Shown here piece after piece: positions 1-37,175 of a stretch of DNA of 37,175 nucleotides. This stretch comes from Bacteroidales bacterium (GTDB taxonomy: Bacteria; Bacteroidota; Bacteroidia; Bacteroidales; Muribaculaceae): NCBI GenBank assembly GCA_029218425.1, contig JAQXRH010000085.1:1-37175 (forward strand). The letters run 5' to 3'. Position 1 is the first letter of the stretch. Each line of letters opens with the position of its first letter. A program made the translations under genes and the position numbers. The notes beneath the pieces were generated by a model. That model was not told the origin of the DNA. It searched no databases and saw only the letters and a program-made list of their open reading frames with translations.

Positions 1-22
1 GTCAAAAATCAAGATTTTTGAC
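1..22 (-). terminator. Hairpin downstream of yidC
   Basis: A near-perfect inverted repeat (arms GTCAAAAATC and GATTTTTGAC) lies about 55 nt past the yidC stop codon and at the very edge of the window. A second, shorter hairpin (arms at 50-56 and 65-71, GTTGCCC/GGGCAAC) sits between it and the stop. Either could end pyrG-yidC transcription. Because the window begins here, the hairpin could instead belong to a convergent neighbour outside it. Confidence 0.4.
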
Positions 23-76
23 CCACCTCATGTGGTTGATTATCTGGTAGTTGCCCAGTCAAAGGGGCAACCGGCA

Positions 77-2179
77 TTAACGGCGGCGACCTTTCTGCTG
101 CTCGCGGAGGGCTGCTTGCTGCTTACGCTGAGCTTCCTCGAGGCGAGCCATGAAGCCCGATTTCTTCTTGGGCTTGGCGGCGTTTTCGGCCATCTTGCGG
201 CGCAGCTTATCCTCGTTGACGCAACGACGGAACACCCATGTCTGTATGATGGTGATAAGGAGCGACAGGAAGTAGTAGTAGCTCAACGCTGCGGGATAGG
301 TGTTGAAGAAGAAGAGGAACATTACCGGCATCAGGTACATCATCCATTTCATGCCGGGCATCGACGACGACGTCGGCTGGTTCTTCATGTTGATACGCGT
401 ATAGATGATGTTGGTGACGGTCATGAGCAAACAGAAGAGGCTGACGTCCTTGCCGTAGAACGGTATGGAGAACGGCAGAGAGAAGATGACGTCGGGGGCG
501 GCGAGGTCCTGTACCCAAAGGAAGCTCTGTCCGCGCAGCTCGATGCACGAGGGGAAGAAGGAGAACATCGCGATGAGAATAGGCATCTGCAGCAACAGGG
601 GCAGACAGCCGGAGAAGGGGCTTGCACCGGCGCGGGAGTAGAGCGCCATGGTCTTCTGCTGGCGTACCATCGCATTTTCTTTGCCGGGATATTTGTCGTT
701 GATTTCCTTGATTTCGGGGGCAAGGAGACGCATCTTGGCTTGCGAAAGGTAGCTCTTGTAGGTGAATGGGAAGATGATTATCTTGATGAAGATGGTAAGC
801 AACAGGATGATGATGCCGTAGTTTGACACAAATCCGCTGAGGAATGTGAATACGGGGATGACAATCAGGGTGTTGATCCATCTAAGCCACGACCAACCGA
901 GGGGGATGACACGAGTGAGGCTCAATCCGTCGTCGGAAGCCAGGGTGTCGTCGATGCCGTTGAGCAAGGGATAGAGGTTGGGGCCTATGAATATGTCGAT
1001 TGACGTGGCCACTTCAGCTGCGGGGTCGTAGTGCACGTCCATGTCGGCGGCGAGCAGTTTGGTGTGCGTTGACTCGGGGTTGACTTTGAATGCCTGTTGC
1101 TCTACTCTTCCCCATAGGAAACCGTTGCGCGGGATCATTATTGTGGAGAAGAATTGGTCCTTGAAGGCGAGCCACTGCACGGTGTGGTTGAGGTCCTCGG
1201 TCTTCGACGACATACCGTTGATGTTGTCGGGGCTCTCGCCTAAGTAGCGATAGTAGATGCCCGAGTTGCGTTCCTCGAAAGTGATGCCGCGTTCCAAGCG
1301 AGGCAAGTTCATTTTCCAGCATATGCGCATCTGGTCGATATTTTGCGGCAGCACGGTGGCGGTGTTGCGCTGCACGACGTCCAACCTTACGAGGTAGCTG
1401 TCGCCTTGCGGCAAGGTGTAGCGGTAGCCCCACTGCGCGCCGTCGCCGAGGTCGAGCATCATCTCTACTACGCTGTCGTTGACCTGCTTAGGCGTGAAAT
1501 AGAGGCGGCTGGTGGAGATATCGTTGTTGTTGTAGGAGATATTGAACCAATAGGAAGCCTGGTCGGCGGGGCTGAACACGTTGACCTGGGCTGAGTCGAT
1601 CTTGTTTTTGTCCTCTTTGGAGGGGAAGAATGTCTTGTAGCGGGGGTCGAGGAGTGTGGCTTTGGAGATGATACCGCCATGGGTGTCAAATTCCAGTTCG
1701 AGCACGTCGTTATGGATGCGGATAGTGTCGGCCGACTCTACGGGGCGGCGCGACGAAGCGAATTTGCGGTATACGCCCATGTCTTTTAATTCGCCTACGA
1801 GAGTGGAATAAGCGATATCCTGCTGCGTCACGTTCATTTCGATGGGGAAATGCTTGACGAGGGCGCTGTCGATGTCGATAGCGAAGGAATCGACGCTCAC
1901 TTTGCCGCTGAGCTTGCCGTCGACCACATTGAGGGCCACGTTGTTGTCGGCGTAGCTGAAAGTTTCGGTGCCGCCTAAGGTGTCGCGCACACCTATCTCC
2001 CTAACGATGGAGGGGATAAGCGCCAATTCGGCGTCGGAAATGGAGACGGGAGCGTTGTCGTTGGCCGCAGCTACGGGCTGCTCAGTTTTTTGGGCGTTTT
2101 CATCTTTTTTGGGCGCCAGCAGCATCATTCCGAAGAACACTGCCGAAGCCACAAGTACAATCTTTAATGAACTGTTCAC
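77..2179 (-). CDS. yidC: Membrane protein insertase YidC
   Basis: YidC/Oxa1 insertase of 700 aa, which folds and inserts inner-membrane proteins alone or with Sec. A single N-terminal membrane segment (residues 5-22) is followed by a large periplasmic beta domain (about 25-425). The conserved membrane core starts near residue 435 and includes the cytoplasmic hairpin with AKMRLLAPEIKEI (481-493) and ASPFSGCLPLLLQMPI (519-534). The groove arginine of E. coli YidC (R366) aligns with Lys466, a conservative change. The tail (651-700) is very basic, as expected for ribosome contact. The start is GTG; there is no in-frame ATG until the FFGMML segment, and the signal anchor requires the upstream start. 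It follows pyrG by 24 nt, so the two are very probably one operon. Confidence 0.96.
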   Translation of the reverse strand: MNSSLKIVLVASAVFFGMMLLAPKKDENAQKTEQPVAAANDNAPVSISDAELALIPSIVREIGVRDTLGGTETFSYADNNVALNVVDGKLSGKVSVDSFAIDIDSALVKHFPIEMNVTQQDIAYSTLVGELKDMGVYRKFASSRRPVESADTIRIHNDVLELEFDTHGGIISKATLLDPRYKTFFPSKEDKNKIDSAQVNVFSPADQASYWFNISYNNNDISTSRLYFTPKQVNDSVVEMMLDLGDGAQWGYRYTLPQGDSYLVRLDVVQRNTATVLPQNIDQMRICWKMNLPRLERGITFEERNSGIYYRYLGESPDNINGMSSKTEDLNHTVQWLAFKDQFFSTIMIPRNGFLWGRVEQQAFKVNPESTHTKLLAADMDVHYDPAAEVATSIDIFIGPNLYPLLNGIDDTLASDDGLSLTRVIPLGWSWLRWINTLIVIPVFTFLSGFVSNYGIIILLLTIFIKIIIFPFTYKSYLSQAKMRLLAPEIKEINDKYPGKENAMVRQQKTMALYSRAGASPFSGCLPLLLQMPILIAMFSFFPSCIELRGQSFLWVQDLAAPDVIFSLPFSIPFYGKDVSLFCLLMTVTNIIYTRINMKNQPTSSSMPGMKWMMYLMPVMFLFFFNTYPAALSYYYFLSLLITIIQTWVFRRCVNEDKLRRKMAENAAKPKKKSGFMARLEEAQRKQQAALREQQKGRRR

Positions 2180-2203
2180 GTGGAAGTTGTGTATTATTGG
2201 TTT

Positions 2204-3832
<1,629 letters not shown>

Positions 3833-3859
3833 TTAGATATTTGATTTCATTTTAAAGTG

Positions 3860-3867
3860 CAAAGATA
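3860..3867 (-). promoter_or_regulatory. pyrG-yidC promoter -7 element
   Basis: On the minus strand this reads TATCTTTG, a perfect match to the Bacteroidota sigma factor -7 element TAnnTTTG, about 40 nt before the pyrG GTG start. No TTTG -33 element lies at the usual 19-21 nt spacing, so the call rests on the -7 element and its position. Confidence 0.45.
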
Positions 3868-3978
3868 CCAATTTTCGTCTGAACTTCCATCCTTTTTTAT
3901 ATAAAATATTTCCGCCCCAATCGGAGCGGTCAACGAAAGGCCAACTGAACGGCATCAAGCAAGCACGGGGCAAGCATC

Positions 3979-4197
3979 GAATGGACAGCCGGGAGGGTAT
4001 GGAGACGTGGCAATGAATGTTCAGCCGGGTGATTTACGACGAATGGACAGCCGGGAGGACACGAGATGTGGCAATGAATGGTCAGCCGGGGGTTTTACGA
4101 CGAATGGACAGTCAGGAGGGCATGAGACGTGGCAATGAATGGTCAGCCGGGAGTTTTACGACGAATGGACAGCCGGGAGGGCATGGATGATGGCAGG
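3979..4197. repeat. 61-62 bp tandem repeat array in spacer
   Basis: Units begin at 3979, 4041, 4102 and 4163, with the last truncated. Each unit itself holds two related halves centred on AATGGACAGCCGGGAGG and AATGGTCAGCCGGGAGT, giving seven copies of the roughly 17-bp core. The unit length is not a multiple of three and no credible protein is encoded. It fills most of the 3821-4308 spacer between pyrG and the ATPase gene. The rest of that spacer is a purine-rich, GGTGGT-like stretch (4196-4250) and the ATPase terminator. Confidence 0.85.
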
Positions 4198-4263
4198 TGG
4201 GGGGCGGCAGTGGTGGTGGTGACGGTGACGGCGGAGGCAACGTCAATAAGCGCGCCACGGGAA

Positions 4264-4306
4264 AAAGCGTGCAAATTTAAAGTCGGATTTTAAATTTGCA
4301 CGCTTT
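4264..4306 (-). terminator. Terminator built on 33-bp palindrome, downstream copy
   Basis: An 18-bp perfect stem (4264-4281 with 4289-4306) closes a 7-nt loop GTCGGAT. In the direction of the ATPase gene the stem begins 2 nt after the TAG stop and runs into five T residues (4262-4266 on the opposite strand), so it is a textbook intrinsic terminator. Its inner 33 bp (4269-4301) are identical, in the same orientation, to the palindrome at the gene's 5' end (5470-5502). Confidence 0.65.
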
Positions 4307-4308
4307 AG

Positions 4309-5466
4309 CTATTCTTTACTGTTGGCGAGCGTAGCGATATCCCTGATATTTATAACATTAGGTGGTATGGCATCGCCATCGTATACCACAGTCTTCCGGG
4401 CAATCTTATCCTCCAACAATGCTGAAAGGTAATTGATATTCTTCAAAAAGTCGGGGTTGAAAGTCTTAGCTGACTTGATTTCAAAAATGTCGTATTTAAT
4501 GCCGTTGGCTATCATGACATCGACTTCACGTCCGGAATTTTCGCGATAAAAACACATTTGGGCGAAGCTGTCGGCATTAAGTTGCATTTTAAGAAGCTCG
4601 ACAACGGCGAAATTCTCGAAAATGGCGCCACGAAGGGGGTGGCAGCTAAGCTGTTGCGGAGTGTTGATGCCAATAAGCCAGCATAGCAAGCCGGTGTCGT
4701 AGAAATATATTTTTGGCGTTTTGGCCAGGCGCTTGGATATGTTGGTATGATAAGGCTGAAGTGAAAATGCGATGAAAGAGGCTTTCAAAATGCCCAACCA
4801 GCTCTTAATCGTAGGGCTGCTCACACCCACTTCCACAGCCAGGCTTGAGGCATTAAACTCATTGCCGCAACGCGCGGCAGCAAGCCTGATAAAATGCTGA
4901 AAAGCATCAAGATTGGTGATGCCGCTCAATCGTCGTACATCGCGCTCGATGTAGGTAGAGTAGTAATTTCGATAGAACAATTCGTGAGGAATGCCCTTGG
5001 CTACCACTCCGGGATACAATCCTTCGACGAGCAAACGGTCGGTAGGGAGCAGCTTCCTGCCAGACACTTCATCAATCGAAAAGGGCAACAACGTAAACAA
5101 TGCCGCCCTACCCGCCAACGATTGGGTGACCGACTCTAAAAGAGCGAAATTACTACTGCCGGTAAGGACGAACCGCCGGCTATCATCGGCATCAACCACG
5201 AGCTGGACATACGACAACAGGTCGGGCACATGCTGCACTTCGTCGATCACCACCTCCTTGCCACAACTGTCGAGGAAGCCTTTTGGGTCGGTCTTAACTG
5301 CTTGCCGCAAACCGATATCCTCCATATTGAAGTGGCGATAATGCTCGAAAAGGTGATTGCAAAGCGTGGACTTGCCCGATTGCCTCGGGCCAGTGATTAC
5401 GATGACCGAAAAATACCGAACGGCATCGGCTACCGCTTCAGAAATTTTGCGAGGGAAGTATTCCAT
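4309..5466 (-). CDS. AAA ATPase with DUF4143 and nuclease-like C-terminus
   Basis: A 385-aa member of the AAA_14/DUF4143 ATP-binding family, whose cellular role is poorly known. Numbering from the ATG at 5466: Walker A GPRQSGKST (26-34), Walker B VVIDE (72-76), sensor-like LTGSSN (101-106), a winged-helix-like segment around 205-227, and DUF4143 motif YDTGLL (256-261). The C-terminus has GREVDV (Glu314, Asp316) followed by FEIKSAK (Glu329, Lys331), the spacing of a PD-(D/E)XK nuclease-like core. An upstream TTG (5475) is possible, but it lies inside the palindrome and the family starts at MEYFPRK. The gene stands alone and is bracketed by identical palindromes 3 nt before the start and 2-7 nt after the stop. 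Its GC is lower than that of pyrG. Confidence 0.9.
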   Translation of the reverse strand: MEYFPRKISEAVADAVRYFSVIVITGPRQSGKSTLCNHLFEHYRHFNMEDIGLRQAVKTDPKGFLDSCGKEVVIDEVQHVPDLLSYVQLVVDADDSRRFVLTGSSNFALLESVTQSLAGRAALFTLLPFSIDEVSGRKLLPTDRLLVEGLYPGVVAKGIPHELFYRNYYSTYIERDVRRLSGITNLDAFQHFIRLAAARCGNEFNASSLAVEVGVSSPTIKSWLGILKASFIAFSLQPYHTNISKRLAKTPKIYFYDTGLLCWLIGINTPQQLSCHPLRGAIFENFAVVELLKMQLNADSFAQMCFYRENSGREVDVMIANGIKYDIFEIKSAKTFNPDFLKNINYLSALLEDKIARKTVVYDGDAIPPNVINIRDIATLANSKE

Positions 5467-5469
5467 ATC

Positions 5470-5502
5470 GTGCAAATTTAAAGTCGGATTTTAAATTTGC
5501 AC
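5470..5502 (-). repeat. 33-bp palindrome at 5' end of the ATPase gene
   Basis: Two 13-bp arms (5470-5482 and 5490-5502) flank loop GTCGGAT. It is base-for-base the same as 4269-4301, including the asymmetric loop, so the two copies are direct repeats of a palindrome. This copy ends 3 nt before the ATG, where a ribosome binding site would lie, and its outer arm overlaps the promoter. It has no T-tract on the gene side, so it is unlikely to be a terminator here. Operator, leader hairpin or module boundary are all possible. Confidence 0.9.
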
Positions 5503-5533
5503 AAATATAAAGATTTATGACCAATTTTGCAAG
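5502..5533 (-). promoter_or_regulatory. ATPase gene promoter overlapping the palindrome
   Basis: On the minus strand there is CTTG (5533-5530; consensus TTTG), a 20-nt spacer, and TATATTTG (5509-5502; consensus TAnnTTTG). The last base of the -7 element is the first base of the palindrome, so transcription would start inside the palindrome's outer arm, giving a leader of only about 30 nt. Confidence 0.5.
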
Positions 5534-5859
5534 ATGGCACTGCGGAAAAGTTCAGCTTAGGCGTCGCCGATTAGGTCGCCGCTTAGATGCTGAATAGCCG
5601 CTACATAGACACCGCTAAATAGCCGCCGCTACCAAAATCGGGAAGCATAATCGGCGGAAATCGGGAGTAACCAGGATTTATCGAGATTTATCGAGAGTAA
5701 CCTGGATTAATCGAGATTAATCGAGAGAATCAGGATTTATCGGGATTAATCGAGAAATGGGGATAATGCGCGAATTACCGAGCTGGATAAAGCTGGAATT
5801 ACCGACTGGGGAAAGCGGGAATTGCAAGGCTGGTGGGCTGGGGGGAAGAGCCGGAGAGA
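5503..5859. repeat. Spacer with 30-bp and 23-24-bp degenerate tandem repeats
   Basis: This non-coding stretch separates the ATPase gene from the Lrp gene. Positions 5671-5759 hold three 30-bp units, each containing two copies of GATTWATCGAG. Positions 5772-5842 hold three unrelated 23-24-bp units beginning GAATTACCG or GAATTGC. Positions 5560-5650 show looser CCGC- and AATCGG-rich duplications. Apart from the ATPase promoter at its left edge I see no gene or RNA here. Confidence 0.7.
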
Positions 5860-6321
5860 TTATTCCACGTCGATGGGGAGGTGGCGGTGGATAGAGTGGT
5901 CGAGGGAGATGAGGGTCTCGGTGCCGGTGACTCCGGGTATTTTCTGTATCTTGTTGTTTAGCAGATCCATAAGATGCTCATTGTCGCGGGCGAATAGTTT
6001 GATAAGCATGGTGTAGGGACCGGTGGTGAAGTGACACTCGGTGATCTCGGGGATGCGGCGCAATTCGGGCACCACCTCGCGATAAAGGGCGCCACGTTCG
6101 AGGTTGACACCGATGAAAGTGCATGTATAGAATCCTAAGTCCTTAGGGTTGACATAGTATCCCGAACCGGTGATGACCTTTAGGTCGATCATGCGCTGAA
6201 TGCGCTGATGAATAGCCGCGCGCGACACGCCACACTCTACGGCCACGTCTTTAGAGGGGATACGGGCATTCCACATCACGATTTTCAAAATTTTCCGGTC
6301 AAGATTGTCAATTTTGTCCAT
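5860..6321 (-). CDS. Lrp/AsnC family transcriptional regulator
   Basis: A 153-aa feast/famine regulator. The N-terminal helix-turn-helix (about residues 8-50; LDRKILKIV, then PSKDVAVECGVSRAAIHQRIQRM) binds DNA. The C-terminal RAM domain (about 70-150; TFIGVNLERG, then ECHFTTGPYTMLIKL) oligomerises and usually senses an amino acid. Length and layout are standard for Lrp/AsnC, and the start is ATG. The gene is monocistronic with its own well-matched promoter about 115 nt upstream. The ligand and targets cannot be read from the sequence, and no metabolic gene is adjacent in the same direction. Confidence 0.93.
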   Translation of the reverse strand: MDKIDNLDRKILKIVMWNARIPSKDVAVECGVSRAAIHQRIQRMIDLKVITGSGYYVNPKDLGFYTCTFIGVNLERGALYREVVPELRRIPEITECHFTTGPYTMLIKLFARDNEHLMDLLNNKIQKIPGVTGTETLISLDHSIHRHLPIDVE

Positions 6322-6651
6322 TACATTTATAGGTTTAAGGCATTATTAATTCTTTTTAAATCAAAGCTATTGACAATAATCAGCCATGCAGAGGTCAATG
6401 ATGGCAAATTTCAACGTCAACGGCTTTATAGGCGCAAAGTTAAAGGTAAATTTCCTAAAAACAAAGCATTTTGATAAGAATTATTAGAAAAATGCTAAAA
6501 TTTTCCATAATTTCCCGACAAAACGATGCATATTCCAAAATATAACCTTGCAATAGGACTATCAACAAAGTGCCGACGCGATACGGCGCCCCGGCGGTGA
6601 TTATCGGCTTATTGCACAACAATGTGGCGGTTTTCCGAGGCGAACTAAAGA
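6322..6651. other. Spacer upstream of the Lrp gene
   Basis: An AT-rich non-coding stretch between the Lrp gene and the fabF terminator. It holds the Lrp promoter (6435-6465) and a roughly 110-nt untranslated leader. I see no further gene; the two short open frames here lack any protein character. Confidence 0.6.
6435..6465 (-). promoter_or_regulatory. Lrp gene promoter
   Basis: On the minus strand: TTTG (6465-6462), 19 nt, TAACTTTG (6442-6435). This matches both Bacteroidota promoter elements at the expected spacing. Transcription would start near 6429, leaving a leader of about 107 nt that could hold autoregulatory sites; no clear palindromic operator is visible. Confidence 0.65.
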
Positions 6652-6692
6652 AAGGCGATGTGTCAAAATTTGGGATTTTGACACATCGCCTT
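6652..6692 (-). terminator. Terminator of the acpP-fabF operon
   Basis: An 18-bp perfect stem (6652-6669 with 6675-6692) has loop TTGGG. It lies about 50 nt after the fabF stop and is followed on the minus strand by a T-rich tail (TTTCTTTAG). Confidence 0.7.
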
Positions 6693-6741
6693 GTATCTGG
6701 ATGGTAGCTGATGGGCAGCTACGTCGCACTATCGAAGATGA

Positions 6742-8007
6742 TTATTTCTCAAACTTCTTAACAATGACGGTAGCATTGTGACCTCCAAAACCGAAGGAGT
6801 TGGAGAGGGCCGCGCGCACGGGGCGCTGCTGCATCTTGTTGAAAGTGAAGTTGATACGATAGTCGATATTTTCGTCCTCATCGCCATCTTCGTGGTTGAT
6901 GGTAGGGGGAACGACATCGTCTTGCACAGCCTTAACCGAGAACATTGCCTCCAAAGCGCCGGTAGCACCGAGAAGGTGTCCGGTCATTGACTTGGTGGAG
7001 GAGATGTTGAGGTTGTAGACATGATCGCCAAATACTTCCATGATGGCTTTCATCTCGGAGATATCGCCAACCGGAGTAGAAGTACCGTGAACATTGATGT
7101 AGTCGATATCTTCGGGGTTAAGGTTAGCATCTTCGAGAGCGTTACGCATAGCCAGGATAGCGCCCAAACCGTCGGGATGAGTGGCGGTGAGGTGGTAAGC
7201 GTCGGCAGAAAGGCCTCCGCCGGCAACCTCGGCATATATTCTGGCACCGCGAGCCAAAGCATGTTCAAGTTCTTCGAGAACGAGGACAACCGAGCCTTCA
7301 CCCATCACGAAACCGTCGCGGCTCTTGCTGAAGGGGCGAGAAGCCGTAGCGGGAGAGTCGTTGCGGGTAGACAAAGCGTGCATCGAGTTAAAGCCACCCA
7401 CGCCGGCGGGGAAAATAGCAGCTTCGGCGCCACCGGTCACGATAGCGTCGGCTTTACCCAGACGGATGAGGTTGAAAGCGTCGATGATAGCATTGTTGGA
7501 TGATGCGCAAGCCGAAACGGTGCCGAAGTTGGGACCGTGGTAGCCATATTCCATTGAGATGTGGCCCGAGGCTATGTCGGCAATCATCTTGGGGATGAAG
7601 AAGGGGTTGAATTTGGGGCCCTTGTCTTCGTTGAGGGCGTAGTAGCCGGCCTCTTCCTCGAAGGTGTGGAGGCCACCGATACCGGCGGCAACGATGACGC
7701 CGATGCGGTCGCGGTTGACGTTAGGGTCCTCCTCGATTTTTGAATCTTCGACAGCCTGGCGGGCAGCAGCGAGAGCATACTGCGCATAGAGGTCGAGGGT
7801 GCGCACCTTCTTGCGGTCGAAGAGAGCGTTGCCGTCGAAGTTTTTAACCTCGCAGGCAAACTGGGTTTTGAACTTTGAAGCATCGAAATGCGTGATAGGG
7901 CCGGCACCCGACACACCGTTTTTGGCATTTTCCCACGTCGTTGCGACGTCATTGCCAATAGGCGTGATGGCACCCAAACCAGTCACTACAACTCTTTTTA
8001 ACTCCAT
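6742..8007 (-). CDS. fabF: Beta-ketoacyl-ACP synthase II
   Basis: FabF (421 aa) condenses malonyl-ACP with acyl-ACP in fatty acid elongation. The thiolase-fold catalytic triad is complete: Cys167 in TVSACASSNNA, His307 in NVHGTSTPVGD and His344 in KSMTGHLLGATG. The C-terminal SNSFGFGGHNA motif (402-412) is also present. The start is ATG and the length is normal for the family. It lies 60 nt downstream of acpP on the same strand, the usual acpP-fabF arrangement, and ends at a strong terminator. Confidence 0.98.
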   Translation of the reverse strand: MELKRVVVTGLGAITPIGNDVATTWENAKNGVSGAGPITHFDASKFKTQFACEVKNFDGNALFDRKKVRTLDLYAQYALAAARQAVEDSKIEEDPNVNRDRIGVIVAAGIGGLHTFEEEAGYYALNEDKGPKFNPFFIPKMIADIASGHISMEYGYHGPNFGTVSACASSNNAIIDAFNLIRLGKADAIVTGGAEAAIFPAGVGGFNSMHALSTRNDSPATASRPFSKSRDGFVMGEGSVVLVLEELEHALARGARIYAEVAGGGLSADAYHLTATHPDGLGAILAMRNALEDANLNPEDIDYINVHGTSTPVGDISEMKAIMEVFGDHVYNLNISSTKSMTGHLLGATGALEAMFSVKAVQDDVVPPTINHEDGDEDENIDYRINFTFNKMQQRPVRAALSNSFGFGGHNATVIVKKFEK

Positions 8008-8067
8008 TATTCTATATAAATATATGTGTTATCAGTAATTGAAAAACTAATCAGCTAAGTTGCCTGA

Positions 8068-8301
8068 TTACTGAGCTTTTTCGATGTAGTTGATAGCGTC
8101 GCCTACAGTAGCGATTTTCTCTGCGTCTTCATCGGGAATTGTAACGCCGAATTCTTTTTCGAACTCCATGATGAGCTCTACAGTGTCAAGGCTATCAGCA
8201 CCGAGGTCGGTGGTAAATGCAGCTGATTCAGTTACTTGGTTTTCGTCTACTCCGAGTTTGTCTACAATTATTGTTTTAACACGAGATGCAATTTCTGACA
8301 T
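8068..8301 (-). CDS. acpP: Acyl carrier protein
   Basis: The 77-aa acidic carrier of growing fatty acyl chains. The phosphopantetheine attachment site is Ser37 in [11 protein letters not shown], and the four-helix layout and length are standard. The start is ATG. It is the first gene of acpP-fabF; the T-less, A-rich leader has no Shine-Dalgarno sequence, as is usual in this phylum. Confidence 0.98.
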
Positions 8302-8353
8302 AATCGTAAATTTTAAAAAATTATTAATAGTTTAATGACTTAATTTCGCGTTG

Positions 8354-8361
8354 CAAAGTTA
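8354..8361 (-). promoter_or_regulatory. acpP-fabF promoter -7 element
   Basis: On the minus strand this reads TAACTTTG, followed by C, identical to the Lrp gene's -7 element, and lies about 53 nt before the acpP start. No TTTG lies at -33 spacing. Confidence 0.45.
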
Positions 8362-8701
8362 ATCATTTTGTTGTAAATGACCTACTTTTTGCGAGGCAAA
8401 ATTACTAAATACTATTGTTTTTAACACTATACAAATGTAAAAATTTCTTAACGGGGCTCAACATCCATTAATATAGAGCGATTAGGAGTGTTACAAAACA
8501 GTTACACAAACCAGCCCCATCGCCCGTCCTTGCAGTCATAAATCGCTCATCATCCCATTCATGCGTCATGTTTTGGCCACGTTCGCGCCGATGCGCCCGG
8601 GGCCACGCGCCACTTTCGCCCGGCCTTGCGCTTGCCAATCGAGAGCAGGCGCGCCATTTTCCCGCCCGGCGAAGATTCATTTACGCATTTTTATGCCATG
8701 A

Positions 8702-8735
8702 TTTGGCCTTTACATTTATTTTTTGCGTATCTTTG
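8702..8735 (+). promoter_or_regulatory. speA promoter
   Basis: TTTG (8702-8705), a 22-nt spacer and TATCTTTG (8728-8735). The -7 element is perfect, while the spacer is one or two nt longer than typical. The predicted leader is about 120 nt. Confidence 0.5.
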
Positions 8736-8860
8736 TGCACCACCGATAGCGCCCGGCAGCACGAATACCGACAGTCTGCCGCGTACTATCGTGCAAATAC
8801 CATCGAAGCAATCGCTATTGCACTTAAATTTTCATTCAAAAAAACAAGACTACTACACAG

Positions 8861-10759
8861 ATGAGAAAATGGAGAATTGAAGACAGCGCCGAGCTATACA
8901 ACATCAACGGCTGGGGGCGCCAGTATTTTACCATCAACGAGCGCGGACACGTTTCCGTCAACCCCAAGGAAGGATACGCATCGGTCGACCTCAAGGAGGT
9001 GATGGACGAATTGCAACTTCGCGACATCACAGCGCCCGTGCTGCTTCGTTTCCCCGACATCCTCGACAACCGCGTGGAGAAGATTTCGAAATGCTTCAAA
9101 AATGCCGCCGAGCAATACAGCTATAAGGCCCAGAACTTCATCGTCTACCCCATCAAGGTCAACCAGATGCGCCAAGTGGTGGAAGAGATAGTGAGCCACG
9201 GCAAGAAATTCAACATAGGTCTTGAAGCCGGGTCGAAGCCCGAGCTCCACGCCGTGCTTGCCACCAATATAGCCGACGACGCCCTCATAATATGCAACGG
9301 CTATAAGGATGCCAACTACATAGAGCTGGCGCTCCTGGCCCAGAAGATGGGGCGGCGCATCTACTTGGTAGTAGAGAAGATGAACGAGCTGAAGCTCATC
9401 GCCGACATATCGCGCCGCATCAAAATACGCCCCAACATAGGCATCCGCATCAAGCTGTCGAGCTCCGGCGCCGGCAAATGGGAAGATTCGGGCGGCGACT
9501 CGTCGAAATTCGGGCTCAACTCCTCGGAGCTGCTCGAAGCCCTCGACTACCTCGAGCGCCGCGACCTCAAAGACTGCCTCAAGCTCATCCATTTCCACAT
9601 CGGCAGCCAAATCACCAAGATACGTTTCATCAAGAACGCGTTGCGCGAAGCCATGCAATTCTATGTGCAGCTTTCAAAGAGCGGTTTCGACATCGACTTC
9701 GTAGACATAGGCGGCGGTTTGGGCGTCGACTACGACGGCACCCGCAATTCGGCATCGGAGTCGTCGATGAACTACGCCATCCAGGAATATGCCAACGACG
9801 CCGTCTACTCGCTGGTCGACGCGTGCGAGAAAAACGGCCTCAAGCAGCCCAACATCATCACCGAGAGCGGCCGCTCACTCACTGCCCACCACTCCGTATT
9901 GGTATTTGAAGTGCTCGAGACCACTACCCTGCCCCAATGGAAAGACAGCGAAGAGGTGAGCGACAACGACCACGAGCTGGTGCGCGAGCTCTACGAGATA
10001 TGGGACAAGCTGTCGCAACCGCGCCTGTTTGAAAGCTGGCACGACGCCCTGCAGATACGCGAAGAAGCCCTCGACCTCTTCGCCCTCGGGCTCATCGACC
10101 TGCGCACCCGCGCCATGGTCGAGAAGCTGTTCTGGTCGATAGCCCGCGAAGTAGGCGACATCGCCCAGACCATGAAACATGCACCCGAAGAGCTGCGCAA
10201 AGTGTCGCGCATGCTCCCCGACAAATATTTCTGCAACTTCTCCCTCTTCCAGTCGTTGCCCGACCATTGGGCCATCGACCAGCTGTTTCCCGTGATGCCA
10301 CTGTCACGCCTTGACGAGAAGCCCACACGCATGGCCACCCTCCAGGACATGACATGCGACTCCGACGGCAAGATAGCCCACTTCATCTCCGTGCAGGGGG
10401 GCAGTGCCGACTACCTCATGCTCCACCCGTTGCGCCAAGGCGAGTCGTACTACCTCGGGGTGTTCCTTGCCGGCGCCTACCAAGAGATACTCGGCGACAT
10501 GCACAACCTCTTTGGCGACACCAATGCCGTGCACATCAGCGTGTACAAAGACCGCTATGAAATCGACAAAGTGATTGACGGTGAGACCGTTGCCGAAGTG
10601 CTCGACTACGTAGAGTTCGACCCCAAGAAGCTGGTGCGCAACGTCGAGACCTGGGTAACCTCCTCAATGAAAGCGGGCAAAATCACCGCCGAAGAGGGGC
10701 GCGAATTTCTATCCAACTACCGTTCAGGGCTTTACGGCTACACCTACCTCGAACGATAA
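8861..10759 (+). CDS. speA: Biosynthetic arginine decarboxylase
   Basis: SpeA (632 aa) is a PLP enzyme that converts arginine to agmatine, the first step of one route to putrescine and spermidine. The alanine-racemase-like barrel carries the PLP lysine Lys99 in VYPIKVNQ, then LIHFHIGSQ, the phosphate-binding glycines in DIGGGLGVDYDG, and ESGRSLTAHHS. The C-terminal beta domain contains TCDSDGKI. Length fits the SpeA family (about 630-660 aa). The start is ATG. It stands alone and divergent from acpP, with no agmatine deiminase or N-carbamoylputrescine amidase next to it in this window. Confidence 0.97.
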   Translation: MRKWRIEDSAELYNINGWGRQYFTINERGHVSVNPKEGYASVDLKEVMDELQLRDITAPVLLRFPDILDNRVEKISKCFKNAAEQYSYKAQNFIVYPIKVNQMRQVVEEIVSHGKKFNIGLEAGSKPELHAVLATNIADDALIICNGYKDANYIELALLAQKMGRRIYLVVEKMNELKLIADISRRIKIRPNIGIRIKLSSSGAGKWEDSGGDSSKFGLNSSELLEALDYLERRDLKDCLKLIHFHIGSQITKIRFIKNALREAMQFYVQLSKSGFDIDFVDIGGGLGVDYDGTRNSASESSMNYAIQEYANDAVYSLVDACEKNGLKQPNIITESGRSLTAHHSVLVFEVLETTTLPQWKDSEEVSDNDHELVRELYEIWDKLSQPRLFESWHDALQIREEALDLFALGLIDLRTRAMVEKLFWSIAREVGDIAQTMKHAPEELRKVSRMLPDKYFCNFSLFQSLPDHWAIDQLFPVMPLSRLDEKPTRMATLQDMTCDSDGKIAHFISVQGGSADYLMLHPLRQGESYYLGVFLAGAYQEILGDMHNLFGDTNAVHISVYKDRYEIDKVIDGETVAEVLDYVEFDPKKLVRNVETWVTSSMKAGKITAEEGREFLSNYRSGLYGYTYLER

Positions 10760-10950
10760 CGCACACCCAACGGGCGGTGCGTCGCATTATCAGTCGATTT
10801 CCAGCGGCAATAGCTGGCAATCGGCTGCTAATTAGTGTATTATCTTAATAGAGCAACCGGCATACTGCGGTAGCGGCAACACCGACATACCGCGGTAGCA
10901 ATCAGTATAGTAAGAAGGGAGCCTGCGGCCTGCGGTAGCGGCAAAAGTAG

Positions 10951-11010
10951 GATACTACTTTATTAATCAGGATACTACTTTATTAATCAGGATATTACTT
11001 TACAAATCAG
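10951..11010. repeat. 20-bp tandem repeat overlapping the truA stop
   Basis: Three units of GATACTACTTTATTAATCAG (10951-10970, 10971-10990, 10991-11010). The first two are identical; the third has three changes and contains the truA stop codon. Just upstream, TGCGGTAGCGGCAA is repeated at 10866-10879 and 10931-10944, with a partial copy at 10890. The 10760-11006 spacer separates convergent speA and truA and shows no clear terminator. Confidence 0.85.
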
Positions 11011-11813
11011 TATTCCACATTCCAGAGGAAGAGGGCGTTGCCGGGCATCGACGTGCCCGCTTCGCAGCGGTCGCGACGGTCAATGACATTGCGGAATTGG
11101 TCGAGCGACATCTTGCCGCGCCCCACTTCGACCAACGTGCCAACCACGGCGCGAACCATATTACGCAAAAAACGGTCGGCACTAATTTCAAAATAATACT
11201 GGCATCCGGGCACCCCCATGCCACTTGCAATCGCGCCGTCGCCGCAAAGCATACCCGCGGCGGCCGGTTGCGGGGCATCGGCTTTCACCCAGCGGGCAGT
11301 GTCGACGTGGCATATATTGGTGCGGGTGTCGGCATGAAGTTTGGCAAAGGAGGTGAAGTCGGCAACGTCGAGGAGCAGAGCGGCGGCCTCGTTCATGGCC
11401 GAATAGTCGAGCGGCGCCAAGTTGAGCGAATAGTGCCGCAGGAAAGGGTCGCAACCGTGGTGCACGAAATAGCGGTAGGTACGGCGGCGGGCATCAAAAC
11501 GGGCATGGGCGTCGGGAGCCACCTCCACGACGTCGTGAATGGCGATGTCGCGAGGGGTGAGCGAGTTGAGCGACCGCAGGAACTTAGCCTTATCCTTTTC
11601 CACAATCGCCTCGGGCATATCGGCATGGGCCACCATAACGCGGGCGTTGACGCCGGCATCAGTGCGTCCGGCGCCCACAATCGGTGTTGGGAGCCGTAGC
11701 ACCTTGCCCAGCGCCTCCTCGATGCACTGCTGCACGGTGACGGCCCCCGGCTGCACTTGCCAGCCGTGGTAAGCTGCCCCGTCGTAGCTGAGTGTTATGA
11801 AATAGCGTTTCAT
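11007..11813 (-). CDS. truA: tRNA pseudouridine(38-40) synthase
   Basis: TruA (268 aa) isomerises uridines 38-40 in the tRNA anticodon arm. The N-terminal strand RYFITLSYDGAAYHGWQ is followed by catalytic Asp52 in GAGRTDAGV, the middle segment RTYRYFVHHGCDPF, and near the C-terminus DRFLRNMVRAVVGTLVEVG. The start is ATG and the length is normal. It lies 47 nt downstream of the WG-repeat lipoprotein gene on the same strand and may be co-transcribed with it. A tandem-repeat unit covers its stop codon, so the last residues may vary between strains. Confidence 0.97.
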   Translation of the reverse strand: MKRYFITLSYDGAAYHGWQVQPGAVTVQQCIEEALGKVLRLPTPIVGAGRTDAGVNARVMVAHADMPEAIVEKDKAKFLRSLNSLTPRDIAIHDVVEVAPDAHARFDARRRTYRYFVHHGCDPFLRHYSLNLAPLDYSAMNEAAALLLDVADFTSFAKLHADTRTNICHVDTARWVKADAPQPAAAGMLCGDGAIASGMGVPGCQYYFEISADRFLRNMVRAVVGTLVEVGRGKMSLDQFRNVIDRRDRCEAGTSMPGNALFLWNVEY

Positions 11814-11860
11814 CGCAGGAGGTGGGAGTGTAAGACAGCGGTTACTAAAAAGAGTTGTTA

Positions 11861-13543
11861 TTAAAAAGCGAAAGGGTTAACTACGACAGAGTCAACTGCG
11901 ACAGAGTCGGGTGCGGCGTCGATGTTGGTGCCGACCACGGGAACATCTTTCCACTTGGAGATATGGATATTAATCTCGCGACCCGACTGCGACACATAGT
12001 TGTCGTCGGAGGATGACTCGGAAACCTCTATGCCGAGTTTGTCGCGCAAGGCCGCGGCGATAGGTTCAGCCATGCCATCGCGATAGGACTTTAGCCACAG
12101 AGTGACATTTACAGCAGATACCCTGACATTGCGATTGAAAGCCCAAGTGTAGTAGCCTTCGTAGGGGGTGGCATCGTAGACTATTGTCCCATTGGAATAA
12201 ATAGTAGCTGACGAAACTGAAGCGGGGCCACATATGCGGCTGATATTCACACCAATAGAATTGTCACCGCGATACCATTCGGGGGTATGAGCCACAGAGT
12301 CGACATATTGCACCATCGGCGAGCCGAAAGGATAACCTTTCAACCCATTGGTGTCGAAGAGCGACAAAGCGCCGTTGACCAAACCGTCATAATCGAAATA
12401 ATCCGAATCAATTGTTTCTATTCTAACCCCGCCCTTTATACGACTCAGTGCTTCACCTTTTTCCTCGCCGCTATACGACAGAAGACGGTATTCATCGTCA
12501 CGGTCATCCTCTTCAATGAGTTCGAAATCAAAGTCAAATACACTGCTGTAAAGAGCTGAATGTTCTATGGCAGAGTAGGTCTCTTCGTCCAATTTTTCGG
12601 TATCGCCATCGGGAGTCAGATACATGTACTTCCTGCCTTTACGAGCGATGAACTTACCATTGGCGAGCAATTCAATGTTATCATACTTAGCCCTGACTTT
12701 CACCTCGCCGTCGATGGTAATGATACCCAAATCGCCTTCCTCGTTCTCAAAAACGGCATATTTGTAATTCCAGTCCCCGATATTATCGACCGACGAAGGC
12801 AAATTTATCACCTCACCGTTATCCTTTATAAAAACGCATTTGGAGTCGGAGTCGTCGGAGTCGTCGTCGGAGGGCTTAGTTTTGGCAACAGCAATTCCGT
12901 CGATAAAAGGCGAGTATAACTTCAATGGGACCGAAATATTTGCCACCTGATTACCATCTTTGTCGATGATAAGGAATTTTTCAGATTCAACATCATTGAC
13001 GATGGCATATTTTTCGACGAAAAACATGGGGGCTTCATATTTCAGAGGAATGACCACCTTGCCGGTATTGTCGATAGCGCCCCAACGGCCTTCGGAGTTG
13101 CGTATAGCACAACGGCCGTTGATAAACATATCGGACGCAGCTATGATTTCGAGGGAATCAACTTTTTCGAGAGTGAATTTGGTGTTGCCATCGGCGTCAA
13201 CAAATGATATATGCTCACCTTTGCGCACCACGGGCATCACGCCATCGTTGAAAAAGCCGCAGTCAACCAACTGGCAGAGGTCGCCCACTTGCTTTGGCAT
13301 CTTCTTTGTGGCTTTATAGACGGTGTATCCGCCGTCCTCCGACACGTAGAAGAGTCCGTTGACCACAGCAGAAGGGCGTCCATCAAATTCATCGGAATAA
13401 AGGAACTCGCCGTTGGCATCAACGAGGCCCCAACTTGAGTCGCCGTCGGCCTTAGCCGGCAGGTAAGAGATTTCAGGTTTGCTGGAGCAGGAAGCGACAA
13501 TAATAGCTACGGCTGCGATGGCGAGGAGACGTAATACTTTCAT
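11861..13543 (-). CDS. WG-repeat lipoprotein
   Basis: A 560-aa predicted lipoprotein with WG (beta-propeller-like) repeats. The start is the ATG at 13543, which gives a signal peptide (MKVLRLLAIAAVAIIVASC) with lipobox cysteine Cys19; a longer open frame upstream adds 32 residues encoded by repetitive G-rich DNA and is rejected. WG-type units are visible as SWGLVDANGEFLYSDEFD, RWGAIDNTGKVVIPLKYE and LGIITIDGEVKVRAKYD. The C-terminal 200 residues are a different domain that I do not recognise. It is likely anchored in the envelope. Specific function is unknown; WG proteins usually mediate protein contacts. Confidence 0.85.
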   Translation of the reverse strand: MKVLRLLAIAAVAIIVASCSSKPEISYLPAKADGDSSWGLVDANGEFLYSDEFDGRPSAVVNGLFYVSEDGGYTVYKATKKMPKQVGDLCQLVDCGFFNDGVMPVVRKGEHISFVDADGNTKFTLEKVDSLEIIAASDMFINGRCAIRNSEGRWGAIDNTGKVVIPLKYEAPMFFVEKYAIVNDVESEKFLIIDKDGNQVANISVPLKLYSPFIDGIAVAKTKPSDDDSDDSDSKCVFIKDNGEVINLPSSVDNIGDWNYKYAVFENEEGDLGIITIDGEVKVRAKYDNIELLANGKFIARKGRKYMYLTPDGDTEKLDEETYSAIEHSALYSSVFDFDFELIEEDDRDDEYRLLSYSGEEKGEALSRIKGGVRIETIDSDYFDYDGLVNGALSLFDTNGLKGYPFGSPMVQYVDSVAHTPEWYRGDNSIGVNISRICGPASVSSATIYSNGTIVYDATPYEGYYTWAFNRNVRVSAVNVTLWLKSYRDGMAEPIAAALRDKLGIEVSESSSDDNYVSQSGREINIHISKWKDVPVVGTNIDAAPDSVAVDSVVVNPFAF

Positions 13544-13575
13544 AATTAGCAATATATAAATGTATCGGATGTTAA

Positions 13576-13614
13576 GCGGAGGGCGGAGGGCGGAGAGCGG
13601 AGGGCGGAGAGGGG
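13576..13614. repeat. G-rich GGAGGGC repeat
   Basis: A short run of CGGAGGG/CGGAGAG units lies 33-71 nt upstream of the WG lipoprotein start. The plus strand has four GGG-or-longer runs with loops of 4, 11 and 6 nt, so a quadruplex is possible. It lies in the likely promoter or leader of the lipoprotein gene. Confidence 0.7.
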
Positions 13615-13721
13615 TGTTATTGCACCGGTGGCGAGTCAATTAGCGTTGGCGGGGATGGTTGCTTGTATGCTATTATCAACGAGTTGCCGAGGGCGGTGGT
13701 TCATATTGCCGAGGAGCCGGG

Positions 13722-14642
13722 TCAGTTGACCATTTTTTGGAATGACACGGGGATAGGGGTAGAGAAGTCCATTTCGCGACGTGAAGCGGGATGGGCGAAA
13801 CGGAGAGTGCGGGCATGGAGGGCAAGTCGGTGGATAGGGCTTGACTTAGCGCCGTAGCGGCGGTCGCCGGCGATGGGATGGCCGATATGCTTCATGTGGA
13901 CGCGTATCTGGTTCTTGCGGCCGGTGTCGAGTTCGAGTTCCATGAGAGTGTAACCGTTCTTGCGAGCCAGCACCTTGTAGCGGGTCACGGCAAGCTGCCC
14001 CTCCTGGGGATTATCGGTGACATAGACTTCGTATTTGGAGTTCTCGGCGAGATAAGTGCGTATGGTGCCTTCGTCGTCGTCGACAGAGCCTTCAACCACA
14101 GCCACATAGGTGCGATTGAGCACCATGTTGTTCCAGTTGTGCTGCATAGCCTCCTTAGCTTCGATATTTTTGGCGAACATCATCAGTCCGGAAGTGTCGC
14201 GGTCGAGGCGATGCACCACAAAGATTTTCTGGCGCGGGTCGACCCATTTCACATACTCTTTAAGGATGGAGTAGGCGGTACCGTCTTTTACCTTGTCATT
14301 GCCCATGGAGAGGAGGCCGTATCCCTTGTTGACCACGATGATATCGTCGTCCTCGTAGACGATTTTGAGGCGGCGGTTGTAGAAGCGAGGGAACTCGCGA
14401 GTAAGGTTGACGAATACGGAGTCGGCGGGAGAGATAGGCAAGTCGAACTGAGTGACGACCTCGTCGTTGACCTTCACCTGATTGTGGCGGAGCAACTCCT
14501 TGACATTGGTGCGCTTACGTTGGGGCATCGAGGCAAAGAGGAAGTCGAGGAGGCGTGAGTTCTCGGTAGGGGTATAGGTTTCTATGACATCGGGGGAGAA
14601 GCGGCGGCGCTCCGCACCCGGTTTGGCTTTGAGTGGCTTCAT
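13722..14642 (-). CDS. RluA-family RNA pseudouridine synthase
   Basis: A 306-aa large-subunit-type pseudouridine synthase. An N-terminal S4-like RNA-binding segment (about 28-80; SRLLDFLFASM, then VKELLRHNQVKVND) precedes the RluA catalytic domain. The signature HRLDRDTSG (144-152) has catalytic Asp147, and GRKNQIRVHMKHIGHPIAGDRRYG-type residues follow in two parts (GRKNQIRVHM, then GHPIAGDRRYG). The start is ATG. It follows topA by 24 nt and is probably in its operon. The exact rRNA target cannot be assigned; RluC/RluD-like activity is the best guess. Confidence 0.92.
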   Translation of the reverse strand: MKPLKAKPGAERRRFSPDVIETYTPTENSRLLDFLFASMPQRKRTNVKELLRHNQVKVNDEVVTQFDLPISPADSVFVNLTREFPRFYNRRLKIVYEDDDIIVVNKGYGLLSMGNDKVKDGTAYSILKEYVKWVDPRQKIFVVHRLDRDTSGLMMFAKNIEAKEAMQHNWNNMVLNRTYVAVVEGSVDDDEGTIRTYLAENSKYEVYVTDNPQEGQLAVTRYKVLARKNGYTLMELELDTGRKNQIRVHMKHIGHPIAGDRRYGAKSSPIHRLALHARTLRFAHPASRREMDFSTPIPVSFQKMVN

Positions 14643-14666
14643 GCTGGAGAGTCGGTTGGTAAAGTG

Positions 14667-17024
14667 TTACTTTTTACGAGCCACCCGACGGGCAGGCTTC
14701 TTAGGAGCGGCATCTTGAGCGGCGATGATTTGTCGGCACTCTTCGAGGGAGAGCGCGGCTGGGTCGGCTACAGTCTTAGGAATCTTGTAGTTGCTCTTCT
14801 TGTAGGCGATATAAATGCCGTATCGGCCGTTGAGAATCTGTATGTCGGGGTCGTCGTCGAAAGTGCGGATGACTCGACGCTGCGCCTCCGAACGTTTTTC
14901 GTTGATAAGCTCAATGGCCTGGTCGATAGTAATCTCCTCTGGGGCAATGTTTTTAGGAATAGAAGTGAAGGCGCCGGCATGCTTGATGTAGGGGCCGAAG
15001 CGACCGATAGCCACAGTGACGTCTTCGCCATCATATTCGCCGATAAGTCGGGGGAAGTCGAATAGTTTCAGCGCATCCTCCAGGGTGATAGTCTGCACCG
15101 ACTGCCCTTTGAGGAGAGAAGCGAAGCGAGGTTTCTCGTCCTTGTCGCCTTCGCCCACCTGAACGAGAGGGCCGTATCGGCCAATCTTTACGCTAACCGG
15201 CTTACCCGAAACGGGGTCGGTGCCGAGCAGGCGCTCGCCCACTTTGTGTTCGAGGCGCATCGACATAGCGTTGTCGACAACGGGGTGGAACACCTTGTAG
15301 AAGTTGGCTATCTCGCTGTTCCACGGGAGCTTGCCTTCGGCTATGTCGTCGAATTTTTGTTCGATACGCGCGGTGAAGTTGTAATCAAGGATATCGGGGA
15401 AATATTGGGTAAGGAAGTCGTTGACCACAACGCCGATATCAGTGGGGATAAGTTTGCCTTTTTCGGCGCCGTAGGTTTCGGAGACAGTGCGACGTGATAT
15501 TTTGCCCTTACGCAAAGAGAGGACAGCGACATCGCGTTTGGCTCCTGGGCGGTCGCCGCGTTCCACATATTCGCGTTGCTGTATTGTAGAGATCGTAGGC
15601 GCGTAGGTCGACGGGCGGCCTATGCCGAGTTCCTCCATTTTTTTGACCAACGACGCTTCGGTATAGCGCAACGGTTGGGAGGTGAAGCGCTGGGCGGCAG
15701 TCATATTGCCAAGGTCGAGCACCTCGCCCGGCTTTACGGCAGGGAGCGACGACTGCTCGGTGTCGGTCTCCTCGTCGTCGCGGCCCTCGAGATACACTTT
15801 GAGGAAACCGTCGAATTTGACGACCTCGCCGGTAGCGACAAAACGGCCGTCGACAATCGGTGCAATAGAAGATTGGGCGTCGGAAGCATCGGCACGGTCA
15901 ATGTCGATAGTGGTTTTTTCGATGAGAGCGTCGGCCATTTGGGAAGCGATGGTACGTTTCCATATAAGCGCGTAGAGGCGTTTCTCCTGGGAAGTTCCCT
16001 CGATGGAGTGGCGGTCGATATAGGTAGGGCGGATGGCCTCGTGGGCCTCTTGCGCCCCTTTAGATGAAGTGTGGTAGTGGCGCACGTTGAGGTATTCGGC
16101 GCCGATATTATCGGAAATCTCGCGAGAGATGGTGTTGATAGCGAGCGAGGAAAGGTTCACGGAGTCGGTACGCATATAAGTAATGTGTCCAGCCTCGTAG
16201 AGTTTCTGTGCTATCATCATGGTTTGCGACACGGTGAAGCCAAGTTTTCGGGCGGCCTCCTGCTGGAGAGTAGAAGTGGTAAAAGGTGGAGCCGGCGACT
16301 TTTTGAGGGGCTTAACGGCGATGTCGCCGACGGAGAAGTGGGAGACGGCGCATTGGCGCAGGAATTGTTCGGCCACATCGAGGTCGGGGAGACGGTGGGA
16401 GAACTCGGTGCGGAGCGTGCGGTCGCCGGCGATGAAATCGGCGGTGAGGCGCACATATTGCTCGGGCACGAAATTTTTGATTTCGTTTTCGCGTTCTACA
16501 ATAAGACGTACGGCAACCGACTGTACGCGGCCGGCCGACAAAGCCGGTTTGATTTTCTTCCAGAGGACGGGCGACAGTTCGAAGCCCACGATACGGTCGA
16601 GGACGCGCCGCGCCTGCTGCGCATCGACGAGGTTGGTGTCGATGTCACGCGGGTGCTCAATAGCGTTGAGAATGGCGTTTTTGGTGATTTCGTGGAACAC
16701 GATACGGCGTGTTCGGGCCGGGTCGAGCTTGAGCACTTCGAAGAGATGCCAAGCGATAGCTTCCCCCTCGCGGTCCTCATCGGAAGCGAGCCAAACGATT
16801 TCAGCCTGAGATGCCGCTTTCTTGAGTTCGGCCACGAGTTGCGACTTATCGGAAGGGATTTCATAGATAGGCGCAAAATTATGGTCGATGTCGATACTGA
16901 AATTTTTTTTCTTAAGGTCACGGATATGGCCGTAGCTCGACATTACTTTATAATCTGAGCCAAGGAATTTTTCAATTGTCTTAGCCTTAGCGGGAGACTC
17001 AACGATAACGAGGTTTTTTATCAT
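14667..17024 (-). CDS. topA: DNA topoisomerase I
   Basis: Type IA topoisomerase (785 aa) that relaxes negative supercoils. The Toprim domain holds NLVIVESPAKAKTIEKFLG (Glu9) and ASDEDREGEAIAWH (acidic residues 82-86). The active-site tyrosine is Tyr283 in HITYMRTDSVNLS. Instead of zinc fingers the C-terminus has topoisomerase C-terminal repeats (GRYGPLVQVG, GRFGPYIKH, GRYGIYIAYKK) and ends in a basic PKKPARRVARKK tail, as in other Bacteroidota. The start is the ATG at 17024, matching MIKNLVIVE; the open frame runs 41 residues further upstream across the promoter and is rejected. Confidence 0.97.
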   Translation of the reverse strand: MIKNLVIVESPAKAKTIEKFLGSDYKVMSSYGHIRDLKKKNFSIDIDHNFAPIYEIPSDKSQLVAELKKAASQAEIVWLASDEDREGEAIAWHLFEVLKLDPARTRRIVFHEITKNAILNAIEHPRDIDTNLVDAQQARRVLDRIVGFELSPVLWKKIKPALSAGRVQSVAVRLIVERENEIKNFVPEQYVRLTADFIAGDRTLRTEFSHRLPDLDVAEQFLRQCAVSHFSVGDIAVKPLKKSPAPPFTTSTLQQEAARKLGFTVSQTMMIAQKLYEAGHITYMRTDSVNLSSLAINTISREISDNIGAEYLNVRHYHTSSKGAQEAHEAIRPTYIDRHSIEGTSQEKRLYALIWKRTIASQMADALIEKTTIDIDRADASDAQSSIAPIVDGRFVATGEVVKFDGFLKVYLEGRDDEETDTEQSSLPAVKPGEVLDLGNMTAAQRFTSQPLRYTEASLVKKMEELGIGRPSTYAPTISTIQQREYVERGDRPGAKRDVAVLSLRKGKISRRTVSETYGAEKGKLIPTDIGVVVNDFLTQYFPDILDYNFTARIEQKFDDIAEGKLPWNSEIANFYKVFHPVVDNAMSMRLEHKVGERLLGTDPVSGKPVSVKIGRYGPLVQVGEGDKDEKPRFASLLKGQSVQTITLEDALKLFDFPRLIGEYDGEDVTVAIGRFGPYIKHAGAFTSIPKNIAPEEITIDQAIELINEKRSEAQRRVIRTFDDDPDIQILNGRYGIYIAYKKSNYKIPKTVADPAALSLEECRQIIAAQDAAPKKPARRVARKK

Positions 17025-17097
17025 AACGGGCTGAAAATTACTCAATTGTAAGCGCATCAAAGGGGAAACGCTGGGCGTTTCTCCTCCAAAACAACCG

Positions 17098-17105
17098 CAA
17101 ATGTA
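17098..17105 (-). promoter_or_regulatory. topA promoter -7 element
   Basis: On the minus strand this reads TACATTTG, about 75 nt before the topA ATG. No matching TTTG -33 element is present at normal spacing. Its position inside the 5' extension of the open frame supports the shorter topA start. Confidence 0.45.
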
Positions 17106-17195
17106 CAAAAAAAATGGTATATCTTGGCTGAAAATCAGTTTTTTCACAAATACCTATGGGGGCCACGCTATGCGCTACGCCCCGGAGATGGTGAT

Positions 17196-17230
17196 GGAAA
17201 AGGATGTGGAGTTCCACACTACGCTTTTCC
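17196..17230 (-). terminator. Possible terminator after the YgjP-type gene
   Basis: A two-part hairpin: GGAAAAG (17196-17202) pairs with CTTTTCC (17224-17230), and TGTGG (17205-17209) pairs with CCACA (17214-17218). It lies 7 nt past the stop codon of the metalloprotease gene. There is no clear T-tract. Confidence 0.35.
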
Positions 17231-17236
17231 GGTGGA

Positions 17237-17956
17237 TTATTTGCGGAGGAGCGGCCATTGGAAGGCCTTGAGTTGTGCTATGAGTTGCTTTTCACGGCCG
17301 CCGACGTATTGGTCGCAAAGTTGATGGAAACGAGGGCTGTGGTTGAATTCGGTGAGGTGGGCAAGTTCGTGGCAGATGATATAGTCGCGCAGTTCATCGG
17401 GCAGGAACATCGTCATGTAAGAAATGTTGATAACCCCGTTGACATCGCATTTGCCTAAGATGCGCGCGCCGTAAGAGATTTTCCAACCCGTGGGGTGGCA
17501 ACCGTGGATTTCAGCGAGTTGACGGGCGCGAGGCAAAAGATAATTTGCGGCATTTCGCTGGGCGATGGTCCTCAGGCCCTTGGAAATAGACCTGATGGTA
17601 CCCGGGTCGTCGATGTCGCGATTGCGGCCGACACCAATATAGATCTTGGAAGGAGCATACTGCTTAGCAAGCACCAAGTCGGGTTTGTCGTTCTGGAGTA
17701 TAATCGTCACCTTAAGGCCCGACATTTCAATCACTTGCATTTCGTGGAAACGCACCTCCTTACGCAATTGTCGACGAGCGAGCAGATTAGGCGCAATCGC
17801 GTCGAGAGCCTCTAAAATCTTCTCATCGGTAGCGTATTTAGGGACAGTAACTTCGAGAAATGGTTCGCCCCATCGAGCTATGATTTTGCGGGCAGTGGGA
17901 TGGAGATTGACCAACACCGTGCCGAGGTCTTTGTGTTCTAATAAATATTTTGGCAT
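17237..17956 (-). CDS. YgjP-type zinc metalloprotease
   Basis: A 239-aa member of the YgjP/DUF45 (M48-like) family. The zinc site is HELAHLTEFNHSPRFH, with His196, Glu197, His200 and third ligand His206. The upstream part includes the family's GARILGKCDVNGVINISYM segment with its strand-turn-strand (about 162-180). The start is the ATG at 17956 (MPKYLLEHK); a 37-residue upstream extension overlaps nadK and is rejected. It begins 13 nt after the nadK stop, so it is probably in the nadK operon. Biological substrate is unknown; related proteins sit beside restriction genes in some bacteria, but not here. Confidence 0.88.
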   Translation of the reverse strand: MPKYLLEHKDLGTVLVNLHPTARKIIARWGEPFLEVTVPKYATDEKILEALDAIAPNLLARRQLRKEVRFHEMQVIEMSGLKVTIILQNDKPDLVLAKQYAPSKIYIGVGRNRDIDDPGTIRSISKGLRTIAQRNAANYLLPRARQLAEIHGCHPTGWKISYGARILGKCDVNGVINISYMTMFLPDELRDYIICHELAHLTEFNHSPRFHQLCDQYVGGREKQLIAQLKAFQWPLLRK

Positions 17957-17969
17957 GATAGAATAATCA

Positions 17970-18854
17970 TCACTCCATTGCCGAAGCTCCCCAAAGCAAT
18001 TTACGGCGCAGGGTATCGTAGAAATTGTGGCCAGGGCGGCACACCGTCTTAACCACGAAGGGGGCACGCGAGAGGTAGATGTCGATGCCGCAAGGGAGGT
18101 TGACAGAGCGGCCGTCCAAGCTGATACGGAAAGAAGGGGTGCGCGATGAGACTTTCAGCACCAGGAGCGAGGAGTCGTTGACCACCAGAGGCCTCATGGT
18201 GAGGGAATGGGCCGCGATGGGCGAGATGATGAAATTGGGGGCGGTGGGCTGCACAATAGGGCCGCCGACCGACAGGTTGTAGCCCGTGGAACCAGTGGGG
18301 GTAGATACGAGGAGGCCGTCGCAGAGGTAGTCGGCGAGAGGAGCGCGGTCGATGCGGGCGCCGATAGTAATCATCGAGGCAGTGTCCTTTTTGAGGATAG
18401 CCACCTCGTTGATAGCGTAGGGCCAGGTGTCCAAGTCGCCGCCGATAAGGTCGACGCGCAGCAGAGAGCGGCACTCGATGTCGTAGTTGGCGAGGCGGCA
18501 ATCGATGACAGCTGCGGCAGCTTCGGCAATAGTGAAAGGTGCGAGGAAACCGAGATGCCCGGTATTGACACCGATGATAGGGATTTCCGAGTCGCCGACC
18601 CACTGGGCGGTACGCAGGAATGTGCCATCGCCGCCGATGCTAAGGGCGACATCGGCCGAAGAGACAGCGTCGGAAGTCACCGTCACCGCCGCAGTGGCAC
18701 GAGAAAAGGTCTCGCCGATGTTTGACACCAAATAGTCGTAGAGCTTGCGATGGATGACAATGGTATCGCCATTCTCGATAAGTCTAACCACAAACCGAGC
18801 AATTTCGCCTACGTGGGAGTCCTGATGACGGCTACCGTAGAGAGCTACCTTCAT
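17970..18854 (-). CDS. nadK: NAD kinase
   Basis: NAD kinase (294 aa) phosphorylates NAD to NADP. The catalytic GGDGT motif is at 74-78 (LSIGGDGTFLRTA), followed by GVNTGHLGFLA, NEVAILKK, and the glycine-rich TPTGSTGYNLSVGGPIV. The start is ATG and the length is normal. It lies 191 nt downstream of a small ACT-domain gene and 13 nt upstream of the YgjP-type protease gene. nadK divergent from pdxJ is a familiar Bacteroidota arrangement. Confidence 0.97.
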   Translation of the reverse strand: MKVALYGSRHQDSHVGEIARFVVRLIENGDTIVIHRKLYDYLVSNIGETFSRATAAVTVTSDAVSSADVALSIGGDGTFLRTAQWVGDSEIPIIGVNTGHLGFLAPFTIAEAAAAVIDCRLANYDIECRSLLRVDLIGGDLDTWPYAINEVAILKKDTASMITIGARIDRAPLADYLCDGLLVSTPTGSTGYNLSVGGPIVQPTAPNFIISPIAAHSLTMRPLVVNDSSLLVLKVSSRTPSFRISLDGRSVNLPCGIDIYLSRAPFVVKTVCRPGHNFYDTLRRKLLWGASAME

Positions 18855-19045
18855 GTTGTTGAATATTAATCGGTTAAATCATTTCGCCGACAAGATGTCG
18901 CGTAATTGTCAAATTGATAATCAGTAAAATGGAGGCAAGGGGCCTCGGGGTTGTTTGGGGCGTAGCATATCGCTCCAGGGGAGCAGGGCATGTGGCCTCG
19001 GGTGATGGAGCAAAACGCTCCAGGGGTGGGGAGAGAATGAAACTA
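18855..19045. other. Spacer between ACT-domain gene and nadK
   Basis: A non-coding 191-bp spacer with short direct duplications: GGCCTCGG at about 18948 and 18992, and CGCTCCAGGGG at about 18971 and 19017. No promoter matching TAnnTTTG was found for nadK here, so nadK may depend on read-through from the ACT-domain gene. Confidence 0.45.
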
Positions 19046-19384
19046 TCACATTTCGAGATAACGGAGGAGCTCATTGGCACGCGAACGAGCCTGCTCGGCG
19101 TCGGCGTCAAAGCCATCGGGAGAATCGACTTCAACCACCTCATAGCCATAGCGTTGCAGCGAACGGACAGCGCGCGAAGGATTGCGGCGGTCGATACGCA
19201 GGGACACCTGCAGCTCGCCACATCGGCCCGGTCGCGACAGCACATTGAGATTAACGACATGGGCATCGCAGTCCTCTACCGCACGGGCAATAGCCGAGGC
19301 AGAGTAATCTTGTGATTTACAAGCCACGACGAGCGACGATACATCGGCCGAAGGAGGGAATAATATGTCGAGATTCAAGTCCAA
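19046..19384 (-). CDS. Solo ACT-like domain protein upstream of nadK
   Basis: A 112-aa protein resembling the C-terminal ACT-like domain of the roughly 220-aa CBS-pair protein that many Bacteroidota encode next to nadK: SSLVVACKSQDYSASAIARAV, then AHVVNLNVLS, LQVSLRIDR and RYGYEVVEV, in the beta-alpha-beta order of ACT domains, and a terminal ANELLRYLEM that parallels that family's tail. The CBS pair is absent: only 165 nt separate it from divergent pdxJ. The start is uncertain; TTG at 19384 is the longest option and no ATG exists near the N-terminus. Family assignment is from recalled pattern, not a search. Confidence 0.65.
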   Translation of the reverse strand: MDLNLDILFPPSADVSSLVVACKSQDYSASAIARAVEDCDAHVVNLNVLSRPGRCGELQVSLRIDRRNPSRAVRSLQRYGYEVVEVDSPDGFDADAEQARSRANELLRYLEM

Positions 19385-19417
19385 TTGCCAAGAAAGGTTA
19401 AAAAATAAAAGATATAT

Positions 19418-19448
19418 TTTGAATTATTGCCTAATCTGACTAAATTTG
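19418..19448 (+). promoter_or_regulatory. pdxJ operon promoter
   Basis: TTTG (19418-19421), 19-nt spacer, TAAATTTG (19441-19448): both Bacteroidota elements at canonical spacing. Transcription would start near 19454, about 95 nt before pdxJ. Confidence 0.65.
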
Positions 19449-19467
19449 TAATCAAATTATCGATTTA

Positions 19468-19501
19468 CAAAAATACGAATAAATTGCTAATGATAGGCAA
19501 A
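19468..19501 (-). promoter_or_regulatory. ACT-domain gene/nadK promoter
   Basis: On the minus strand: TTTG (19501-19498), 22-nt spacer, TATTTTTG (19475-19468). The spacer is slightly long. It lies back-to-back with the pdxJ promoter, so the two transcripts would overlap at their 5' ends. Confidence 0.4.
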
Positions 19502-19549
19502 AAATCGTGATTGTAGATAAATTTTTATTTATTTTTAAGTAAGAAAGCT

Positions 19550-20269
19550 ATGACAACCAGTCTGAGTGTCAACATCAACAAGATAGCCACCCTGCGCAAC
19601 GCACGAGGGGAGAACAACCCCGACGTGTTGAAGGTAGCTCTTGACTGTGAGCGATTTGGGGCCGACGGCATCACGGTGCATCCACGTCCCGACGAGCGTC
19701 ACATCAAGCGAGCCGACGTATACCAGCTACGTCCGGCGCTGAGGTCGGAATTCAACATTGAAGGCTATCCTACGCCCGAGTTCATGGACTTGGTGCTGAA
19801 AGTAAAGCCGTCGCAAGTGACGCTCGTTCCCGACGCCGCAGAAGCATTGACGTCGTCGGCAGGATGGGAAGTTGGTCCCAACTTGGAATTTTTGACATCG
19901 ATAGTCAACGCCTTGCACGATGCCGAGATACGGTCGTCGATATTCGTGTCGACCGACATCGACAACATACACCTTGCCGCGAAGACCGGCACCGACCGCA
20001 TAGAGCTGTACACCAAGCCCTACGCCGACATGTTTTTCACCAATCCCGAGATGGCCGTATCGCCCTTCGTAGAGGCATCGCGAGCCGCCCACAAGGCCGG
20101 GCTTGGGGTAAATGCCGGCCATGACCTGAGTTTGCAGAACCTGCGCTATTTCGCCCAATCGCTGCCCTATCTCAACGAAGTGTCGATAGGCCATGCGTTG
20201 GTGTGCGACGCCCTATACATGGGTCTGAGCGAGACAATACGCAGCTATAAGGACTGCCTGGCAAAATAG
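19550..20269 (+). CDS. pdxJ: Pyridoxine 5'-phosphate synthase
   Basis: PdxJ (239 aa) joins 3-amino-2-oxopropyl phosphate and 1-deoxyxylulose 5-phosphate to make pyridoxine phosphate, in the DXP-dependent route to vitamin B6. The TIM barrel shows [15 protein letters not shown] near the N-terminus, [14 protein letters not shown] (about 38-51), and the C-terminal [15 protein letters not shown] and [16 protein letters not shown]. The start is ATG after an A/T-rich leader without a Shine-Dalgarno sequence. It is the first gene of a plus-strand run into exbB. The 149-bp gap to exbB contains a degenerate duplication (GGCCGCC, then GGAAAC, then ACTAAT, at about 20299-20340 and 20370-20395). Confidence 0.97.
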
Positions 20270-20418
20270 CATCGGGCAGGAGGGGCGCCGAATTGATGGC
20301 CGCCGCACAGGCGACCGCCACACCGGAAACGGACTAATCGCACCGAAGTGAGAAGGCCACCAGGCAGACGGCCGCCACACAGGAAACAAACTAATAATCA
20401 CGAAGAAAACGACAGATA

Positions 20419-21162
20419 ATGCTTACACTTAACATTCCCACCGCGGGCAACGAATACGTTGACACCATCTCCCAAGCAGTAAACGACGCTACGCCGGCCG
20501 TAGCCGACAATGCAACACCCGTAGCCGATGCCGCCACGGCAGCATCACTTTCATTTTGGGACCTCTGCATGCAGGGGGGCATACTTATGATACCCATAGG
20601 CATACTATTGCTATTCAGCATCTACTTTTTCATAGAGCGGTGGATAGTGATACGCAAAGCCAACCGTCAAGACGACACCTTCATGCGCCGCATCAAGGAC
20701 TATATACATGAAGGGGAGATAGAGAGCGCCCTCAACCTGTGCCGCAACATGGGCACGCCCTACGCGCGGCTCATCAGCAAAGGCATATCGCGCATAGGCC
20801 GCCCGATGAACGACGTGCTCGTGGCGATAGAGAACACCGGCAACATCGAGATAGCGAAGCTGTCGAAAGGGTTGCCGTGGCTTGCGACCACAGCCTCCGG
20901 CGCACCTATGCTCGGTTTCTTGGGCACGGTAATCGGAATGGTACAGGCCTTCTACAACATATCGGCGCAAGGGTCGAGCGCCGACATAGCCACCTTCTCC
21001 GGCGGCATCTACACAGCCTTGGTCACTACCATAGCCGGATTGATAGTGGGCGTCGTGGCACTCTTTGCCTACAACACCCTTGTTGCCAAAATCAACAACG
21101 TGATGACCTCGCTCGAAGGGAAGACGATGGAATTCATGGACTTACTAAACGAACCCGCCTAA
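20419..21162 (+). CDS. exbB: ExbB/TolQ/MotA-family proton channel
   Basis: A 247-aa inner-membrane subunit of the TonB energising complex. Three membrane segments are evident: about 52-72 (GILMIPIGILLLFSIYFF), about 150-172 (GAPMLGFLGTVIGMVQAF) and about 190-213 (YTALVTTIAGLIVGVVALFA). The cytoplasmic domain lies between the first two. The N-terminus before the first segment is a long Ala/Asp-rich stretch (TPAVADNATPVADAATAAS). exbD follows at 13 nt and the TonB-like gene 3 nt after that, so the three form one unit. Confidence 0.93.
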   Translation: MLTLNIPTAGNEYVDTISQAVNDATPAVADNATPVADAATAASLSFWDLCMQGGILMIPIGILLLFSIYFFIERWIVIRKANRQDDTFMRRIKDYIHEGEIESALNLCRNMGTPYARLISKGISRIGRPMNDVLVAIENTGNIEIAKLSKGLPWLATTASGAPMLGFLGTVIGMVQAFYNISAQGSSADIATFSGGIYTALVTTIAGLIVGVVALFAYNTLVAKINNVMTSLEGKTMEFMDLLNEPA

Positions 21163-21175
21163 TAAAGCACAGGCC

Positions 21176-21694
21176 ATGGCACTAAAGCGACAACATAACA
21201 TGATGGCAGCCTTCTCGATGGCGTCGATGACCGATGTCATCTTCCTGCTACTCATATTCTTCATGGTCACATCGACCTATATATTTCCGACAGCGCTTGA
21301 GGTGAACTTGCCGCAATCGTCGCAGCAGACCACCAAGAAGCCCACGATACGCATTTCGGTGGACGCCCAAGGGAATATATCGACAGCAATGGGCGACACC
21401 GAACGGCAGCCCATACCGCCCGAGCAGCTCAAGACGTGGCTTATGCTTGCCAAAGAGCAGGCGCCCGAAGATGCTACCGTGGCCCTATACGCCGATGAAA
21501 ACGCGTCGTACGGCGACATCGTCAAGATACTCAACGTGGGCGCCGAGGCCAACATAAGCATAGTGCTCGCCACCAAGCCGTTGCGTTCAAACGGCGGCAA
21601 TATCGGCGGCGTTATCGGCAATGCGAACGGCGGCGAGATAAACGGCAGCGTGGTAAATGACAATGCATTAGACAATACAATTCCCGGGAACTAA
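21176..21694 (+). CDS. exbD: ExbD/TolR-family protein
   Basis: A 172-aa biopolymer transport subunit that pairs with ExbB to convert proton flow into motion of TonB. A single N-terminal membrane segment (about 17-38) includes the conserved proton-path aspartate, Asp20, in MTDVIFLLLIFFM. A periplasmic domain follows. The C-terminal 35 residues are Gly/Asn-rich (NGGNIGGVIGNANGGE). Many Bacteroidota operons carry two exbD genes; only one is present here. The start is ATG. Confidence 0.94.
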   Translation: MALKRQHNMMAAFSMASMTDVIFLLLIFFMVTSTYIFPTALEVNLPQSSQQTTKKPTIRISVDAQGNISTAMGDTERQPIPPEQLKTWLMLAKEQAPEDATVALYADENASYGDIVKILNVGAEANISIVLATKPLRSNGGNIGGVIGNANGGEINGSVVNDNALDNTIPGN

Positions 21695-21697
21695 TAG

Positions 21698-22507
21698 ATG
21701 GACAACCGACCTAAAATAGTATCAGGCATCGTGACCGCCGTAATCGCAATAGTAATTATTGCGATGCTGGTGTCATGGCATCTGAGCGTCAATGTCGACA
21801 AAGGGCAGGAATGGCCGCCGGTGAAAGAGTTTGAGCTCATCGCCGAAGATATAGAGGACCCCGAGACCTTTGTGAGCACCTACACGTCGTCGGCCGACGA
21901 CGTATGGGAGGAGCAAGCCGACATCGACGACCCCGGAGCGTCGGACATCGATTCAGAGGCCGACACCCAGACCTCCTACGACCCGGCCAACAGCGGCGAC
22001 ACCCAGGGGCACCATGCCAACCTGACATCGAGCGAACAGCCCTCGGCAGTACAGCAGAAGAAGGTGAAGGAAGGCACTACGAAGCCCGACAATTCAGCAC
22101 GCTTAGAAGCAGAGCGCCAGCAGAAATCGAAGAAAAACATCGAGGACAAGATGGCTAACCGGTTCTCGGGCACCGGCAACGGTACCGGCGGCAAGGCAGA
22201 TGCCAAAGCCGACGGGAGCAAGAACAACGGCGGCCCCGGCGGTAACGAACCACTCACCTACTCCGCGTCGCACAACGAGCATCCGCGCAGTAGCGAATTG
22301 GGCACGATACGCATCAGAGTCACCGTAATGGCGGGAGGCATAGTGCGTGCCGGGTCGGCCAAGTATATAGGCGGAGTGGGAAATGCGGCCAAGAACAGCA
22401 AGACGCGAAGCGAATGTGAAAAGGCAGCAGAGAGATGCCGTTTCAAGCGAGCATCTAACGACACTGCGCCCCGCGAAGGAATAGTAATATTTGAATGGAA
22501 GGACTGA
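21698..22507 (+). CDS. TonB/TolA-like energy transducer
   Basis: A 269-aa protein occupying the tonB position after exbBD. It has an N-terminal membrane anchor (about 6-28), an acidic then Lys/Gln-rich periplasmic linker (30-150), a Gly/Asn-rich stretch (FSGTGNGTGGKADAKADG) and a C-terminal domain (about 200-269) with the TonB_C outline: IRIRVTVMAGGIVRAG, an alpha-helical SECEKAAERCRF, then GIVIFEWKD. This matches the short TonB/TolA-like proteins that Bacteroidota encode downstream of pdxJ-exbB-exbD. The linker is short and has little proline, so reach across the periplasm may be limited. Which receptors it serves cannot be told. Confidence 0.75.
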   Translation: MDNRPKIVSGIVTAVIAIVIIAMLVSWHLSVNVDKGQEWPPVKEFELIAEDIEDPETFVSTYTSSADDVWEEQADIDDPGASDIDSEADTQTSYDPANSGDTQGHHANLTSSEQPSAVQQKKVKEGTTKPDNSARLEAERQQKSKKNIEDKMANRFSGTGNGTGGKADAKADGSKNNGGPGGNEPLTYSASHNEHPRSSELGTIRIRVTVMAGGIVRAGSAKYIGGVGNAAKNSKTRSECEKAAERCRFKRASNDTAPREGIVIFEWKD

Positions 22508-22508
22508 G

Positions 22509-23222
22509 ATGAACAATGACCGTCCTACCCTCTACCTGTTTCCGTCGAATCTGAGCGATGCCGCGATGAGCGACGTGTTGCCCCCGGTAAATATTGAATT
22601 GATTACCGGGGTGAAGCATTTTATAGTGGAGAATGTGCGCACGGCGCGACGATTTTTAAAGAAATGCAACCGTGAAATCGACATTGACAGTCTGACGTTC
22701 AGCGTGTTGGATGTCAATAGCGACCCGTCGACTGTTGGAGCGATGCTTGCGCCGATGGAGCAGGGGCATGACATGGGCGTCATATCAGAGGCGGGATGTC
22801 CGGCGGTGGCCGATCCCGGAGCGTATGCCGTGGCCGAAGCGCATCGCCGGGGGTATAAGGTGATGCCGTTGGTAGGTCCGTCGAGCATACTGTTATCGCT
22901 TATGGGGTCGGGGTTTAACGGCCAGAGCTTCACGTTTGTAGGCTATCTGCCCATCCATGGCAGTGAAAGAGCCGCGGCGCTCAAGCAGATGCATGCCGAC
23001 GTCATGCGCAACGACCGCACGCAGATATTCATCGAGACCCCGTATCGCAACAACCGGTTAATCGCCGACATCATAGCAACGCTGCCGCCGTCGACCCGGA
23101 TGTGCGTAGCCACCGACCTTACCGGGCCTGGGCAACGCATCACCACGCTTAGTCTGGGGCAATGGCGACGCATCACCCCCGACTACGATAAAGTACCAGC
23201 TATATTCCTGCTATATAAGTAG
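22509..23222 (+). CDS. RsmI-like SAM-dependent methyltransferase
   Basis: A 237-aa tetrapyrrole-methylase-fold enzyme related to RsmI, which 2'-O-methylates C1402 of 16S rRNA. The glycine-rich SAM motif is GVISEAGCPAVADPG (90-104), followed by PLVGPSSILLSLMGSGFNGQSF and FIETPYRNN. It belongs to the shorter Bacteroidota subgroup with the HFIVENVRTARRFLK segment near the N-terminus. The start is ATG at 22509, overlapping nothing but only 1 nt after the TonB-like stop, so translation is probably coupled; a TTG six codons upstream is less likely. The exact target nucleotide is not certain. Confidence 0.88.
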   Translation: MNNDRPTLYLFPSNLSDAAMSDVLPPVNIELITGVKHFIVENVRTARRFLKKCNREIDIDSLTFSVLDVNSDPSTVGAMLAPMEQGHDMGVISEAGCPAVADPGAYAVAEAHRRGYKVMPLVGPSSILLSLMGSGFNGQSFTFVGYLPIHGSERAAALKQMHADVMRNDRTQIFIETPYRNNRLIADIIATLPPSTRMCVATDLTGPGQRITTLSLGQWRRITPDYDKVPAIFLLYK

Positions 23223-23275
23223 TTAGTAGATATTAGTTTACAACAAATAAGAAAAAGGGCTAAACGAGAGAGCTT

Positions 23276-24343
23276 ATGGCACGACGCAGAAAAATATCGT
23301 TTGATACACGTCACCTACCGGGGCTGTTTGACGACATACTCCGGGAAGAGGGTGATGCGACGTCGGATGCCGTAGGCGAAGGCAAGAGCCGGATTGGGGG
23401 CTCCCGAAAGCCGCAGAAGCGTGGGATGAGCGGAGGCGAAACAGAGGAAAGCATGGCGATGCTCCCCGATGCCATAGAGCCGTTGAAATCGGCCGTAGCG
23501 GTGACCACGTTGCGTTACATATCGTTTGGCAGCGGTAGTTCGGGCAATTGTTCCTATTTGGGGAACGACCGATACGGGATACTCATAGATGCCGGCGTCG
23601 ACCCGACGAAAGTGTACGCCGAATTGGAGCGCAACAGCATATCAATCAGTACGATAGGAGGCATCATACTAACGCACGACCATGGTGACCATGTCAGGTA
23701 TGCCTACAACATAGTGCGTCGGAACCGTCATATACGCATATATTGCACGCCGGCCACACTCAATGGGTTGCTCCGGCGTCACAACATATCGCGACGGATA
23801 AAGGACTACCACCAGCCGATATTCAAGGAATTTCCATTTCATTTGTCGGATTTTGTAATCACGCCGTTTGAGGTGTCGCACGACGGAAGCGACAACGTAG
23901 GGTTCTTCATATCGGCAGGGGATCATAAATTTGTGGTAGCTACCGACATGGGAGAGGTGACAGATCGAGCCGACTACTACATACGTCAAGCCAACCACCT
24001 GATGATAGAGACCAACTACGACTTGACAATGCTGCTTAACGGGAGGTATCCGGAATATCTAAAGGCCCGCATCATGGCAGCCAAAGGGCATATGGACAAC
24101 GAGGCTACGGCGGCGTATCTGAAGCGCATCTACACGCCGACGTTGCAGAATGTGTTTTTGTGCCACTTGTCGCACGACAACAACACACCGGAGATAGCAT
24201 TGTCGGCGGTGACCAATGCATTCAGAAGCATAGGTATAGAGCCGGGCGACGGGAGCGGGAGCATAGCATCGCGCAACCAGCCGGTGCAGGTGGTAGCCTT
24301 GCCGCGATTCGACTCCACCGGAGTGATAGTGTTGCGGTTGTAG
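23276..24343 (+). CDS. YycJ/WalJ-like metallo-beta-lactamase-fold hydrolase
   Basis: A 355-aa MBL-fold protein. The metal site THDHGDH (His134, His136, Asp138, His139) follows ISFGSGSSGNCSYL (82-95) and ILIDAGV. Downstream are VSHDGSDNVGF, ATDMGEV, the ETNYD motif and a late HLSHDNN. This is the YycJ/WalJ group, linked to cell wall or DNA-related functions in other bacteria. Those proteins are about 255-270 aa; here a roughly 78-residue basic, low-complexity N-terminus is added. Internal ATGs (codons 51, 60, 62) would remove most of it, so the true start is open. It lies 53 nt after the methyltransferase gene. Confidence 0.85.
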   Translation: MARRRKISFDTRHLPGLFDDILREEGDATSDAVGEGKSRIGGSRKPQKRGMSGGETEESMAMLPDAIEPLKSAVAVTTLRYISFGSGSSGNCSYLGNDRYGILIDAGVDPTKVYAELERNSISISTIGGIILTHDHGDHVRYAYNIVRRNRHIRIYCTPATLNGLLRRHNISRRIKDYHQPIFKEFPFHLSDFVITPFEVSHDGSDNVGFFISAGDHKFVVATDMGEVTDRADYYIRQANHLMIETNYDLTMLLNGRYPEYLKARIMAAKGHMDNEATAAYLKRIYTPTLQNVFLCHLSHDNNTPEIALSAVTNAFRSIGIEPGDGSGSIASRNQPVQVVALPRFDSTGVIVLRL

Positions 24344-24507
24344 AGGGGGTGGCATATAGGAGGATGTGGTGGGGCTGATACCCTAAGTGCTCAAAAGCGG
24401 CGACTACAATCCCATAGGATAGTTGCAACCTGAAAAAAGTGAAAGCATACGCAATAAAAAAAGCGAACAATAATCAAACTATAATCATACAAAAATAGAA
24501 TACAAAG

Positions 24508-26553
24508 ATGAAATCAATTAAGTTATTCTTGGCTTGCGCACTCGCAGTCGGCAGCATTTCAGCCATGTCGGCCGAGGAGCATCTGAAGAGCCTCAATGCC
24601 GGATATATCGACAGCAGTGTGGATCCCGGCACCGATTTTTATACCTATGTGAACAGCGGGTGGCAGAAAGCCAATCCGTTAACGGCAGAATACTCGCGCT
24701 ACGGGCAGTTTGACAAGCTTGCTGAAATGAGCCGAGACCGAGTAAAAGAGATAGTGCTCGGTTTGGCAGATACAAACCCGGAGGTAGGGACAGTAGCCTA
24801 TAAGGTGTCGACCATCTATGAGTTGGCGATGGACTCCGTAAGGCGAAATGCAGAAGGTGCAGCGCCAATCAAGGCCGATTTGTCGCGCATAGAGAATGCC
24901 AAACCCGAGGAGATGGAAGACCTGTTGCTGTGGATGCATGGGAACTATGCCAATCCTTTCTTTTCAGCCGGGCCTATGGAAGACCTTGCCAACTCCAATG
25001 AATATGCAATGTATGTGAGCGGAGGGGGCATCACGCTCGGCGACCGCGACTACTATCTGAGCAACGACAAGGAGAATGTGAAGATACGCGAGGCCTACAA
25101 GAAGCTCATAGAGAAGAAGATGCGTCTTGTGGGATACACCAAGAAAGAGGCACGCCGCATCGTGGCCAACGTGATGAAGATAGAGACCGCGCTTGCCGAC
25201 TCCACGTGGACACGCGAGGAGAGCCGCAACATACCGGCGATGTACAATCCGCGAAGCTTTGAGCAGCTCAAGGCTATGTATCCCGCGATAAATTGGGACC
25301 GATACTTCATCGAGACTATGGGAATAGCATCGCCCGAGAGCGTCATAGTGACTGAAATCAACACCGTCAAGCAGGCCGACAACCTACTGTCGACGTTGAG
25401 CGACAGGGAGAAGAAAGACTACTACGTGTGGTACTATGTGAACCAGGCATCGAGCAAATTGTCGGACGATTTTAACGACGCCGATTTCGAGTTCGAGAAA
25501 GTGATGTCGGGAGTAGAGACCCAGCGTCCGCGATGGAAACGAGCATTGTCGTTTGTAGAAGGGAGCATGGGCGAAGCAGTAGGCCAGCTCTACGTAGAGA
25601 AATATTTCCCCGAGACGTCGAAAGAATATATGCTTGGATTGGTAGAGAACTTGCGCAGGGCATTGGGCAAGCATATCATCAACCTGCCGTGGATGAGCGA
25701 CGACACCAAGCTGAATGCCATCAAGAAGCTGAATGCGTTTACCGTCAAGATAGGTTATCCCGACAAGTGGAAAGATTACAGCGACTTGAATATCGACCCG
25801 TCGCTGAGCTTCTACGAGAACATGCACAACGTGGCGATGTGGCACCAGAAGCGTCAATATGCCAAGTGGGGCAAGCCGGTAGACAAGACAGAATGGGGCA
25901 TGACTCCTCAGACAGTGAATGCCTATTACAATCCGCTTGCCAACGAGATAGTATTCCCGGCCGCCATACTGCAGGCGCCGTATTTCGATCCTGAGGCATC
26001 GGATGCCGAGAACTATGGAGCCATCGGAGTGGTAATAGGCCATGAGATGACCCACGGCTTTGACGACCAGGGGCGCAACTTCGATGCTAATGGCAACATG
26101 GTGAACTGGTGGACTAAAGAGGACAGCGAAGCATTTGCCGCGCTTACCAAGGGACTTGTGGAGCAATTCAATGCAGTAGAAGTGTTGCCCGGGCTTAATG
26201 CGAATGGGGAATACACGCTTGGCGAGAACATAGCCGACCAGGGCGGATTGCGAGTAGCGATGACAGCGTTTCTTGATTCGCAGAAAGCCAAAGGCGTAGA
26301 TATCAACTCCGAGGAAGCAAAAATCGACGGATACAGCCCGTTGCAAGTGTTCTACATGAACTATGCCAATGTGTGGGCAGGCAATATCCGCCAAGAGACC
26401 ATGCGTCAGTTGACGTTGGGCGATGTGCACTCGTTGGGCAAGAACCGAGTAAACGTGACCTTGCGCAACATTGAGCCGTTCTTCAAAGCATTTTCCATAG
26501 GCGAAGGGGATGCGATGTATCGCGAGGCGTCGGAGCGAGTAATCATCTGGTAA
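24508..26553 (+). CDS. pepO: M13-family zinc endopeptidase, secreted
   Basis: A 681-aa neprilysin-like (M13/PepO) metalloprotease that cleaves oligopeptides. A signal peptide (about 1-22, ending SAMSA) exports it. The N-terminal M13 domain begins at about residue 35 (DPGTDFYTYVNSGW). The catalytic domain carries zinc motif HEMTH (512-516, in VIGHEMTHGFDDQG) and third ligand Glu573 in GENIADQGGL. Near the C-terminus, RVNVTLRNIEPFFKAF matches the family. The start is ATG after an A-rich leader. No lipobox is seen, so it is probably periplasmic. It is followed by a strong hairpin terminator. Confidence 0.95.
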   Translation: MKSIKLFLACALAVGSISAMSAEEHLKSLNAGYIDSSVDPGTDFYTYVNSGWQKANPLTAEYSRYGQFDKLAEMSRDRVKEIVLGLADTNPEVGTVAYKVSTIYELAMDSVRRNAEGAAPIKADLSRIENAKPEEMEDLLLWMHGNYANPFFSAGPMEDLANSNEYAMYVSGGGITLGDRDYYLSNDKENVKIREAYKKLIEKKMRLVGYTKKEARRIVANVMKIETALADSTWTREESRNIPAMYNPRSFEQLKAMYPAINWDRYFIETMGIASPESVIVTEINTVKQADNLLSTLSDREKKDYYVWYYVNQASSKLSDDFNDADFEFEKVMSGVETQRPRWKRALSFVEGSMGEAVGQLYVEKYFPETSKEYMLGLVENLRRALGKHIINLPWMSDDTKLNAIKKLNAFTVKIGYPDKWKDYSDLNIDPSLSFYENMHNVAMWHQKRQYAKWGKPVDKTEWGMTPQTVNAYYNPLANEIVFPAAILQAPYFDPEASDAENYGAIGVVIGHEMTHGFDDQGRNFDANGNMVNWWTKEDSEAFAALTKGLVEQFNAVEVLPGLNANGEYTLGENIADQGGLRVAMTAFLDSQKAKGVDINSEEAKIDGYSPLQVFYMNYANVWAGNIRQETMRQLTLGDVHSLGKNRVNVTLRNIEPFFKAFSIGEGDAMYREASERVIIW

Positions 26554-26573
26554 ACCGACATAATCGAAAGCAT

Positions 26574-26627
26574 AGCGAGGGTGCTATCGGGGCGGTCCGG
26601 CCGGGCCATCCCGACAGCACCCTCGCT
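26574..26627 (+). terminator. Terminator of the M13 peptidase gene
   Basis: A 19-bp stem (26574-26592 with 26609-26627), with one mismatch and one wobble pair, starts about 20 nt after the stop codon. The loop is GC-rich. There is only a weak downstream T content. It marks the end of the plus-strand core block and the left edge of the AT-rich segment. Confidence 0.55.
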
Positions 26628-27069
26628 GTACAAAACGGGGCACATGCGTGATGGCAGTAACTTCATGTTCACAAACAATTAGTCTTACATCAGCATATTA
26701 CTGAACAAAGACTCACATGTTGGCTACGGCCAAATGCGGGAGTAAGATAGTAAGTGGTAAAAATTAAACTTTGGACCTAAAAAGAATTGTTTCTTCAATC
26801 ACTTTTCATAAATTTGCATTTGCTGTTGGACTCTAAATCCCAGAATTATCAAATAAAGCGTAGATTTTAGCCTTATTTATATTTTCGGAAATTACAATGG
26901 TTGCTGAAAATAAAATCTTCGTCATTGATTTTCTTTCAATTTTTGACGAAGATAAAGAATAACGAGCGCGTGGCATCTACGCGGTGGCGCTTTCGTTAAT
27001 CGAGGAGAGGCCTCTATGTTGAGGTCTCAAGTGCAATCTCAACAAATTTCATAACGCAGATTGGTAAAT
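26628..27069. other. AT-rich spacer before the AlbA_2 gene
   Basis: Contains a -7 promoter element at 26809-26816 and an inverted repeat ATCTTCGTCA (26915-26924) / TGACGAAGAT (26944-26953), which could be a leader hairpin or operator. The long leader (about 250 nt) has no protein-like small frame. Composition changes sharply here from the core genes to the left. Confidence 0.5.
26809..26816 (+). promoter_or_regulatory. Possible -7 element for the AlbA_2 gene
   Basis: TAAATTTG, followed by C, matches the Bacteroidota -7 consensus about 250 nt upstream of the gene. No TTTG lies at -33 spacing. In an AT-rich region such a match can arise by chance. Confidence 0.35.
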
Positions 27070-28962
27070 ATGAAGGATTTCGAAAAATACAACTCGTTAC
27101 ATGATTATCTTGACGCCCTTATGGCCGACAAGGAGACAGAGCATGTAGAATTTAAACATGGGAAGGGAGGGTTTCCTATAAAAGGGGTAAAAGAGACTTA
27201 CTCTTCCTTTGCAAACACGGAGGGTGGTGTCATCGTAATCGGAGTAAAAGAAAAGGATGGTAATTTTTATCCTGAGGGTCTTAGTGCAGATAATATCCGT
27301 GATTATGAGAAGATATTCTGGGATATGATAAATGACCCGAAGCAAGTGAGCAGAAATATCCTTACCAATAATGATGTTATAAAAGGAGAATACAATGGGA
27401 ATCACTTTATTCTGATATCCGTACCGCGAGCTTCACGAGAAGAGCGGCCGATATATATCGGGGTGGATGCACTGCGAGGCACATATAGGAGAAACGACAG
27501 TGGGGATTATCTATGTAGAGATTGGGAGGTATCTCTAATGCTCTCAGAGAAACGGCCTGATTTAGCAATGGATTACGAAATTCAAGAAGGATTTACTTTT
27601 GATGATATAGATCCGGAGTCATTAAGAGCTTACCGACAGTTGTTTGTCAACCTTAAGCCGTCGCACCCATGGGCTTCAGATGATGATTTAGGGCTCTTAC
27701 GCCATTTAAAGGCCTATCGTAAAGACAGGAAAAGCGGGAAGGAAGGTTTGACTTTGGCAGGGCTGCTGATGTTTGGTAAGTATGATTCAATAATAGAAGC
27801 CCTACCTCATTATATGATTGATTATAGAGAGTATCGCCCCGGCCAAGAGAGATGGAGCGATAGAATCTATAGCGATGGATCATGGGAAGCAAATCTTTTT
27901 CAGATTTACAGACGTCTATTGCCAAAACTTCAAAGTTTCCTACCGACCCCATTCAAATTGGATGGGAATATCAGGCAAGACGACACAAAAATTCATAAGG
28001 GGTTACGTGAAGCCTTTATAAATTTTTGTGTCCATCCACTTTACCAAAGTGATACTAAACTCATTATCATTAAACGACCGACTGAAATTATATTCTCCAA
28101 TCCCGGCACCATGCTTGTGTCCAAAGAGCAGTTCTATAGTGGTGGATATTCAGTGTGTAGGAATCCCGCTATTCAAACTATGTTTACTCTGATAGGCGTT
28201 GCGGAAAAGGCTGGTAGTGGGTCTGATACAATTATTCAAGGTTGGAAGGAAGCTAATTTCAGGTTGCCAATTATTACTGAGATGGGAGAGCCTAATAGAG
28301 TCGAGTTAGTGCTTCCACTTGAGTCAATATTATCGAAAGAGATAGAACAGAAGCTTTATCAATTATTTGGGGAGAAAAGCAAACGATTATCTCATGATGA
28401 ATTACTCACAATGGCAATGGCTATCTCCATGCGATCAGTTTCTAATTCTCTCCTTCAACATTATCTTGATCTTCATCGTGCTGACATCACCACCCTATTG
28501 AGAGGGCTTTGTAGGGATGGATTACTTATCGCTTCGGGGTTTGGCAGGGGGACTATTTACTCATTGAACACCAAATTTGATGGTTTTGAAGGGATACAAA
28601 AAGAAGTACCTTCTAAAAATGACAAACAGGTAGTTACAGATAGTAATCTCGGGGGATTGGCTGATGGCGTTACATGCAATGTTGCAAGCAATGTTGCAAG
28701 TAATGTTGCAAGTAATGTTGCAAGTAAATCTCGTAATAGGCGTAATTATAAAGAATTGTGTTTACTCATCGTAGAGTTTTGTAAAACCTGGAAGACGCGG
28801 CAGGAAATCGCTATTGCATTATGCTATAAGTCTGATTATTTGCGTAATAACGTTCTGCCTAGAATGGTAGCCGATGGTTACTTGGAAAAATTGGATAAAA
28901 AAGTTGCTACTAATCCAGAGCAAAAATATCGTGCTACAGATATTGGCAAAAAGCTTAAATAA
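27070..28962 (+). CDS. AlbA_2/Schlafen-type ATP-binding protein with NVAS repeats
   Basis: A 630-aa putative regulator. The N-terminus (about 18-140) is an AlbA_2 (Schlafen AlbA_2-like) domain: ETEHVEFKHGKGG, then SSFANTEGGVIVIGVKE. The middle (about 200-425) fits the helicase-like/HATPase_c_4 region of this family, including GLTLAGLLMFGKYDSI, LREAFINFCVHP, IFSNPGTMLVS and GVAEKAGSGSDTI. A linker holds four NVAS repeats (537-552), then a C-terminal winged-helix-like domain (about 555-630). The start is the ATG at 27070; a TTG three codons upstream is less likely. Its base composition is clearly AT-richer than the flanking core genes, which suggests horizontal acquisition. Function is unproven; related proteins appear in phage-defence and regulatory contexts. 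Confidence 0.87.
   Translation: MKDFEKYNSLHDYLDALMADKETEHVEFKHGKGGFPIKGVKETYSSFANTEGGVIVIGVKEKDGNFYPEGLSADNIRDYEKIFWDMINDPKQVSRNILTNNDVIKGEYNGNHFILISVPRASREERPIYIGVDALRGTYRRNDSGDYLCRDWEVSLMLSEKRPDLAMDYEIQEGFTFDDIDPESLRAYRQLFVNLKPSHPWASDDDLGLLRHLKAYRKDRKSGKEGLTLAGLLMFGKYDSIIEALPHYMIDYREYRPGQERWSDRIYSDGSWEANLFQIYRRLLPKLQSFLPTPFKLDGNIRQDDTKIHKGLREAFINFCVHPLYQSDTKLIIIKRPTEIIFSNPGTMLVSKEQFYSGGYSVCRNPAIQTMFTLIGVAEKAGSGSDTIIQGWKEANFRLPIITEMGEPNRVELVLPLESILSKEIEQKLYQLFGEKSKRLSHDELLTMAMAISMRSVSNSLLQHYLDLHRADITTLLRGLCRDGLLIASGFGRGTIYSLNTKFDGFEGIQKEVPSKNDKQVVTDSNLGGLADGVTCNVASNVASNVASNVASKSRNRRNYKELCLLIVEFCKTWKTRQEIAIALCYKSDYLRNNVLPRMVADGYLEKLDKKVATNPEQKYRATDIGKKLK
28678..28725 (+). repeat. Four in-frame 12-bp repeats in the AlbA_2 gene
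   Basis: Four head-to-tail copies of AATGTTGCAAGY encode NVAS NVAS NVAS NVAS. Only the third-position C/T of the first unit differs. Since 12 is a multiple of three, gain or loss of units keeps the reading frame and alters linker length only. Confidence 0.95.
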
Positions 28963-29417
28963 TCATGAGGAAGAAATCGTAAAAACGCAACCGATTATGA
29001 CCGATTGAGAGCATAACACACATATAATCAGAACCGACTGTCATGGCATTGATTTATCAAGCAACTTTTATATTCCAATTTGGCACAAATGATGGAAATT
29101 ATATCATTAGTGTACTATAGGCTTGTTTAACAGCTATTCGGGGTGATTTTTCATTGATAAGCTCCCATCTCAGCAATTGTGATTGCGGTCTCAGGGGGGA
29201 TAATAGTTTTTACTTATACCACAACAAGACGACTCTCCGAGGCTAAAACGGAGGGAGTCGGGCACCTACCCCCAAGCTGAAGTATAGGGTTAACCATAAA
29301 GCCATGTCTCCGACATGGATAGCGGAGAGGGTGGTGGCAAAATAGTCAGAATTTCCACAAATGTGGGTGAAATGGCTTAGGTGGAGAAAAAAAGGATAAT
29401 TTTTGTTATTTATTGCT
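28963..29417. other. Spacer with small hairpins between AlbA_2 and PCMD genes
   Basis: No gene is recognised. Possible structures are a stem at 29230-29260 (CGACTCTCCG with CGGAGGGAGTCG, 2-nt bulge), GGTTAACC near 29290, and a perfect 7-bp stem with 3-nt loop at 29302-29318 (CCATGTC/GACATGG). These could be terminators or a structured RNA. The minus strand has a 34-codon open stretch at about 29100-29210 without a start codon in context; I do not call it a gene. Confidence 0.4.
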
Positions 29418-29425
29418 TATCTTTG
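29418..29425 (+). promoter_or_regulatory. -7 element before the PCMD gene
   Basis: TATCTTTG, followed by C, identical to the speA and pyrG elements. It directly abuts the 17-bp tandem repeats, so transcription should begin within the first repeat unit. Confidence 0.5.
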
Positions 29426-29508
29426 CGTTGGTTATAATGAAACATTGGTTATTATGATACGTTAGTTATTAATACGTTGGTTATTATGATGCGTTGGTTA
29501 TAATAATC
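29426..29508 (+). repeat. 17-bp tandem repeats forming the leader of the PCMD gene
   Basis: Five head-to-tail units related to CGTTGGTTATTATGATG begin at 29426, 29443, 29460 (15 bp), 29475 and 29492. They lie between the -7 element and the start codon and make up most of the predicted 5' leader. Confidence 0.85.
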
Positions 29509-29562
29509 AAAGGGAAATAAACGAAATGAACTAAAATAGACTAAGGAAAGGATAATAGCAAA

Positions 29563-30546
29563 ATGCGAAAGAAAAGTATATCGAGATATGGGATGGGATT
29601 GGCACTTGCGATATGTATAACTACGTCAATGACAGCCTTTTCGCAAGGGCGAATAGAGTATTTCAAATATGGGGATTTCAATAGCTGGATAACCAGAGAG
29701 ATACCGGAGTCGGCGATCATAGGCGGGAAGAAGAAAACGCTGTATGAGATAGGGCCGACGCGTACGATAGAGGGTGCGAAGGCTTATGTCAACGAAGGGG
29801 GTTCGCCGTGGGCTACATCAAATGTATATGCCAAGATGATGGGTATAACGAAAGGAAGCTGCGCAGTGCTGCCCGACACGCGAAGCGGGAGCAACAAATG
29901 TGCGAAGCTGACCACGATAATGGAGCGTTGCCGTGCGGTGGGGATGGTAAATATCGACGTGTTGGTAGCCGGGTCGATATTTTTAGGGAAGATGTTGGAG
30001 CCGATAGGATCGACATCGGAGCCATATAGCAAGATGGATATGGGAGTGCCGTTCACGAAGCGACCGAAAGCGTTGGTGCTTGACTATAAGTTGAGCATAC
30101 CGGAGAATGCGGAGCGAGTATATTCGAGCGGATTCGGGAAGAAGAAGAAGCTGCCGGGGCATGAGGAAGCCGAGGTGATGGTATTGCTTCAACGTCGGTG
30201 GGAGGATGCCAATGGCAATATCTACGCCAAGCGCGTAGGGACTGCTCGTGAGCGGTTTGGCAAGACGACAGCGGGGTGGGTTAATGGCCACAAGATAGCC
30301 ATCAGATATGGGGACATAAGTGGCGAGGCCGACTACAAGCCTTACATGGGGCTGTTATCAGAGGAGAAGAGCTACTACGCTCGCAATAGTAAGGGGAAGA
30401 TGGTGCCAGTCAGGGAGATAGGATGGGACAGCAGCGATGCCGAGCCGACGCATTTGATAGTAATGGTATCGGCGGCATCGGGCGAGGCATATACGGGGAC
30501 GTTGGGGTTGACCCTTTGGATAGACAATGTGGGGATGGCGTACTAA
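29563..30546 (+). CDS. Secreted PCMD-domain protein
   Basis: A 327-aa exported protein with the putative carbohydrate metabolism (PCMD) domain seen in Bacteroidota. A signal peptide (about 1-27, ending TAFSQ) is followed by FKYGDFNSWI, typical of the domain's start. GVPFTKRPKALVLDYKLS (about 160-178), an EVMVLLQRRW strand and the C-terminal sequence HLIVMVSAASGEAYTG with LTLWIDNVGMAY complete the pattern. There is no clear lipobox (the region before cleavage lacks Cys). PCMD proteins are thought to bind glycans or other surface ligands; substrate is unknown. It is monocistronic with its own promoter and lies upstream of, not within, the efflux operon. Confidence 0.75.
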   Translation: MRKKSISRYGMGLALAICITTSMTAFSQGRIEYFKYGDFNSWITREIPESAIIGGKKKTLYEIGPTRTIEGAKAYVNEGGSPWATSNVYAKMMGITKGSCAVLPDTRSGSNKCAKLTTIMERCRAVGMVNIDVLVAGSIFLGKMLEPIGSTSEPYSKMDMGVPFTKRPKALVLDYKLSIPENAERVYSSGFGKKKKLPGHEEAEVMVLLQRRWEDANGNIYAKRVGTARERFGKTTAGWVNGHKIAIRYGDISGEADYKPYMGLLSEEKSYYARNSKGKMVPVREIGWDSSDAEPTHLIVMVSAASGEAYTGTLGLTLWIDNVGMAY

Positions 30547-30952
30547 ATAAAGTTAAAGGAAACATCTTTTAGTAGAATTTGTGCGTTTTTCGCCGCATTT
30601 GTTAGTAATTTTGCATATTAAAAAGGCTCATATTGACTACAATAGGGGGTCGTGTGAGACAAAGCGAAATGTGCAAGTAGCGAGGCGGCCAGGGATGGGG
30701 CAATGGGGCGAGAGCTACAATGCATCAGGAGCTGAGAATCTGGCGATTATAATAGCCTCGGGGAATATGATAACGAGTAGGTATAATCGGAGGAATAACA
30801 TGGCGATTAAACAGATTCGGAATAAATAGCATAATGAGCAAAAGAATCGGTAGATAAAGAAAACATAGCGATTAGAAACAGTATCAAACAACAACATAGG
30901 GATTAAAAAAATTGAATCGAAAATAGTAACAGAGAAACAGTATAAAAAAGGA
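30547..30952. other. Long leader/spacer upstream of the RND efflux operon
   Basis: A 406-bp non-coding stretch with one plausible -7 element near its left end. The right half is A-rich with repeated GCGATTA-, AACAGTAT- and GGGATTA-like words. An 82-codon open frame (30581-30829) lacks any signal of being a gene. No regulator gene (TetR, AraC, MarR) adjoins the operon here. Confidence 0.5.
30606..30613 (+). promoter_or_regulatory. Possible -7 element for the efflux operon
   Basis: TAATTTTG, followed by C, fits TAnnTTTG. The nearest TTTG upstream (30578-30581) gives a 24-nt spacer, longer than usual. If used, the leader to the adaptor gene would be about 340 nt. Confidence 0.4.
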
Positions 30953-32140
30953 ATGAAACGAGTAATCACAACCAAAGCGACCGCCACGATGATGGCCGTA
31001 GCATTAATGACAACCGTGTCATGCTCAAGCAATGGAGAACAAGCGCAGCAGGCTCAAGCGCCGGCCATTGCGACCCAGACGGTAGCCTACAGTGCGATTG
31101 ATCTATCGCAGGCCTACCCAGCGACAATCAAAGGTAAGACCGACATAGAGATACGCCCGCAGGTGTCGGGGTTCATCACGCAAGTGCTTGTCGACGAAGG
31201 ACAGCGCGTGCATAAGGGTCAGACCCTATTTGTGCTTGACCAGGTACAATACCAGGCAGCTGTAGACCAAGCTACTGCATCGGTGAATGCGGCAGAGACT
31301 ACATTGAAATCGGCACAGCTTACCGCCGACCAGAAGCAAGCCCTATTTGACAAGAATATCATATCGGAATATGAAAATCAGTTGGCCAAGAACGACCTTG
31401 CGAATGCGAAATCTAACCTTGCCACGGCCAAGGCAGCGTTGACGTCGGCCCGCAAGAACCTTGCGTACACGGTGGTAACCGCACCGAGCGCAGGCGTGAT
31501 AGGTACGATACCGTTCCGTGAGGGGTCGCTTGCGTCGCCGTCGATGGCTCAGGCGTTGACCACAGTCAGCGACAACTCGCAGGTGTATGCCTACTTTTCG
31601 TTGACCGAGCGAGACATATTGAATATGACCGAGAATGGCACGAAATCGTTGGAGGAGCAGATAGCCCAGATGCCGGCTGTGCAATTGCAGTTGTCGGATG
31701 GCAGCATCTTCCCCGTAGAGGGTAAAGTAGCGACCGTTTCGGGAGTCATTGGAGCCGGGACCGGAGCAGCCACGGTAAGGGCATTGTTTGACAATCCCAA
31801 CGGCATGCTTCGTTCGGGATCGACGGGCCAGATAATCATACCGATGCACGAAGAGAACGCCATAGTAATACCTCAGAAAGCCACCTTTGAGCTTCAGGAC
31901 CGCAAGTTCGTGTATGTGGTAGGCGATTCCAACAAGCTGGTATCTACTCCGATTACGATATCGAAGGTAAACGACGGGAAGATCTACGTGGTGACATCGG
32001 GACTTGAGGCCGGCAATGTGATAGCAATAGAAGGCGTAGGCAACAAGTTGCGTCCCGACATGGTAATTGTCCCGGTGGATGCAGCGGCACAGGCAGCACA
32101 GGCAGGCGAGCAAGGAGCTCAGCAGGCGCCACAGGAATAA
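30953..32140 (+). CDS. RND efflux periplasmic adaptor (AcrA/MexA type), lipoprotein
   Basis: A 395-aa membrane fusion protein linking the RND pump to the outer membrane channel. The signal peptide ends in lipobox TTVSC with Cys24. The lipoyl half-motif IEIRPQVSGFITQVLVDEGQ (62-81 region) is followed by a coiled-coil hairpin (about 100-170; ATASVNAAETTLKSAQ, then ALFDKNIISEYENQLAKN). The second lipoyl half, VVTAPSAGVIGTIPFREG, and the beta-barrel and membrane-proximal domains complete the fold. The tail is Ala/Gln-rich (AAQAAQAGEQGAQQAPQE). The permease gene follows after 178 nt and the outer membrane factor after that, giving a complete pump. Confidence 0.95.
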   Translation: MKRVITTKATATMMAVALMTTVSCSSNGEQAQQAQAPAIATQTVAYSAIDLSQAYPATIKGKTDIEIRPQVSGFITQVLVDEGQRVHKGQTLFVLDQVQYQAAVDQATASVNAAETTLKSAQLTADQKQALFDKNIISEYENQLAKNDLANAKSNLATAKAALTSARKNLAYTVVTAPSAGVIGTIPFREGSLASPSMAQALTTVSDNSQVYAYFSLTERDILNMTENGTKSLEEQIAQMPAVQLQLSDGSIFPVEGKVATVSGVIGAGTGAATVRALFDNPNGMLRSGSTGQIIIPMHEENAIVIPQKATFELQDRKFVYVVGDSNKLVSTPITISKVNDGKIYVVTSGLEAGNVIAIEGVGNKLRPDMVIVPVDAAAQAAQAGEQGAQQAPQE

Positions 32141-32318
32141 TAGACAGGGAGCAAAACGCTACCAAAAGGAAAAAAGAAAAAGGAAAGCCTAAAGCCGGCG
32201 TGGCGTGGTGGGGAAAAAGAGTCGTCGACAAGGAAATGAGATGACACCGGCCACAGCGTTGCCGCCGAGTGATAGGCAATAAAGCAAAACAATATTAACA
32301 GGAAATATTCCACACGAA

Positions 32319-35300
32319 ATGAAGCTTGATACGTTTATAAACCGTCCGGTACTATCGACGGTAATTTCAATATTCATCGTGCTGTTGGGATTTATCGGGT
32401 TGACCTCCCTACCCGTGACCCAATATCCCGACATAGCGCCGCCAACAATCGCGGTATCAACGACATATACGGGAGCAAATGCCCAGGCAGTGCTTAACTC
32501 AGTGATAGCGCCGTTGGAAGAGTCGATAAATGGCGCCGAGGGCATGACCTACATGGAGTCGACAGCGACGAATACGGGGTCGGCCAACATCAACGTGTAT
32601 TTTGAGCAGGGATTTGATCCCGACATGGCAGCGGTAGACGTACAGAACCGCGTGGCGAAGGCGCAGAGCTTGCTGCCTGCGGAGGTGACGAAAGTGGGCG
32701 TGTTGACCCAGAAGCGCCAGACGTCGATGCTTATGGGCGTTTCGTTGTCGAACAAGCCCGGCTACGATTACACGGCCGAGTTCATTGACAACTATATGAA
32801 GATAAACGTCATCCCGATGTTGCAGCGTGTGCATGGCGTTGGCGACGTGATGAGTTTCGGTGCCGACTATTCGATGCGCATATGGCTTAAGCCCGATGTG
32901 ATGGCCCAGTACAACTTGATGCCGTCGGATGTGTCGGCAGCGTTGGCAGAGCAGAACATAGAGGCAGCACCAGGAGCCTTCGGCGAGCAGGGGAACCAGA
33001 CGTTCCAGTACACGATGAAATATCGTGGACGCCTGTCGCAGCCCGAAGAGTTTGAAGACATTGTGATTCGCGCCAACAGCAATGGACAGGTGTTGCGATT
33101 GGGCGACATAGCCGATGTAGAGCTTGGCAAGGTGCAATACGGATTTGAGTGTACGCTCAATGGCGAGACAGCCACGATGTGTATCATATTCCAGACGGCA
33201 GGGTCGAATGCAACGCAGATCATCAACGACTGTATAGCAGAGGTAGAAAAGATGCGCGCCGACTTGCCGCCAGGCTTGGAGTTTGACATACCGATGAACA
33301 ACAACGACTTCTTGTATGCGTCGATACATGAGGTAATCAAGACATTGCTTGAAGCGTTTGTGTTGGTGTTCTTCGTGGTGTATATCTTCTTGCAGGACAT
33401 GCGTTCGACATTGATACCAGCGATAGCGATACCGGTGGCGTTGATAGGTACGTTCTTCATGATGAAAGCGATAGGGTTCTCGGTGAACCTTATCACCTTG
33501 TCGGCTTTGGTACTTGCGATAGCGATAGTGGTGGACGACGCGATAGTGGTGGTCGAGGCAGTGCATGCGAAGCTCGACCAGGGCTATAAGAGTTCGCGCA
33601 AGGCGTCGATAGATGCGATGAGCGAGATAGCGTCGGCGCTAATTTCAATCACGTTGGTGATGATGCTTGTGTTCATTCCGGTATCGTTCATGTCGGGTAC
33701 CTCGGGCGTGTTCTACCAGCAGTTTGGATTGACGATGGCGATAGCAATCGGTTTCTCGGCGTTGAATGCGTTGACATTGTCGCCGGCGCTGTGTGCGGTG
33801 TTCCTGAAGGCACATGACGACAATCGACCGGTGAAAGAGCGCATCGGCGAAGCTATATCGGAGGCAGGCAAGACCGTAGCGCAGGGCTACAAGCGCAGGT
33901 TCACAATCAACTTCCACCCGATGTTGACTTTGATATTTGTGATAGCTACGATATTGTTCATGATACTTGGATGGTTTAACGCCGCCGAGACGTGGAAGGT
34001 ACTTGTAGCTGTAGGCGTAGCGATATTGACCGTGTTCGGGATATTCAGTCCTCGATTCCACAAAGGGTTTGAGTCGGGTTACTCGAAATTGTTGAATGGT
34101 TATCGCAACATAATCAGCGGCATCAGCAAGTTGAAGCTGATAGCGTTAGGAGTGGTAGCCGGCGCAATAGTTCTCTTGGTAAGCTTGATGGCGAGCACGC
34201 CGTCGGGTTTGGTGCCAAACGAGGATACGGGTACACTGTTTGTGATGGTGGACATGCCCCCGGGCACATCGCAGGAGCGCACACTTGAGGTAATGAGCCA
34301 GGTAGACGGCATCATCATGTCGACGCCTGGAGTGAAATATAGCCAGAAAGTGGCAGGCTATAGCTTTATAGCCGGCCAGGGAGCTACCTACGGGACGTTC
34401 ATCGTGAAGTTGAAAGACTGGGAAGAGCGCACGCCAGAGCAGAGCGTTAACAATATTGTGATGCGCATCTATGGGATATGCGCCCAGACCATCAACGACG
34501 GACGTGTGGTAGCCTTTGCGCCGCCAATGATAACGGGATACTCCGTGACCAACGGATTTGAGGTTAAGATGCAGGACAAGACGGGAGGCGACATCAACGA
34601 ATTCTTCGGCATAGTGCAAGGATTTCTTGCCGAGCTTAACGCCCAGCCCGAGATTCAGACCGCCTACACGACCTTTAACCCCACGTTCCCGCAGTACCAG
34701 TTAGACATAGACGCAGCGAAAGCTAAGCAGGCCGGGTTGAGCCCGAGCACGATTTTGTCGACGTTGCAAGGCTACTACGGAGGTATGTATGTGTCGAACT
34801 TCAACCGATTCGGAAAGATCTACCGAGTGATGATGCAAGCTAATCCAGAGGCACGCGTGTCGCCCGAGACCTTGTCGAGCATCAAGGTGCGCAACGGCAA
34901 CGAAATGGCATCGATTGACAACTTCGTAAGCCTCAAGCGCGTGTATGGTCCTGACTTGTTGAACCGTTTCAACATGTTCCAGTCGATATCGGTGACCGGT
35001 AACCCGGCCGAGGGGTATTCTTCGGGGCAGGCATTGCAAGCCATAGAGCGCGTAGCAGCGAAGACGTTGCCACAGGGATATGGATATGAGTACGCCGGTA
35101 TGACCCGTGAGCAGGGTACGCAGTCGAGCAACCAGACGGCTATGATATTCGGGTTGTGTCTGTTGTTCGTATACCTGTTGCTGTCGGCACAATATGAAAG
35201 CTATATATTGCCGTTCGCAGTGTTGTTGTCGATACCGTTCGGTTTGATGGGGACATTCGTGTTTGCCAAGATATTTGGCGTGGAGAACAACATCTACTTG

Positions 35301-35693
35301 CAGATAGCGTTGATCATGCTCATCGGACTATTGGCAAAGAATGCGATATTGATTATCGAGTTTGCGCTTGAGCGTCGACGCACGGGAATGTCGATATTCA
35401 ATGCAGCCATACAGGGAGCAGCAGCCCGACTACGACCGATCTTGATGACCTCGTTGGCATTGGTAATCGGCTTGTTGCCATTGATGTTTGCCAACGGAGT
35501 AGGTGCAGTGGGCAACCGTACGCTTGGCACGGGCGCAATCGGAGGTATGTTGATAGGAATGGTACTGCAGATACTCTTCGTGCCGGCATTGTTCGTAATC
35601 TTCCAGAAGATACATGAGAAGATATCTCCGCTGAAGTGGAAGGACACCGACAACGACGGTATCAACTCAGAAATTGAGCAGTATTCACGCTGA
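32319..35693 (+). CDS. RND efflux permease (AcrB/HAE1 type) with extra membrane hairpin
   Basis: A 1124-aa proton-driven multidrug exporter of the inner membrane. The start MKLDTFINRPVLSTVISIF is typical. The proton-relay residues are present: Asp406 and Asp407 in AIVVDDAIVVVEA (TM4) and Lys1007 in GLLAKNAILIIEFA (TM10). Periplasmic pore and docking segments are collinear with AcrB. The protein is some 70-80 aa longer than AcrB. Much of the excess lies after TM6, where two additional hydrophobic segments (about 535-552 and 560-577) precede the usual amphipathic helix and TM7 (about 606-625). The ends are clean, with no frameshift. The outer membrane factor starts 23 nt later. Confidence 0.95.
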   Translation: MKLDTFINRPVLSTVISIFIVLLGFIGLTSLPVTQYPDIAPPTIAVSTTYTGANAQAVLNSVIAPLEESINGAEGMTYMESTATNTGSANINVYFEQGFDPDMAAVDVQNRVAKAQSLLPAEVTKVGVLTQKRQTSMLMGVSLSNKPGYDYTAEFIDNYMKINVIPMLQRVHGVGDVMSFGADYSMRIWLKPDVMAQYNLMPSDVSAALAEQNIEAAPGAFGEQGNQTFQYTMKYRGRLSQPEEFEDIVIRANSNGQVLRLGDIADVELGKVQYGFECTLNGETATMCIIFQTAGSNATQIINDCIAEVEKMRADLPPGLEFDIPMNNNDFLYASIHEVIKTLLEAFVLVFFVVYIFLQDMRSTLIPAIAIPVALIGTFFMMKAIGFSVNLITLSALVLAIAIVVDDAIVVVEAVHAKLDQGYKSSRKASIDAMSEIASALISITLVMMLVFIPVSFMSGTSGVFYQQFGLTMAIAIGFSALNALTLSPALCAVFLKAHDDNRPVKERIGEAISEAGKTVAQGYKRRFTINFHPMLTLIFVIATILFMILGWFNAAETWKVLVAVGVAILTVFGIFSPRFHKGFESGYSKLLNGYRNIISGISKLKLIALGVVAGAIVLLVSLMASTPSGLVPNEDTGTLFVMVDMPPGTSQERTLEVMSQVDGIIMSTPGVKYSQKVAGYSFIAGQGATYGTFIVKLKDWEERTPEQSVNNIVMRIYGICAQTINDGRVVAFAPPMITGYSVTNGFEVKMQDKTGGDINEFFGIVQGFLAELNAQPEIQTAYTTFNPTFPQYQLDIDAAKAKQAGLSPSTILSTLQGYYGGMYVSNFNRFGKIYRVMMQANPEARVSPETLSSIKVRNGNEMASIDNFVSLKRVYGPDLLNRFNMFQSISVTGNPAEGYSSGQALQAIERVAAKTLPQGYGYEYAGMTREQGTQSSNQTAMIFGLCLLFVYLLLSAQYESYILPFAVLLSIPFGLMGTFVFAKIFGVENNIYLQIALIMLIGLLAKNAILIIEFALERRRTGMSIFNAAIQGAAARLRPILMTSLALVIGLLPLMFANGVGAVGNRTLGTGAIGGMLIGMVLQILFVPALFVIFQKIHEKISPLKWKDTDNDGINSEIEQYSR

Positions 35694-35716
35694 AAATAAA
35701 GAAAAAAAGAATAATT

Positions 35717-37105
35717 ATGACAAGTATAAAAAGAATAGCACGCCCGGTAGTTGTCGCCATAACGGTGACAACACTGACGGGGTGCGGTCTGTACAAGAAA
35801 TACGAGACGCCGAGCGAGACAGCGCTTCAAAAGGAGTATGCCGAGGCTAAGGCGTTGACGGAGGCCGACAGCCTTGCGTTCGGCAATTTGCAGTGGCAGG
35901 AAGTGTTCACCGACCCGATGCTCGCAGATCTTATCAACCGGGCATTGGAGAACAATGTGGACTTGACGAATGCCAAGCTCAACGTAGACATTGCACATGC
36001 CAATCTGCGTGGGGCGCGCATGAGTTATTTCCCGTCGTTGATGTTGTCGCCAAACGGTGGCGCGTCGTCGGTAGGCAACGAGAAGCTGAGCGGCTGGAAT
36101 TATACGATACCGTTGACGGCATCGTGGGAAGTAGACGTATTCGGGAAGTTGCTAAATAACAAGCGACTTGCCGAGTCGGCAGAGCAGCAAGCTAAGGATT
36201 ACGCACAGGCCGTAAGGTCGCAGATAATAGGAGCCGTAGCCAACTGCTACTATGCGATAGCGACGCTTGAGGCCCAGCTACAGCTTTCGCGCGAGACAGC
36301 CGTGATATGGGGCGAGAACGTACAGGCGATGAAAGACTACAAGCTTGCCGGGCGCACGAACGAGGCAGCCGTAGTACAGAGCCAGGCCAACTATCTGAGC
36401 ATCTTGGCGTCGATAACCGACCTTGAGGTGGCACTTGACCAGGCCAACAACACGATGTCGCTGTTGCTGAACACGATGCCTCAGAAATGGGCGATATCGC
36501 CGGACGCGCGGATATTAGCGCCTGCGATAGTGCGCGACGGTGTGCCGATGCGCGAACTTGCCGCACGTCCCGACGTGCGAGCAGCCGAGCAAAGCGTGGC
36601 CCAGGCATATTACACCACCAACTTAGCCCGTGCGGCGTTCTACCCCGGCCTGACCATTACGGCTAATTATGGGTTTACGAACTCCTTCGGGTCGTTCATC
36701 AAGAATCCCGGCAATTGGTTTGCGTCGCTTGCGGGGTCGTTGGTGGCACCGATCTTCTCACGCGGCCAGAACATAGCGCGGTTGGAGGCAGCGAAAGCCA
36801 AGCAGAAGCAGGCGATGAATACGTTCCAGTATACATTGCTTAGCGCTACCGCCGAGGTGTCGGATGCGATGACTACCTACGAGAAGAACAAGGAGAAGAG
36901 CGTGTTGCTTGCCGAGCAGGTAGACAATCTTGCAAAGGCCGAGAGCTATACGAAGGAATTGTTTGCGGCCGCGGGAGCAACGTATCTTGAGATACTAACG
37001 GCGCAGTCGAGCTTACTATCGGCGCAGATGTCGCAGCTCAATTGCGAACTTGCAAAAGCACAGGCCATCATCAACCTCTACCAGTCGTTGGGCGGAGGGC
37101 GATAA
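35717..37105 (+). CDS. RND efflux outer membrane factor (NodT/OprM type), lipoprotein
   Basis: A 462-aa TolC-like channel lipoprotein. The lipobox is TTLTGC with Cys23. Two OEP (outer membrane efflux) repeats are visible by their paired helices: LINRALENNVDLTNAKLNV with WEVDVFGKL in the first half, and ARPDVRAAEQSVAQAYY with YPGLTITANYGF in the second. The C-terminal GATYLEILTAQSSLLSAQM is typical of the NodT family. The start is ATG. It is the last gene of the three-gene pump operon and is followed by a terminator hairpin. Confidence 0.95.
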   Translation: MTSIKRIARPVVVAITVTTLTGCGLYKKYETPSETALQKEYAEAKALTEADSLAFGNLQWQEVFTDPMLADLINRALENNVDLTNAKLNVDIAHANLRGARMSYFPSLMLSPNGGASSVGNEKLSGWNYTIPLTASWEVDVFGKLLNNKRLAESAEQQAKDYAQAVRSQIIGAVANCYYAIATLEAQLQLSRETAVIWGENVQAMKDYKLAGRTNEAAVVQSQANYLSILASITDLEVALDQANNTMSLLLNTMPQKWAISPDARILAPAIVRDGVPMRELAARPDVRAAEQSVAQAYYTTNLARAAFYPGLTITANYGFTNSFGSFIKNPGNWFASLAGSLVAPIFSRGQNIARLEAAKAKQKQAMNTFQYTLLSATAEVSDAMTTYEKNKEKSVLLAEQVDNLAKAESYTKELFAAAGATYLEILTAQSSLLSAQMSQLNCELAKAQAIINLYQSLGGGR

Positions 37106-37129
37106 ACGGTCAAGAAGATAAAGCGCAAT

Positions 37130-37166
37130 CGAGCGGTCGTCGGGGCGATGCCTTGGCGACCGCTCG
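37130..37166 (+). terminator. Terminator of the efflux operon
   Basis: A 10-bp perfect stem CGAGCGGTCG (37130-37139) with CGACCGCTCG (37157-37166) and a 17-nt loop, 24 nt after the stop of the outer membrane factor gene. The window ends 9 nt later, so a T-tract cannot be judged. Confidence 0.5.
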
Positions 37167-37175
37167 AAGCGTATA

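Follow-up and report, generated by a model that had tools for sequence, protein, structure and literature searches.

Paired palindromes around a DUF4143 ATPase gene in a Muribaculaceae genome: a clade-specific element at the gene's own promoter and a module that appears to come and go

In a genome of the Muribaculaceae (Bacteroidales), an ATPase gene of the AAA_14-DUF4143 family is bracketed by two identical palindromes, and our analysis of this locus, its relatives, and the wider family leads us to read the palindrome primarily as a cognate element lying over the promoter or start of DUF4143 family genes. We favor, with moderate confidence, the explanation that the palindrome is the gene's cognate element, that the ATPase likely binds it and controls its own promoter, and that the second copy permits deletion by recombination. 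The window, i.e., the whole stretch of DNA that was analyzed, comprises 37,175 nucleotides (nt) of contig JAQXRH010000085.1 (assembly GCA_029218425.1), and its relevant features are compiled in Table 1.

Table 1. Features of the window at and around the bracketed ATPase gene
Feature	Coordinates	Strand	Remarks
AAA_14-DUF4143 gene, PDC-S01 match	4309..5466	minus	385 aa; ATG 5466-5464, stop 4309-4311
Upstream palindrome copy	5470..5502		13-nt arms, 7-nt center; 3-nt gap to ATG
Downstream palindrome copy	4269..4301		7-nt gap from stop
Extended hairpin enclosing downstream copy	4264..4306		terminator-like; T run follows on the minus strand
Predicted -7 promoter box (TAAATTTG)	5473..5480	minus	inside upstream palindrome; ends 6 nt before ATG; called by eye
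TTTG	5502-5505		21 nt further up from the -7 box
pyrG (CTP synthase)	2204..3796	minus	conserved neighbor; marks the site in relatives
Lrp/AsnC-type regulator	5860..6321	minus	neighbor on the other side; collinear in genome G006 too

The initial annotation had reported two identical 33-bp palindromes, one lying 3 nt ahead of the ATG and the other 7 nt behind the stop codon of a single AAA/DUF4143 gene, with pyrG and an Lrp gene as neighbors and no transposase in sight, and our data bear out each of these observations. More specifically, a repeat search of the window returned both palindromes (GTGCAAATTTAAAGTCGGATTTTAAATTTGCAC) in direct orientation to each other, the exact direct repeat being even 34 bp long (4268-4301 and 5469-5502), and the neighbors were identified by Pfam as CTP synthase and an Lrp/AsnC regulator. 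Because the gene lies on the minus strand, the copy at 5470 is the upstream one and the copy at 4269 the downstream one. As RNA, each copy folds better than 200 of 200 dinucleotide shuffles. The downstream copy forms the core of an inverted repeat (4264-4306) with 21-nt arms that are 95% complementary, and this hairpin folds at -21.8 kcal/mol versus a shuffle mean of -6.5. A chance repeat is rejected, since the copies out-fold all shuffles and the core is found again next to genes of this family at other loci. We called TAAATTTG a -7 box on the basis of TAnnTTTG / TTTG, the promoter consensus of Bacteroidales. In the genome of origin (2.39 Mb in 98 contigs, 87% complete), the two sites in the window are the sole places matched by BLAST and by the core pattern described below, which gave no match when read backwards, and no Rfam family matched the window at gathering thresholds.

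Several other repeats were observed nearby. A ~61-bp tandem repeat in three copies (GAGACGTGGCAATGAATG...) lies at 4002-4183, between the ATPase module and pyrG; ~10-bp periodic repeats (ATCGGGA/TTTATCGAGA...) occupy 5650-5758, between the module and the Lrp gene; and a perfect hairpin with 18-nt arms (AAGGCGATGTGTCAAAAT/ATTTTGACACATCGCCTT) is found at 6652-6692, which a TGTCAAAATGATTTTGACA hairpin upstream of pyrG in genome G021 resembles. On a 3.3-kb contig (C58), the genome of origin also carries another DUF4143 gene (L010) that is flanked left and right by copies of a 30-bp direct repeat.

The window protein belongs to the AAA_14-DUF4143 family, as both Pfam domains exceed their cut-offs (AAA_14, PF13173: E = 6e-26, 91.4 bits, cut-off 27; DUF4143, PF13635: E = 1e-45, 155.6 bits, cut-off 28.1), the AAA_22 and nSTAND3 matches being below cut-off. 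No match was returned for it by NCBIfam or by PHROGs. Likewise, no transposase or recombinase family was found by Pfam in the gene; this check covers the one gene between the copies, which the other ORFs of at least 80 aa there overlap on the plus strand. A sequence search for relatives of solved structure gave a best E value of 0.12, and identity to the STAND-like archaeal ATPases PABY2304 and SSO1545 (2qen, 2fna) is 15-16%. The model of the protein predicts an archaeal-type ATPase joined to a C-terminal PD-(D/E)XK nuclease fold. As a structure search with the whole model was filled by AAA chains, the C-terminal domain was modeled and searched alone, and its predicted fold came out near Can2 and McrC and, more weakly, near Holliday-junction resolvase. 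The domain shows both the fold and the D...ExK-type active-site residues of the PD-(D/E)XK superfamily, and DNA cutting is predicted for it. In the window protein, the Walker A residue is K32 and the nuclease-type residues are D316, E329, and K331. Across an alignment of 56 proteins, active-site-type positions in either domain are invariant or conserved to at least 90%.

Among defense profiles, PADLOC PDC-S01 matches the window protein over residues 1-367 (E = 8e-99, best PDC-S01 model). PDC-S01 appears in the survey literature as a prevalent, single-gene phage-defense candidate (PMC12988326, PMC13356809); in the text of a 2026 survey, it is ranked fourth among the most common defenses across prokaryotes and described as an ATPase fused to a PD-(D/E)XK member (PMC12988326). 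This match and this listing speak for an explanation in which the array would hold the PDC-S01 protein silent until invading DNA, or else some product of a phage, sets it free, the bracketing being incidental. We regard that explanation as rather improbable, given that it leaves the second palindrome copy unaccounted for and that the antiphage role is itself a candidate one, the survey describing validation as pending for most candidates of the PDC kind (PMC12988326). The passages on PDC-S01 in these two papers do not say what the proteins recognize (PMC12988326, PMC13356809), and the words palindrom, inverted repeat, direct repeat, operator, promoter, and autoregulat are all absent from the main text of the former (PMC12988326). 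Nor was any description of cognate palindromes beside DUF4143/PDC-S01 genes found in the open-licence literature of PubMed Central.

An upstream palindrome or other repeat is the rule in the DUF4143 family, with a sequence that differs by clade. A PF13635 search of 198 genomes of the bacterial family gave a match in 171, above cut-off in 169. Our statistics started from 107 loci, namely 90 from the listed best matches and 17 from the genome of origin and its genus; 30 of the 90 had been returned by the search, and 60 were taken down the list by protein score, not by repeats, skipping one incomplete locus and those already included. We excluded nine genes whose upstream neighbor lay less than 100 bp away; the profile failed to recover a few others, or a locus end truncated them, and 96 DUF4143 genes were compared with 138 control genes from the same loci; 84, including the window's own gene, were left after removal of proteins at least 90% identical. 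Since this sample follows the strongest DUF4143 scores within one bacterial family, its rates are not valid for all prokaryotes. An upstream inverted repeat with a score of at least 12 was detected for 31/84 DUF4143 genes versus 7/138 controls. Because A+T content is higher upstream of DUF4143 genes (69% versus 56% for controls), we used dinucleotide shuffles, over which an inverted or direct upstream repeat reached z > 3 in 61/83 DUF4143 genes versus 23/137 controls, 22 of the 83 having no significant upstream repeat.

The repeats follow protein relatedness to a limited extent. Mean numbers of shared upstream 8-mers were 22.3, 10.0, 5.0, and 4.2 for protein pairs of 65-90%, 55-65%, 35-55%, and <35% identity, respectively, whereas those in the stretch from -430 to -300 stayed at 1.2-1.6 in all identity classes; the correlation of motif with protein relatedness is significant (Mantel p = 0.001), with a rho of only 0.17 and an effect mainly above 55% identity. 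By eye, the repeats at the corresponding position of the other DUF4143 genes in the genome of origin and its genus are for the most part very different. Examples of such clade-specific palindromes are TTTGCAATTATAAAATC..ACTTTAGAATTGCAAA, TATGTAAATTTGCAGTG..ACTGAAAATTTACATA, a tandem double TAATCC..GGATTA, and ATTCACCAAATTT..AAATTTGGTGAAT. Because half-sites, again by eye, are alike within one array and differ from clade to clade, we infer that the protein is the factor that recognizes the array. The motif TAnnTTTG occurs within -70 to 0 of 77/96 DUF4143 genes versus 27/138 controls. In 62 genes with an inverted repeat scoring at least 9, we located the TAnnTTTG closest upstream of the ATG relative to the repeat: the two overlap in 24 genes, the motif is downstream in 26 and upstream in 4, and 8 genes have no such motif. 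As the sites overlap or lie upstream of the predicted -7 box, the protein would act through them as an autoregulator.

To follow the window-type palindrome across species, we scanned 84,980 species with the core pattern TGCAAATTTAAA-N3..11-TTTAAATTTGCA (24-base core), which occurred at 73 sites in 71 loci. The center measures 7 nt at every one of the 73 sites, though 3-11 were permitted; its sequence differs from site to site, and the dyad is nearly perfect. At 49 of the 71 loci, a DUF4143 ORF has its earliest in-frame start codon within 160 nt downstream of the palindrome, and at 29 of these within 10 nt. According to their titles, the 49 loci span several phyla and include KSB1, Fodinicurvata, a delta proteobacterium, Verrucomicrobiales, Nitrospirae, Spirochaetales, Clostridiaceae, and many Bacteroidota. 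The ATG itself lies within the dyad in Algoriphagus and several further cases. One further locus (L045) has an exact core behind the stop only and an imperfect copy upstream, and the remaining 21 have the core neither upstream of a DUF4143 start nor, in exact form, behind a stop. Close reading of two g17 loci showed that the window-type element there is an array, spanning ~80 bp, in which half-sites alternate. A common terminator scattered near unrelated genes is rejected as a general reading of the palindrome, given that it lies upstream of DUF4143 genes at 49 of the 71 loci. The observation that the initial annotation named as refuting, a palindrome widespread near unrelated genes, was thus not made, though 21 loci have no such gene beside them or one that is displaced or fragmentary. 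A dyad count over 50 distinct sites (one N-containing site dropped) gave 688/800 paired cells and 57 doubly changed ones versus shuffle maxima of 645 and 36; because these sites were partly chosen for being palindromic, we keep this excess out of the main evidence.

The 21 gene-less core loci are of several kinds. Four hold a fragment of the gene (L056, L064, and L051/L206) or a displaced gene (L075), another ORF (DUF5128) occupies the gene's place at L077, and at 16 of the 21, tblastn found no DUF4143 remnant within 1.5 kb, the match at L038 being the palindrome itself. The family search yielded another 14 gene-less loci: 13 showed no remnant within 1.5 kb, several of these stretches ending at contig or locus ends, and one (L222) showed a weak remnant. 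Clean excision as the sole origin of solo sites is partly rejected, because the four loci with a fragment or displaced gene represent decay.

The layout of the sites raises the question of a site-specific recombinase that acts in trans on the palindromes, either as Xer- or loxP-like sites or as REP/RAYT-like repeats. The 13-7-13 arrangement is reminiscent of tyrosine-recombinase sites; a nearly perfect dyad with a changing center, a quite different array layout in other clades, the mere two copies and lack of dispersed repeats in the genome of origin, and the lack of a recombinase family in the window gene by Pfam all argue against such a factor, and we consider it highly improbable.

Repeats on both sides of the gene are a feature of a minority of the family. 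The upstream sequence recurs within 200 nt behind the stop (either orientation, score of at least 16) in 19/83 genes versus 2/129 controls, and in 56/6806 cross-locus pairs; the 19 include repeats other than arrays (e.g., L244, L135, and L238). As most sampled genes (64/83) have no second copy at this threshold, it does not suffice to regard the palindromes as termini of an element, and in this respect the original proposal does not hold as stated. Where they do occur, the copies can be long and nearly identical: direct repeats extend over 70 bp at 100% (L264), 68 bp at 100% (L265, one copy spanning -62 to +5 relative to the ATG, the other starting at the stop codon), 70 bp at 98.6% (L261), 75 bp at 94.7% (L272), and 62 bp at 98.4% (L291). 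Similarly, among 40 regions fetched for matches to the window sequence, window-type palindromes were found on both sides of the gene in L198, L201, L202, L203, L204, L214, L230, L232, and L233; the two are identical in L202, and both carry a common local variant in L214, L230, L232, and L233. In L206 and L207, two window-type palindromes flank a mere fragment of a DUF4143 gene.

L261, L264, and L272 represent one locus in three species of one genus (g23), with array-gene-array in each. Within each genome, the arrays agree by BLAST at the identities given above, whereas between the species, the arrays are 62-82% and the genes 69-73% alike at the DNA level; in global alignment, the two L272 copies reach 86.7% versus 82.4% for the best between-species pair. 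Because arrays agree better within genomes than arrays and genes do between species, the copies appear, on this sequence comparison, to have been homogenized or renewed together in at least two of the three; the evidence comes from one locus in three species, with a clear contrast in two, and plain gene conversion could also account for it.

These observations bear on a static regulatory explanation, according to which the upstream palindrome is an operator, the downstream one is a terminator or a second operator (forming a loop), the module is immobile, and losses are random deletions. Such an arrangement fits the -7 boxes that overlap or follow the repeat (24/62 and 26/62 genes, respectively), the retention of array-gene-array at one locus in three species, and the majority of sampled genes without a downstream copy, and the terminator-like hairpin predicted for the window's downstream copy makes a terminator role for that copy possible. 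Yet repeats of 68-75 bp behind the gene (L264, L265, L261, and L272) exceed what a terminator needs, and the states found at single sites, described next, run counter to immobility: the one-array state in G073, the solo palindromes at pyrG in G006 and G007, and the absence of the module from 15/22 g17 loci. We therefore judge the static explanation unlikely and return to a cognate site whose second copy permits deletion.

Occupied, solo, and empty states were observed at the same sites in related genomes, all of which are assemblies without reads, many of them metagenomic. At pyrG, which was found in seven of eight genomes of the genus (no pyrG match in G003; the states given here cover all of the seven except G005), the window has palindrome-gene-palindrome, G006 and G007 (two species) have a single palindrome and no DUF4143 gene, and G001 has the same glycosyltransferase-pyrG neighborhood with no palindrome; none was seen in the 677 bp looked at in G002 or the 1,300 bp in G004. 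The initial annotation had asked whether related strains have zero or one copy at this spacer, and related species show both states. In G006, pyrG and the Lrp gene are collinear with the window, and glycosyltransferase and sulfatase genes lie between the palindrome and Lrp; because G006 holds them there, these two genes were either lost from the window or never in it. At the g23 locus (nine genomes, with states read in four, leaving out G161, G172, G149, G137, and G029), three genomes have array-gene-array and G073 has one array without the gene; on the left, the G073 alignment runs through the array over 1,359 bp at 90%, and on the right, the flank aligns at 88%. For the g17 locus, 101 genomes were searched, 30 loci were fetched, and 22 had both flanks: 5 with half-sites and a gene-sized spacer, 15 with a 93-320-bp spacer and no exact half-site, and L326 and L321 as the remaining two. 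G299 has an array, with no DUF4143 gene found in the surrounding 4.1 kb; in G386, the left-flank match extends into the array region; and at the L265 locus, the right flank gene recurs among 101 genomes.

Because relatives hold at the same site one copy without the gene, or nothing, the gene and its cognate site form, as far as these assemblies tell, a module that comes and goes. The initial annotation had taken it to be moved or lost as a unit: the sites with one palindrome and no gene (G006, G007, and G073) or with no palindrome (G001) uphold loss as a unit; any active movement would be putative, and the losses would be explicable by ordinary recombination between the repeats. A different bracket was found in L244 (genus g15), in which the module lies between copies of the 3' end of a neighboring PRK-domain gene (59 bp, 98.3%), not of the array, and that 3' end is single in G145; the locus (G021:C72, around 1336-2688) looks as though an element had inserted and duplicated a long stretch of its target. 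Elements 92% identical between two genomes of the same genus have unlike right flanks, the similarity extending ~50 bp to the left of the inner palindrome, where one contig begins, and ~25 bp to the right of the downstream one; no fixed ends could be defined from the aligned elements. Different DUF4143 genes lie beside a shared flank in several genera (L245, L261, L277, L285, and L286), a possible hot spot, and in L245, this flank is the phenylalanyl-tRNA synthetase beta gene.

Relatives of the DUF4143 gene also occur on plasmids and in phage records. Nine of 50,697 phage records carry one, all named 'Bacteriophage sp.' and from human fecal samples, and the record examined closely is marked UNVERIFIED. 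A phage origin is rejected, given 0 exact matches to the core pattern in viral_contigs and the missing PHROGs match. Among 11 plasmid and phage loci, an inverted repeat above the 95% mark of shuffles ends no more than 17 nt from the start in five (L388, L390, L391, L397, and L398; L391 is unannotated and its start guessed); L389 and L392 have a dyad at the start by eye only, L393 and L394 have a short repeat 30-35 nt up from the start, and L395 and L396 have no upstream repeat. In L392 (Emticicia pEMTOL02), the DUF4143 gene sits inside an arabinose operon, in opposite orientation, between the L-ribulose-5-phosphate 4-epimerase gene and araA.

Patchy presence at fixed loci, the L244 bracket, the 92% identical elements with unlike right flanks, and the copies on plasmids and in phage records, together with the conserved active-site-type residues of both domains and a predicted fold near Can2/McrC and weakly near Holliday-junction resolvase, are compatible with an active one-gene mobile element, whose ATPase-nuclease would cut or pair the array, excise a circle of array plus gene, and reinsert it with ~34-75-bp duplications. 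No circle, strain-level insertion, or fixed ends were seen among the loci examined, most sampled copies are missing the second array, and we consider this explanation distinctly unlikely. Its extension to the family as a whole, i.e., that DUF4143/PDC-S01 genes constitute a huge class of one-gene mobile elements that recognize their own clade-specific array, silence themselves through it, use it for excision and insertion, and leave solo arrays as scars, is a bold proposal that we find unlikely.

The simplest account is that the gene and its own recognition sites probably travel together, and that a second copy of the sites would make the gene removable. According to this preferred account, the ATPase with its predicted nuclease domain would bind the array at its own promoter, and the bound protein would regulate its own gene; recombination between the two palindromes would remove the gene, with a single palindrome left in place, driven perhaps by the PD-(D/E)XK domain cutting the site, by RecA, or by replication slippage. 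More generally, we infer that the module is gained and lost via pairing of repeated sites or of other direct duplications of ~34-75 bp.

A clade-specific cognate site beside its gene offers a ready substrate, so that assays of binding, cutting, autoregulation, and excision can all use known sequences; gene-less sites may mark former positions of the module. Should the module be selfish, counts of 'defense systems' in genomes and metagenomes would need rethinking; if the mobile explanation were true, one of the commonest prokaryotic 'defense' genes would be largely selfish, with sites of its own.

Compared with known systems, the module combines features of several. The window protein matches the PDC-S01 profile, and the cognate palindromes, arrays, and bracketing seen here find no mention in the survey's passages on PDC-S01 (PMC12988326). 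Insertion sequences and transposons differ from the module in that the window gene has no transposase family, and tyrosine-recombinase cassettes (loxP, Xer, or pdif-like) in that the gene has no recombinase and the center varies by site. In REP-RAYT systems, a gene is flanked by its own palindromes, and solo palindromes occur elsewhere. The window gene is analogous in both respects; unlike RAYT, it encodes an AAA ATPase with a PD-(D/E)XK-fold domain rather than a Y1 (HUH) transposase, and its genome (87% complete) has two copies rather than a dispersed family. With homing genes and site-specific integrating elements, the module shares, by analogy, a nuclease-type gene that is present or absent at a fixed site, gene-free alleles (G006, G007, G073, and 15/22 g17 loci), and, at L244, a bracket that repeats the 3' end of the target gene; unlike homing genes, the window-type module, in the loci read closely, sits between genes or at a gene end and carries the site itself. 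Finally, it resembles the autoregulated operators of repressors and toxin-antitoxin systems in having a dyad or array at the DUF4143 gene's own promoter, and differs from them in that the upstream sequence recurs behind the gene in about one-fifth of the sampled genes.
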